Below, piece by piece: positions 1 through 64,000 of a stretch of 64,000 nt of DNA (position 1 is the stretch's first letter; each line of letters begins with the position of its first letter). The notes beneath the pieces are model-generated. The model was not told the DNA's origin. It did no database searches and saw nothing but the letters and a program-made list of their open reading frames with translations. The position numbers and the translations under genes were made by a program. This stretch comes from Sporichthya polymorpha DSM 43042 (GTDB lineage: Bacteria > Actinomycetota > Actinomycetes > Sporichthyales > Sporichthyaceae): contig NZ_KB913029.1 of NCBI RefSeq assembly GCF_000384115.1, positions 840,907 to 904,906 on the forward strand, in the 5' to 3' direction.

Positions 1-1
1 C

Positions 2-271
2 GAGATCGCCCACGGCAAGGCGTTCGGCGCGATCTCGATCGGCGTCGGCTCCCGCGCCCTGATGGCCCGCGCCGAGCAGCAGCCGTACTTCGTCTCCGCC
101 GCCGGCGCCGCGATCGGCGGCGCGCTGATCCCCGTCCCCGGCGGGGTGCTGGTGAAGGAGGGCGGCACCACCGCCGGCGCCGTCGGCATCTCCGGCGACA
201 CCTCCGACAACGACGAGGCCGCCGCCGTCGCCGGCATCGAGGCCGCCGGCCTCACCCCCGTCACCGGCTGA
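2..271 (+). CDS. GlcG/HbpS-like heme-degrading family protein (DUF336), C-terminal part
   Basis: The 3' end of a gene that begins left of the window; it reads in frame from base 2 to a TGA at 269-271. The 89 visible residues hold the glycine- and alanine-rich core of the GlcG/HbpS family (DUF336), including the stretches GKAFGAISIGVGSRAL and GAAIGGALIPVPGGVLV. Members are small (about 130-160 residues) proteins linked to heme or cobalamin binding and often sit beside glycolate/lactate oxidase genes. The GlcD-type oxidase gene just downstream, on the opposite strand, fits that association. The start and any signal peptide lie outside the window, so cellular location cannot be judged. Confidence 0.8.
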   Translation, partial: EIAHGKAFGAISIGVGSRALMARAEQQPYFVSAAGAAIGGALIPVPGGVLVKEGGTTAGAVGISGDTSDNDEAAAVAGIEAAGLTPVTG

Positions 272-283
272 CCCCGGCCGGCG

Positions 284-316
284 CTGTCAAGAAAGGGTGA
301 CACCCTTTCTTGACAG
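284..316. repeat. 33-bp perfect palindrome between convergent genes
   Basis: Two 16-bp arms (CTGTCAAGAAAGGGTG and its exact complement) flank a single central base at 300. It lies between the GlcG stop at 271 and the oxidase stop at 326. It could act as a bidirectional transcription stop, but no T-run follows on either strand. Its core GGGTGTCACCCTTTCTT (17 bases) recurs in the large palindrome at 57506-57551, so it looks like one member of a dispersed palindrome family. Confidence 0.75.
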
Positions 317-325
317 GCGGGCGGG

Positions 326-1696
326 TCAGTCGAGGATCGTCCCCGGGTTGAGGATGCCGAGAGGGTCGAGGGCGTTCTTGATCGCGCGGGTGACGTCGAG
401 GACGTCGTCGCCGACCTGATCCCGGAGCCACGGGCGCTTGAGGCGGCCGACGCCGTGCTCGCCGGTGATGGTGCCGCCGAGGGCGATGGCCAGGTCCATG
501 ATCTCGCCGAAGGCGAGGGTGGCCCGCCGCTCGCAGTCCGGGTCGGACGGGTCCACCACGATCAGCGGGTGGGTGTTGCCGTCGCCGGCGTGGGCGATCA
601 GGGCAATGACGACGCCGCGGTCGTCGGCGATCTTCTCGATCCCGGCGACGAGGTCGGGCAGGCGCGGCACCGGGACGCCGACGTCCTCGAGCAGCAGCCG
701 GCCCTTCCGCTCCACCGACGGGATGACGCCGCGGCGGGCGGCGACGAACATCTCGCCCTCGGTCTCGTCGTCGGTGTCGAAGCACTCGGTGCAGCCGTTG
801 GAGTGGCAGGCGTCGAGGAGGGTGTCGATCTCGCGCCGGTCGCCCGCGTCGGACTTGGCGACGACGATCGCGGCGGCGGAGCGGTCGAGGCCCATCTTCA
901 TGACGTCCTCGACCGCGTTGATCGAGGCGGAATCCATGTACTCGAGCATCGACGGGCGCATGGTCGAGGTGATCCTCAGGATCGCGGCGGTCGCATCGCG
1001 GGTGTCCCGGAACGTCGCGACCAGCGTGTGGGCGGGCGGCTGCGCCGGCATCAGGCGCAGCGTCACCTCGGTGATGATGCCGAGCGTCCCCTCACTGCCG
1101 ACGAAGAGTTTCGTGAGCGAGAGCCCGGCAACATCCTTGACCCGGGGCCCACCCAGGCGGATGGCCCGCCCGTCGGCGAGGACGACCTGCATGCCGAGCA
1201 CGTAGTCCGTTGTCACGCCGTACTTCACGCAGCACAGGCCGCCGGCGTTGGTGGCGACGTTGCCGCCGATCGAGCAGATCTCGAACGAGGACGGGTCCGG
1301 CGGGTACCAGAGCCCGACCTCGGCGGCGGCCTTCTTCACCTCGGCGTTGAACAGCCCCGGCTGCGCGACCGCGATCCGGGTGACGGGGTCGACGGAGATC
1401 TCGCGCATCCGCTCGGTGGAGACGACCACGCCGCGGGCGATGCCTCCCGCCCCGCCGGACAGGCCGCTGCCCGCGCCGCGGGGGACGACCGGGATCCGGT
1501 GCCGACTCGCCCAGCGCATCGTGGTCTGGACGTGCTCGGTGCACTCGGCCCGGACGGCCGCGAGGGGCGGCTCGGCGGCCGGGTCGAGGGCCCGGTCCCA
1601 GCGGTACTTGTCGAGCCCGTCGGGGTCGGTCAGGACCACGCCGTCGGGCAGAGCGGCCGTCAGTTCGGCCAGCGCCTCGGAGGAATTCGCGCCCAC
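326..1696 (-). CDS. FAD-linked oxidase, GlcD / D-lactate dehydrogenase type
   Basis: 456-residue flavoprotein of the GlcD/D-lactate dehydrogenase (VAO/PCMH) family, which oxidises 2-hydroxy acids such as glycolate or D-lactate to 2-oxo acids. The N-terminal FAD-binding half carries the PRGAGSGLSGG pyrophosphate loop at residues 72-82 and later an SIGGNVATNAGG stretch. The C-terminal FAD-oxidase domain ends with GEHGVGRLKRPWL (from about residue 412) and NPGTILD, typical of the family. Length is normal for a single GlcD subunit. The start is GTG at 1696. There is no GlcE/GlcF partner in the window; the convergent GlcG-like gene is its only obvious functional neighbour. The exact substrate is not visible. 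Confidence 0.9.
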   Translation of the reverse strand: MGANSSEALAELTAALPDGVVLTDPDGLDKYRWDRALDPAAEPPLAAVRAECTEHVQTTMRWASRHRIPVVPRGAGSGLSGGAGGIARGVVVSTERMREISVDPVTRIAVAQPGLFNAEVKKAAAEVGLWYPPDPSSFEICSIGGNVATNAGGLCCVKYGVTTDYVLGMQVVLADGRAIRLGGPRVKDVAGLSLTKLFVGSEGTLGIITEVTLRLMPAQPPAHTLVATFRDTRDATAAILRITSTMRPSMLEYMDSASINAVEDVMKMGLDRSAAAIVVAKSDAGDRREIDTLLDACHSNGCTECFDTDDETEGEMFVAARRGVIPSVERKGRLLLEDVGVPVPRLPDLVAGIEKIADDRGVVIALIAHAGDGNTHPLIVVDPSDPDCERRATLAFGEIMDLAIALGGTITGEHGVGRLKRPWLRDQVGDDVLDVTRAIKNALDPLGILNPGTILD

Positions 1697-1759
1697 GGCT
1701 GCAGACTCTCACAAACAGCACAGGCGACGAAGATCGTCGAGGAGGCTAATCTCGAAGCC

Positions 1760-2161
1760 GTGGAGGCCCCCGGTTCCCGCAGGCAGGCGACGGTCCGTCA
1801 CGTCGTCGGACCGGACGACACCGCGCTCGCGCTCGGCTCCGGCAGCGTCGAGGTCCTCGCGACCCCCCGCCTGCTGGCCCTGATGGAGGCGGCGACCGTC
1901 GAGGCGGGCGCTGCCGAGCTCGCGCCCGGCCAGACCTCGGTCGGCATGCGCGTCCAGATCGAGCACATGCGGCCCAGCCCGCTCGGCGCCGAGGTGATCG
2001 TCCACGCCCGGCTCGCGGACGTCGACGGCCGCCAGATGCGCTTCGAGGTCGCCGCCGAGCACGCCGACGGCGGCCTCGTCGCCAGCGGCCAGGTCACCCG
2101 GGCCGTCGTCGACGCGGAGAAGTTCCTGTCCCGCGCCAACGGGCGGCCGAGCGACTCCTAG
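1760..2161 (+). CDS. FlK-like (fluoroacetyl-CoA thioesterase-like) hotdog thioesterase
   Basis: 133-residue hotdog-fold protein resembling the FlK/fluoroacetyl-CoA thioesterase-like group: an N-terminal strand (ATVRHVV), the [14 protein letters not shown] helix, then [17 protein letters not shown] and a C-terminal sheet. Such proteins hydrolyse acyl-CoA thioesters in the cytoplasm; which one is unknown. I chose the GTG at 1760 because the preceding frame is antisense to the oxidase gene and a GGAGG sits at 1741-1745, although the spacing (about 14 bases) is long. The TAG stop shares bases with the stop of pntB on the other strand. Confidence 0.75.
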
Positions 2162-3600
2162 CGCGACGCCGACCCGGCCCCCGCGGGGGCGAGGGCGTCG
2201 AGGCTGCGGAGGATGTCCTCGACCCGGGCCTTCGCGTCACCGAAGAGCATCGAGGTGTTCTCCTTGAAGAACAGGGGGTTCTGCACGCCCGCGTACCCCG
2301 TCGCCATCGAGCGCTTGAACACGATGACGTGGCGGGACTCCCACACCGGCAGAACGGGCATGCCGGCGATCGGGCTGCCCGGGTCCTCCAGCGCCGCCGG
2401 GTTGACGGTGTCGTTGGCGCCGATGACGAGGACGACCGACGTCGACGGGAAGTCGTCGTTGATCTCGTCCATCTCCAGGACGATGTCGTAGGGCACCTTC
2501 GCCTCGGCGAGCAGCACGTTCATGTGCCCGGGCAGCCGGCCGGCGACGGGGTGGATGCCGAACCGGACGTCGATGCCGCGCTCGCGCAGCTTCCGCGTCA
2601 GCTCCGCGACGGCGTACTGCGCCTGCGCGGTGGCCATGCCGTAGCCGGGGGTGATGATGACCGACTCCGCGTCGGCGAGCAGCTCCGCCGCGCCGTCGGC
2701 GTTGATCTCGCGATGCTCGCCCTGCTCCCCCGCGTCCCCGGAGGGGGCCTCCATGCCGAACCCGCCGGCGATGACGGAGATAAACGAGCGGTTCATCGCC
2801 TTGCACATGATGTAGCTCAGGTAAGCACCGGAGGAGCCGACGAGCGCACCGGTCGTGATCAGCAGGTTGTTCGAGAGCAGGAAGCCCGCGGCGGCCGCGG
2901 CCCAGCCCGAGTAGCTGTTCAGCATCGAGACGACGACGGGCATGTCGCCGCCGCCGATCGCCGCGACGAGGTGGATGCCGAGCACGAGCGCGATCACCGT
3001 GACCGCGATGAGCAGCCCGAGGTTCGGTTCGATCGTGAAGGCGACCGTGCACGCGGCGAACGCGACCAGCATGCCGAGGTTGAGGTAGTTGCGGCCCGGC
3101 AGCATCAGCGGCGCGGACTTGATCTTCGCCGAGAGCTTCAGGTACGCGACGACCGAGCCGGTGAACGTGACCGCGCCGATGAAGACGCCGATCATCACCT
3201 CGGCGTGGTGGATGTCGAGCAGCGAACCCGTGTAGTGCGTCTGGGTCGGGTCGTCCTCGACCTCGTAGTAGCCGTTCCAGCCGACGAGCACGGCCGCGAG
3301 GCCGACGAAGCTGTGCAGCAGCGCGATCAGCTCGGGCATGCCGGTCATCTCGACGACCTTCGCCCGCCAGAGCCCGATGACGGCGCCGATGCCGACGGCG
3401 ACCGCCATCAGGATGCCGCCGGTGGCGTCGATGTCCTCGGTCGCCAGGCCGATGACCGCGGCGAGCGCGATGGCCATGCCGGCGATGCCGTAGATAATTC
3501 CCTGACGCGCCGTCTCGTGCCGGGACAGGCCCGCGAGCGACAGGATGAACAGCAGGGCCGCGACGATGTACGCGGCGTGCGCGATGGATTCGGCGTCCAT
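2158..3600 (-). CDS. pntB: NAD(P) transhydrogenase subunit beta
   Basis: 480-residue beta subunit of the proton-translocating transhydrogenase, which uses the proton gradient to reduce NADP+ with NADH. The N-terminal half is a run of membrane helices. The C-terminal half (from about residue 300) is the NADP(H)-binding dIII domain with [39 protein letters not shown] and the ending [16 protein letters not shown], all hallmarks of PntB. ATG start with an upstream AGGGG-like site. It lies 24 bases downstream of pntA and is presumably co-transcribed. Its stop overlaps the convergent thioesterase stop by a few bases. Confidence 0.96.
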
Positions 3601-3624
3601 GAATACCCCTCAGCCCTTCGAGGC

Positions 3625-5163
3625 TCAGCCTTTGGAAAACATGCCGAGCATGCGGCGGGTCACGGCGAAGCCGCCGAAGACGTTGATGGACGCGAGCAGG
3701 ATCGCGAGGAACGACAGCGTCCGGATCGTCGTGTCGTCGTGCGCGATCTGCAGCAGGGCGCCGACGACGATGATCCCGGAGATCGCGTTGGTGACCGACA
3801 TCAGCGGTGTGTGCAGCGCGTGGTGCACCTTGCCGATGACGTAGTACCCGACGACGACCGAGAGCGTCAGCACGGTGAAGTGCTCGGGGATCGGATCGGG
3901 CGCGAAGGCGTTGAGCAGGAAGAGCGCCGCGGCGCCGATGGCGACGAGCCCCAGCTGCAGTCGGGCCGACATCTTCTTCTCGGGCTTCGCGACCGGCGCG
4001 GCCACGGGCTTGGCCACCGGGGCCGCCGAGACCTGGACCGGCGGCGGGGGCCAGAGGTTCTCGCCCTCGCGCACGACGGTGATGCCGCGCTGCACGACGT
4101 CGTCGAGGTCGAGGACGATCGTCCCGTTCTTCTCCGGCGTCAGCAGCTTCATGAGGTTGACGAGGTTCTGCCCGTAGAGCTGCGACGCCTGCGCCGGCAG
4201 CCGCCCCGGCAGGTCGGTGTAGCCGATGATCGTGACGCCGTTGGAGGTGACGACGACCTCGCCGGCCTTCGTCCCGGCGACGTTGCCGCCCTGCGCGGCC
4301 GCCATGTCGACGATGACGCTGCCGGACTTCATCGATGCGACGTCCTCGGCGGTGATCAGCTTCGGCGCCGGGCGGCCCGGGATCAGCGCGGTGGTGATGA
4401 TGATGTCGACGTCGGCCGCCTGCTCGGAGTAGATCTCGGCGGCGCGGCGGTTGTACTCCTCGGGCGTGGCGGTGGCGTAGCCGGTTCCGCTCTGCTCGAT
4501 CTCGACGTCGACCGCGAGGTACTCGCCGCCGAGGGACTTGACCTGGTCCGCGACCTCGGGCCGCGGGTCGGTGGCGCGGACGATGGCCCCCATCGACGAG
4601 GCGGCGCCGATCGCCGCGAGCCCCGCGACGCCGGCCCCGGCCACCAGGACCTTGGCCGGAGGCACCTTGCCGGCCGCGGTCACCTGCCCGGTGAAGAACC
4701 GACCGAACACGTGCGCGGCCTCGACGACGGCGCGATACCCGGCGATGTTCGCCATGGAGGAGAGCACGTCCATCGACTGGGCGCGCGAGATGCGGGGCAC
4801 CGCGTCCAGCGCCAGCGCCGTGATGGGCCGGGCCGCGAGCGCGGAGACCAGGTCGGGGTTGAGGCCGGGCGCAAGGATCGAGATCAGCGTCGCGCCGTCG
4901 CGGATCAGCGCGAGTTCCTCGGTCTCGGGCGCGCGCACCGCGAACACGACGTCCGCGCCCCAGGCCGCCTTGGTGTCGCCGACCTCGGCCCCGGCTGCCC
5001 GGTAGGCGTCGTCGGGAAAGCCGGCCAGCGCGCCGGCGCCGGACTCCAGCAGCACGCGGTAGCCGAGCCCGATCAGCTGCTTGACGGTCGCCGGGGTGGC
5101 GGCGACACGGGTCTCCCCGTGTCCCGCGTGGCTGACCACACCGATCAGGGCGCCCTCGGCCAT
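3625..5163 (-). CDS. pntA: NAD(P) transhydrogenase subunit alpha
   Basis: 512-residue alpha subunit of the proton-translocating transhydrogenase. Residues 1 to about 370 form the NAD(H)-binding dI domain ([21 protein letters not shown] near the N-terminus, [15 protein letters not shown] Rossmann loop). A proline/alanine-rich linker ([15 protein letters not shown]) leads to four C-terminal membrane helices, so this is the fused PntA form as in Escherichia coli, not the split PntAA/PntAB form. ATG at 5163 is preferred over a TTG one codon upstream because a GGAGG lies five bases before it. First gene of a pntAB operon. Confidence 0.96.
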
Positions 5164-5268
5164 CAATCCTCCGCATCCTCGGGAAGGTCCTGCCGAGCCA
5201 ACCTACTTGCGGGCGCTGCGAGCAGGGGCAGGGCCCACGGGGACACCTTGACCGGACACACTGGACCG

Positions 5269-5763
5269 GTGCGGATCGTCGTCCTCTCCGACACCCACGC
5301 GCCGCGGTTCTGGAAGAGCTGTCCACCGCGCGTGGCCGACCGACTGCGCAGCGCCGACCGGATCCTGCACGCGGGCGACGTCTGCACCGCCGACGTCCTG
5401 GACGAGCTGTCCGCCTACGCGCCGGTCTCGGTCGTTCTCGGCAACAACGACGGCCCGGACGTCGCGGCCTGGGGCGCCCCGGAGACGCTCGAGCTGGAGC
5501 TCGCGGGCGTGCGCGTCGCGATGATCCACGACGCCGGCGCCGCCGCGGGACGCGTCCGCCGGATGCGGCGCCGCTTCCCGGAGGCGGACCTCGTCGTCTA
5601 CGGGCACTCCCACATCCCGATGGACCTCACCGAGGACGGACTGCGCATCTTCAACCCCGGCTCCCCCACCGACAAGCGCCGCCAGCCGCACGGGACCCTC
5701 GGGGTGCTGGAGCTCGGCGACGGCCGGATCGTCTCGGCGCACATCCTCCCCGTCACCGGATGA
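5269..5763 (+). CDS. YfcE/MJ0936-type metallophosphoesterase
   Basis: 164-residue calcineurin-like phosphoesterase of the small YfcE/MJ0936 class. All metal-binding motifs are present: SDTHAP (residues 7-12), HAGDVC, GNNDGPD and GHSHIP, followed by NPGSPTDKRR. The enzyme is expected to be a cytoplasmic dinuclear-metal phosphodiesterase; physiological substrate unknown. GTG start at 5269. It is divergent from pntA, with about 105 bases between the two starts. Confidence 0.88.
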   Translation: MRIVVLSDTHAPRFWKSCPPRVADRLRSADRILHAGDVCTADVLDELSAYAPVSVVLGNNDGPDVAAWGAPETLELELAGVRVAMIHDAGAAAGRVRRMRRRFPEADLVVYGHSHIPMDLTEDGLRIFNPGSPTDKRRQPHGTLGVLELGDGRIVSAHILPVTG

Positions 5764-5782
5764 GCACCCGGCTGACGCCGGA

Positions 5783-6823
5783 TCAGCGCCCGAGCCACTC
5801 GTCCCAGCCGTCCTCGCGGTCGCGCCAGCCGTCCCCGCCGTCGACGAGCTCGGTCTCGGTCATCAGGGCGGTGTCGAAGGCGTCGCGGAGGTCGTCGGGG
5901 TCGCGCTCGGTGCCGGTGATGACCAGCCGGGTGGAGGGCGGACCGGCCCAGGAGCCGACGTCACCGACGGAGAGCTGCCCTCCGACGCCGTCCCAGACGA
6001 ACCGCATCCCGGAGCGGGTGGGCAGCCAGAAGTAGCCGCGGGCGCGGAGCGGGCCGGTGCCGAGGCGTTCGAGTTGCTCGCGGAGCCGGTGCGGGTGGAA
6101 GGGACGCCAGGACTGGAGGTCGACGGTCCAGATCCCACAATCGGCGGCGGCGCCGGTCGGGCGCGCGCGGGCCGGGTCGCCGCGCCCGATCCAGGAGAAC
6201 GGCGTCGCGGGGTCGAGGACGTCGGCGGGCTGCAGGTCGAGCAGGCCGACCCGGCGGGGCTCGCCGCCGACGAGATGGTCGAGCAGCACCGATGCGCGGC
6301 GGCCGAGGTCGCCGTCAAGGGCGAGCACGTCCGCGCTCTCCACCTGGCGGGCGAGCGCCTCCCCGACCGAGCGCCGGTCCTCGGGCGTGAACGCGAGGTC
6401 CCGCTCGGCGAGGAGGTCGTTGCCGAGCAGGTCCCACTCGAAGCGGTGGGCGTCCACGGCCGCGACCGTCGCGCGCACCCGGACGCCGTCCCCGCGCAGC
6501 CGGGCCAGGGCGTGCACGGCCGGCACCGGGTCGGCGGTGACGGGCAGCACGAGGGCGATCGCCGCCGGCTGCTGCGCCGCGACCCGGACCACCGTCGGCA
6601 CGATGTCCGCGCGCAGCGCGCAGGACAGGCAGGTGTGCTCGAGCTCGACGTCGACGTCCTCCTCGACCCGGTCGGCGCGCGTGACCACCCGGCGCAACCG
6701 GTGCTCGACGGCGGAGATCTCGTGGCGGATCACCGTGAGGTCGGGGACGTCGCAGAGCAGCCCGCTCGCGAGCACCTGCGGCATGACGGGGTCGATCGAG
6801 GAGACGACGACGAGGGGAACCAT
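5783..6823 (-). CDS. CobW/COG0523-like protein without Walker A motif, Zur-regulated neighbour
   Basis: 346-residue protein related to the COG0523/CobW family of metal-handling GTPases. It retains a TCLSCALR motif at residues 64-71, equivalent to the metal-binding CxCC region, and a CobW C-terminal domain (HPHRLREQLERLG ... RARGYFWLPTR). The N-terminus (MVPLVVVSSIDPVMPQ) has no GxxGxGKT P-loop, so GTP hydrolysis as in canonical members is unlikely. The divergent actinobacterial versions lie in zinc-limitation regulons, and here a Zur box stands upstream of the preceding gene. ATG at 6823 has AAGAGAGG upstream. A zinc-sparing chaperone role is inferred. Confidence 0.75.
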   Translation of the reverse strand: MVPLVVVSSIDPVMPQVLASGLLCDVPDLTVIRHEISAVEHRLRRVVTRADRVEEDVDVELEHTCLSCALRADIVPTVVRVAAQQPAAIALVLPVTADPVPAVHALARLRGDGVRVRATVAAVDAHRFEWDLLGNDLLAERDLAFTPEDRRSVGEALARQVESADVLALDGDLGRRASVLLDHLVGGEPRRVGLLDLQPADVLDPATPFSWIGRGDPARARPTGAAADCGIWTVDLQSWRPFHPHRLREQLERLGTGPLRARGYFWLPTRSGMRFVWDGVGGQLSVGDVGSWAGPPSTRLVITGTERDPDDLRDAFDTALMTETELVDGGDGWRDREDGWDEWLGR

Positions 6824-6865
6824 GAGCGGCCTCTCTTGGGGGTGGGTTCGCAGGGTCGGTCCGGG

Positions 6866-7237
6866 TCAGTTGTGCAGCGCGGCCCGGCGGGCGGCGTCGA
6901 GGCCGACGTTCAGCCGGAGCCACCAGGGCAGGTCGGCGGGGTCGAGGTCCCCGGTGCGGAGCCAGGCGATCAGGTCGGCGACGTCGCTGCGCGTGCGCAG
7001 CGGGCCGACGTGGACGGCCGGGCCGACGGGACGCCGCTGCTCGTCGCAGGGCTGCACGAGGACGACCGGCCCGGGGACGCGGGATCGGCAGGTGAGGGTC
7101 CCGACCGTGCAGCCGGAGGAGACCAGCACCGCGTGCGGGGTGGCGCGGACGAGTGCGCGCAGGGCGGGCATCAGCCCCAAACCGCTGCGGCACCCGTCGG
7201 ACTGACAGACGACGACCGTGTACCCCGCTGCCGACAT
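6866..7237 (-). CDS. Small conserved protein preceding the CobW-like gene (Zur-controlled)
   Basis: 123-residue soluble protein starting MSAAGYTVVVCQSDGC. It has four cysteines, three in a CQSDGC ... SSGCTVGTLTC pattern that could bind metal or a cluster, and a LPWWLRLNVG segment near the C-terminus. I do not recognise the family with certainty; it resembles short actinobacterial (2Fe-2S) ferredoxin-like or metal-binding proteins encoded next to CobW-like genes. The ATG at 7237 has GGAGGG eight bases upstream. The Zur box at 7258-7272 overlaps the probable promoter, and the CobW-like gene follows 42 bases downstream, so both probably respond to zinc starvation. Confidence 0.65.
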   Translation of the reverse strand: MSAAGYTVVVCQSDGCRSGLGLMPALRALVRATPHAVLVSSGCTVGTLTCRSRVPGPVVLVQPCDEQRRPVGPAVHVGPLRTRSDVADLIAWLRTGDLDPADLPWWLRLNVGLDAARRAALHN

Positions 7238-7255
7238 GGCGCACTCCCTCCACTT

Positions 7256-7274
7256 ATTGATAACGATTATCATT
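7256..7274. promoter_or_regulatory. Zur (zinc uptake regulator) operator
   Basis: TGATAACGATTATCA at 7258-7272 is a 6-bp inverted repeat around three bases, embedded in ATTGATAACGATTATCATTA. This matches the actinobacterial Zur box, which has ATTGA/TCATTA outer arms. It lies about 20 bases upstream of the start at 7237, placed to repress the two-gene zinc unit on the minus strand when zinc is plentiful. Confidence 0.85.
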
Positions 7275-7318
7275 AGCGGTAGCGCAGGCCCGACGCAACT
7301 CGCCGCCCCGGAGACGGC

Positions 7319-7348
7319 GAACGGCGCCGGGGGCCCCCGGCGCCGTTC
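7319..7348. terminator. Loopless GC-rich palindrome, candidate transcription stop
   Basis: GAACGGCGCCGGGGG and its exact reverse complement abut without spacer. It sits between the end of the repeat-protein gene (7407) and the Zur-controlled promoter, where a terminator for the former is expected. There is no T-tract on the minus strand, so a factor-independent stop is only possible, not certain. Confidence 0.45.
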
Positions 7349-7406
7349 CGTGCAGCTGCTTTGTCTTCGAGCCCCGCCCGTCAGCAGGGCTCGTTCGCCG
7401 AACTGA

Positions 7407-8453
7407 TCAGTCGTCGTCCTGCTGGTCCGCGTCCTGGTCGCAGGACTTGGAGTTGCTCGCGTCGGCGTTCGCCGTCGCGGGGTCGTCGTCCTCCCCGAGC
7501 AGACCCCCGAGGTCGAACGCGCCGGCGCCGGTGACGGACTCGCCACTGCCCTGGCCGCCCAGGACGTTCACCGGCACGTAGTTGTTGCAGCCCTGCAGCG
7601 GGACGTGGATGTTGTTGTCGGTGACGTTGATCAGGCCGTTGGTGTTGCGGTCGCCGCCGGCCCCGTCGCGGTCGTGCTGCCCCGCGTCCTGGTCGCAGGA
7701 CTTCGAGCTCTCGGCGGTCGACTCGGCCGCCGGCGCACCGCCGAGGATCCCGAGCGCCCCCGCGAGGCTCGCGTTCTCTCCGCTGCCCTGCCCACCGAGC
7801 ACGTTGACCGGCACGTAGTTGTTGCAGGCCTGCACCGGCACGTGGATGTTGTTGTCGGTGACGTTGACGAGGCCGTTGACGTTCTCGGTCCCGCCCGCGA
7901 CGGCCCCGCCGTCGGTGCCGTCGGTGTCATCAGCGTCGTCGCCGCCCGCGCCGATGCTCTGGTCGACGGCCTGCTCGCAGGCCTTGAGGTTCTCGGCGTT
8001 CGCCCCGGCCGCGTCGCCGAGGAGCGCGAGGCCGCCCGTGACCGCCTCCCCGGCGCCCTGTCCGCCGAGGACGTTGACCGGCACGAAGTTGTTGCAGACC
8101 TGCCCGACGACCTGGACGTTCAGGTCGGCGACGTTGACGACCCCGTTGACGTTGCGGTCGCGGGGAACGGTGACCGTCGGGTCGTCGGTCGGGGCGTCGG
8201 CGCCCTCGACCTCGGGGTCCTCGGCCGGGTCACCGGCGGAGTTGACGTCCGCCGGCCGGTCGGCCTGCTTGACCGACTTCTTCTTGGCCTTCGTCGGCGT
8301 GGAGGTCGTCGCGGCCTCACCCGGAGGTGTGCCGTCGGCGCCCGCCGGCGGAGCGAGCAGGATGCCGGACGCGCTCAGCAACAGAGCAGCGCCCGAGCAC
8401 GCCCCGGTCTTGGCGACCAGGGCCGCTCGCGAAGGCTTGGAGTGCATTCCCAT
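7407..8453 (-). CDS. Secreted protein with three chaplin-like Cys repeats
   Basis: 348-residue exported protein. Residues 1-40 form a signal peptide (basic start, ALLLSASGILLAPPAGAD). A lysine-rich linker follows, then three near-identical repeats at about 101-136, 191-226 and 270-305 with consensus NxNGxxNVTDNNIHVPxQ and CNNYVPVNVLGGQGSGE. Each repeat is followed by an alanine/glycine spacer and a second cysteine (KSCDQDA). Paired cysteines in a short hydrophobic VPVNV-type unit recall chaplins of streptomycetes, which coat aerial hyphae, but the sequence is not a standard chaplin. The start may be MGMHSK (8453) or the second Met. The SipW/TasA-like genes are divergent neighbours, suggesting a cell-surface module. 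Confidence 0.7.
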   Translation of the reverse strand: MGMHSKPSRAALVAKTGACSGAALLLSASGILLAPPAGADGTPPGEAATTSTPTKAKKKSVKQADRPADVNSAGDPAEDPEVEGADAPTDDPTVTVPRDRNVNGVVNVADLNVQVVGQVCNNFVPVNVLGGQGAGEAVTGGLALLGDAAGANAENLKACEQAVDQSIGAGGDDADDTDGTDGGAVAGGTENVNGLVNVTDNNIHVPVQACNNYVPVNVLGGQGSGENASLAGALGILGGAPAAESTAESSKSCDQDAGQHDRDGAGGDRNTNGLINVTDNNIHVPLQGCNNYVPVNVLGGQGSGESVTGAGAFDLGGLLGEDDDPATANADASNSKSCDQDADQQDDD

Positions 8454-8774
8454 CTGTCGTGTTTCCCTTCGACTCCGCGCAGGGCGGAGCAAGCTCTCGA
8501 ATCGACACGCGCTGTCACCTGGGCCCGGCGTGCTTTCGGGACGCAGGCCGGGAGTGGGGGGCTCCAACGCGAAAAAGCGACTACTTTCTGTAGTCGCATA
8601 GGCGCTATGGGTTAGCTGAGCTCGACTCAAACCTGTCGGATCGGACAAAAACCTTAAGCGAACCGTCCAATGGGCATGCGTTTGCCGAGCTGGCGAGAGC
8701 CGGAACCTCAGCTTGGTCGCGGGCCGGTCGATGAGGGCCGTGAAGGACCTGACCAGGTGCCGAGAGGACCCGCC
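8454..8774. other. 321-bp divergent intergenic region
   Basis: Separates the chaplin-like gene (minus) from the first SipW-class protein gene (plus) and should hold both promoters. It contains a strong hairpin (8577-8597, listed separately) and the short inverted repeat CATAG-GCG-CTATG at 8596-8608. I found no match to a known riboswitch consensus and no coding signal. Confidence 0.6.
8572..8597 (-). terminator. Hairpin plus T-run in the leader of the chaplin-like gene
   Basis: Read on the minus strand, GCGACTAC-AGAAA-GTAGTCGC is an 8-bp perfect stem with a 5-base loop followed directly by TTTTT. It lies 120-145 bases upstream of the start at 8453 and points toward the gene. If transcription starts upstream, it would act as a leader attenuator; if the promoter lies between it and the gene it would only block read-in. 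Confidence 0.55.
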
Positions 8775-24231: not shown

Positions 24232-26750
24232 TCCCGCGCGGCGTAGGCCAGCGCCACACGGTCGGGGTCGACGGCACCGTAGGTCGTGGTCCGCTGCCGG
24301 GTCGGACGGCCCACGCCGGCCGCGATCTCGTCCAGCTCCTGCGGTGACCGGCGGGACCCGTGCTCGGAGCCCGCCATGCGGGAGATGGTCTCCTCCATCA
24401 GCGTCCCGCCGAGGTCGTTGACGCCGGCGCGCAAGGTCGCCCGCGTGCCCTCGACGCCGAGCTTCACCCACGACGTCTGGATGTTGTCGATCCGCCCGTG
24501 GAGCAACAGCCGGGCCATCGCGTGGACGGCGAGGTTGTCGCGCGCGGTCGGGCCCGGCCGGGCGACGCCGGCGAGGTAGAGCGGCGCGCTCGTGTGGACG
24601 AACGGCAGCGGGACGAACTCGGTGAAGCCGCCGGTCTCGTCCTGGAGCCGCGCGAGCAGCTTGAGGTGCGCGACCCAGTGGGCCGGGGTGTCGACGTGGC
24701 CGTACATCATCGTGGCGCTCGAGCGGATGTTCAGCTCGTGCGCCGTCGTGACGACGTCGATCCACGCGGCCGTCGGGAGCTTGCCCTTGGTCAGCACCCA
24801 GCGGACCTCGTCGTCGAGGATCTCCGCCGCCGTGCCCGGGATGGTGTCGAGGCCGGCCGCGCGGGCGGCGGTCAGCCACTCCCGGATCGACATCCCGGCC
24901 TTCGTCGCCCCGTTGACGACCTCCATCGGGCTGAAGGCGTGCACGTGCATGCGGGGGACGCGGCGCTTCACGGCGCGCACCAGGTCGAAGTACGCGGTGC
25001 CCGAGAGCTCCGGGTCGATCCCGCCCTGCATGCAGACCTCGGTCGCGCCGACCTCCCACGCCTCGGCCGCGCGGTCGGCGACCTGTTCGACCGAGAGCGA
25101 GTACGCGTCGGCGTCGGTGCGCCGCTGGGCGAACGCGCAGAACCGGCAGCCGGTGTAGCAGACGTTGGTGAAGTTGATGTTCCGGTTGACGACGTAGGTG
25201 ACCTCGGGCCCGTTGACGTCGGCCCGGATCGCGTCGGCGAGGGCGGCCAGCGCCTCGAGCGCCGGGCCGTCGCAGGTCATGAGCGCCAACGCCTGAGCAT
25301 CCGTCAGATCAGCTGGTGACCGCTCGGCTGCCCGCAACGCGGCGGCGACGTCGCCGTCGAGGCGCGCCGGGGCACTGCCGATGCGCCGGGCGTCCTCGCG
25401 AACTGCCTCCCAGTCGCCGTAGGCGGCGTCGAAGTCCGAGCGGGTCTCGGTGCGCCGACCCTCGGTGTCGATCGCAGCGTGGAGGTCGACCCGACCGGTT
25501 TCGGTCAGCCGCTCGGGCTCCTGCCACGGCCGACCGACCGGCCGTACGCCGGGGCGGACGAGACCGGTGGCGTCGGCGAGCGCCTCCACGTGCGGGGCGA
25601 CGCGGGGGTCGATCCACGGCTCTCCCGCGCGCACGTACTCGGGGTGGACGGTGAGGCGCGGCGTCAGGGTGAAGCCCGCCTCCGCGGTGGCCGCCGCCAG
25701 GACGTCGCGCGCTGGCCAGGGCCGCTCGGGGTTGACGTGATCGGGCGTCAGCGGCGAGACCCCGCCCCAGTCGTCGACACCGGCGCCGAGCAGCGCGGCG
25801 AGCTCGTCGGGCGCGGAGAGGTTCGGCGGAGCCTGGATGCGCATGCGCGGCCCGAGCACGACCCGTGCCGTGGCAACCGCGGCCAGGTACTCCTCGAAGC
25901 CGACGTCCGGTACGGACCGCATCGCGGTGTCCGGCTTCGCGCGGAAGTTCTGGACGAGAATTTCCTGCACGTGCCCGTACGCCCGGGCCACGCGCCGGAG
26001 CGCGAACAGTGACTCGGCTCGCTCCAACGGCGTCTCGCCGATGCCGATGAGCAGCCCGGTCGTGAACGGGACGTTGAGGCGGCCCGCGTCCTCCAGGACC
26101 CGTAACCGAACCGCCGGGTCCTTGTCGGGCGAGCCGTGGTGGGCGCCGCCGGGCGAGTGAAACAACCGCGTCGAGGTCGTCTCGAGCATCATCCCCATCG
26201 ACGGCGAGACCGGCTTGACGCGCGCGATCTCCTCCCACGTCATCACGCCGGGGTTGAGGTGCGGCAGCAGGCCGGTCTCCTCCAGCACGCGGATCGCGAG
26301 GGCGCGCAGGTAGTCCAGCGTCGAGTCGTACCCGGCCTCGGTCAGCCACTGCTTCGCCACCGGCCAGCGGTCCTCGGGACGGTCGCCGACCGTGAACAGG
26401 GCCTCGGTGCAACCGAGTTCCGCGCCGCGGCGGCAGAGGTCGAGCACCTCGTCGACGGAGAGATACGGATCCACGCCCGCGCGGCGCAACTGACCCGGCG
26501 TCACGGTGAAGGTGCAGTAGTGGCAGCGGTCGCGGCACAGCCGGGTCACCGGCACGAAGACCTTCGGCGAGTAGGTGACGACGCCCGGCCGGCCCGCGGC
26601 CACGAGGCCCGCGTCGCGGACCCGGGCGGCCGTGGCCGTCAGGTCCGCCAACGCCTCGCCGCGGGCACCGAGCAGGTCGGTGACCTCGGGAACGTTCAGG
26701 GTCGCCCCGTCCCGGGCCCGGCGCAGCGCGCGCCGCAGGCCCGGGTTCAC
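24177..26750 (-). CDS. fbiC: FO synthase FbiC (fused CofG/CofH)
   Basis: 857-residue two-domain radical SAM enzyme making 7,8-didemethyl-8-hydroxy-5-deazariboflavin (FO), the chromophore of coenzyme F420. The CofG half has Cys72-x3-Cys76-x2-Cys79 (CRDRCHYC) and TPLERAESL; the CofH half (from about residue 480) has CYTGCRFC near residue 530 and ends [20 protein letters not shown]. The fusion is the normal actinobacterial form. GTG start at 26750, overlapping the fbiA stop by 4 bases. The last 20 or so residues extend over the convergent monooxygenase gene, a tail most homologues lack. Confidence 0.96.
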
Positions 26751-27760
26751 GGGCGCTCCCGGGTCGGGGCCGCAGCAGATCGGGCGGAGGCACGGGAGGG
26801 GGAGCTTCGCTCCAGCACCGCCCGCGCGGCCGGCAGGTCGATCCCCCCGGCCGCGAGCTCGGTGGCGAGGGTGTCGGCGAGCAGGACCTCCAGCCCGAAG
26901 CCGGCGATCGTCTCGGCCTCGATCTCGTCGGCGCGGTCGAGCACGAAGACGTCGGCGACGTCGCGCAGCAGGCTCGCGGCCGCCGCCGCGGTGTGCGAGA
27001 GCCCGACGGAGCGCAGCAGCCCGACGCGCGTGTCCGCGCGATGTTGCTCGCCCGGGGCGGTGATCGGCACTCCCGAGACGACCGGGGTGACGGCGACGAC
27101 CGGGGCCTTGCTTGCACGCAGCGCCTCCCGGACGCCGGGCAGGGCGAGGATCGGCCCGACGCTCGCGAGCGGGTTGCTCGGCGCGATCACGACGAGGTCG
27201 GCGGTGAGGATCGCCTCCAGCACGCCGGGGGCGGGGGCGGCGGTGTCGGCGTTGCGGTACGAGATCGCGCGGACGTCGTCGCGCGAGCGGCGCGCGACGT
27301 GAAACTCCTGGAAGTGCAGGAGCTCACCGGCCGCGGTGAGGACGTAGGAGGTCACCTCGTCCTCGGTCATCGGCAGCACCGGCGTCGCGACGCCGAGGCC
27401 GACCGCCAGGCGCCGCGTCACCTCGGCCAGACCGACACCGTCCCGCAGCAGCCCGGTACGGAGCAGGTGCGTCCCCAGGTCCAGGTCGCCGAGGTGGAAC
27501 CAGGGGTCTCCGCCGAGCGAGCGGACCGCGTCCATCACCCGCCAGGACTCTCCCTGCACGCCCCAGCCGCGTTCGAGGTCCTGCCGCCCGGAGAGGGCGT
27601 AGAGCGTCGTGTCGAGGTCAGGGCAGACCCGCAGGCCGTGCACCCAGAGGTCGTCCGCGGTGTTGACGACGACGGTCAACTCGCTCGGTTCGTTCAGTTC
27701 GGCGAGCAGCGCCCGCCAGAACCGCGACGCGCCGACGCCGCCGCCCAGTCCCACGATCAC
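26747..27760 (-). CDS. fbiA: 2-phospho-L-lactate (phosphoenolpyruvyl) transferase FbiA/CofD
   Basis: 337-residue CofD-family enzyme that joins the lactyl/enolpyruvyl-phosphate unit to FO to give F420-0. Family marks are the N-terminal [49 protein letters not shown] and [20 protein letters not shown] start at 27760. Upstream of fbiC in a two-gene unit with a GTGA overlap; FbiB and FbiD are not in the window. Confidence 0.95.
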
Positions 27761-27885
27761 CCGCGGACCTCCCTGGAGTGGGGGTGTAGCCGCTCATGCT
27801 CCGTGACCGCGCCCGCTCGCGCCATGGACGGGCGGACGAAGGTCCGTGCACCGGCTTGTACGCGGCTCCAAGCCGGGCTGCCGGT

Positions 27886-29046
27886 CTACGCGCCGGGAGT
27901 CTGTTCCCGCAGCGCCCAGGATTCGAGCGCCCACCACACCTCGATCAGGGTCTCGGTGTCGTCGAGGTCCGCGCCGGTCAGCTCGGCGTACCGGGCCAGC
28001 CGGTACCGGACGGTGTTGACGTGGACGGACAGCGCCGCCGCCGTCTCCGCGATGTGCCGCCGGCAGGCGAGGAACGTGCGGACCGTCGACAGGACGATCC
28101 CGGCGGTCGCGCCGGTGGCCAGGACCGGCGTCGCGTACCGGGCGAGCAGCGCCTCGGAGAGCTCACCCTCCTCGACGACCGCGATCCGGATCGAGAGCGT
28201 GTTGTTGTCGACCAGGCCCTGCCGCTGGAACCGGGCGGCGACGTTCAGCAGCCGCGTCGCCTCGCCGAAGGCCTGGGGGAACCCGGCGGGCGGGACGGGG
28301 CCGGAGACGGCCAGCACGGCGCCGTCGGACTCCACCGTGGGCCGCTTGGCGGTGACGGCGACGACGTCCCCGTCGATCCATCCGATCAGCGGCCGGAAGT
28401 TCGACGTCGCGCCCGAGTACTCCAGGCGGCGGGACAACGCGTGCCGGTGCTCCTCGGGGTGCCGGCCGCGGCTGACCCAGTACTCGGCGTCGGGCACCAG
28501 GCCGTAGGCCACGCCGCCGACCAGGACCTCGGCGGGCAGCAGGGTGCCGGTGAGCAGCCGCTGGAGGAACGCGAGCCGCTCCTGTTCGTCGCGGCGGGCG
28601 AACTCGATGTCGATCTGCTGCCGTTCGGCGACGACCTCGGTCGAGTAACGGTCCGTCAGGTCCCAGAGCAGGCGCGTTGCGTGGAGCACGTCGACGGCGG
28701 GGATCGCCAGCTCCGTCGCCGTGGTCAGGAACTCCTCGCGCAGCAGGCCCATCACCGCGCGGTAGGCGCCGACGACGACGTCGGCCGGGATGCCCTGCAG
28801 CGCGCGCTGGCCGCCGGACTGCCGCTCGGTCTCCTCCGCCTCGGCCGGCAGGTCCGGGCTCCCCCGCAGGACCGACACGACCCGCAGGACGTTGCGGCGG
28901 GCCGAGCTCCGGAGGGACGGGAGCGGGATCCGGTCGTACCCGGCGAACTCGCGCACCGCCTTCACCTGGGCGGCGACCAGCGCTTCCTCGCGCTCCATCA
29001 GCGCGTCGGCAACCGCGGTCAGGCTGCGCGGGGTGGCGTCGAGCAC
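27886..29046 (-). CDS. PucR/CdaR-type transcriptional regulator
   Basis: 386-residue regulator. The C-terminal 60 residues form the PucR helix-turn-helix (CRRHIAETAAALSVHVNTVRYRLARYAELTG); the middle is a GGDEF-like domain, and the N-terminal half is a helical region of the RsbR-like/CdaR kind (from LTAVADALMEREE). GTG start at 29046 with a strong GGAGG upstream. It is divergent from the binding-lipoprotein gene at 29233, whose expression it may control; that pairing is inferred from position. Confidence 0.85.
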   Translation of the reverse strand: MLDATPRSLTAVADALMEREEALVAAQVKAVREFAGYDRIPLPSLRSSARRNVLRVVSVLRGSPDLPAEAEETERQSGGQRALQGIPADVVVGAYRAVMGLLREEFLTTATELAIPAVDVLHATRLLWDLTDRYSTEVVAERQQIDIEFARRDEQERLAFLQRLLTGTLLPAEVLVGGVAYGLVPDAEYWVSRGRHPEEHRHALSRRLEYSGATSNFRPLIGWIDGDVVAVTAKRPTVESDGAVLAVSGPVPPAGFPQAFGEATRLLNVAARFQRQGLVDNNTLSIRIAVVEEGELSEALLARYATPVLATGATAGIVLSTVRTFLACRRHIAETAAALSVHVNTVRYRLARYAELTGADLDDTETLIEVWWALESWALREQTPGA

Positions 29047-29232
29047 CCGTCCTCCTCTTGGAGCGGCCTACAAATCAAGGGGCCACCGTTCGTAGCGGAC
29101 TCCATTGTGACCCCGGTCTCACTCCCGAACCATGAACGGCACAAGCCGGGCATGTCGACGCCTCGGTTTCACGTCCCGGTCAACCGGCGCGGCGAACAGA
29201 CCCTGGCCCCCCACACCTTCGAGGAGACCCAC

Positions 29233-30852
29233 GTGCGAGTCCACTCCAGGCGCTTCCTCACCGCGACTCCGATCGTGCTGAGTGCAGCGCTCGTGCTGAG
29301 CTCCTGCGGCGGCGGCAGCAGCGACAGCGACGCCACGGCGGCGAACGCCGCCCAGTCCGAAGCCGTCGTCACCGACCCGGCCGGGGCGCCGGTCGACGCG
29401 GCCGGCACCGACTCCGCGGCCGCGGACCCCGCTGCCGCACCGGTCTCGGACGCCGCGGGCGAAGCCGCCGCGGGGCAGGCGCCCGTCACCGGTGCGGCCG
29501 CGCCCGTGGAGTCGGCCGGCTCCGCCGCGAACAAGTCGTCGGCGAAGAAGGCCGGGACGTCCTCGGACACCTCGGCCAAGGGCGCGGCCGGCGCCTCCCT
29601 CGGCGGGCTGACGAGCATCGACTCCGCTGCCGAGCGCGCGGCCAACGATCGCGTCGCGGCGCAACGGGGCGGCGCCACCGACACGGGCGTCACCAAGGAC
29701 TCGATCAAGATGGGCACCGTCGGCATGTACGGCATGGCCCTGGGCAACCTGCTGATCGGGCCGATCGCGGCCGGCATCAAGGCCACCTTCACCTCGATCA
29801 ACGACCGCGGCGGCGTGCTCGGCCGTCGGCTGTCGTTGGTCGACTGCGACGACGGCCCGGGCGAGGTCTCCCGCTCGAAAGCCTGCATCAAGAAGCTCGT
29901 CGGCCAGGACAAGATCTTCGCGTTCATGGGCTACACGAGCTGGGCGTCCGCGTCGATCCACTCCGACCTGGCGCAGTACAAGGTTCCGGCCATCGGCACC
30001 TGGGCCTACTCCCAGACCGAGTGGCAGGACCCGTACATGTTCCCGACCCACATGTCGATGGTTCACGAGGCGATGACCAACGCCCATTGGGTGAAGAACG
30101 TCATCAAGCCCAAGACCTACGGCCTGCTCTGCCTGACCAGCCCCGAGATGCAGCTCTCGTGCAGCGAGGTGCAGCGGATCCTCGACGCCTCCGGCGCCAA
30201 GATGGTCAAGAAGGTCGACGTCGGCATCACCGAGACCTCCATGTCCGGCCAGGTCCTCGCGATGCGCGCCGCGAACCCCGACCACGTCATCCACTACGTG
30301 ATCAACGCGGCCACCACCACCAAGTTCCTCGTCGAGGCGTCCCAGCAGAACTACTACCCGCCGAAGGGCATCTCCGGTAACCACATGGCCGGCGAGATCA
30401 TCGGCTCGCTGTTCGGCAAGCACCCGGCCGGCCGGTACTGGACCAACACGACGTACAAGCTCTGGGGCACCGAGTTCATGGCGATCATGAACCGCTACGC
30501 CCGCGGCAACAAGGGTCTGAACCACCACATCGTCCAGGCCAGCTACGTCGGCGCCCTGGTGTTCGAGCGCGCCGCCAAGGCCGTCGGCCCGAACCTGACC
30601 CGCGAACGGCTGATGGCCCAGCTCTCCAACGGCGACGTCTACGCCGCCGATGCCTCCCTGGAGCAGAGCTGGTCGTGGAACAAGGCCGAACGCGGCGGCA
30701 CCGGCGCCAACCAGACCTGGAGCGACAAGCAGGGCCAGGGCCGCGAGTACATGTACAAGTACGAGAACACGAACACCATCGCCAACCCCGACGGCAGTCC
30801 CTCCGGCTTCGCTCCCGACAAGGACCAGTTCGTCATCTACACCAACAAGTGA
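29233..30852 (+). CDS. Branched-chain-type ABC substrate-binding lipoprotein (orphan), copy 1
   Basis: 539-residue lipoprotein with lipobox VLSSC (signal region RFLTATPIVLSAALVLSSCGGG), an acidic/alanine-rich linker of about 130 residues, and a periplasmic-binding-protein type 1 domain (from KDSIKMGTVGMYGMALGN). It is closely similar over the whole binding domain to the protein at 47739-49340; both contain NDRGGVLGRRLSLVDCDDGP and GLNHHIVQ and end QFVIYTN(K/R). No permease or ATPase gene adjoins either copy. GTG start with GAGGAG six bases upstream; an intrinsic terminator follows. Ligand unknown. Confidence 0.85.
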   Translation: MRVHSRRFLTATPIVLSAALVLSSCGGGSSDSDATAANAAQSEAVVTDPAGAPVDAAGTDSAAADPAAAPVSDAAGEAAAGQAPVTGAAAPVESAGSAANKSSAKKAGTSSDTSAKGAAGASLGGLTSIDSAAERAANDRVAAQRGGATDTGVTKDSIKMGTVGMYGMALGNLLIGPIAAGIKATFTSINDRGGVLGRRLSLVDCDDGPGEVSRSKACIKKLVGQDKIFAFMGYTSWASASIHSDLAQYKVPAIGTWAYSQTEWQDPYMFPTHMSMVHEAMTNAHWVKNVIKPKTYGLLCLTSPEMQLSCSEVQRILDASGAKMVKKVDVGITETSMSGQVLAMRAANPDHVIHYVINAATTTKFLVEASQQNYYPPKGISGNHMAGEIIGSLFGKHPAGRYWTNTTYKLWGTEFMAIMNRYARGNKGLNHHIVQASYVGALVFERAAKAVGPNLTRERLMAQLSNGDVYAADASLEQSWSWNKAERGGTGANQTWSDKQGQGREYMYKYENTNTIANPDGSPSGFAPDKDQFVIYTNK

Positions 30853-30903
30853 GTCGCTCTCCGCTGGGGTAGATCAGCCCGCCACAGCACGACCGCCACA
30901 ACA

Positions 30904-30938
30904 GGGCGGGCACCGGACTCCCGGTGCCCGCCCTTCTT
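30904..30938 (+). terminator. Intrinsic terminator after the substrate-binding lipoprotein gene
   Basis: GGGCGGGCACCGG-ACTC-CCGGTGCCCGCCC is a perfect 13-bp stem with a 4-base loop, followed by TTCTTCC. It is 51 bases after the stop at 30852. Confidence 0.85.
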
Positions 30939-30942
30939 CCTG

Positions 30943-31168
30943 TGCGCCGGGGTCGGCTTCACTCGCTGGGGACAGGCTCTACTCGCCAGGCCTGGCGAGT
31001 GAAGGCTGGCGCCGGCGAGTGAAGCGCAACCGCCGGCGAGTGACGGCCGGCGCCGGCGAGTGAAGGCTGGCGCCGGCGAGTGAAGGCTGGCGCCGGCGAG
31101 TGAAGCGCAACCGCACGGTCAGCGCGTCGTGCGCTCGAGGATCGTCACGACGGCGAGGGCCTCGTGGT
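30943..31168. repeat. Repeat cassette R1 (palindrome, 20-bp tandem units, thiolase-tail fragment)
   Basis: Begins TGCGCCGGGGTCGGC, then a palindrome CTCGCCAGGCCTGGCGAG (30982-30999), then six units of about 20 bp with core GCCGGCGAGTGAAG, then 31119-31168, which copies the last codons and stop of the thiolase gene (offset 345 bases, few mismatches). The first 120 bases match R2 with an offset of 363 bases. Confidence 0.85.
31119..31168 (-). pseudogene. Duplicated 3' tail of the thiolase gene
   Basis: About 50 bases nearly identical to 31464-31513, the final 16 codons of the thiolase gene (RTTR and stop in the same order). Homology ends at CCTCGTGGT. It has no start or domain, so it is a passenger fragment of the cassette duplication. 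Confidence 0.75.
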
Positions 31169-31305
31169 TCCGGGCCACCCGCGGCTTCACTGGCCGCAGC
31201 GTCTTCACTGGCCGCACCCGTCTTCACAGGCCCGGCCGGGCTGGTGAAGCAGGCGCTCGGCTTGTGAAGACGTCGCTCCGGGTCGCCTGGGGGCGCCGGC
31301 GCGGG

Positions 31306-31513
31306 TGCGCCGGGGTCGGCTTCACTCGCTGGGGACAGGCTCTACTCGCCAGGCCTGGCGAGTGAAGGCTGGCGCCGGCGAGTGAAGCGCAACCGCCGGC
31401 GAGTGAGGGCTGGCGCCGGCGAGTGAGCCCTGGCCCCGGCGAGTGAAGCGCAACCGCACGGGGTCAGCGCGTCGTGCGCTCGAGGATGGTGACGACGGCG
31501 ACGGCCTCGTGGT
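31306..31513. repeat. Repeat cassette R2, abutting and including the thiolase 3' end
   Basis: Second copy of the cassette: the same palindrome at 31345-31362, five GAGTGA units (two varied to GAGTGAGG/GAGTGAGC), and the genuine thiolase tail from 31464. The last tandem unit ends 18 bases from the thiolase stop. Confidence 0.85.
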
Positions 31514-32684
31514 CGCCGAGGATCCCGCCCGAGTTCTGGGCGAGGGCGAGGCGGGCGCCGGGGACCTGGCGGGCGCTGCAGCGGCCACGCAGCTGGTCGG
31601 CGAGCTCGACGATCTGGCCGCAGCCGGTGGCGCCGACGGGGTGGCCCCGCGAGAGCAGGCCACCGCTGGGGTTGACCGGACGCCGGCCGCCGGGGCCGGT
31701 GACGCCGTCGCGGAGGAGGCCGAGGGCCCCACCCTCGGGGCAGAGCCCGATCTCCTCGAGGCAGAACAACTCCGCCGGGGCGGCGGCGTCGTGGACCTCG
31801 ACGACGTCGATGTCGTGCGGGCCGACACCGGCCTGGATGAACGCCTTCGCGGCGGCGAGCCCGGCCGGGAAATCCGGGGTCGTCGGGTCGTTGCTGACGA
31901 TCCCCTGCCCCGCGACGCGCACGCTGCGGCGACCGAGCCGCTTCGCGAGCCGGTCGGAGACGACCACGACCGCGGCGGCGCCGTCGCCGATCGGGGCGCA
32001 CATCGACAGCCGCAGCGGGTCGGAGATCACCCGGCCGGCGAGCACCTCCTCGACGGTCGTCGGGGTGGTGAACTGCGCTGCGGGGTTGAGCGCGCCGAAC
32101 GCGCGCGACTTCACGACGACGCGGGCGAGGTCGTGAACGTCGCCGCCGGCCTTCTCCAGGTACACCGCGCCCTTGTGGGCGTAGTGGTCCATGAATGCCG
32201 ACGCGGTGGGGGCGCCCTCACCCGCGGGCCGCGCCTCCCCGAGCGTCGTGGTCGCGACGAGGGTGCGCATGTCCGGCCGGCGCAAAGTGTCGGTGGCGGA
32301 GGCGAGCGCGCCGAAGACCCGCGCCTTGTCGGGCACGGTCATCTTCTCGACGCCGACGGCCAGGGCCGCGTCGAGCATCCCGCCGCGAACCGCCGTCACC
32401 GCCAACGAGAGCGCCGACGAGCTCGACGCGCACGCGTTCTCGACGTTGACGATCGGCGCCCCGAGCAGCCCGGAGCCCCGCAGGAACACCTGGCCGCGGA
32501 TCATCTCCTGCCCGAGCAGCAGCCCGGCCGCGGCATTCCCGAGGAACACCTGGCCGATCTCGGTGGCCGCGAGCCCGCCGTCGGCCAGGGCGGCGGCCAC
32601 GGCCTGGGAGGCCAGCACCTCCGGCCCGTGCGGCGATCGCCCGAAGGTCGTCATGGCCGCGCCCGCGATCCAGGCGTCAGCCAT
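31464..32684 (-). CDS. Thiolase-family acyl-CoA acetyltransferase
   Basis: 406-residue thiolase-fold protein. The nucleophile is Cys85 in VENACASSSSAL; the NPSGGLLSRGHPVGATGCGQ histidine motif is present near residue 340. The usual second cysteine (CxGGG) is replaced by NSGGILG, as in the lipid-transfer-protein/SCP-x-like branch, so a claisen-type degradative or ketolytic step on an unusual acyl-CoA is more likely than acetoacetyl-CoA synthesis. ATG at 32684 is chosen over a TTG upstream. Last gene of a minus-strand run after the acyl-CoA ligase; a small tandem repeat (CATGACGATCA) lies at its start. Confidence 0.87.
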   Translation of the reverse strand: MADAWIAGAAMTTFGRSPHGPEVLASQAVAAALADGGLAATEIGQVFLGNAAAGLLLGQEMIRGQVFLRGSGLLGAPIVNVENACASSSSALSLAVTAVRGGMLDAALAVGVEKMTVPDKARVFGALASATDTLRRPDMRTLVATTTLGEARPAGEGAPTASAFMDHYAHKGAVYLEKAGGDVHDLARVVVKSRAFGALNPAAQFTTPTTVEEVLAGRVISDPLRLSMCAPIGDGAAAVVVVSDRLAKRLGRRSVRVAGQGIVSNDPTTPDFPAGLAAAKAFIQAGVGPHDIDVVEVHDAAAPAELFCLEEIGLCPEGGALGLLRDGVTGPGGRRPVNPSGGLLSRGHPVGATGCGQIVELADQLRGRCSARQVPGARLALAQNSGGILGDHEAVAVVTILERTTR

Positions 32685-32719
32685 GACGATCAACCATGAC
32701 GATCAGCCATGACGGCCCA

Positions 32720-34288
32720 TCAGATGTTGCGTCCCAGGCCGGCCCAGTAGGGGGCACGGACCTCGCGCTTCGCGACCTTGCCGTAGGTGGTCTTCGGCAG
32801 GGCGGCGACGACGTCGACTCCCTTGGGCTTCTTGTAGCCCGCGAGGTACTGCCCGCTCCACGAGATCAGCTCGGCCGGGTCGAGGGTCGCGCCCCCGGCC
32901 GGCACGACGACGGCGTGGACCGCCTCGCCCCACTTCTCGTGGGGCACGCCGATGACGCAGGCCTCCGCGACCGCCGGGTGCGTGAGAAGCACGTCCTCGA
33001 TCTCGTGCGGGTAGACGTTCAGCCCGCCGGAGATGATGAGGTCCTTGAGCCGGTCGAGGATGAACAGATAGCCGTGTTCATCGACCATCCCCACGTCGCC
33101 GGTGTGCAGCCAACCGCCGGCGAGGGTCTCCGCCGTCGCGTCGGGCCGGTTCCAGTACCCGGCCATCAGTGTCGGGCCGCGCAGGCAGATCTCGCCCGCC
33201 TCGCCGGGCGGCATCTCGTTGCCCTCGGGGTCGAGGATCTTGAGCTCGATGCCGACCCGCACCCGCCCGACGGACCGCTCGCGTCCGTCGCCGTCGTGAA
33301 GTGAGTGCTCGTCACGGGTCAGGACGGTGCCGGACATCGGCGACTCGGTCTGGCCGAAGCACTGCACGAGCACGGGGCCGAGCGCCTTGAGCGCGCGCTT
33401 CTGGTCCTCGCGGTACATCGGGGCGCCGCCGTAGCAGATCCACTGCAGGCTGGAGACGTCCCGGTTCGGCAGGTCCGGGTGCTCGACGATCATCTTGATC
33501 TGCGTCGGGACCAGGAACATCGCCGCGACGCGGTACCGCTCGACCTGCTCCAGGAATAGTGCGGTGTCGAACCCCCAGCGCTGGTGGATGACCTGCGTGC
33601 AGGCCTTCATCGTGAACGCCAGCGAGTTGTGACCGGACCCGTGGGACAGCGGCGCCGCGTGCATGCCGACGTGGGTCTGGTCCATGCGCTCGACGTCGGC
33701 CAGCGTCGTCAGGCACTGGTAGATCAGCACGCGGTGCGTGAGCATCGCGCCCTTGGGCCGGCCGGTCGTGCCGGACGTGTAGGCGATCCAGGCGAGGTCG
33801 TCCTCGGTGACGTCGACGCTCACCAGGGGCGCGCCGGACCGGGCGGCCAGGGTCTGGTCGAGCAACTCGTCCGCGGGCAGCTCGGGACGTCCCGCCCCCG
33901 GGTCGTGGCAGATCACCCGGGCCAGGCCCGGCAGGTCGGGCCGGGCCTTCGCCACGGTCGGCAGGCCCTCGCCGTCGGTGAGCAGGACCGAGGCACCGCT
34001 GTCAGCGAGGTGCCAAGCCAACTCGTCGGCCGTGAAGGTCGCGTTGAGCGGGACGACGACGCCGCCGGCCTTCCACGTGCCGTAGAGCGTCTCCAGAAAC
34101 TCGGGACAGTTGCGCAGGTACAGCGCGACGCGGTCACCGCGTTGGAGGCCCCCCGCGAGCAGGGCCCGCGCCCACGCGTCGGCGCGGGCGCAGGACTCGG
34201 CGTACGTCCGGCTCTCGCCCTCGAAGATGAAGGCAGGATGGTGGGGGTAGCTCCGCGCCGCGTTGGTCAGCAGATCTCCGGTGTTCAA
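32720..34288 (-). CDS. AMP-forming acyl-CoA synthetase (ligase)
   Basis: 522-residue ANL-superfamily enzyme: TTG start, adenylate P-loop YTSGTTGRPKGAML (about residues 170-183), CFGQTESPMSG, the GGWLHTGDVGMVDEHGY hinge region, DRLKDLIISGGLNVYPHEIE and the C-terminal catalytic lysine in PKTTYGKVAKREV. It converts a fatty or aromatic acid to its CoA ester for beta-oxidation by the neighbouring thiolase and others. Substrate chain length cannot be read from sequence. Confidence 0.9.
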   Translation of the reverse strand: MNTGDLLTNAARSYPHHPAFIFEGESRTYAESCARADAWARALLAGGLQRGDRVALYLRNCPEFLETLYGTWKAGGVVVPLNATFTADELAWHLADSGASVLLTDGEGLPTVAKARPDLPGLARVICHDPGAGRPELPADELLDQTLAARSGAPLVSVDVTEDDLAWIAYTSGTTGRPKGAMLTHRVLIYQCLTTLADVERMDQTHVGMHAAPLSHGSGHNSLAFTMKACTQVIHQRWGFDTALFLEQVERYRVAAMFLVPTQIKMIVEHPDLPNRDVSSLQWICYGGAPMYREDQKRALKALGPVLVQCFGQTESPMSGTVLTRDEHSLHDGDGRERSVGRVRVGIELKILDPEGNEMPPGEAGEICLRGPTLMAGYWNRPDATAETLAGGWLHTGDVGMVDEHGYLFILDRLKDLIISGGLNVYPHEIEDVLLTHPAVAEACVIGVPHEKWGEAVHAVVVPAGGATLDPAELISWSGQYLAGYKKPKGVDVVAALPKTTYGKVAKREVRAPYWAGLGRNI

Positions 34289-34300
34289 TCTGACCGCCCC

Positions 34301-34681
34301 TCACGCCAATCCGCGGGCGGCGCGCTCACCCGGGCTGCGCCGGTAGACGTCGCCGTAGGGGCGGACCAGAACCTTGACGCCGTTCTTGATGAAGAACCCG
34401 CGGATGTGGTTCTCCCACTTGGTCGCCTGGGAGTCCGGGAGCTCCTGCGCCCGGACCCACTGCTTGAGCGCCTTGAGCTGCTTGTTGCGCTCGACCGATC
34501 CGGTGGGGACGAGGTCGGTCGTGGTGGCGATCAGCGTGTCGGGATCGACGCCGATGTGCGCGCAGAACTTCTCGAGGATCTCGCACTTCGCCGCGGGGTC
34601 CTCGCGAACCGGCTGGAAGCCGCGCCCGGGCGGTTCCTCCAGCCAGCGCTGCACGGTCTTGTAGTCGCGGAAGTCCGGCAT
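34301..34681 (-). CDS. Conserved hypothetical protein, 126 residues
   Basis: A soluble, mixed alpha/beta protein (MPDFRDYKTVQRWLEEPP ... GVDPDTLIATTTDLVPTG ... FFIKNGVKVLVRPYGD). No membrane segment, no recognised motif. The central helix-turn-helix-like part (ERNKQLKALKQWVRAQEL) recalls the SAM-like N-terminal domain of site-specific recombinases, but no catalytic domain follows, so I do not call it an integrase. It sits 12 bases before the acyl-CoA ligase start and 81 bases after the nitroreductase stop, in the same direction. Confidence 0.6.
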   Translation of the reverse strand: MPDFRDYKTVQRWLEEPPGRGFQPVREDPAAKCEILEKFCAHIGVDPDTLIATTTDLVPTGSVERNKQLKALKQWVRAQELPDSQATKWENHIRGFFIKNGVKVLVRPYGDVYRRSPGERAARGLA

Positions 34682-34724
34682 TCGTACCTACCGATCGGGA
34701 CGTGGACCTGAGGGATCAGGAACA

Positions 34725-34767
34725 ACTGAGTGGGGATGAGCTGCGTGGAGATACGCAGCGACTCAGT
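34725..34767 (-). terminator. Nested hairpin at the nitroreductase stop
   Basis: ACTGAGT (34725-34731) pairs with ACTCAGT (34761-34767) and CTGCGT (34741-34746) with ACGCAG (34753-34758) inside it. The hairpin covers the nitroreductase stop codon and is followed on the minus strand by TTGTTCC. A weak terminator or mRNA end is possible. Confidence 0.45.
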
Positions 34768-35623
34768 CGTCCTGGTCCTCGGGGTAGCCGTACATCCGCG
34801 CGAGGAACATGAGCTCGTCGCGGCGGCCGGGCAGCGGGGCCGGCGCCTGCAGGAGCTTCTCCCGCTCCAGCTTCTCGACGACCTTGGGGTCGCGGCGGAA
34901 CGGCGTCTGCGCGTTGCCCTCGAAGAACGTCGACTCGAACGGCTGACGCGGACGCTGACCGCCGGCCTCGACGCCCTCGGCCGGGTAGCCGACGAGCTGC
35001 ACCCACACCGGGATCCAGTGCTCGGGGACGCCGAGGATCTCCTTGACGCGGGCCTGCTTGTTGGGGCGGGCGATCATGTGCAGGCAGGTGCCGAGCCCGG
35101 CGTTGACGGCCGCCAGGACGGTGACGGCGCAGGCGCCGACGGTCTCGGAGTGGGCGATCGTCGCCGACGCCTCGTGCGGGAGGTCGTGCAGGAGCTCGTG
35201 GATCGCGGCCATGCCGGCGGGGGTCTCGACGGCGCGCTCGATCGCGTCGACGATGCGGGTCTTGGACCAGCCGTAGGCGGTCGGCACCGCGCCGACCTCG
35301 ATCAGCTGCTGGGTGCTGGTGGCGAACGATCCGGGCCGCGCCGCCTCGGGGTCGGCGAAGATGTAGATCCAGACCGGGGCCTGGACGTGCGCACCCTGCC
35401 AGTTGTCCGCCTGCAGGAGTTCCTCGCGGATGTCCGGGTCGAGCTCGTCGCGCCACACCACGACCGCGCGCCACGGCTGCAGGTTGCCGGGACACGTCGT
35501 CCAGCGCATGACCTCCAGGATTTCCTGGACCTTCTCGCGCTCGACCGGCTGGTACGTCTTGAACCAGCGCGTGCTGCGCCGGGTGCCGACGACCTCGAGG
35601 AACTCCATCTCCGTGACCTCCAT
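34763..35623 (-). CDS. Nitroreductase family protein
   Basis: 286-residue FMN-dependent nitroreductase-fold protein. RRSTRWFKTYQPVEREKVQEIL at the N-terminus is the family opening, then WTTCPGNLQPWRAVVVW and, in the second half, GLGTCLHMIARPN with CGVPEH-type spacing (ILGVPEHWIPVWVQLVGYP). Likely reduces nitro or quinone groups, or acts as a flavin dehydrogenase, using NAD(P)H. ATG at 35623. It begins the ligase/thiolase run; a TTGGAG-CGCC-CTCCAA inverted repeat lies 94 bases upstream. Confidence 0.85.
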   Translation of the reverse strand: MEVTEMEFLEVVGTRRSTRWFKTYQPVEREKVQEILEVMRWTTCPGNLQPWRAVVVWRDELDPDIREELLQADNWQGAHVQAPVWIYIFADPEAARPGSFATSTQQLIEVGAVPTAYGWSKTRIVDAIERAVETPAGMAAIHELLHDLPHEASATIAHSETVGACAVTVLAAVNAGLGTCLHMIARPNKQARVKEILGVPEHWIPVWVQLVGYPAEGVEAGGQRPRQPFESTFFEGNAQTPFRRDPKVVEKLEREKLLQAPAPLPGRRDELMFLARMYGYPEDQDD

Positions 35624-35716
35624 TGGTCCTGCGGGGGGTGTGGCTCGCTGTCCGCAACTGTCGCGAACGGCGACCTCCGGAACAATGGAGCCGACTACGA
35701 ACCCCGAACCCCCGAT

Positions 35717-35732
35717 TTGGAGCGCCCTCCAA
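35717..35732. promoter_or_regulatory. Operator-like inverted repeat
   Basis: TTGGAG-CGCC-CTCCAA, 6-bp arms with a 4-bp spacer, in the 124-bp gap between the VWA gene and the nitroreductase gene. Placement upstream of the nitroreductase start suggests a repressor site; no regulator is identified. Confidence 0.4.
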
Positions 35733-35747
35733 GCACCTGAGGATGTC

Positions 35748-36545
35748 TCAGCGGTCGAGGAGGGAGAGGAGCGCGGCGGGGGCGTCGGACGACCCGGACA
35801 TCGGGGCCCACCGGGCGCCGGAGCGCGCCGCGAGGTCCTCGGCCTGCTCGCAGCCCTCGGCCGGGGCGAGGATGACGAGCTCCGGGACGCGGGACGCGAC
35901 CGGGATCGGGTCCTCGTCGTCGGTGGCGCGGCAGTCCGAGAGCAGGACGACGACCCGACGGGACGCGCGGGAGCGCTCGAGTTCGTCGGTGGCCGCCCGG
36001 AGCGCGGTCGCCAGGGCGGTGACGCCGTGCCCGCGCAACCCGAGGATCGCGTCGACCACGGTCTGCGGAGCGGCTGGGGCGTCGATCGCCTTGAGCACCG
36101 AGACCTCGCGCGCGAAGGAGAGGACGGCGTACTCCCCCGGGGCCCGCAGCGCGCACGCGGCCGCGGTGAGGGCGGCCGCCGCGAGCCGTTCGCCGCCCAT
36201 CGACCCGGACGCGTCGACGAGCAGGCACAGCGCGAGCTCGGGACGCGACCACGTCCGCGCGGTCAGGTCACCGAGGTGCGGCGGGCGCCGCAAGGCCTTG
36301 GCGTCGACCACGGCCGGCATCGACGCGTCGAGGTCGAGGTCCCCGCCGCGGTCGGCCGGGACGTTGCGCAGCTTGCCGATGCCGCGCGCCTTCGGCGGCC
36401 CGGTCCGGACGCGGTCGAGCACGATGCGCCCGGCGAGTTGCCGCGCGGCGGCGCGGAGCTTCTCGTCGGTCGCCCGCGCCATCTCGGCGAGCAGCGCGAG
36501 GGTGGCGTCCGGGTCGGCGGCCATGGCGTCCTCGGCCGCCTTCAC
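35748..36545 (-). CDS. VWA-domain protein paired with MoxR ATPase
   Basis: 265 residues from GTG at 36545, with the MIDAS metal site DASGS in LLVDASGSMGGERL and VVLLSDCRATDDEDP later. Same-frame coding continues upstream to about 36698 (TIGRNQLANRSRFAELS), where no ATG/GTG/TTG exists, so the true protein is probably near 315 residues with a CTG or non-standard start, or the frame is broken there. MoxR-VWA pairs act as metal-cofactor or enzyme-assembly chaperones. Here it follows MoxR and the NDMA-type alcohol dehydrogenase in one direction. Confidence 0.7.
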   Translation of the reverse strand: MKAAEDAMAADPDATLALLAEMARATDEKLRAAARQLAGRIVLDRVRTGPPKARGIGKLRNVPADRGGDLDLDASMPAVVDAKALRRPPHLGDLTARTWSRPELALCLLVDASGSMGGERLAAAALTAAACALRAPGEYAVLSFAREVSVLKAIDAPAAPQTVVDAILGLRGHGVTALATALRAATDELERSRASRRVVVLLSDCRATDDEDPIPVASRVPELVILAPAEGCEQAEDLAARSGARWAPMSGSSDAPAALLSLLDR

Positions 36546-36694
36546 GTCGAGGACGCCGACCTCCGGGGACAGCTCGGCGAACCGCGACCGGTTCGCGAGC
36601 TGGTTGCGACCGATCGTGCGGTCACCGGGGCCGGGGCGCGGCCGCCGTTTCGGGGCTCCCCCGGGAGCCGGGTCGCCCGCCGGCGAGGGCGGGC

Positions 36695-37579
36695 TCAGGC
36701 TCCCCCCGGGTCATCACCCCCGGCGTCCTCCCGCGGCTCGGCCCCGAACACGGCGACGTAGAGCTCGCGCACGACGTCCTCGGGCGCGCGGCCGATCGAC
36801 TCGGCCAGCCGGATCCGGCCCGACAGGGCGACGAGCGCCGCGTCGAGGCCGACCGTCCAGTTCTCGGGGTCGACCCCGCGCCGGCCGGCCAACGCACCGG
36901 CCAGCCGGGACATGTCGATCGCCCCGCGCACCGACGAGCCCACCCGGATCTCCGGGTGCTCCCGGGTCCGGCGGACGAGGTCGACGACCTTGGACCGCCA
37001 GACCGCGCTGCCGCCCGGCGCCCGCAACGCGACGATCTCGAACTCGTCGCCGGCGTCCTGGTAGCCCATCGTGATCCGGCAGACCCGGTCGTAGATCGCC
37101 GACGAGATGCGTGCGGTGCCGACGGCGTCGAACGGGTTCATCGCGGCGACGAGCCGGAAGCCCTCCGCCGCGACGATGCGCCCGTACCGCGGGACGGTCA
37201 GCTCGCCCTCGCTCATCACCGTGATGAGGACGTTGAGCGTCTCCTCCGGGATGCGGTTGGTCTCCTCGACATAGAGGAGCGCCCCCGCCCGCAGGGCCTC
37301 GGCCAGCGGGCCGTCGACGAAGGTCTCCGGCCCGTAGCCGCGCTCCAGCACCAGCGCGGGGTCGAAGTGCCCGACCAACCGAGCCGGCGTCAGTTCCGCG
37401 TTGCCCTCGACGAAGACGAACCCGGTCTTCTCGGCCTCCGCCACCGCGCGCAGCAGCGTGGTCTTTCCGGTTCCGGGCGGGCCCTCGAGGAGCACGTGCG
37501 CCCCCGCGTCCAGCGCGGCGACGAGCAGCTCGACCTCGCGGGCCCGCCCGATGACGTTGCCAGGTGACTCCTCGGTCAA
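36695..37579 (-). CDS. MoxR-family AAA+ ATPase
   Basis: 294-residue AAA+ ATPase of the MoxR/RavA group. Walker A is LLEGPPGTGKTT (about 31-42), Walker B/sensor are LLYVEETNRIPEETLN and LVAAMNPFDAVGT, and the C-terminal helical lid ends GLDAALVALSGRIRLAESIGR. Start is TTG at 37579, only 5 bases after the alcohol dehydrogenase stop. With the adjacent VWA protein it probably forms a chaperone for a metal- or cofactor-containing dehydrogenase; the alcohol dehydrogenase is the natural candidate client, by inference. Confidence 0.85.
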   Translation of the reverse strand: MTEESPGNVIGRAREVELLVAALDAGAHVLLEGPPGTGKTTLLRAVAEAEKTGFVFVEGNAELTPARLVGHFDPALVLERGYGPETFVDGPLAEALRAGALLYVEETNRIPEETLNVLITVMSEGELTVPRYGRIVAAEGFRLVAAMNPFDAVGTARISSAIYDRVCRITMGYQDAGDEFEIVALRAPGGSAVWRSKVVDLVRRTREHPEIRVGSSVRGAIDMSRLAGALAGRRGVDPENWTVGLDAALVALSGRIRLAESIGRAPEDVVRELYVAVFGAEPREDAGGDDPGGA

Positions 37580-37584
37580 GGAGA

Positions 37585-38700
37585 TCAGTGCTCGTGAACG
37601 ATCACGCCGCGGACGTTCTTGCCGGCGAGGAGGTCGTCGTAGCCCTCGTTGACCTCTTCCAGCTTGTAGGTCCGGGTGATGATCTCGTCGAGCTTGAGGT
37701 CACCGCTCTGGTACAGCCCGAGGATCTTCGGGATGTCGGTGGTCGGATTGCAGTCACCGAACAGCGAGCCCTGGACCGTCTTGCGGAACAGCGTCATCAG
37801 CGCGGACGGGATCACGACGTTGTTCAGGTCGAGCTTGTTCAGACCGGTGAGAACGACCTTGCCGCCCTTGCTGATCGTGTGGAACGTCGTCGTGACCTGA
37901 GCTTCCGTCACCAGGTCGGTGGTGATGATGCCCTTGTCGGCGCCCACACCCCGGGTGAGCTCCATCGCGAGCTCCATGGCCTCCTCGGAGGTCGCGACCG
38001 CGTGGGTGGCGCCGAGCTCGAGGGCCTTCTCCCGCTTGTTCTCCAGCGGGTCGACGGCGATGACGTTCTTCGCGCCGGCGTAGCGGGCGCCCTGCACGGC
38101 GTTGATGCCGATGCCGCCCACGCCGACGACCAGGATCGTGTCGCCGGGCTGCGTGTCGGCCGTGTTCACAGCCGATCCCCAGCCGGTGGGGACGCCGCAG
38201 CCGACGAGCACGGCCTTGTCCAGCGGCAGGTCCGCGTCGACCGCGACCACGGAGTTCTGGTGGATGGTGCCGTACTGGCTGAACGTGCCGATCATGCACA
38301 TCGCGCCGTACTCGCCGCGCGGACCGGTGTTCGGGAACGGCCGGGGGCCGGGCAGGTTGCCCTCGAGGATCGTCGCGCCCATGTCGCAGATCGACTGGCG
38401 ACCGGTCGCGCACCAGCGGCAGTGGCCGCAGTTCGGGATGAACGAGCAGACGACCTTGTCACCCGGCTTGACGCGGGTGACGCCGGCACCGACCTCCTCG
38501 ATGATCCCGGCGCCCTCGTGCCCGAGCACGATCGGCGTCCGGCAGGGGAGGTCACCGTGGGCCACGTGGATGTCGGAGTGGCACAGGCCGGCGTGGGTGT
38601 AGCGGATCAGGACCTCGCCCTCACGGGGGCCGTCCAGGTCCAACTCCTCGATCTCGATCGGCTTGCCGGGTTCGTAGACGACGGCGGCCTTGGTCTTCAC
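37585..38700 (-). CDS. NDMA-dependent, mycofactocin-coupled alcohol dehydrogenase
   Basis: 371-residue zinc alcohol dehydrogenase of the nicotinoprotein (NDMA-dependent) class, which keeps its NAD bound and passes electrons to mycofactocin. Catalytic zinc residues lie in GLCHSDIHV and GHEGAG; the structural zinc lobe is CGHCRWCATGRQSIC; the Rossmann loop is VVGVGGIGINAVQGARYAGA. The start is GTG at 38700 with GGAGGTG upstream. It is 16 kb from the mft operon. Together they supply a cofactor-dependent alcohol oxidation system. A 14-bp tandem repeat sits in its upstream region. Confidence 0.93.
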   Translation of the reverse strand: MKTKAAVVYEPGKPIEIEELDLDGPREGEVLIRYTHAGLCHSDIHVAHGDLPCRTPIVLGHEGAGIIEEVGAGVTRVKPGDKVVCSFIPNCGHCRWCATGRQSICDMGATILEGNLPGPRPFPNTGPRGEYGAMCMIGTFSQYGTIHQNSVVAVDADLPLDKAVLVGCGVPTGWGSAVNTADTQPGDTILVVGVGGIGINAVQGARYAGAKNVIAVDPLENKREKALELGATHAVATSEEAMELAMELTRGVGADKGIITTDLVTEAQVTTTFHTISKGGKVVLTGLNKLDLNNVVIPSALMTLFRKTVQGSLFGDCNPTTDIPKILGLYQSGDLKLDEIITRTYKLEEVNEGYDDLLAGKNVRGVIVHEH

Positions 38701-38723
38701 AGGCGGGACACCTCCACTGCGTT

Positions 38724-38768
38724 GTGGGACTGCTGGGTGGGACTGCTGGGTGGTACTGGGACTGGGTT
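38724..38768. repeat. 14-bp tandem repeat upstream of the NDMA-ADH
   Basis: GGGACTGCTGGGTG occurs twice in tandem and degenerates into GGTACTGGGACTGGG. It lies 24-68 bases upstream of the ADH start on the minus strand, in the likely promoter/leader. Confidence 0.65.
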
Positions 38769-38916
38769 GTGGTGCAGCTCATAGTCGGGACATCGTGACC
38801 CTATGCAGCGAACGCGGCGGTGGGAACGGTCCCCGCCACACGACCGTTCCCGGAGCGAGCGCCACCGGACGAACCCGGCGTGTCCAGACCAATCCCAGGC
38901 CGAGTTGACCGTTTTT

Positions 38917-38955
38917 TTCGCTTCACGTTTCTGTGAACAAAGGGAGTGAAGCGAA
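38917..38955. promoter_or_regulatory. Nested inverted repeat, candidate operator
   Basis: TTCGCTTCAC (38917-38926) pairs with GTGAAGCGAA (38946-38955), and TTCAC-N6-GTGAA (38922-38937) lies inside it. The 10-bp outer arms are perfect with a 19-base spacer. It is preceded by a run of seven T. Site is 45-85 bases upstream of the binding-protein start at 39001. Regulator unknown. Confidence 0.5.
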
Positions 38956-39000
38956 TAGTGTTCAAATCGGTACGAGCTGTAGTGCGATAGGAGCGGCGGA

Positions 39001-40659
39001 ATGCGACGAATGATGCGGAGCCGGAGGTTCGCGGGCCTCGCGGCAGGCATGTCGGCCGTACTCGCCCTGAGTGCGTGCAGTGACGGGGGCGGCAGCGGCG
39101 CCGAGGGCGACGACGACACGATCACCGTCCGTGGCTGCACGCCGTCGTTCCCGCTGACGCCGGCGGCGACCAGCTCGACCTGCGGGCTGAACATCCTCAA
39201 CGCGGTGACGGCGCGGCTGGTGCACTACGCCAGCAACGGCGAGGCACGCACGGACCTCGCGGAGTCGATCAGCACCGACGACGCGAAGACCTGGACGGTG
39301 CGCATCCGGGAGAACGCCACGTTCTCCGACGGCACCCCGGTGACCGCGGCGAGCTTCGTCGACGCGTGGAACTACGCCGCGTACGGGCCGAACAACTCGC
39401 CCAACGCGAACCTGTTCTCGCCGATCGTCGGCTACGAGTCGGTCCACCCGCTCGACCCGGACGGCGAGGAGGGCCTCGGCCAGGCGCCGCCGCCGAGCTC
39501 GACGCAGCTGTCGGGTCTGACGATCGCGGACGACCGGACCTTCACGATCGCGCTGCGTGAGGCGGACGCGACGTTCCCGCAGCGCCTGGGCCTGGTCGCC
39601 TTCGCCCCGCTGCCCGCGTCGTTCTTCACCGACGCCGGCCAGGAGTTCTCCGAGGAGCCGATCGGCGCCGGGCCGTTCACGCTCAGCGAGTGGGACCACG
39701 GCGACCGGATCGTGCTCGAGGCCTGGGACGACTACAGCGGTCCGTCCCGCGCGAAGGTCAAGAACGTGATCTTCAAGATGTACGACAACAGCGAGGCGGC
39801 CTACAACGACGTCGTCGCGAACACCCTCGACGTCACCGACGTCATCCCGGCCGGCGCCCGTGAGGACGAGCGCTACCAGGACGACCTCGACGACCGCTGG
39901 GTCGCGAGCCCGTACGGCCAGATCCAGGTGCTCCGCTTCCCGGACGAGGACGAGGACCGCACCTACCGGTCCGAGCGCCTCAAGCGCGCGATCTCGATGG
40001 CGCTCGACCGCAGCGAGCTCGTGAAGCTCGCCCCGGGCGAGTTCCTGGTCCCGGCCACCGGCTGGACCCCGCCGGGTGTCGCGGGCTACGAGGAGAACCG
40101 GTGCGGCCGGACCTGCCTCTACGACCGCGACGACGCCCGCGACGAGCGCAACCGCGCGGGTGGCTACGACGGCACGATCCGCATCACCTACGACGCCGAG
40201 ACCCCGACCGTCTCGAACCCGTCGATGTGGACCGAGGTCTGCCGTCAGATCGAGCGCGCGCTCAACGAGCCGTGCGAGGTCACGCCGGCGTCGGCGCAGC
40301 GGTTCCAGGACCTCATGACCGATGAGGAGACCGACGACCTGCTGGTCATCGACAAGACGATGGCCTACCCGTCGATCGACGACTTCCTGGTGCCGATGTA
40401 CTCCCGCAACGGTGTCGCAAACTGGGTGGACTACCGGTACACCCGCTTCAACGACGAGCTGAGCCGGGCGGCCTCGCGGCCGAACCTGGACGAGGCCTTC
40501 GACACCTACGCGGACGCTGAGGCCCTGCTGGTCAACGACATGCCGTCGGTGCCGCTCTGGTACACGAACTCGCTCGCCGGGTTCTCGGACCGGGTCACCG
40601 GGGTCAAGCTCGACATCTTCGGGCTGTACGACCTGACCGGGATCGCCGTGACCCGCTGA
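39001..40659 (+). CDS. Peptide/nickel-type ABC substrate-binding lipoprotein
   Basis: 552-residue extracytoplasmic binding protein of family 5 (OppA/DppA type). The signal peptide ends in ALSAC; the mature part starts with an aspartate-rich stretch and contains the family pattern LAESISTDDAKTWTVRIRENATFSDGTPVTAASFVDAWNYA and SERLKRAISMALDRSELVK. It ends LFGLYDLTG-like (DIFGLYDLTGIAVTR). ATG start; GGAGCGG-type ribosome site. No permease or ATPase gene adjoins it. A perfect intrinsic terminator follows at 40688-40717. Confidence 0.9.
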   Translation: MRRMMRSRRFAGLAAGMSAVLALSACSDGGGSGAEGDDDTITVRGCTPSFPLTPAATSSTCGLNILNAVTARLVHYASNGEARTDLAESISTDDAKTWTVRIRENATFSDGTPVTAASFVDAWNYAAYGPNNSPNANLFSPIVGYESVHPLDPDGEEGLGQAPPPSSTQLSGLTIADDRTFTIALREADATFPQRLGLVAFAPLPASFFTDAGQEFSEEPIGAGPFTLSEWDHGDRIVLEAWDDYSGPSRAKVKNVIFKMYDNSEAAYNDVVANTLDVTDVIPAGAREDERYQDDLDDRWVASPYGQIQVLRFPDEDEDRTYRSERLKRAISMALDRSELVKLAPGEFLVPATGWTPPGVAGYEENRCGRTCLYDRDDARDERNRAGGYDGTIRITYDAETPTVSNPSMWTEVCRQIERALNEPCEVTPASAQRFQDLMTDEETDDLLVIDKTMAYPSIDDFLVPMYSRNGVANWVDYRYTRFNDELSRAASRPNLDEAFDTYADAEALLVNDMPSVPLWYTNSLAGFSDRVTGVKLDIFGLYDLTGIAVTR

Positions 40660-40687
40660 CCTGCGGAGTACGTTTTCTCGACCCCGA

Positions 40688-40725
40688 GGTGGGCTGCGCC
40701 GAGTGGCGCAGCCCACCTTGTCGTT
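40688..40725 (+). terminator. Intrinsic terminator after the peptide-type binding protein
   Basis: GGTGGGCTGCGCC-GAGT-GGCGCAGCCCACC, a perfect 13-bp stem with 4-base loop, followed by TTGTCGTTT. Begins 29 bases after the stop. Confidence 0.85.
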
Positions 40726-40777
40726 TCCGGGGACCTCGAGCGATTATTTGGGCGTCAAAATATTCACCCGGTGAGAC

Positions 40778-41296
40778 CTACGCCCAGGGGTCATGCGCGT
40801 TCGCGTCGAAGTCGTTCCCCCGCTCGCGGATCCTGCGCAGCAGCGCAGTCAGCGCGACAGCGGTGTCCCGGTCGACCCCGGGCAACGCGAAGTCCGCGGC
40901 GTTCAGCGCCGCGGTCGCCTTTTCGACCAGATCGCGGCCGTCGGGTGTGATGGCAGCGAGCACCCGGCGCCGGTCCTCCGGCGCCGAGCGGCGGCGCACC
41001 ATGCCGGCGCGCTCGAGTTTGTCCACGGTGTTGGTCACCGACGCCGGATGCACCATGAGGCGTTCACCGATCTTGCCCATGGGCAGTTCACCCTCACGGG
41101 TGAACGCCAGCAGGCGGAGCGCCTCGAACGAGGCGAAGGTCAGGCCGAACGGCTTGAGTGTCCGGTCGATCTCCCCGAGCAACAACTGCTGAACCCGCAT
41201 CACCGAGGTCACGGCCGCCATCTGGTCGGCGTGCTCCGGCCAGCGCATCAGCCACTGCCGATGCGCCTCGGCGATGGGGTCGAAGTCCAACGGCAC
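40778..41296 (-). CDS. MarR-family transcriptional regulator
   Basis: 172-residue winged-helix regulator with a typical MarR core: LTFASFEALRLLAFTREGELPMG, IGERLMVHPASVTNTVDKLERAGMV and RRSAPEDRRRVLAAITPDGRDLV. The start is GTG at 41296. It is divergent from the IcmF gene (51-base spacing), which it likely controls in response to an acyl-CoA or related ligand; ligand not deducible. Confidence 0.9.
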   Translation of the reverse strand: MPLDFDPIAEAHRQWLMRWPEHADQMAAVTSVMRVQQLLLGEIDRTLKPFGLTFASFEALRLLAFTREGELPMGKIGERLMVHPASVTNTVDKLERAGMVRRRSAPEDRRRVLAAITPDGRDLVEKATAALNAADFALPGVDRDTAVALTALLRRIRERGNDFDANAHDPWA

Positions 41297-41346
41297 GCGA
41301 ACAACCTAATTGCCCCCCGTCTGAGCACCAGTCAGGAGCGCCCCCG

Positions 41347-44300
41347 ATGACGGAACTTCACGTCCCGGCCAACCCGGTCCGGTTCGTCACTGCGGCCAGC
41401 CTGTTCGACGGACACGACGCGTCGATCAACATCATGCGGCGGATCCTCCAGGCCCAGGGTGCCGAGGTGATCCACCTCGGGCACAACCGCTCCGTCGACG
41501 AGGTCGTCACCGCCGCGATCCAGGAGGACGCGCAGGGCGTCGCGGTCAGCTCGTACCAGGGCGGCCACATCGAGTACTTCAGCTACCTGAAGGAACTGCT
41601 CGCCGAGCGCGGTGCCGGCCACGTGCAGGTCTACGGCGGCGGCGGGGGCGTCATCGTCGCCGAGGAGATCGCGCTGCTGCGCGAGCGGGGCGTCACGATC
41701 TTCTCGCCGGAGGACGGCCAGAAGCTCGGCCTCGCCGGGATGATCAACACGATGATCGCGACCTGCGACGTCGACCTGGCGGCCACTCCCCCGACCAGCG
41801 CGGACGCGCTGCTCGCGGGTGAGACCGCGACGCTGGCCCGCACGATCACCACGATCGAGGCCGGCAAGCTGCCGGCGGAGCTCGCGGCGGCCATCTCCTC
41901 GGCGGCGTCCGACCGCAGCGTCCCGGTTCTCGGCATCACCGGGACCGGTGGCTCCGGCAAGTCGTCGCTGACCGACGAGCTCGTGCACCGGCTGCGGCTG
42001 GACCAGCAGGACAAGCTGCGGATCGCCGTCATCGCCGTCGACCCGACGCGGCGCAAGGGTGGCGGCGCCCTGCTCGGTGACCGCATCCGCATGAACGGCC
42101 TCCACGGTTACAACCGGGACGGGGGCACCGGTCAGGGCAACGTCTACTTCCGGTCGCTCGCGACGCGCGGCGGGGGCTCGGAGGTCCCGAGCTGCCTGAC
42201 CGACGTCATTGCGGCCTGCAAGGCCGCGGGCTACGACCTGGTCATCGTCGAGACCCCCGGCATCGGCCAGGGCGACGACGCGATCGTGCCGTACGTCGAC
42301 CTCTCGCTGTACGTGATGACGCCGGAGTTCGGCGCCGCGTCGCAGCTGGAGAAGATCGGGATGCTCGACTTCGCCGACGTCGTCGCGATCAACAAGTTCG
42401 AGCGCCGCGGCGCCGAGGACGCGCTGCGCGACGTCGCCCGGCAGATCGCGCGCAACCAGGGCCTCATGTCCTCCGACTGGCAGAACATGCCGGTGTTCGG
42501 CACGAGCGCCGCCCGCTTCAACGACGACGGCGTCACCGCGCTGTACCAGCACCTCAAGGGCCTGCTCGGGGAGCGCGGCCTGCCGCTGGAGCCGGGCACG
42601 CTGCCCACCGTCGAGGTCAAGGCCTCCAGCCATCTCAAGACGATCATCCCGCCGAACCGCGTGCGGTACCTGGCCGAGATCGCCGAGACCGTGCGCGGCT
42701 ACCACGAGCAGACCCGCAAGGAGGTCGAGCTCGCGCGGCAACGTCAGCAGCTGCGCGCGACCAAGGACCTCGTCGCGACGCGCAACGGGGACACCGGCGT
42801 GCTCGAGGTGCTGCTCGACGAGACCGAGGCGGAGCTCAGCGAGGACAGCAAGGCGCTGCTCGCGTCCTGGCCGGCGACGGTCGAGGCCTACAGCGGCGAC
42901 GAGCACGTCGTGAAGATCCGCGACAAGGAGATCAAGAACCGGCTGTTCCGCGAGTCCCTGTCGGGCACGCGCATCCCGCGCGTCGCGCTTCCCCGCTACG
43001 GCGACGAGGGCGAGCTGCTCCGCTTCCTGCGCAGTGAAAACCTGCCGGGCGAGTTCCCGTACACCGCGGGCGTCTTCCCGTTCAAGCGCGAGGGTGAGGA
43101 CCCCGCGCGCATGTTCGCCGGTGAGGGCGACCCGTTCCGCACGAACCGGCGCTTCCACCTGCTGAGCAAGGGCCAGCCGGCCACGCGGCTCTCGACGGCG
43201 TTCGACTCGGTGACGCTGTACGGCCGCGACCCGGACGTCCGCCCCGACATCTACGGCAAGGTCGGCACGTCCGGCGTGTCGATCGCGACGCTGGAGGACA
43301 TGAAGGCGCTGTACGACGGCTTCGACCTGACCGCGCCGAACACCTCGGTGTCGATGACGATCAACGGCCCGGCGCCGACGATCCTCGCGTTCTTCCTCAA
43401 CACCGCGATCGACCGCGAGCTGGAGAAGAAGGCGGCCGAGCTCGGTCGCGAGCTGACCGAGGACGAGGCGGCCGAGGTCCGCGCGTGGACGCTGTCCACC
43501 GTCCGCGGCACGGTGCAGGCCGACATCCTCAAGGAGGACCAGGGCCAGAACACCTGCCTGTTCTCCACGGAGTTCTCGCTCAAGATGATGGGCGACATCC
43601 AGGAGTACTTCATCGCGAACAAGGTGCGGAACTTCTACTCGGTCTCCATCTCCGGCTACCACATCGCCGAGGCCGGGGCGAACCCGATCAGCCAGCTCGC
43701 GTTCACGCTCTCCAACGGCTTCACCTACGTCGAGAGCTACCTCGCGCGCGGCATGGACGTCGACGACTTCGCGCCGAACCTGTCGTTCTTCTTCTCGAAC
43801 GGCATGGACCCCGAGTACTCGGTGATCGGCCGCGTCGCCCGCCGGATCTGGGCGGTCGCGATGAAGGAGAAGTACGGCGCGAACGAGCGCTCGCAGAAGC
43901 TGAAGTACCACGTGCAGACGTCGGGCCGCTCCCTGCACGCGCAGGAGATGGACTTCAACGACATCCGCACGACGCTGCAGGCGCTGATCGCGCTCTACGA
44001 CAACTGCAACAGCCTCCACACCAACGCCTACGACGAGGCCGTCACGACCCCGTCGCCGGAGTCGGTGCGCCGGGCGCTCGCGATCCAGCTGATCATCAAT
44101 CAGGAGTGGGGTCTCGCGAAGAACGAGAACCCGCTGCAGGGGTCGTTCATCATCGACGAGCTCACCGATTTGGTCGAGGAGGCCGTGCTCCGCGAGTTCG
44201 AGCGCATCTCCGAGCGCGGCGGCGTCCTCGGCGCGATGGAGACCGGTTACCAGCGCGGCCGGATCCAGGACGAGTCGATGCTCTACGAGCAGCGCAAGCA

Positions 44301-44604
44301 CGACGGCTCGCTGCCGATCGTCGGCGTCAACACGTTCCTGCCGCCGGACGGCGAGCGGGCGCCGGTCAAGCTCGAGCTCGCCCGGGGCACCGAGGAGGAG
44401 AAGCAGTCCCAGCTTCACCGGGTCCGCGACTTCCAGTCCCGGAACGCCGAGGCGGGTCAGGTCGCCATTCGGCGACTGCAGGAAGCGGCGATCGCGGGCG
44501 AGAATGTCTTCGCCGTGCTCATGGACGCCGCTCGCGTTTGTTCTCTGGGCCAGATCACGGAAGCATTCTTCGAGGTCGGCGGTCAGTACCGGCGCAACGT
44601 CTGA
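41347..44604 (+). CDS. icmF: Fused isobutyryl-CoA mutase IcmF
   Basis: 1085-residue B12-dependent mutase with its own G-protein chaperone. Domain order: B12-binding (DGHDASINIMRRIL at 21-34, GxxG loop AVSSYQGGH), MeaB-like GTPase (Walker A GITGTGGSGKSS near residue 197, AVIAVDPTRRKGGGALLGDR), and the mutase barrel with large subunit signature (SISGYHIAEAGANPISQLAFTL, FFFSNGMDPEY). It interconverts isobutyryl-CoA and butyryl-CoA and related acyl-CoAs. ATG at 41347. Followed after about 25 bases by a hydroxyacyl-CoA dehydrogenase, then an acyl-CoA dehydrogenase, so products feed into butyryl-CoA oxidation. No B12 riboswitch fits in the 51-base leader. Confidence 0.96.
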   Translation: MTELHVPANPVRFVTAASLFDGHDASINIMRRILQAQGAEVIHLGHNRSVDEVVTAAIQEDAQGVAVSSYQGGHIEYFSYLKELLAERGAGHVQVYGGGGGVIVAEEIALLRERGVTIFSPEDGQKLGLAGMINTMIATCDVDLAATPPTSADALLAGETATLARTITTIEAGKLPAELAAAISSAASDRSVPVLGITGTGGSGKSSLTDELVHRLRLDQQDKLRIAVIAVDPTRRKGGGALLGDRIRMNGLHGYNRDGGTGQGNVYFRSLATRGGGSEVPSCLTDVIAACKAAGYDLVIVETPGIGQGDDAIVPYVDLSLYVMTPEFGAASQLEKIGMLDFADVVAINKFERRGAEDALRDVARQIARNQGLMSSDWQNMPVFGTSAARFNDDGVTALYQHLKGLLGERGLPLEPGTLPTVEVKASSHLKTIIPPNRVRYLAEIAETVRGYHEQTRKEVELARQRQQLRATKDLVATRNGDTGVLEVLLDETEAELSEDSKALLASWPATVEAYSGDEHVVKIRDKEIKNRLFRESLSGTRIPRVALPRYGDEGELLRFLRSENLPGEFPYTAGVFPFKREGEDPARMFAGEGDPFRTNRRFHLLSKGQPATRLSTAFDSVTLYGRDPDVRPDIYGKVGTSGVSIATLEDMKALYDGFDLTAPNTSVSMTINGPAPTILAFFLNTAIDRELEKKAAELGRELTEDEAAEVRAWTLSTVRGTVQADILKEDQGQNTCLFSTEFSLKMMGDIQEYFIANKVRNFYSVSISGYHIAEAGANPISQLAFTLSNGFTYVESYLARGMDVDDFAPNLSFFFSNGMDPEYSVIGRVARRIWAVAMKEKYGANERSQKLKYHVQTSGRSLHAQEMDFNDIRTTLQALIALYDNCNSLHTNAYDEAVTTPSPESVRRALAIQLIINQEWGLAKNENPLQGSFIIDELTDLVEEAVLREFERISERGGVLGAMETGYQRGRIQDESMLYEQRKHDGSLPIVGVNTFLPPDGERAPVKLELARGTEEEKQSQLHRVRDFQSRNAEAGQVAIRRLQEAAIAGENVFAVLMDAARVCSLGQITEAFFEVGGQYRRNV

Positions 44605-44629
44605 CGCACAAAGTGACAGGGGAGAACGA

Positions 44630-45490
44630 ATGAGCGAGATCCAGCGCGTCGGAGTGGTCGGGTCCGGGCTGATGGGCTCCGGCATCGCGGAGGTCTGCGC
44701 ACGTGCCGGCCTCAACGTGACGGTCACGGAGGTCAGTGCCGAGGCGCTGGCGGCCGGGCGCAAGCGCGTCGAGTCGTCGTTGAGCCGCGCTCTGCAGCGC
44801 GGGAAGCTCGACGAGGCCACCCACGCGGCGACGCTGGAGAGGCTCACGTTCACCACCGACATCGGTGAGTTCGCGGACGTGGACCTCTCGGTCGAGGCCG
44901 TCGCGGAGAACGAGCAGATCAAGCTCGACATCTTCAAGACGCTCGACAAGGTGATCACCTCGCCGGACGCGATCCTCGCGTCGAACACGTCGTCGATCCC
45001 GATCATGAAGCTCGGCATGGCGACCTCGCGGCCGGACAAGGTCGTCGGGATCCACTTCTTCAACCCGGTGCCCGTGCTCAAGCTCGTCGAGCTCGTCACC
45101 TCGCTGCTCACCTCGCCGGAGACCGCGGAGCGTTCGTCCGCGTTCGCGTCCGGGGTGCTCGGCAAGCACGTCATCCGCTCGCAGGACCGCGCCGGTTTCA
45201 TCGTCAACGCCCTGCTGGTGCCGTACATCCTCTCGGCGATCCGGATGATGGACTCCGGCTTCGCCTCGGCCGACGACATCGACAACGGGATGGTGCTCGG
45301 CTGTGCCCACCCGATGGGCCCGCTCGCCTTGGCGGACCTGATCGGTCTCGACACCATCAAGGCGATCGCCGACTCCATGTACGAGGAGTTCAAGGAGCCG
45401 CTGTACTTCGCCCCGCCGCTGCTCCTGCGCATGGTGGACGCGGGCCTGCTCGGCAAGAAGAGTGGGCGCGGGTTCCACGACTACCACTGA
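44630..45490 (+). CDS. 3-hydroxybutyryl-CoA dehydrogenase
   Basis: 286-residue NAD(P)-dependent 3-hydroxyacyl-CoA dehydrogenase. The N-terminal Rossmann loop is VGVVGSGLMGSGIAEVCARAG (residues 7-27), followed by the ASNTSSIPIMKL serine motif and HFFNPVPVLKLVELV. Single-domain length matches the Hbd/PaaH type and the ending is FHDYH. ATG at 44630 with a GGGGAG site. Middle gene of icmF-hbd-acd; oxidises (S)-3-hydroxybutyryl-CoA. Confidence 0.93.
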   Translation: MSEIQRVGVVGSGLMGSGIAEVCARAGLNVTVTEVSAEALAAGRKRVESSLSRALQRGKLDEATHAATLERLTFTTDIGEFADVDLSVEAVAENEQIKLDIFKTLDKVITSPDAILASNTSSIPIMKLGMATSRPDKVVGIHFFNPVPVLKLVELVTSLLTSPETAERSSAFASGVLGKHVIRSQDRAGFIVNALLVPYILSAIRMMDSGFASADDIDNGMVLGCAHPMGPLALADLIGLDTIKAIADSMYEEFKEPLYFAPPLLLRMVDAGLLGKKSGRGFHDYH

Positions 45491-45562
45491 GAACTGATCC
45501 CCCAGTCTCAGACCGCACAGACCTTCAGTTTCCGCCCGACTACACAGAGGGACGTCCCCAGC

Positions 45563-46735
45563 ATGGCCGGTTATCAAGGCAACAAGGACTTCGACGCCTG
45601 CACGCTGCCGAAGGACTACGAGGACCTGCGCCAGTCGGTGCGGTCGCTCGCGGAGGCGCAGATCGCCCCGCACGCGCACGACGTCGACGACCAGGGCCGC
45701 TTCCCGAAGGAGGCCCTGGACGCCCTGCGCCAGGCCGGCTTCGACGCGCCCCACGTCCCCGAGGAGTACGGCGGCCAGGGTGCCGACGCCCTCGCGACGG
45801 TGATCATCGTCGAGGAGGTCGCGCGCGTCTGCATGTCGTCGTCGCTGATCCCCGGCGTGAACAAGCTCGGCTCGCTGCCGCTGATCCTCTCCGGCTCCGA
45901 GGAGCTGAAGAGCAAGTACCTGACGAAGCTCGCGAACGGCGAGGGGATGTTCTCCTACTGCCTGTCCGAGCCCGAGGCTGGTTCGGACGCCGGCGGCATG
46001 AAGACCCGCGCGGTCGCCGACGGCGACGGCTGGATCCTCAACGGCAGCAAGTGCTGGATCACCAACGCGGGCGAGTCCGAGTTCTACACCGTCTTCGCGG
46101 TCACCGACCCGGAGAAGGGTTCGCGCGGGGGCATCAGCGCCTTCGTCGTCGAGAAGAACGACAACGGCGTCTCCTTCGGCGCCCCCGAGCGCAAGCTCGG
46201 CATCAAGGGTTCGCCGACCCGCACCGTCACCTTCGACGACGTGCGCATCCCGGGCGACCGGATCATCGGCGAGGTGGGCACCGGCTTCACCACCGCGATG
46301 CGGACGCTCGACCACACCCGCATCACGATCGGCGCGCAGGCGCTCGGTGTCGCGCAGGGCGCGCTCGACTTCGCCGCGGGGTACATGAAGGAGCGCCGGC
46401 AGTTCGGCAAGGCGATCGCCGAGTTCCAGGGCCTGCAGTTCATGGTCGCGGACATGGCGATGCAGATCGAGGCTGCGCGTCAGCTCGTCTACGCCGCCGC
46501 CGCGAAGTCCGAGCGCGAGGACAAGGACCTGACGTACTTCGGCGCCGCGGCCAAGGCCTACGCGTCCGACGTCGCCATGAAGGTCACCACCGACGCCGTC
46601 CAGCTGCTCGGCGGCTACGGCTACGTGAAGGACTACCCGGTCGAGCGCATGATGCGCGACGCCAAGATCACCCAGATCTACGAGGGCACCAACCAGGTCC
46701 AGCGCATCGTCATCGCGCGGTCCCTGCTGAAGTAG
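45563..46735 (+). CDS. Acyl-CoA dehydrogenase
   Basis: 390-residue flavoprotein dehydrogenase. Marks: YCLSEPEAGSDAGGMKTRA (FAD/acyl-CoA site), WITNAGESEFYTVFAV, KLGIKGSPTRTVTFDDVRIP, the catalytic base region LLGGYGYVKDYPVERMMRDAKITQIYEGTNQVQR with the C-terminal helices. The substrate is probably a short- or branched-chain acyl-CoA such as butyryl- or isobutyryl-CoA, judging by the icmF context. ATG at 45563 with GAGGGAC upstream. An intrinsic terminator follows the gene. Confidence 0.94.
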   Translation: MAGYQGNKDFDACTLPKDYEDLRQSVRSLAEAQIAPHAHDVDDQGRFPKEALDALRQAGFDAPHVPEEYGGQGADALATVIIVEEVARVCMSSSLIPGVNKLGSLPLILSGSEELKSKYLTKLANGEGMFSYCLSEPEAGSDAGGMKTRAVADGDGWILNGSKCWITNAGESEFYTVFAVTDPEKGSRGGISAFVVEKNDNGVSFGAPERKLGIKGSPTRTVTFDDVRIPGDRIIGEVGTGFTTAMRTLDHTRITIGAQALGVAQGALDFAAGYMKERRQFGKAIAEFQGLQFMVADMAMQIEAARQLVYAAAAKSEREDKDLTYFGAAAKAYASDVAMKVTTDAVQLLGGYGYVKDYPVERMMRDAKITQIYEGTNQVQRIVIARSLLK

Positions 46736-46767
46736 CTTGATCATTCAGGTTCGACTCAGCGCAACCA

Positions 46768-46810
46768 ACGAGCCCCCACGGTCACGGACCGTGGGGGCTC
46801 GTGTGTTTTT
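46768..46810 (+). terminator. Intrinsic terminator after the acyl-CoA dehydrogenase gene
   Basis: ACGAGCCCCCACGGTC-ACG-GACCGTGGGGGCTCGT forms a perfect 16-bp stem with a 3-base loop, followed by GTGTTTTT. Clear rho-independent terminator of the icmF operon. Confidence 0.92.
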
Positions 46811-46941
46811 CACGCACCGTCCGCAGGACCTTTGGGTTCCGCTTGGGCTTGGGCTTGCCCGGCACGGGTTACACACATGGGGCGGAATGTTCCTCATGTT
46901 CCGCTTGCCCACCTGCCGACACCACCATCGGAGACACCTCG

Positions 46942-47742
46942 ATGGCGAACGGGTCGCCGGACCCCGACGCGGCCAGGTCCCCGGACACCGATCTCGATCG
47001 GCTCCGACACCTGGCCTATGTCGCCTTGCCCCCCGCCCTGGGGCGGACGCGCCGAGCCCGGGTCGCCGACGACCTCGCGCGGCGCAATCTCGCCGACGGG
47101 GCGCGCTGGTCCACCGCGCGTGACCGCCTGATCCCCGAGGTGCTGCGGGTCAGTCCGCACCCGAGCGGAGCCGGTGCCCTCGCCGCGCGGGTGCGCCCCC
47201 GCGGTCCCGAGTCGCCGGCCGAGACCGCCCTCGCCGCGATGACGCCGGCGACGCGGGCCGCCTACGTGCTGACCCGGTTGGAGGGCGTCCGCGGCGAGCG
47301 GGCGGAGGCGCTGCTGCGGCAGGCCGGGGTCACCGATCCGCGCACCGCCGTCAGCATGGCCGAGCGCGCGGACCTGTCACCGGAGGACGTGCGGGCCGTC
47401 GTCGTCCCCGTCGTGACGTCCACCCGGCGACCGCGGATCATCGCGGCGGCCGCAGCCGCGCTCGTCGTGGGCGTCGCCGCGCCGGTGATCGCGGTGAGCA
47501 CAAGCGGCGGCAGCGACGACGCCCCCGAGCAGGTCTCCAACCAGGCCCCGGTGCAGCAGCAGCCGGACGCGGACGCGATCGCGAAGGCCGTCCAGCTCGA
47601 CCGGGACCTGCGCCGCATCCTCGACCGGCTCGACGACGAGCTGGCGCGCCCCGACCAGAACAAGGCGGAGATCCAACGGCTGCGCACCCTGCGCGCGGCC
47701 GTTCTGGCGGAACAGAAGCGACTCGGTGGGAGCACACCATGA
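46942..47742 (+). CDS. Single-pass membrane protein with sigma-region-4-like N-domain, copy 1
   Basis: 266 residues. The N-terminal 160 residues are helical and basic with a motif ALAAMTPATRAAYVLTRLEG ... RAEALLRQAG that resembles sigma-70 region 4 helix-turn-helix in spacing. A hydrophobic helix (AAAAALVVGVAAPVIAVS) at about 178-196 splits this from a charged, coiled-coil-like outer part of about 70 residues (DRDLRRILDRLDDELAR). Its paralogue at 52301-53137 shares layout and the phrase GVxDPRTAVS. ATG at 46942; stop overlaps the next gene's start by 4 bases (ATGA). The sigma-like reading is an inference. Confidence 0.65.
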   Translation: MANGSPDPDAARSPDTDLDRLRHLAYVALPPALGRTRRARVADDLARRNLADGARWSTARDRLIPEVLRVSPHPSGAGALAARVRPRGPESPAETALAAMTPATRAAYVLTRLEGVRGERAEALLRQAGVTDPRTAVSMAERADLSPEDVRAVVVPVVTSTRRPRIIAAAAAALVVGVAAPVIAVSTSGGSDDAPEQVSNQAPVQQQPDADAIAKAVQLDRDLRRILDRLDDELARPDQNKAEIQRLRTLRAAVLAEQKRLGGSTP

Positions 47743-49340
47743 GACGGCCGGTACCCCGAAGCCTGCGCGCCGCCCTTCCGGTGGCGGTCGCCGCCGCGCT
47801 GCTGGTGTCCGCGTGCGGCGGTGGCAGCAATTCGGGGGACGTCGCCGAGGCCGCCCCGGTCGGCGACACCCTCGCGAATCCGCAGGACTCCACCGACAGC
47901 ACCGCCGCGCTCGTCAAGGCGGTCGCGGACTACCTCGACGCCCAGGCCTCCAAGCGCGGCAAGGGCAGCCCCGAGGACGCGGCCACTCGAGCGCTGGCCG
48001 AGGCCGTCGCGCAGGCGCAGGCCGACGACCCCCTGCCGGCCGCTCCGGCCGCGACGCAGAAGGCGCCGGTCCAGCAGACCAAGAAGCAGGTCGAGTCGCT
48101 GCGCGCGGCGAACAGCTACGAGGGTGCGACGTCGGCGAAGGCGAACGCCCGCATCGCCGCGCAGAAGAACGGCATCACCGACGTCGGCGTCACGCAGGAC
48201 TCGATCAAGATGGGCACGGTGACCATGCACGGCATGGCGCTGGGCAACGTGCTCGCGACCCCGCTCGTCAACGGCGTCAAGGCGACGTTCGCGTCGATCA
48301 ACGACCGCGGCGGTGTGCTCGGCCGGCGGCTCTCGCTCGTCGACTGCGACGACGGTCCCGGTGAGGTCTCACGATCGAAGGCCTGCATCAAGAAGCTCGT
48401 GCAGCAGGACAAGGTCTTCGCGTTCCTCGGCTACTCGAGCTGGGCGTCCGCGTCGGTCCACTCGGACCTCGCGACCTACCGCATCCCGGCCATCGGCACC
48501 TGGGCCTACTCCCAGACCGAGTGGCAGGACTCGTACATGTTCCCCACGCACATGTCGATGATCCACGAGGCGATGGCCAACGCCCACTGGGTGAAGAACG
48601 TCATCAAGCCCAAGACGTACGGCCTCGTCTGCCTCGCGAGCCCGGAGATGCAGCTGGCGTGCCAGCAGGTGCAGCAGATCCTCGACGAGTCGGGCGCGGA
48701 CCTGGTCCGCAAGCTCGACGTCGCGATCTCCGAGACCTCGATGTCCGCGCAGATCCTCTCGATGCGCGCGGCGAACCCGGAGCACATCGTCCACTACGTC
48801 ATCAACCCGGCCACGATGGTGAAGTTCATGGTCGAGGCGGCGCAGCAGGGTTACTACCCGTCGAAGGGCATCTCGGGGAACCACCTCGCGGCCGAGGTGC
48901 TCGGCTCGCTGTTCGGGCAGCACCCCGTCGGCCGCTACTGGACGAACACGACCTACAAGCTGTGGGGCCCGGAGTTCATGGCGACCATGAACAAGTACGC
49001 CCGCGGCAACAAGGGCCTGAACCACCACATCGTGCAGTCCAGCTACGTCGGCGCGCTGGTGTTCGAGAAGGCGGCGAAGACCGTCGGCCCGAACCTGACG
49101 CGTGAGCGGCTGATGGCCCAACTCGCGAACGGCGACGTCTACACCGCCGACGCCTCGCTGGACCAGCGCTTCTCGTGGGCCCCGGCCGAGCGGTACGGCC
49201 AGAACTGGAATCCCGAGTACGGCCAGGGCCGCGAGTACATGTACAAGTACACCTCCACCAACACCGTCTCGAACCCGGACGGCACCCCGTCCGGGTTCGA
49301 ACCCGACCCCGACCAGTTCGTGATCTACACGAACAGGTAG
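47739..49340 (+). CDS. Branched-chain-type ABC substrate-binding lipoprotein (orphan), copy 2
   Basis: 533-residue lipoprotein with lipobox LVSAC, an alanine/glutamine-rich linker and a type 1 periplasmic binding domain. It is highly similar to the protein at 29233-30852 over the binding domain (shared blocks GTWAYSQTEWQD, MFPTHMSM, YKLWGPEFMATMN and GREYMYKY), but the linker has diverged. It is translationally coupled to the upstream membrane protein, unlike copy 1. No transport permease or ATPase gene adjoins it, so it may serve as a sensor or share a permease elsewhere. Confidence 0.85.
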   Translation: MRRPVPRSLRAALPVAVAAALLVSACGGGSNSGDVAEAAPVGDTLANPQDSTDSTAALVKAVADYLDAQASKRGKGSPEDAATRALAEAVAQAQADDPLPAAPAATQKAPVQQTKKQVESLRAANSYEGATSAKANARIAAQKNGITDVGVTQDSIKMGTVTMHGMALGNVLATPLVNGVKATFASINDRGGVLGRRLSLVDCDDGPGEVSRSKACIKKLVQQDKVFAFLGYSSWASASVHSDLATYRIPAIGTWAYSQTEWQDSYMFPTHMSMIHEAMANAHWVKNVIKPKTYGLVCLASPEMQLACQQVQQILDESGADLVRKLDVAISETSMSAQILSMRAANPEHIVHYVINPATMVKFMVEAAQQGYYPSKGISGNHLAAEVLGSLFGQHPVGRYWTNTTYKLWGPEFMATMNKYARGNKGLNHHIVQSSYVGALVFEKAAKTVGPNLTRERLMAQLANGDVYTADASLDQRFSWAPAERYGQNWNPEYGQGREYMYKYTSTNTVSNPDGTPSGFEPDPDQFVIYTNR

Positions 49341-49487
49341 GGGCGGCCCGTAGGCGTTGCCGCCGTTCTGAGGGCCCGTCAGCCAGACGGTCACCGACGG
49401 CGGAGGCAGCGGGGTTGGTGGGTGAACACCGCGCGAAGGCCCGGTTCCGGCGGACCGGGCCTTCGTCCGGTCCGGGGGTTGGCGGCG

Positions 49488-50339
49488 CTACCGCTCGTCG
49501 AGGAAGTTCTCGATGACCGGGGCGAGGTCGGCGGCCTCGGTCAGCAGCGCGAGGTGGCCGCCGCGATAGATGTGCAACCGGCCGTGGGGCAGGGCGGCGG
49601 ACATCAGGCGGGCGTTCGCCGTCGGGATGATCGGGTCGTCGTCGCCGGCCAGCACCAGTGTGGGCTGACGGACCATCCGCAACGCGGGCAGGCTCGCCCA
49701 ACCGGTGCCGGCGCCGAGCTGGTACAGGTAGCTGCGCACCGGCGTCGCGCTCGGGGCGCTGTGGAGCAGGTCGACGGTCCCCGCCGGGTCCCGGCGGGCC
49801 GTGCCGCCGTAGAGCTCACCGGCGATGCGCCGGGCGTACGCCGGGTTGCGGTGCCGGCGGGGCGTCGCCATGCGGGCGAGGGTGCGCGGGCTCGGCGGGA
49901 CGCACAGCCAGCCCGTCGCGGTCGCGACGAGGACGGCACGGTGGCACCGGCGCGGGTTCTGGAACGCGAACTGCTGCGCGAGCGCGCCGCCCCACGAGAT
50001 GCCGAGGACGTCGGTGCGGTCGTACCCGAGACGGTCCACGGCCAGCCGGAGGCAGCGCGCCATGGTGTGCAGGATGTACGGCGCCTTCGGCGGCGGGGAC
50101 GACCCGAGGCCGGGCGGGTTGACCGCGATCAGCGGCCGCTCCGGGTCGAGGTGCTCGACGAGCAGGTCGAACAGCGACGAGGACGTCCCGATCCCCGCGC
50201 ACAGCAACAGGGGCATCCGCCCCGGGGCGCCGGGCCAGTGACTGACCTCGAGCGGCCGGCCGACGTCGAGGACCTCGGTGCGGGCCTGACGGGCCGGCTC
50301 CCGCGGGGCGGGACCGGCGCTGGGCAGCGGTTGCGTCAC
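49488..50339 (-). CDS. Alpha/beta hydrolase, PHA depolymerase-like
   Basis: 283-residue alpha/beta hydrolase. The nucleophile elbow is GISWGG (Ser115), with oxyanion region GIGTSSSLFD, the acid in LAGDDDPIIP and the base in YRGGHLALLTEA. The pattern and its place 2 bases after the PHA synthase gene fit the poly(3-hydroxyalkanoate) depolymerase group, which degrades intracellular storage polymer. Substrate class is inferred from the neighbour. Confidence 0.82.
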   Translation of the reverse strand: MTQPLPSAGPAPREPARQARTEVLDVGRPLEVSHWPGAPGRMPLLLCAGIGTSSSLFDLLVEHLDPERPLIAVNPPGLGSSPPPKAPYILHTMARCLRLAVDRLGYDRTDVLGISWGGALAQQFAFQNPRRCHRAVLVATATGWLCVPPSPRTLARMATPRRHRNPAYARRIAGELYGGTARRDPAGTVDLLHSAPSATPVRSYLYQLGAGTGWASLPALRMVRQPTLVLAGDDDPIIPTANARLMSAALPHGRLHIYRGGHLALLTEAADLAPVIENFLDER

Positions 50340-50341
50340 GG

Positions 50342-52084
50342 TCAGGTGGCCCGCACGTAGGTGCCGGGCGCGGCGACGATCGCGGGGTGCTCGGCGGAGC
50401 CGGGTGTCGACGGCGCGTCCACCATCTCACCTCCGTGTTCGTGCAACCACTGGCTGAAGTCGGGCCACCAGGAACCCTTCACCGTCTCGGCGGCCTTCAA
50501 CCAATCATGCGCGTCGGCGGGGGTGCTGTCCGCGATTCGGAAGGTTGCCTTGGGGTTCGTGGGCGGGTTCACGATCGAGGCGACGTGCCCGGCGCTGGAC
50601 AGGACGAATCGGCTGTTCCCGCCCAGAAGTTGCGTACTGGCGTAGCAGGACTCCCACGGGCAGAGGTGGTCGTTGATCCCGCCGGTGATGTAGGTGTCGA
50701 TGTCCACCGTGCCGAGGTCGACCGGCGATCCGAGCATCGTCGCCATCCCCGGGTGGACCAGCGAGTTCTGCTGGGCCATCGCGAGGAAGTCCTTGTGGAG
50801 CGCCGCGGCCATGCGGGTCGTGTCCGCGTTCCAGAACAGGACGTCGAAGGGTCGGGGTGACTTGCCCATCAGGTAGCTGTCGACCCAGTAGTTCCAGATC
50901 AGGTCGCGAGGCCGGAGCCAGGCGAACACCTCCGCGAGCACGCGCCCGTCGAGGTAGCCGCGGGCGGCCGACGAGCGGGCCGCCGCCTCGGCCGCGGCCG
51001 GCGTGAGCAGCGCCCCGGCGACGCCGGCGCGGGACTGGTCGAGGACGGTGACCGACCAGGCGGCGGCGGAGACGTCCGTCAGCCGTCCGGTGTCGGCGAG
51101 GTGGGCGAGCACCATCGCGCTCAGGATCCCGCCGGAGCAGAACGAGAGCAGCGAGACGCTCTCGCTGCCGCAGATCTGCCGGGCGGTGCCGATCGCGTTG
51201 ACGATCGCGTCGCCGTAGGTGTCGAGGTTCCAGGCGGAATGCCGGACGTCCGGGTTGCGCCACGACATCACGAACACCTGGTGCCCCTGGCCGACCAGGT
51301 ACTCGACCATGCTGCGCCCGGGCGCCATGTCGGCGACGTAGTACTTGTTGATCACCGGCGGCACGAGCAGCAGCGGGACCCGCCGGACGGTCGGGGTCGT
51401 GGCGTTGTACTGCAGCAGCTCGTAGACCGCCGTCCGCTCGACGACGGCACCCGGCGTCGCGGCGACGTTGACGCCCACCTCGAAGGCGTCCGGCTCCACC
51501 ATCCGCGGGACGCGGGGCGGCGCGGACAGGTCGCGGACGAGGTTGCGCGTCCCGCGGACCAGGCTCGCGCCCTTCGTCTCCTTGGCGGTGGCCAGCGCGC
51601 CCGGGTTCAAAACCAGGTTGTTGCTGGGCGCGGTCGCGTCGAGGAGGTTGCTCACCGTCAGCGTCACGCGGTGGCCGGCGTTCTCGTCCAGCCCCGCGTT
51701 CGCGACCAGCTGCTCCGCGGACGCGGAGACGGCCAGGTGCGCCTGGAGCGCCCGGCGCAGGACGGGGTTCTCCTGCCACGCGGGGTGCGCGTAGCGGGCG
51801 TCCTTGGGATGCGGCGCCAGCTCGGACCGGCCGGCGACGACCTTCGCCAGCTCCCCGGTCAGGGTCGCGCTCTGGCTGACGACCGTCCGGGGCCGGCGGG
51901 CGAGGGCCCCGGCCAGCTTCAGCGTCGAGGACGGGGTGGGGACGAGATTGCGCCAGGAGCCCTCCGTGGCCCGGGACAGGAGCAGGTCGAAGGGGACGCC
52001 GACCTCGACGGCCTCCTCATTTCGTCCAGAGGTACGGCCAGGGGTACGAGCAGAACCTCGGGGCGCGCCGTTGCGTGCGCTCAT
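50342..52084 (-). CDS. phaC: Poly(3-hydroxyalkanoate) synthase
   Basis: 580-residue class I/II-type PHA synthase. The lipase-box-like active site is LSFCSGGIL (cysteine near residue 315), preceded by VVPPVINKYYVADMAPGRSMVEYL-type region and followed by the WNADTTRMAAALHKDF and HLCPWESCY elements with the general base in SSAGHVASIVNPP. It polymerises 3-hydroxyacyl-CoA into storage granules. ATG at 52084. Followed at 2-base spacing by the depolymerase-like gene; the two form a storage-polymer unit. No PhaE/PhaR subunit gene is nearby. Confidence 0.93.
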   Translation of the reverse strand: MSARNGAPRGSARTPGRTSGRNEEAVEVGVPFDLLLSRATEGSWRNLVPTPSSTLKLAGALARRPRTVVSQSATLTGELAKVVAGRSELAPHPKDARYAHPAWQENPVLRRALQAHLAVSASAEQLVANAGLDENAGHRVTLTVSNLLDATAPSNNLVLNPGALATAKETKGASLVRGTRNLVRDLSAPPRVPRMVEPDAFEVGVNVAATPGAVVERTAVYELLQYNATTPTVRRVPLLLVPPVINKYYVADMAPGRSMVEYLVGQGHQVFVMSWRNPDVRHSAWNLDTYGDAIVNAIGTARQICGSESVSLLSFCSGGILSAMVLAHLADTGRLTDVSAAAWSVTVLDQSRAGVAGALLTPAAAEAAARSSAARGYLDGRVLAEVFAWLRPRDLIWNYWVDSYLMGKSPRPFDVLFWNADTTRMAAALHKDFLAMAQQNSLVHPGMATMLGSPVDLGTVDIDTYITGGINDHLCPWESCYASTQLLGGNSRFVLSSAGHVASIVNPPTNPKATFRIADSTPADAHDWLKAAETVKGSWWPDFSQWLHEHGGEMVDAPSTPGSAEHPAIVAAPGTYVRAT

Positions 52085-52300
52085 TCCGCGACCACCTTCG
52101 GGAAGGGGACTTTCGGGTGGGGCCGAGCGTGGGACCAGGGCGGATCTGTCAGGGAATCCGACCGGGTGTGCCGAACACTAACGGGAAACGTGCAAATTTC
52201 ACGGGTGAGGGCGAATCAGCTTTTGGCCGCCTTTGTGGGTTCCCTGACCTTGCCCTGCTTCCATGCTCAGGAGGGGTTGTCGAGAAACACGGGGTGAGGC

Positions 52301-53137
52301 ATGTCCAGCGAAGTCCCGATCGACGGCGGAGTGCCGTCCGAAGGGCCGGAGCTGCTCGCTCTCCGTCGCCTCGCGTTCACGGCGCTCCCGCCGACGATCG
52401 CCCGGCGGCGCCGCGCGCGGCTGGCGGACGGACTGGCGCGGATGGCACTCGCCGACGCCGGGGACGACTACGCGGCCGCCCGGGCCCGGGTGATCCGGGA
52501 CGTCCTGCACGCGGGGCCCGGGGGCGGCTGGCTGCCCGCGGGCCTGGTCCGGGTCGTGGACGGCGGCCCCGCGGCCTCCCGGCAGATCGAGCACGCGCTG
52601 GCCGGCATGGTCCCGGCCTCCCGCGCCGCGTTCGCGCTGATGCACCTGGAGAACCTGCCGGCGGCCAGGATCGAGGCCCTGCTGGCCTCGGCGGGGGTCG
52701 CCGACCCCCGCACCGCCGTCTCGATCGCCACCCGCACCCCACTGGACCCCACCGCGCTGCGGTCGGTGGTCGTGCCGGTCGCGACGGCGTCGGTCTCGCC
52801 CCGGCTCGTCGGGGCCGCGGCGATCGGGCTGGTGCTCGCGGTCGCGGCGCCGGTGATCGCCGTCAGCGCCTTCTCCGGCGAGGACACCAAGCCGGCCGTC
52901 AAGGTCTCGAACGAGCTGCGCACGGACTCCGAGCGGGAGTCCGCCATCCAGGCGGCCAAGGACGCGCTCAAGGACGCCCGGGAGCGGGACGGCGACACCG
53001 CCGACCAGAGCCTCAAGCGCATCCTCGCCCGTCTCGACGACGCCCTCGACGAGCCCGGCCTCAGCCGCCGGCAGAAGCAGCGACTCAAGAAGCTCCGCGC
53101 GGACGTGGTCGAGGAGCGGCAGCGGCTGCGGGACTGA
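52301..53137 (+). CDS. Single-pass membrane protein, copy 2 (paralogue of 46942-47742)
   Basis: 278 residues with the same plan as the protein at 46942: a helical N-domain with ALAGMVPASRAAFALMHLEN and RIEALLASAGVADPRTAVS, a membrane helix (AAAIGLVLAVAAPVIAVSA) and a charged C-terminal coiled coil ending RRQKQRLKKLRADVVEERQRLRD. It is followed by a PfkB kinase instead of a binding lipoprotein. ATG at 52301. The shared GVxDPRTAVS and VAAPVIAVS blocks show common descent. Function unknown; a membrane-anchored regulator is possible. Confidence 0.65.
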   Translation: MSSEVPIDGGVPSEGPELLALRRLAFTALPPTIARRRRARLADGLARMALADAGDDYAAARARVIRDVLHAGPGGGWLPAGLVRVVDGGPAASRQIEHALAGMVPASRAAFALMHLENLPAARIEALLASAGVADPRTAVSIATRTPLDPTALRSVVVPVATASVSPRLVGAAAIGLVLAVAAPVIAVSAFSGEDTKPAVKVSNELRTDSERESAIQAAKDALKDARERDGDTADQSLKRILARLDDALDEPGLSRRQKQRLKKLRADVVEERQRLRD

Positions 53138-53190
53138 GTCCCGGGGCGGGCCGCTTGGTTGCCCGCTGCGCCCGCGGGTAGCGCCCCCGC

Positions 53191-54132
53191 GTGAGCGGCA
53201 CCGTGTTCGTCTTCGCACCCGACCCGTTGCTGACCGTGACCGTCGAGGCGGGGCCGGGCGGCGACGAGATCCATCTGCACCCGGGCGGTCAGGGATTCTG
53301 GGCGGCCCGGATGGCGCACGCGCTGGGGGCCGTGGTGACGCTCGGCGGGCCGTTCGGCGGCGAGTCCGGGGCCGTCGTCCGGGCGCTGATGGCCGACACC
53401 GGCCTCCAGGTCGCGGCCGTGTCGGTCGGGGCGACGAACGGCGCGTACGTCCACGACCGCCGCGACGGTGAGCGCCGCCAGGTCGCCGCCATGCGGCCGG
53501 AGACCCTGACCCGGCACGACATCGACGACTTCTACACGACCGCGCTGACCGGGGCCCTGGAGGCGGACGTCACCATCCTGGCCGGGCCCGGGGCGTGGGA
53601 TCCGCCGCTGCTGCCGTCCGAGATCTACCGGCGTCTGGCCGGTGACCTGCGCTCGATGGGGCGCACGGTGGTCGCCGATCTGTCCGGCGACGTCCTGGCC
53701 GAGGCACTGGCCGGCGGGCTCAGCCTGGTCAAGGTCAGCCACGAGGAACTCGAGCGCGACGGGCTCGCGACGCCCGGCGACACCGCGTCGCTGCTGAGCG
53801 CGATGACCGAACTGACCAAGACCGGCGCCGACAACGTCGTCGTCAGCCGGGCGGGCGACCCGGCCTTCGCGCTCATCGACGGACGACTGGTGTCGGTCAC
53901 CGGGCCCTCGCTCGACGTCGTCGACCACCGCGGCGCCGGGGACTCGATGACCGCCGGCCTCGCCGTCGGCATCGCCGCGGGGCTGGACCTCGCCGAGGCG
54001 CTCCGACTCGGGGCTGCCGCCGGCGCCCTGAACGTGACGCGGCACGGGCTGGCCAGCGGGGAGCGGTCCGCGATCCAGCGACTGGCCGAGCAGTTCGAGT
54101 TGCACGATCTGAATCCGGAGGCAGCGACATGA
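53191..54132 (+). CDS. PfkB-family sugar kinase
   Basis: 313-residue carbohydrate kinase of the PfkB/ribokinase group. The N-terminal glycine motif is HPGGQGFWAARMAHALGA and the catalytic loop is VDHRGAGDSMTAGLAVG (GAGD near residue 248). It is close to 1-phosphofructokinase-like proteins in form, but the sugar is not determined. GTG start at 53191. It overlaps surE by 4 bases (ATGA), hinting at a shared nucleotide/sugar salvage role. Confidence 0.87.
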   Translation: MSGTVFVFAPDPLLTVTVEAGPGGDEIHLHPGGQGFWAARMAHALGAVVTLGGPFGGESGAVVRALMADTGLQVAAVSVGATNGAYVHDRRDGERRQVAAMRPETLTRHDIDDFYTTALTGALEADVTILAGPGAWDPPLLPSEIYRRLAGDLRSMGRTVVADLSGDVLAEALAGGLSLVKVSHEELERDGLATPGDTASLLSAMTELTKTGADNVVVSRAGDPAFALIDGRLVSVTGPSLDVVDHRGAGDSMTAGLAVGIAAGLDLAEALRLGAAAGALNVTRHGLASGERSAIQRLAEQFELHDLNPEAAT

Positions 54133-54941
54133 CGTCGGACATGACGGAGCGTCAGGACAACGGCCCCTCGGTCCTGATCACGAACGACGACGGGATCGCC
54201 AGCGAGGGTCTGCGACTGCTCGCCATCGCGGCCCGCCAGGCCGGGATGCGGCCGGTCGTCGCGGCTCCGATGACGGACACCAGTGGCGCCAGTGCCTCGA
54301 TCACCTCGACCGAGACCGACGGGCGGCTGCTGTTCGAGACGCGCGAGCTGCCCGGGCTGGAGGACTGCCCGACCTACGCGGTCGCGGCGCTGCCGGCGTA
54401 CATCTCGCTGGTCGGGGTGCGGGGCGCGTTCGGCGGCCCGTTCGACTACGTCCTCTCCGGCATCAACAACGGCCCGAACACCGGTCACGCGATCCTGCAC
54501 TCCGGCACCGTCGGTGCGGCCCTGACCGCGGCCGGGCAGGGTGTGACGTCGCTGGCGGTGTCGCTCGGCGTCGGGCCCGACCGCAACTTCGCGACCGCGG
54601 CCGCGCTCGCGGAGCGGGTCCTGCCGTGCCTGATGTCCGCACCCAAGGGGACGATCCTGAACCTCAACGTCCCGGACCTGGCGCCCGACGACGTGCGCGG
54701 CGTCCGCGAGGCGTCGCTGGCCAGCTTCGGTGCGGTACAGACGAACATCCTCGAGTCGGGCAAGGGCTACGTCGTCACCGGGTTCTCGGAGGTCGACACC
54801 AGTTCGGAGCCGGACAGCGACGCCGCCCTCCTCGCCGCGGGCTGGGCGACCCTGACGGCCCTGCGGCCGGTCTGCCAGGCCGGGGACGTCGACCTCCGCT
54901 CGCTGGTCGGGGACTTCCTCACCGGCCCGATCAAGGCCTGA
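54129..54941 (+). CDS. surE: 5'-nucleotidase SurE
   Basis: 270-residue metal-dependent 5'/3'-nucleotidase. The active-site motif LITNDDGI with Asp20-Asp21 is near the N-terminus, and APMTDTSGASASIT and SGINNGPNTGHAI are the other conserved SurE elements. It removes phosphate from nucleoside monophosphates, often induced in stationary phase. ATG at 54129, overlapping the kinase stop. Confidence 0.92.
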   Translation: MTSDMTERQDNGPSVLITNDDGIASEGLRLLAIAARQAGMRPVVAAPMTDTSGASASITSTETDGRLLFETRELPGLEDCPTYAVAALPAYISLVGVRGAFGGPFDYVLSGINNGPNTGHAILHSGTVGAALTAAGQGVTSLAVSLGVGPDRNFATAAALAERVLPCLMSAPKGTILNLNVPDLAPDDVRGVREASLASFGAVQTNILESGKGYVVTGFSEVDTSSEPDSDAALLAAGWATLTALRPVCQAGDVDLRSLVGDFLTGPIKA

Positions 54942-54948
54942 CGCACCC

Positions 54949-55524
54949 TCAGGGGTGCGGCTTGCCCCCGGAGGCGATGAGGTTCACCACACGCTCGATC
55001 GCCTTCGCCCGCCCGGCGGGGGTCTTCGTCCGCTGCACCCGGTGCAGGACCGCGAAGCGGTTCGAACTGTCGAGGGCGTCGAACTTCTTCCGCGCCCCGG
55101 CGGCCTTCAGCGCGGCGGCGAGGTCGTCGGGCACGGTCGCCGTCGAGGGCGGGTCGTACGCCGCGTCCCAGCGGCCGTCGGCCTTTGCCCGTTCGACCTC
55201 CGCCAGTCCGCGCGGGCGCATCCGCCCCTCCGCGATCAGCTTCTCGACCTTGACGCGATTCAGCTTCGCCCACGCGCTCTTCGGCCGGCGCGGAGTGAAC
55301 CGCTGCAGGTGCCAGGAGTCGTCGACCCGCCGCACCTGCCCGTCGATCCACCCGAAGCACAGCGCGACCTCGACCGCCCCCGCCCAGTCGAGGGACGCGA
55401 TCCCCGTCGCCTTCTTCGCGAACCGGATCCAGAGTTCGTCCGCGGTGTCCGCATGCTCCTCCAGCCACGCCTCGAACTCCGCCGGCCCGGTGAAGAAGAC
55501 CCCGTCCCCCGGCGTAGCTGACAC
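54949..55524 (-). CDS. YdeI/OmpD-associated family protein
   Basis: 191-residue protein of the bacteriocin-protection/YdeI (OmpD-associated) family. The N-terminal half contains FTGPAEFEAWLEEHADTADELWIRFAKK and EVALCFGWIDGQVRRVDDSWHLQRFTPRRPKSAWAKLN-like order (several short blocks), and the C-terminal half has FDALDSSNRFAVLHRVQ and TPAGRAKAIERVV. Biochemical role unclear; members confer resistance phenotypes. GTG start. It ends 8 bases from surE in convergent orientation. Confidence 0.85.
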   Translation of the reverse strand: MSATPGDGVFFTGPAEFEAWLEEHADTADELWIRFAKKATGIASLDWAGAVEVALCFGWIDGQVRRVDDSWHLQRFTPRRPKSAWAKLNRVKVEKLIAEGRMRPRGLAEVERAKADGRWDAAYDPPSTATVPDDLAAALKAAGARKKFDALDSSNRFAVLHRVQRTKTPAGRAKAIERVVNLIASGGKPHP

Positions 55525-55578
55525 GGCACGAATCTAATCACCGGCGGCCGCCGCGCGTCCGCCATCGCCCCGGGAGCC

Positions 55579-57348
55579 TCAGGCGGCTGGCTCGTCGGGT
55601 GCGGGGCGGGGTGGTTGTCGTTCATCCCCGGGTGCGCTGGCTCGCCCGGGTGTGTCGGGTTCGATCAGTGGTGGGATTTCGACGTCGTAGACGACACCGA
55701 GGCGGGTGATCCAGCGGACTCGGTCGTGGCCGAGCCGGATGAGTTGCCACCCGCCCTTGGTCTTGAGGTCGTGGTCGTGCTCGCACAGCGGGCCGAGGTT
55801 CCCGGCCAGGGTCAGTCCGCCGCGGGCGTGGTCGATCGTGTGGTCGATCTCCGACCGCGCGGCCGGGAGCCGGCAGCCGGGGGCCTGGCAGGTCGTCATC
55901 CGCAGCTGGGTGTCCCGACGTAGGGCTTGGCGGGGGAAGCGGCGGCGCGCCTCGGCAGAGTTCGCGTCGTCCGGGTCTTCCGGCGTGGGCTGGTCGTCCG
56001 GTCCTGCGGTAGCCAGAAGGTGCTGGCGGCCGATCTCGACGAGCACGGGCCGCCAGAGGGCGATCTCGGGGCTGGTGACGGTCTCCTCCAGCAGGGTCTG
56101 CAGCAGGTCGGCGGGAATGAGGAGGTCGACGATGCCGTGGTCACTGGTCCGGCGCCGTTCCCAGTCGATCGGCCGGGCGATGACGAGCCCGGAGCTGACC
56201 GCGTACCCGTCGGGGCCGGTGACCGCGAACCGCCACTGCCCGGCGGAGAGTTGCTTCGCGAGGTCGCGGGCGTACTCGGCGTGGATCGGTCCCTGCCCGG
56301 CCAGTTCGGCGGGGTCGCGGTCCAGCCCGAGCAGAGTGGAGACCTTCGCGGTCAGCTGCACCCCGTGATGCGGGGACCGCGCCACCGGCGCCGGCTCCGC
56401 CTCCGGCTCGGGGGCGGGCTCGGGCGCCGGCTCGGGCTCCGGCTCGGGCGCCGGCTCCGGCTGGTACTCCTCGCCCATCTCGGTGTCGTCGGTCTCGTCG
56501 GCCGGGTCGTGCTCGTCCTCGGTGGGGCGGGTGGTGGCGAGGTGGGCGAGGATCTGGTCGTCGGTGAAGTCGGCGTAAGTGCCGTCCAGCAGGTTGAGCG
56601 CGATCTCCGAGCGCAGGTGATCCAGCGGCCGCGGATCACCCGCACGTTTGGCGTCGTCGGCGAGCTTGCGGACCCGGGCGATGGCGGCGGCGACGCGGGC
56701 GGGGTCCTGGTTCTGCGCGGCGAGGGTGGCGGTGCCGTCCTCGTTGCGCCAGGAGATCACGCGCCGCTCGCGGTGCGCTTCGGCGAAGCGCCGCTGGGCC
56801 CAGTCCGGGTCGAGCTGGATCCCGAGTTTGCGGCACCGCGCGCCGAGCTGCTCACTGGTCCACGGGCGGTCGGCGTCGATCGAGCAGTGCCCGAGGACCT
56901 CATCGATCACGGTGCTGGCGTGCTCATCGCTCATGTCCCGGACCCAGAAATGGATCACCCGGGCCCGTTCGATACTCAACTCGCCGGCGGCCATCGCGGC
57001 ATGCAATTTCGGGAAGCGGCGCACGATCGCCCAGGCGAAGTCCAGCAGCTCGTTGGCGGTGTAGGCCGAGATGTGCAGGGCGGTGCGGACCTCATCGGCG
57101 CCCCAGCGGTCCGGGGCCGCCAGGCGCACGATCTCGTCCTCGGAATCCAGGCCGCGGGACCCGACCTCGGCCACCATTGCCAGCCAGGCCGCGTGGGCGG
57201 CGTTGAGCTGCCGTTGCGTCGCACGCAGCACGGCGACCGACTCGGCCCCGGTCATCGACGCGCACTCGCCCTCGCTGGGCGCGATGCCCAACGAGACCTG
57301 CCACGCACTCGGCGTGGGCGCTGCTGCTGTCGATGTCCCCGTCATCAC
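55579..57348 (-). CDS. DUF222 / 13E12-family HNH endonuclease, second copy
   Basis: 589-residue 13E12-type protein with an N-terminal helical DUF222 domain and a C-terminal HNH nuclease (CQAPGCRLPAARSEIDHTIDHARGG, NLGPLCEHDHDLK). A Pro-Glu-Ala linker (EPAPEPEPEPAPEP, about residues 290-325) divides them. No SOS box is visible upstream, in contrast to the other copy. Start is GTG at 57348 or ATG at 57345. The palindromic intergenic block begins about 120 bases upstream. Confidence 0.88.
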   Translation of the reverse strand: MMTGTSTAAAPTPSAWQVSLGIAPSEGECASMTGAESVAVLRATQRQLNAAHAAWLAMVAEVGSRGLDSEDEIVRLAAPDRWGADEVRTALHISAYTANELLDFAWAIVRRFPKLHAAMAAGELSIERARVIHFWVRDMSDEHASTVIDEVLGHCSIDADRPWTSEQLGARCRKLGIQLDPDWAQRRFAEAHRERRVISWRNEDGTATLAAQNQDPARVAAAIARVRKLADDAKRAGDPRPLDHLRSEIALNLLDGTYADFTDDQILAHLATTRPTEDEHDPADETDDTEMGEEYQPEPAPEPEPEPAPEPAPEPEAEPAPVARSPHHGVQLTAKVSTLLGLDRDPAELAGQGPIHAEYARDLAKQLSAGQWRFAVTGPDGYAVSSGLVIARPIDWERRRTSDHGIVDLLIPADLLQTLLEETVTSPEIALWRPVLVEIGRQHLLATAGPDDQPTPEDPDDANSAEARRRFPRQALRRDTQLRMTTCQAPGCRLPAARSEIDHTIDHARGGLTLAGNLGPLCEHDHDLKTKGGWQLIRLGHDRVRWITRLGVVYDVEIPPLIEPDTPGRASAPGDERQPPRPAPDEPAA

Positions 57349-57466
57349 GAATCAACCTAGAGGCCACCACCGACAGTCCATTTTCGCCGGGACGAAGAGC
57401 GCGCAGGCGCTGAACCCGCAGTGTCACAACACCTCTGACGCCTCATCAACATCACGCGACCCCCAT

Positions 57467-57483
57467 TGGAGATGTCATCTCCA
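57467..57483. repeat. Third copy of the 17-bp palindromic element (intergenic)
   Basis: TGGAGATGTCATCTCCA identical to the two copies inside mftF and sharing ACG to its right with the first of them. It lies in the 193-bp gap between the HNH gene and the biotin carboxylase gene, 23 bases from a larger palindrome. Confidence 0.85.
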
Positions 57484-57489
57484 ACGGGT

Positions 57490-57560
57490 TGTGGATAACC
57501 CCGACGAAAGGGTGACACCCCTTACTCGCGAGTAAGGGGTGTCACCCTTTCTTATCCACA
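57490..57560. repeat. 46-bp perfect palindrome flanked by inverted DnaA-box 9-mers
   Basis: Positions 57506-57551 form a perfect inverted repeat with 23-bp arms (GAAAGGGTGACACCCC then TTACTCG, and complement). Just outside lie TGTGGATAA (57490-57498) and TTATCCACA (57552-57560), both exact DnaA-box consensus 9-mers in inverted orientation. The TGA stop of the biotin carboxylase gene (57544-57542) is inside the right arm, so the element supplies that gene's last codons. The motif GGGTGTCACCCTTTCTT is shared with 284-316. Confidence 0.85.
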
Positions 57561-59305
57561 GGGGCGGCGAGGGTGCAGAGGACGGTGGCGGCGGCGACGG
57601 GGGCGCCGGGAGTGACCGAGAGGCCGGTGACGACGCCGGCGCGGTGCGCGCGGACGGGGTTCTCCATCTTCATCGCCTCGCAGACGGCGATCAGGTCGCC
57701 GGGGGCGACGAGGTCGCCGTCCTTCACCGCGACGGCGACGATCGTCCCCTGCATCGGGGCGAGGACCTCGGGGCCGTCGGCGACGGCGGCGCCCGCGGTG
57801 CGCAGGGCCGCGGCCTCGGCGCGGATCGCCGCGGCCCGGCCGCCGAGGACCGTGAGGCCGGGGACGCGGACCGGCATCACGCGACGCCCGACGCGCACGC
57901 CCACCACGGCGGGGTCGGTCGGGCCTCCGCCGGTTTCGAGGTCGGCCTCGGCGGCGAGGTCCTGCTCGACCCAACGGTTGTGGACGCGCAGCACCTCGCC
58001 CGCGAAGTCGGGGTGCCGGACGATCCGCCGGTAGACGGCCAGCGGCGTCGGGACGCCGGCGATCTCGGTCTCCGCCAGCACCCGCGCGGCCCGGCGCAGG
58101 GCGGCGGCGCGGTCGGGAGCGCTCACGATCAGCTTGGCGAACATCGAGTCGAACCGCGGGTCGACGGCGTCGCCGTCCTCCACCCCGGCGTCGAGGCGCA
58201 CGCCCGGCCCGGTCGGGACGGCCAGCCGGGTCACGGTCCCCGGCACCGGCAGGTAGCCCTGCGCCGGGTCCTCGGCGATCAACCGGAACTCGACGGCGTG
58301 GCCGCGGGCCGGGACGTCGTCCTCACGAGCCAGGCGACCACCGGCCGCGAGCCGAAACTGCTCGGCGACGAGGTCGACGCCGGTCGTCTCCTCGGTCACC
58401 GGGTGCTCGACCTGCAGCCGGGTGTTCACCTCGAGGAACGCGACGGTCCCGTCCGTGCCGACGAGGTACTCCACCGTGCCCGCATTCCGGTAGCCGGCGG
58501 CGCGGCAGAGGGAACGCGCGGACTCCGAGATCCGCGCCACCACCCCGGCGGGCAGAGCCGGCGCGGGAGCCTCCTCGACGAGCTTCTGATTGCGCCGCTG
58601 GACCGAGCAGTCGCGCAGCCCGACCACCACGACCCGGCCGTCGTCGTCCGCGAGCACCTGCGCCTCGACGTGCCGGGCGGAGTCGAGGAACCGCTCGACG
58701 AAGCACTCCCCACGCCCGAACGCGGCGACGGCCTCGCGGGTCGCGGAGGCGAACGCGTCGGGGATCTCCGCGACCGTCCGCACGACCTTCAGCCCGCGGC
58801 CACCGCCCCCGAACGCGGCCTTGATGACCAGCGGCAACCCGTGCTCCGCGGCGAACGCCTCGACCGCCGCCGCGTCGGCCACCGGTGACTCGGTGCCGGG
58901 CAGCAGGGGCACCCCCGCGTCCCGCGCGATCCGACGGGCCGTCACCTTGTCGCCGAGGTCCCGGATCACCGCCGGCGGCGGGCCGATCCACACCAGCCCG
59001 GCCGTACGGACCGCCTCCGCGAAGTCCGCGTTCTCGGCGAGGAACCCGTAGCCCGGGTGGATCGCGTCCACCCCGGCCCGCTGCGCGGCGGCGACCACCG
59101 ACGCGATGTCGAGGTAGCTCTCGACCTCGTGGGCCTCGTCGGCGCGCCGGACGTGCAGCGCTTCCGCATCGGCAGCCGTGTGGACCGCCACCGCCCGCAT
59201 CCCGGCGTCCCGCGCCGCGCGCAGGACGCGCACCGCGATCTCGCCGCGGTTCGCGACCAGCACCGACCGCAGCGGTTCCGGGGGCTCGCCGGTCAGGACG
59301 GTCAT
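57542..59305 (-). CDS. Biotin carboxylase-BCCP fusion (acyl-CoA carboxylase alpha)
   Basis: 587-residue acyl-CoA carboxylase alpha subunit. The biotin carboxylase part (1 to about 440) has VLVANRGEIAVRVLRAARDAG near the start, ATP-grasp glycine loop AAFGGGGRGLKVV (about 168-180), EVNTRLQVEHPVTEE and the BC C-domain. The C-terminal biotinyl domain carries EAMKMENP near residue 545. It is shorter than the 650-plus residue actinobacterial AccA3 type. It carboxylates biotin; the carboxyltransferase partner is the partial gene at 63497. ATG at 59305, last gene of the CoA-ester operon; its last codons (DKKG and stop) lie in a palindrome. Confidence 0.93.
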   Translation of the reverse strand: MTVLTGEPPEPLRSVLVANRGEIAVRVLRAARDAGMRAVAVHTAADAEALHVRRADEAHEVESYLDIASVVAAAQRAGVDAIHPGYGFLAENADFAEAVRTAGLVWIGPPPAVIRDLGDKVTARRIARDAGVPLLPGTESPVADAAAVEAFAAEHGLPLVIKAAFGGGGRGLKVVRTVAEIPDAFASATREAVAAFGRGECFVERFLDSARHVEAQVLADDDGRVVVVGLRDCSVQRRNQKLVEEAPAPALPAGVVARISESARSLCRAAGYRNAGTVEYLVGTDGTVAFLEVNTRLQVEHPVTEETTGVDLVAEQFRLAAGGRLAREDDVPARGHAVEFRLIAEDPAQGYLPVPGTVTRLAVPTGPGVRLDAGVEDGDAVDPRFDSMFAKLIVSAPDRAAALRRAARVLAETEIAGVPTPLAVYRRIVRHPDFAGEVLRVHNRWVEQDLAAEADLETGGGPTDPAVVGVRVGRRVMPVRVPGLTVLGGRAAAIRAEAAALRTAGAAVADGPEVLAPMQGTIVAVAVKDGDLVAPGDLIAVCEAMKMENPVRAHRAGVVTGLSVTPGAPVAAATVLCTLAAPVDKKG

Positions 59306-59314
59306 GACGGTGCG

Positions 59315-60235
59315 TCAGACCTGGCGCAAGGCGGGGAGCACGTCGGAGGCGAGCAGGTCGAGCACCTCGTCCGCGTCCTCCGGCGGGCAGGCCGTCGCGA
59401 TGATGACCGTCCCCGCGCCCGCGGCCGCGTAGGCGGACAGTCGCTCGACGACGTGCTCGGGCGACCCGAGCACCATGTACTTGTCGGCGACGGGCCCCAT
59501 GTCCTGGTTGTAGGCGCGGGAGAGCATCTCGATGCCGGAGGCCCGGGCCCGGTCACCGTTCCGGCCGACGTTGCACCACGCGAAGTACGCGCCGGCGACG
59601 TCGTCCGACTTCCGGCCCGCGGCCTCGGCGTGCTCGCGGGCGGACGCCAGGCTCGACGCCACCTGCTCCGCGGTCATCAGGTACGGCATCCAGACGTCCG
59701 CGAAGCGGCCGGCGCGACGCATCGCCGCGGGCTTGCGCCCGCCGACCCAGATCGGCGGCCCGGGACGCTGGACCGGCGGAGGCAGCAACCGCTCCCCCTC
59801 GATCGTCACGAACCGGCCGTTGTGCTCGACCCGCTCACCGGTGAACAGCTTCGTGATCACCTCGAGCGCCTCGTCGGTGTAGGCGCCGCGGTGTTTCGGG
59901 TCCAGGCCGCACGCCCGCAGTTCTGACGGGTACTCACCACCGACGCCGACGCCGAACTCGAAGCGCCCGTTCGTGACGCCGTCGAGCGTCGCGACCTGCT
60001 TGGCGGCGAGCGCGGCCGGGTACGTCGGCAGCAGCGTCAGCGCGGAGAGCAGGCGAATGCGCTCGGTGGCGCCGCCGGCGGCGGCGAGCGCGATCAGGCC
60101 GTTGGGGACGGGCGCGTGGAAGAACACGTGCTCGCCGGACGCGATCAGGTCGAAGCCGGCCTCCTCCAGCCGCCGCGCCTGCGCCGGGATCCTCGCGAAC
60201 TCCGCGTTCGCCGTCAGCGCGACTCCGACTCTCAT
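59315..60235 (-). CDS. F420-type LLM oxidoreductase
   Basis: 306-residue luciferase-like (LLM) flavin/F420 oxidoreductase. Family marks: IPAQARRLEEAGFDLIASGEH at the N-terminus, SALTLLPTYPAALAAKQVATLDG, RFEFGVGVGG, PPIWVGGRKPAAMRRAGRFAD, and AGAGTVIIA. Actinobacterial members of this shape use F420 more often than FMN, and F420 genes are in this window, but the cofactor is inferred. ATG at 60235, overlapping the CitE-like gene stop by 4 bases; 9 bases before the biotin carboxylase start. Confidence 0.85.
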   Translation of the reverse strand: MRVGVALTANAEFARIPAQARRLEEAGFDLIASGEHVFFHAPVPNGLIALAAAGGATERIRLLSALTLLPTYPAALAAKQVATLDGVTNGRFEFGVGVGGEYPSELRACGLDPKHRGAYTDEALEVITKLFTGERVEHNGRFVTIEGERLLPPPVQRPGPPIWVGGRKPAAMRRAGRFADVWMPYLMTAEQVASSLASAREHAEAAGRKSDDVAGAYFAWCNVGRNGDRARASGIEMLSRAYNQDMGPVADKYMVLGSPEHVVERLSAYAAAGAGTVIIATACPPEDADEVLDLLASDVLPALRQV

Positions 60236-61053
60236 ACGTCCTCCCCCGCCCGTGCGAGCACTGTCTCCGCCATCCGTACGTGAACGGCGTCGACCATCGC
60301 GCCGTCCACGACCCCCACACCGTCGGCCGCAGCAGCGATCACCGCGCGGGCGTGGGCGACCTCCGCCTCCGAGGGCGCGAACACCTCCGCCGCGATCGTC
60401 ACCTGGTCCGGGTGCAGGCAGATCTTGCCGTCGTAGCCGAGGTCACGGCCCTCCTCGGCATCGCGCCGGTAGGCGCCGACGTCGCGCACCGCGACCACGG
60501 CCTGGTCCAGCGCGAGCACGCCGGCGAGCTTCGCGCACAGCACGACGTGGCTGCGGGCGTAGAGCACCTCACGGCTGCGGGGTGTGCGGCGGGCGCCGAT
60601 GTCGAGCGCGTAGTCCTCGGCCCCGAAGTAGGCCGCGTCGGGCCGGGCCGCGAGCAGCTCACGCGCGTCCGCGACGCCGAGCCCGGTCTCCAGACCGGCG
60701 ACCACGACCGCGCCCGGCGACAGGGCCGCGCGCAGCGTCGCGAGCTGGTCGACCGCGGAGTACTTCGGCAGCACCACGCCGTCGAGCGAGCCCGCGGCGA
60801 TCAGCGACGCACAGGCCGCGACGTCGGCCGCGTGCTCCGGCGAGTCGACGGGGTTGATCCGCACCAGCGTCGGAACGTCCGGGCGCCCGGCGTCCAGCGC
60901 CTCGACAACGAGCGCCCGGGCGGTGTCCTTCTCCCCCGGCGGCACGGCGTCCTCGAGGTCGACGAACACGGCGTCCGGGGCGCTGCGGGCCACCTTCGCC
61001 AGCAGCTCCGGGCGCCCGCCCGGCACGAACAGCGGGTTGCGCAGGCGCTTCAC
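60232..61053 (-). CDS. CitE-like HpcH/HpaI family CoA-ester lyase
   Basis: 273-residue TIM-barrel lyase of the HpcH/HpaI-CitE-like group. Metal and substrate motifs are [57 protein letters not shown] and [10 protein letters not shown]. CitE-like enzymes cleave or condense CoA esters of malyl, citramalyl or hydroxy-methylglutaryl type, which suits an operon with a carboxylase and MaoC hydratase. GTG start at 61053, overlapping the MaoC stop (GTGA). Confidence 0.88.
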
Positions 61054-61502
61054 GCCGGCCTCCGGTGCATCAGGCCGGTGCGGCGGCAGACGCAGACGAG
61101 CTCGTCGCGCTGGTTGTACGCGCGGTGCTCGAAGACGACGACGCCGTTGGCCGGACGGGACTCCGACGGCCGCGCCTCGACGATCTCGGTCTGGACCCGG
61201 ACGGTGTCGCCGACGAAGACCGGCGCCGGGAACCGCACGTCGCCGATGCCGAGCTGGGCGACGATCGTGCCCTGCGTCAGCTCGGCGACCGAGAGCCCCA
61301 CGACCAGCGCGAGCGTGAACATCGAGTTGACCAGCGGCCGGCCGAACTCCGTGCCCGCCGCGTAGTCGTGGTCGAGGTGCAGCGGGGCGGTGTTCATCGT
61401 CATCGCCGTGAACAGGACGTTGTCGGTCTCGGTGACCGTCCGCCTGGTCGCGTGCTCGACGACCATCCCCGCCTTGAGGTCCTCGAAGTACAACCCCGCC
61501 AT
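61050..61502 (-). CDS. MaoC-family dehydratase
   Basis: 150-residue hotdog-fold hydratase of the MaoC group. [23 protein letters not shown] opens it; [18 protein letters not shown] holds the catalytic His/Asp region; [24 protein letters not shown] follows. It should hydrate an enoyl-CoA or dehydrate a 3-hydroxyacyl-CoA (for instance a methylfumaryl/mesaconyl-type substrate, given the CitE-like partner). The ATG overlaps the synthetase stop by 4 bases. Confidence 0.9.
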
Positions 61503-63469
61503 CAGGCTCCGTTCCCGCTCGCCGACCCGTCCTGCGCGGCCCGGACGACCCCGGCCACGACGTCCAAGGCTGCCGGATCCTCCATCGCGGACGTGTCCCC
61601 GGTCGGCTTTCCGTGCACGACGAGGTCCCGCAGGAGCCGTCGCATGGTCTTCCCGGTGCGGGTCTTGGGCAGGGTCGGGGTGACGAAGATCGTCGCCGGG
61701 CGCGCGTACCCGCCCATCTCCCCGACCACGTGGGTGGCCAGCTGCTCGCGCGCCGAATCGGCGTCCACGCCGTTCGCCAGCGTCACGAACGCGACCGGCA
61801 CGGTGCCCTTCGTCGGGTCGGGAACGCCGACGACCGCAGCCTCCACGACCGCCGGGTGCGCGGTCAGCGCGCCCTCGATCTCCATCGTCGAGATCCGGTG
61901 CGCGGCGACGTTGATGACGTCGTCCACGCGGCCGAGCACCCACAGGTGCCCGTCGGGGTCGAGCACGGCCTCGTCGTTGGTGGCGTACACGCCAGGGAAG
62001 CGGGAGAAGTACGCCGACGTGTACCGGCCGGCGTCGTCCCACACCGTCCGGCACAGCGTCGGGAACGGCGCGGTGAGGACGAGGTTGCCCTTCGTGCCCG
62101 GCGGCACGGGCTCGCCGGCGTCGTCGAGGATCGCGAACTCGTGCCCCGGCACCGCGGTGCCGAGCGACCCGGCCTTGATCGGTTCGACGCCGTACACGGG
62201 GTAGGCCCACGTCGACCCCGTCTCGGTCTGGCCGTACGCGTTGACGACGGGGGCGTCGAAGGTCGTCGTCGTCCAGGTGAAGGTGTCGACATCGAGGGGC
62301 TCGCCCTGCATGGTGATCAGCTTCAGGCTCAACGGGTGCTCGGCCGCGAGACCGTCCCCGAACTTGCGCAGCATGCGCCACAACGTCGGCGCGGCGAGGA
62401 CCTTGGTGACGCGGTGGCGCTCGCAGATCTCGTAGAACCGCGCGGGCGTCGGGGTGTCGAGCGCGCCCTCGTAACAGGCGATCGTCATCCCGCACGCGAG
62501 CCCGCCGACGACGGCCTGGATGGGGAACGTCAGCCAGCCGACGTCGGCGGCGACCCAGTACACGTCCCCGGGTTCGTACCCGACCTGCCAGTGCGCGTTC
62601 GCCCACGTGCCGAGCAGAAAGCCGCCGACGGAGTGCACGACGCCCTTCGGTCGCGACTCCGTGCCCGAGGTGAAGATCAGGAACGAGGGCGCGTTGGGGT
62701 CGAGCGGCAGCGGGGCGAGCCCGCCCTGCCCGTTCGCGACGACCTCGGCGTACGCGATCTCGTTCTCCTCCAGCGGGCCGGCGCTGCCCGCCGCGAGGTC
62801 GCCGGTCCGGTCGACGACGACGGTCGCGAGCAGCGTCGGAATCCGCGGCCGCGCGGCCCGCAACGTCTGCAACAGCGGGATCGGCTTGCCGCGCCGGTAG
62901 ACCGCGTCCGCGACGATCACGACCTTCGCCCGCGCGGTCAGCAACCGCGACGCGACCGCCTCCTCACCGAACCCGGAGAACAGCACCGTGTAGATCGCGC
63001 CGAGGCGGTTGCAGGCGTGGATCGCGGTGAACGCCTCGACGAGGTTCGGCAGGTAGATGCCGACGACGTCACCCTCCTGGACGCCGAGCTGCGCGAGCCC
63101 CGCGGCCAGAGCTGACACCTCGTTACGAAGCTCGGCGTAGGTGAGGCTGCGGGTGTCGCCCGGCTCGCCCTCCCACACGATCGCGACGCGGTCGGCGGTC
63201 GCCGGGTCCTCGGCCCAGCGGTCGACACAGTTGTCCGCGACGTTGATCCGGCCGCCGGAGAAGTAGCGGAAGTCCCCGAGCTCACCGCTCCGCACCGTGC
63301 TCCAGGGCTCCAGCCACCGCTGCTGCGCCGCGACCCACTCCCAGTACTCGTCGGTGCCGAGGTCGCGGAGCTCCGCGAGCTGGGTGACGCGCTCCGGCAC
63401 CGTCCAGTCCGGCCGCAGCGGGACGAGCGGCGAGGAGAGCAGGTGGTCGAGGGTCTCGCTGTCGGACAT
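61502..63469 (-). CDS. Acetyl/propionyl-CoA synthetase-like AMP-binding enzyme
   Basis: 655-residue acyl-CoA synthetase of the Acs/PrpE/acetoacetyl-CoA synthetase group. The ACAS N-terminal domain contains [15 protein letters not shown] and the phosphate loop is [15 protein letters not shown] (about residue 263). [45 protein letters not shown] and a C-terminal [16 protein letters not shown] with the acetylatable lysine (about residue 606) complete it. It activates a short-chain or keto acid to its CoA ester. ATG at 63469, 27 bases after the carboxyltransferase gene. Confidence 0.9.
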
Positions 63470-63496
63470 CGTCGTCCTCCCGAGAGGTTGGGAACG

Positions 63497-64000
63497 TCAG
63501 ACCGGGCTGATCAGGTGGTGTCGTCGGCCGCTGCGCCGGGTCCAGCCCTCGGCGTCGGCGAGGCGGGCGACGAGCTCGGCCCGCAGCGCCGCCGGCGGAA
63601 CGACGGCGTCCACGACGAGCTCGCCGGCGAGGCGGAGCAGGTTGAGGTCGCGCTCCTGCTCGGCGGTGCGCGCGGCGACGAAGGCGGCCCGCTCGTCCGG
63701 GTCGGCAATGGCGGCGATCTTGTTCGCGTACACCGCGTTGGTGGACGCCTCCGGCGACATCGGGCCGATCGTCGCCGTCGGCAGCGCGAGGGTGGCGCGC
63801 GGTGAGAACCCCGGGGCGCACATCGCGTAGTTCCCGGCGGCGTAGGACTTGCGCAGCACCACGGAGATCTTCGGGACGTCCGCGCTCGACATCGCGGCGA
63901 TCAGCTTCGCGCCGTGGCGGATGATCCCGGCCCGCTCCACCGCCGCGCCCACCATGAAGCCGGGCACGTCGTGCAGGAACAGCAGCGGGACGTTGTAGGC
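63497..64000 (-). CDS. Acyl-CoA carboxylase carboxyltransferase subunit, partial
   Basis: The C-terminal 167 residues of a carboxyltransferase beta subunit; the 5' part is beyond the right edge, and the frame is open to base 64000. Visible signatures include the N-terminal FLHDVPGFMVG of the fragment, HGAKLIAAMSSADVPKISVVLRK, SYAAGNYAMCAPGF and PTATIGPMSPEASTNAVYANK, all typical of the acyl-CoA/methylcrotonyl-CoA CT domain. Together with the biotin carboxylase-BCCP at 57542 it forms a complete acyl-CoA carboxylase. It starts the six-gene operon or lies just inside it. Confidence 0.92.
   Translation of the reverse strand, partial: AYNVPLLFLHDVPGFMVGAAVERAGIIRHGAKLIAAMSSADVPKISVVLRKSYAAGNYAMCAPGFSPRATLALPTATIGPMSPEASTNAVYANKIAAIADPDERAAFVAARTAEQERDLNLLRLAGELVVDAVVPPAALRAELVARLADAEGWTRRSGRRHHLISPV

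Follow-up and report, generated by a model that had tools for sequence, protein, structure and literature searches.

The window, a 64,000-nucleotide stretch of the Sporichthya polymorpha genome, contains a gene for a membrane protein with a helical inner domain that overlaps with the gene for a substrate-binding lipoprotein. The initial annotation interpreted this arrangement as a one-step signalling pair, in which extracellular sensing would be coupled to gene control through a helix-turn-helix-like part inside the cell. The locus raises the questions of whether the inner domain is related to sigma factors and could act on DNA, and whether the two proteins are dedicated partners.

Organization of the gene pair

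The pair occupies positions 46942–49340 of the window, with both genes on the plus strand. Gene 1 (P0001; 46942–47742, plus strand), recognized as an open frame under purifying selection and modelled with AlphaFold, encodes a membrane-anchored ECF-sigma-like protein of 266 residues. Gene 2 (P0002; 47739–49340, plus strand) encodes a substrate-binding lipoprotein of 533 residues, identified by Pfam, with the lipobox cysteine at residue 26. The stop codon of gene 1 and the start codon of gene 2 share the sequence ATGA (47739–47742, plus strand). Five genomes of the family were compared, three from the genus (G000, which contains the window, G001, and G002) and two from a sister genus (G003 and G004). 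The overlap described in the initial annotation is shared by each of the three genus genomes.

A strong intrinsic terminator (46768–46802, plus strand), with a stem of 16 base pairs, a loop of 3 bases, and a T-rich tail, is positioned 3′ of an acyl-CoA dehydrogenase gene and upstream of gene 1. It is the only terminator-like site between positions 46500 and 53500, a region for which shuffled sequences contain 1.6 such sites on average. Because the terminator precedes gene 1 and the next gene downstream of gene 2 has the opposite direction, the two genes appear to form an operon. A sigma-70 consensus promoter was not found at the pair, which has little meaning in such a genome. Comparison of the window genome with its nearest relative among the genomes compared gives dN/dS values of 0.18 for P0001, 0.17 for P0002, and 0.16 for the neighbouring acyl-CoA dehydrogenase; therefore, both genes of the pair are under purifying selection.

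The genes surrounding the pair presumably encode a mutase-like fusion protein, a hydroxyacyl-CoA dehydrogenase-like protein, and an acyl-CoA dehydrogenase-like protein, and a PhaC gene was identified nearby by Pfam. Other parts of the window contain a mycofactocin-type gene cluster (16872–22682), which includes a 36-residue precursor peptide (Pfam MftA, E 6.5e-14), a radical SAM protein, a glycosyltransferase, and an FMN-dependent dehydrogenase, as well as a gene for a protein that looks secreted and contains calcium-binding repeats of the RTX type (15191–16864; Pfam HemolysinCabind, E 1.1e-13).

Predicted structure of P0001

The AlphaFold model of P0001, based on a 25-row alignment, has a mean pLDDT of 81, with values of approximately 90 or more across most of the inner domain. 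From the N-terminus, three helices are separated by a gap from a further four, after which come a membrane helix and an outer hairpin of two helices. The cytosolic domain (residues 13–151; 46978–47394, plus strand) contains the sigma2-like helices 14–28, 35–50, and 56–69, followed by the sigma4-like helices 92–98, 102–113, 118–127, and 133–142. The membrane helix (residues 164–184; 47431–47493, plus strand) is indicated by hydropathy, flanking charges, and the model. The mean hydropathy of its best 19 residues is 2.54, and the net charges of its inner and outer flanks are +4 and −3. The positive N-terminal and acidic C-terminal sides predict that the N-terminus is inside the cell and the C-terminus outside.

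The outer helical hairpin (residues 210–262; 47569–47727, plus strand) is formed in the model by helices 210–234 and 241–262, with pLDDT of approximately 84–94, and can be aligned across eight family members. The first helix of the hairpin has a hydrophobic moment of 0.77, which is matched by 0.2% of shuffled sequences, and it is the only one of eight peptides to exceed its shuffles. The protein is predicted to have the membrane anchor and helical N-domain that had been proposed for it, together with an outer helical part, which the initial annotation described as a coiled coil.

Fold and charge of the inner domain

An hhalign comparison of 25 N-domains of the family with 15 ECF sigma factors from the same genome gives a probability of 96.2% with E 2.2e-9; the 132 matched columns extend through both sigma2 and sigma4. 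A narrower alignment (A2) reaches 86.1% in sigma4 only, and three comparisons of unrelated alignments give 0.05–0.09%. The structural comparison of the P0001 model with VIA-align has SigW (two entries), SigJ, SigG1, and the RpoE-NepR complex in its top five rows. The Z-scores of these rows are 8.8–9.3 over 123–133 aligned residues, within residues 4–162, and are below the level of approximately 13 under which matches between helical bundles may be unspecific. A Foldseek search with the same model has a best E of 0.054, which is not significant. A separate AlphaFold model of a relative from Streptomyces (mean pLDDT 85) has SigG1 as its first VIA-align match, with a Z-score of 9.0 over 136 residues, followed by a row with 6.4. 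It is well supported by the profile match and the predicted structures that the inner domain has an ECF-like fold with sigma2 and sigma4 combined in one chain, as in ECF sigma factors. The initial annotation described the domain as sigma-4-like; the relation to sigma factors stands, and the description is too narrow, since the resemblance covers an ECF sigma factor in its entirety. An unrelated fold, which would have counted against that annotation, is not what the prediction gives: the best structural matches are ECF sigma factors.

The similarity does not extend to family assignment. None of the scanned family members reaches the Pfam cut-offs for sigma-70 region 2 or region 4, or any Pfam or NCBIfam family cut-off. 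The best sub-threshold Pfam match of P0001 is PF22233, with 13.8 bits against a cut-off of 27. Among 13 scanned N-domains the best E-values are 0.016 for Sigma70_r4_2 and 0.0088 for PhyR_sigma-like, and the best match among 10 scanned proteins is PF08281, with 18.2 bits against a cut-off of 25.7. By contrast, three ordinary ECF sigma factors of the same genome are easily above the Pfam sigma cut-offs.

The charges of two segments, which were presumably assigned to the correct sigma regions on the basis of the alignments and known sigma anatomy, differ from those of ECF sigma factors. The net charge of the 22-residue recognition-helix segment is −1.28 in 25 rows of the family and −0.85 in 13, compared with +4.27 in the 15 ECF sigma factors. 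On average, the segment contains 2.00 basic and 3.28 acidic residues in the 25 family members, and 4.93 basic and 0.67 acidic residues in the ECF sigma factors. The family therefore lacks the basic −35 recognition helix that characterizes ECF sigma factors. The sigma2.2 segment, which is acidic in ECF sigma factors (−2.20), has a net charge of +2.00 in the family. The charge changes in the two segments argue against ordinary promoter binding, and the direct control of genes by a helix-turn-helix, as initially proposed, is unsupported. Because the recognition helix is without positive charge and the Pfam sigma cut-offs are not reached, it is likelier that the domain is a sigma mimic acting through protein contacts than that it binds DNA directly.

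The closest working analogue of such a mimic is the sigma-like domain of the anti-anti-sigma factor PhyR, in which the sigma2–sigma4 fold is used for protein contact and not for promoter binding. PhyR binds NepR, which is also implied by the title of a structure entry. Structures of PhyR are among the VIA-align rows for P0001, with Z-scores of 7.3, 7.1, and 5.1, and PhyR profiles also match weakly, below threshold. Unlike PhyR, P0001 is membrane-anchored and actinobacterial, and it has no receiver domain: searches of Pfam and NCBIfam with E-values allowed up to 1 gave no REC match.

Five copies of a free-standing sigma-like domain without a membrane helix are distributed over all five family genomes (L065:5942–6394, L075:7685–8137, L076:7624–8070, L070:1937–2371, and L069:6627–7064). 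The neighbours of these copies, labelled from the starts of their sequences alone, differ between the two genera.

Relation to membrane-fused ECF sigma factors

Membrane-fused ECF sigma factors of Actinobacteria are known from groups ECF48, ECF52, and ECF53, with SCO4117 as an example; according to PMC8999054 and PMC5826349, proteolytic activation has been shown for IutY of Pseudomonas putida and is expected or proposed for the three groups. The ECF48, ECF52, and ECF53 proteins and IutY share with P0001 a sigma domain inside the cell, a C-terminal membrane helix (residues 164–184 in P0001), an outer part, and possible release by proteolysis (PMC8999054, PMC5826349). Their ECF domains are canonical, whereas that of P0001 is degenerate, and the presumed sensor of P0001 is a separate lipoprotein. 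ECF48, ECF52, and ECF53 include a zinc-finger anti-sigma part, which in SCO4117 is followed by an outer carbohydrate-binding module. P0001 contains no cysteines and, consequently, has no zinc-finger anti-sigma (ZAS-like) part; a Pfam search at E up to 1 also found no zinc-finger match. Because P0001 has no zinc finger, remains below the Pfam thresholds, and differs in its charges, it is not classified as an ECF sigma factor; nonetheless, it may work like the membrane-fused ECF systems.

It is possible to regard the inner domain as a functional ECF sigma factor, or another regulator that binds DNA, which is tethered to the membrane and set free proteolytically once the lipoprotein is loaded, as proposed for the ECF52 group (PMC8999054, PMC5826349); the pair would then be the one-step signalling pair of the initial annotation. 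The existence of membrane-fused ECF sigma factors in Actinobacteria, the ECF-like fold spanning sigma2 and sigma4, and the free-standing copies in all five genomes are consistent with this; however, the recognition-helix charge is lost and the sigma2.2 charge reversed across the alignments examined, the Pfam cut-offs are passed by ordinary ECF sigma factors of the genome and not by the family, and the zinc-finger part is missing. A working sigma factor is therefore quite unlikely, and a sigma mimic is the preferred reading of the domain.

Lipoprotein and conservation of the pairing

P0002 has the lipobox LLVSAC, ending in Cys26, and a ligand-binding core (residues 172–469; 48252–49145, plus strand) that matches Pfam Peripla_BP_6 with E 2.2e-38 and 133.3 bits, against a cut-off of 31.7. 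The identification of gene 2 as encoding a substrate-binding lipoprotein is thus confirmed. The claim that it lacks any transporter holds for LivH/LivM-type permeases, the type that was searched for: the nearest match to PF02653 is approximately 150 kb away in the window genome, a single contig of 5.5 Mb. P0002 differs in this from LivJ/K-type ABC importers, which have adjoining LivH/LivM permease genes. The profile of the lipoprotein matches no solved structure at E up to 0.001 from which a ligand could be named, and a link to branched-chain or short-chain acids is a guess from the gene surroundings.

The lipoprotein belongs to an expanded family with five close copies in the window genome and approximately 20 places in G004. 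In these two genomes the copies often adjoin genes for acyl-CoA dehydrogenase-like or short-chain dehydrogenase-like proteins. One paralogue in the window (29251–30852, plus strand; G000:C1:870157–871755) is 66% identical to P0002. A lipoprotein from a different family, SBP_bac_5 (Pfam E 5.9e-52), is encoded at 39001–40659.

The five family genomes encode eight membrane forms of the sigma-like protein, two each in G000, G001, and G002 and one each in G003 and G004. Four of the eight have a binding lipoprotein encoded directly downstream. The pair in G001 spans a contig break, with the overlap and the lipoprotein start on contig C237. In G004 the genes are approximately 250 bp apart, and two binding lipoproteins follow in tandem. 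In G003 the gene next to the membrane gene is short-chain dehydrogenase-like and no binding protein is encoded beside it; the metabolic genes found ahead of the pair in the other genomes are clustered on different contigs, without the pair.

A second membrane-anchored sigma-like protein (P0003; 52301–53137, plus strand) has 278 residues and is 48% identical to P0001. Its gene lies 3 kb downstream of the pair, divergent from the PhaC gene, and is followed by pfkB and surE. Its position is conserved among the three genus genomes (split over two contigs in G001), and its dN/dS is 0.10. No binding lipoprotein is encoded beside any of the three P0003-type copies. The pairing is thus conserved in four of the five genomes, and it is absent from G003 and from the paralogue P0003.

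Partner-specific module of the lipoprotein

Residues 38–109 of P0002 (47850–48065, plus strand) form an N-terminal module that includes the conserved stretch TAxLVxAVAxYLDxQA. The lipoproteins of the five genomes were sampled at 35 places, of which four contig-edge pieces without the extension were left out; 28 of the remaining 31 are visible back to the lipobox, and three are cut by a contig end. The module is present in 5 of the 31; in the remaining 26 its place is taken by a low-complexity linker rich in Ala, Pro, Ser, and Thr. The five bearers, which represent two loci in two genera and not five independent events, are exactly the lipoproteins encoded directly downstream of a membrane-type sigma-like gene. 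The paralogue at 29251–30852 has a linker extension, no module, and no sigma-like neighbour.

A model built from the three copies of the genus finds both G004 copies (E 4.6e-8 and 1.3e-4), while all other extensions score negative. The reverse model, built from the G004 copies, recovers all three copies of the genus (E 6.9e-9 to 9.5e-6) and nothing else among the extensions. The association of the module with the membrane gene is not circular, because each model finds the copies of the other alone. When every candidate in the five whole genomes was scored, the search returned the same five copies and one match at chance level (E 0.085). In a search of 393 genomes of the class, the module was found in four genomes, all from the family of the window; its absence outside the family is weak evidence, since at most the best 15 candidates were scored per genome.

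The module does not follow the ancestry of the lipoproteins. In a tree of 29 cores, from which the extension was removed, the module bearers require two changes, and their single grouping is rejected with an AU p of 0.006; the group was named before this tree, yet after an earlier tree had revealed the split. The G004 pair is on a long branch. Orthology of the G004 lipoproteins beside the membrane gene with P0002 is not supported by the trees, which place them in another clade. Because the module sits on two lipoprotein clades, it tracks the membrane gene. The pattern may have originated by exchange of the module, or the module may have been retained while the cores around it were converted; a caution is that gene conversion among cores within a genus, with the module left in place, would produce the same pattern. 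Separately, a common origin of the module and the hairpin of P0001 is unsupported (hhalign 0.3%, E 0.2), and the hydrophobic moment of the presumed module helices is not above that of shuffled sequences.

Since the module tracks the membrane gene, the sequences support a pairing that goes beyond chance adjacency, and this part of the proposed signalling pair stands. There is good sequence evidence that P0002 is a dedicated partner of P0001. The lipoprotein could instead function in ordinary transport, together with an ABC permease encoded far away, with the membrane gene as a chance or co-expressed neighbour and the module as a spacer or cell-wall anchor. The expansion of the lipoprotein family, the 80 PF02653 matches in the window genome that could serve it in trans, and the genome without the pairing are in keeping with a transport function. 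However, a general anchor or spacer should not follow one neighbour, and the module occurs exclusively in the copies adjacent to the membrane gene, on two lipoprotein clades; the overlap is also kept throughout the genus. A transport protein with an incidental neighbour is thus unlikely, and dedicated partnership remains the preferred reading.

Relatives outside the family

A search of 393 genomes of the class with the N-domain profile, in which the best 10 candidates were scored per genome, found strong matches in the family of the window and in two other families. Matches were obtained in 90 of the 393 genomes, including a weak partial tail (E weaker than approximately 1e-6) that is taken to consist mostly of ordinary ECF sigma factors and was excluded from the family count. 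P0001 alone as a query against the genome contigs gave no match. At least 571 stretches in named genomes encode a relative, and 80 were kept, from Streptomyces, Kitasatospora, Streptacidiphilus, Nocardiopsis, Herbidospora, Sinosporangium, Kribbella, and Longispora. Of these loci, five lacked a usable gene call and were excluded; alignments A4 and A6 each contain 23 proteins from the remaining 75 loci, chosen for diversity.

The relatives from Streptomyces, Kitasatospora, Nocardiopsis, Herbidospora, Kribbella, and Longispora resemble P0001 in having a single membrane helix and an inner domain homologous to its sigma-like domain. Unlike P0001, the Streptomyces-type proteins are approximately 580–690 residues long and have a fused, largely beta-structured outer region of approximately 350–400 residues, which a fold search with the model of the Streptomyces relative did not firmly identify. 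No binding lipoprotein was recognized, as judged by gene starts, beside the gene in seven named Streptomyces-type loci.

Proposed signalling unit

The reading preferred here, with a probability of roughly one half, is that P0001 and P0002 form a two-protein membrane signalling unit, in which the lipoprotein would dock through its module on the outer hairpin and the inner domain would be a sigma mimic. We infer the docking, ligand, cytosolic target, and direction of effect as follows. The lipoprotein would bind a small molecule outside the cell, and its N-terminal module would attach to the helical hairpin of P0001. The state of the ligand would alter the hairpin and then the availability of the sigma-like domain, either through the single membrane helix or by proteolysis. 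The sigma-like domain, probably a degenerate one without the charged surfaces that ordinary ECF sigma factors use toward promoter DNA and RNA polymerase, would engage a partner of real sigma factors, which may be an anti-sigma factor or the polymerase. The state of the lipoprotein would change that engagement or free the domain.

Periplasmic binding proteins serve as co-receptors in LuxP–LuxQ and ChvE–VirA, where they signal to a membrane protein and not to a transporter, as proposed for this pair. The partners in those systems are histidine kinases, whereas here the partner is a sigma-like protein. A keyword search limited to the open-access literature found no paper on this pair or on such a pseudo-sigma.

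The loss of the charged functional surfaces, together with the lack of an identified cytosolic target, would also fit a non-signalling scaffold that holds the lipoprotein and other envelope proteins, with the sigma-like fold as a relic. This is improbable, because purifying selection acts on the inner domain as it does on the remainder of the protein (dN/dS 0.18 for P0001 and 0.10 for P0003), and a membrane scaffold does not explain why the domain is kept free-standing in all five genomes.

The signalling unit may be part of a wider scheme, which is a tentative and rather doubtful extension of it. P0001 would be a membrane-tethered pseudo-sigma that signals as an anti-sigma sponge, in competition for the partners of real sigma factors, with a detachable lipoprotein sensor whose docking module was kept or moved between lineages; in the Streptomyces form, sensor and pseudo-sigma would belong to a single fused chain.

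Through the partner-specific module, the pairing is open to direct testing. ECF sigma factors fused to a membrane part are already known; if the proposed unit is correct, it would represent a new route from extracellular binding proteins into sigma-factor networks. A function found for this pair may also explain a conserved, unnamed membrane protein of antibiotic producers, which is encoded in at least 571 stretches of Streptomyces-type genomes.
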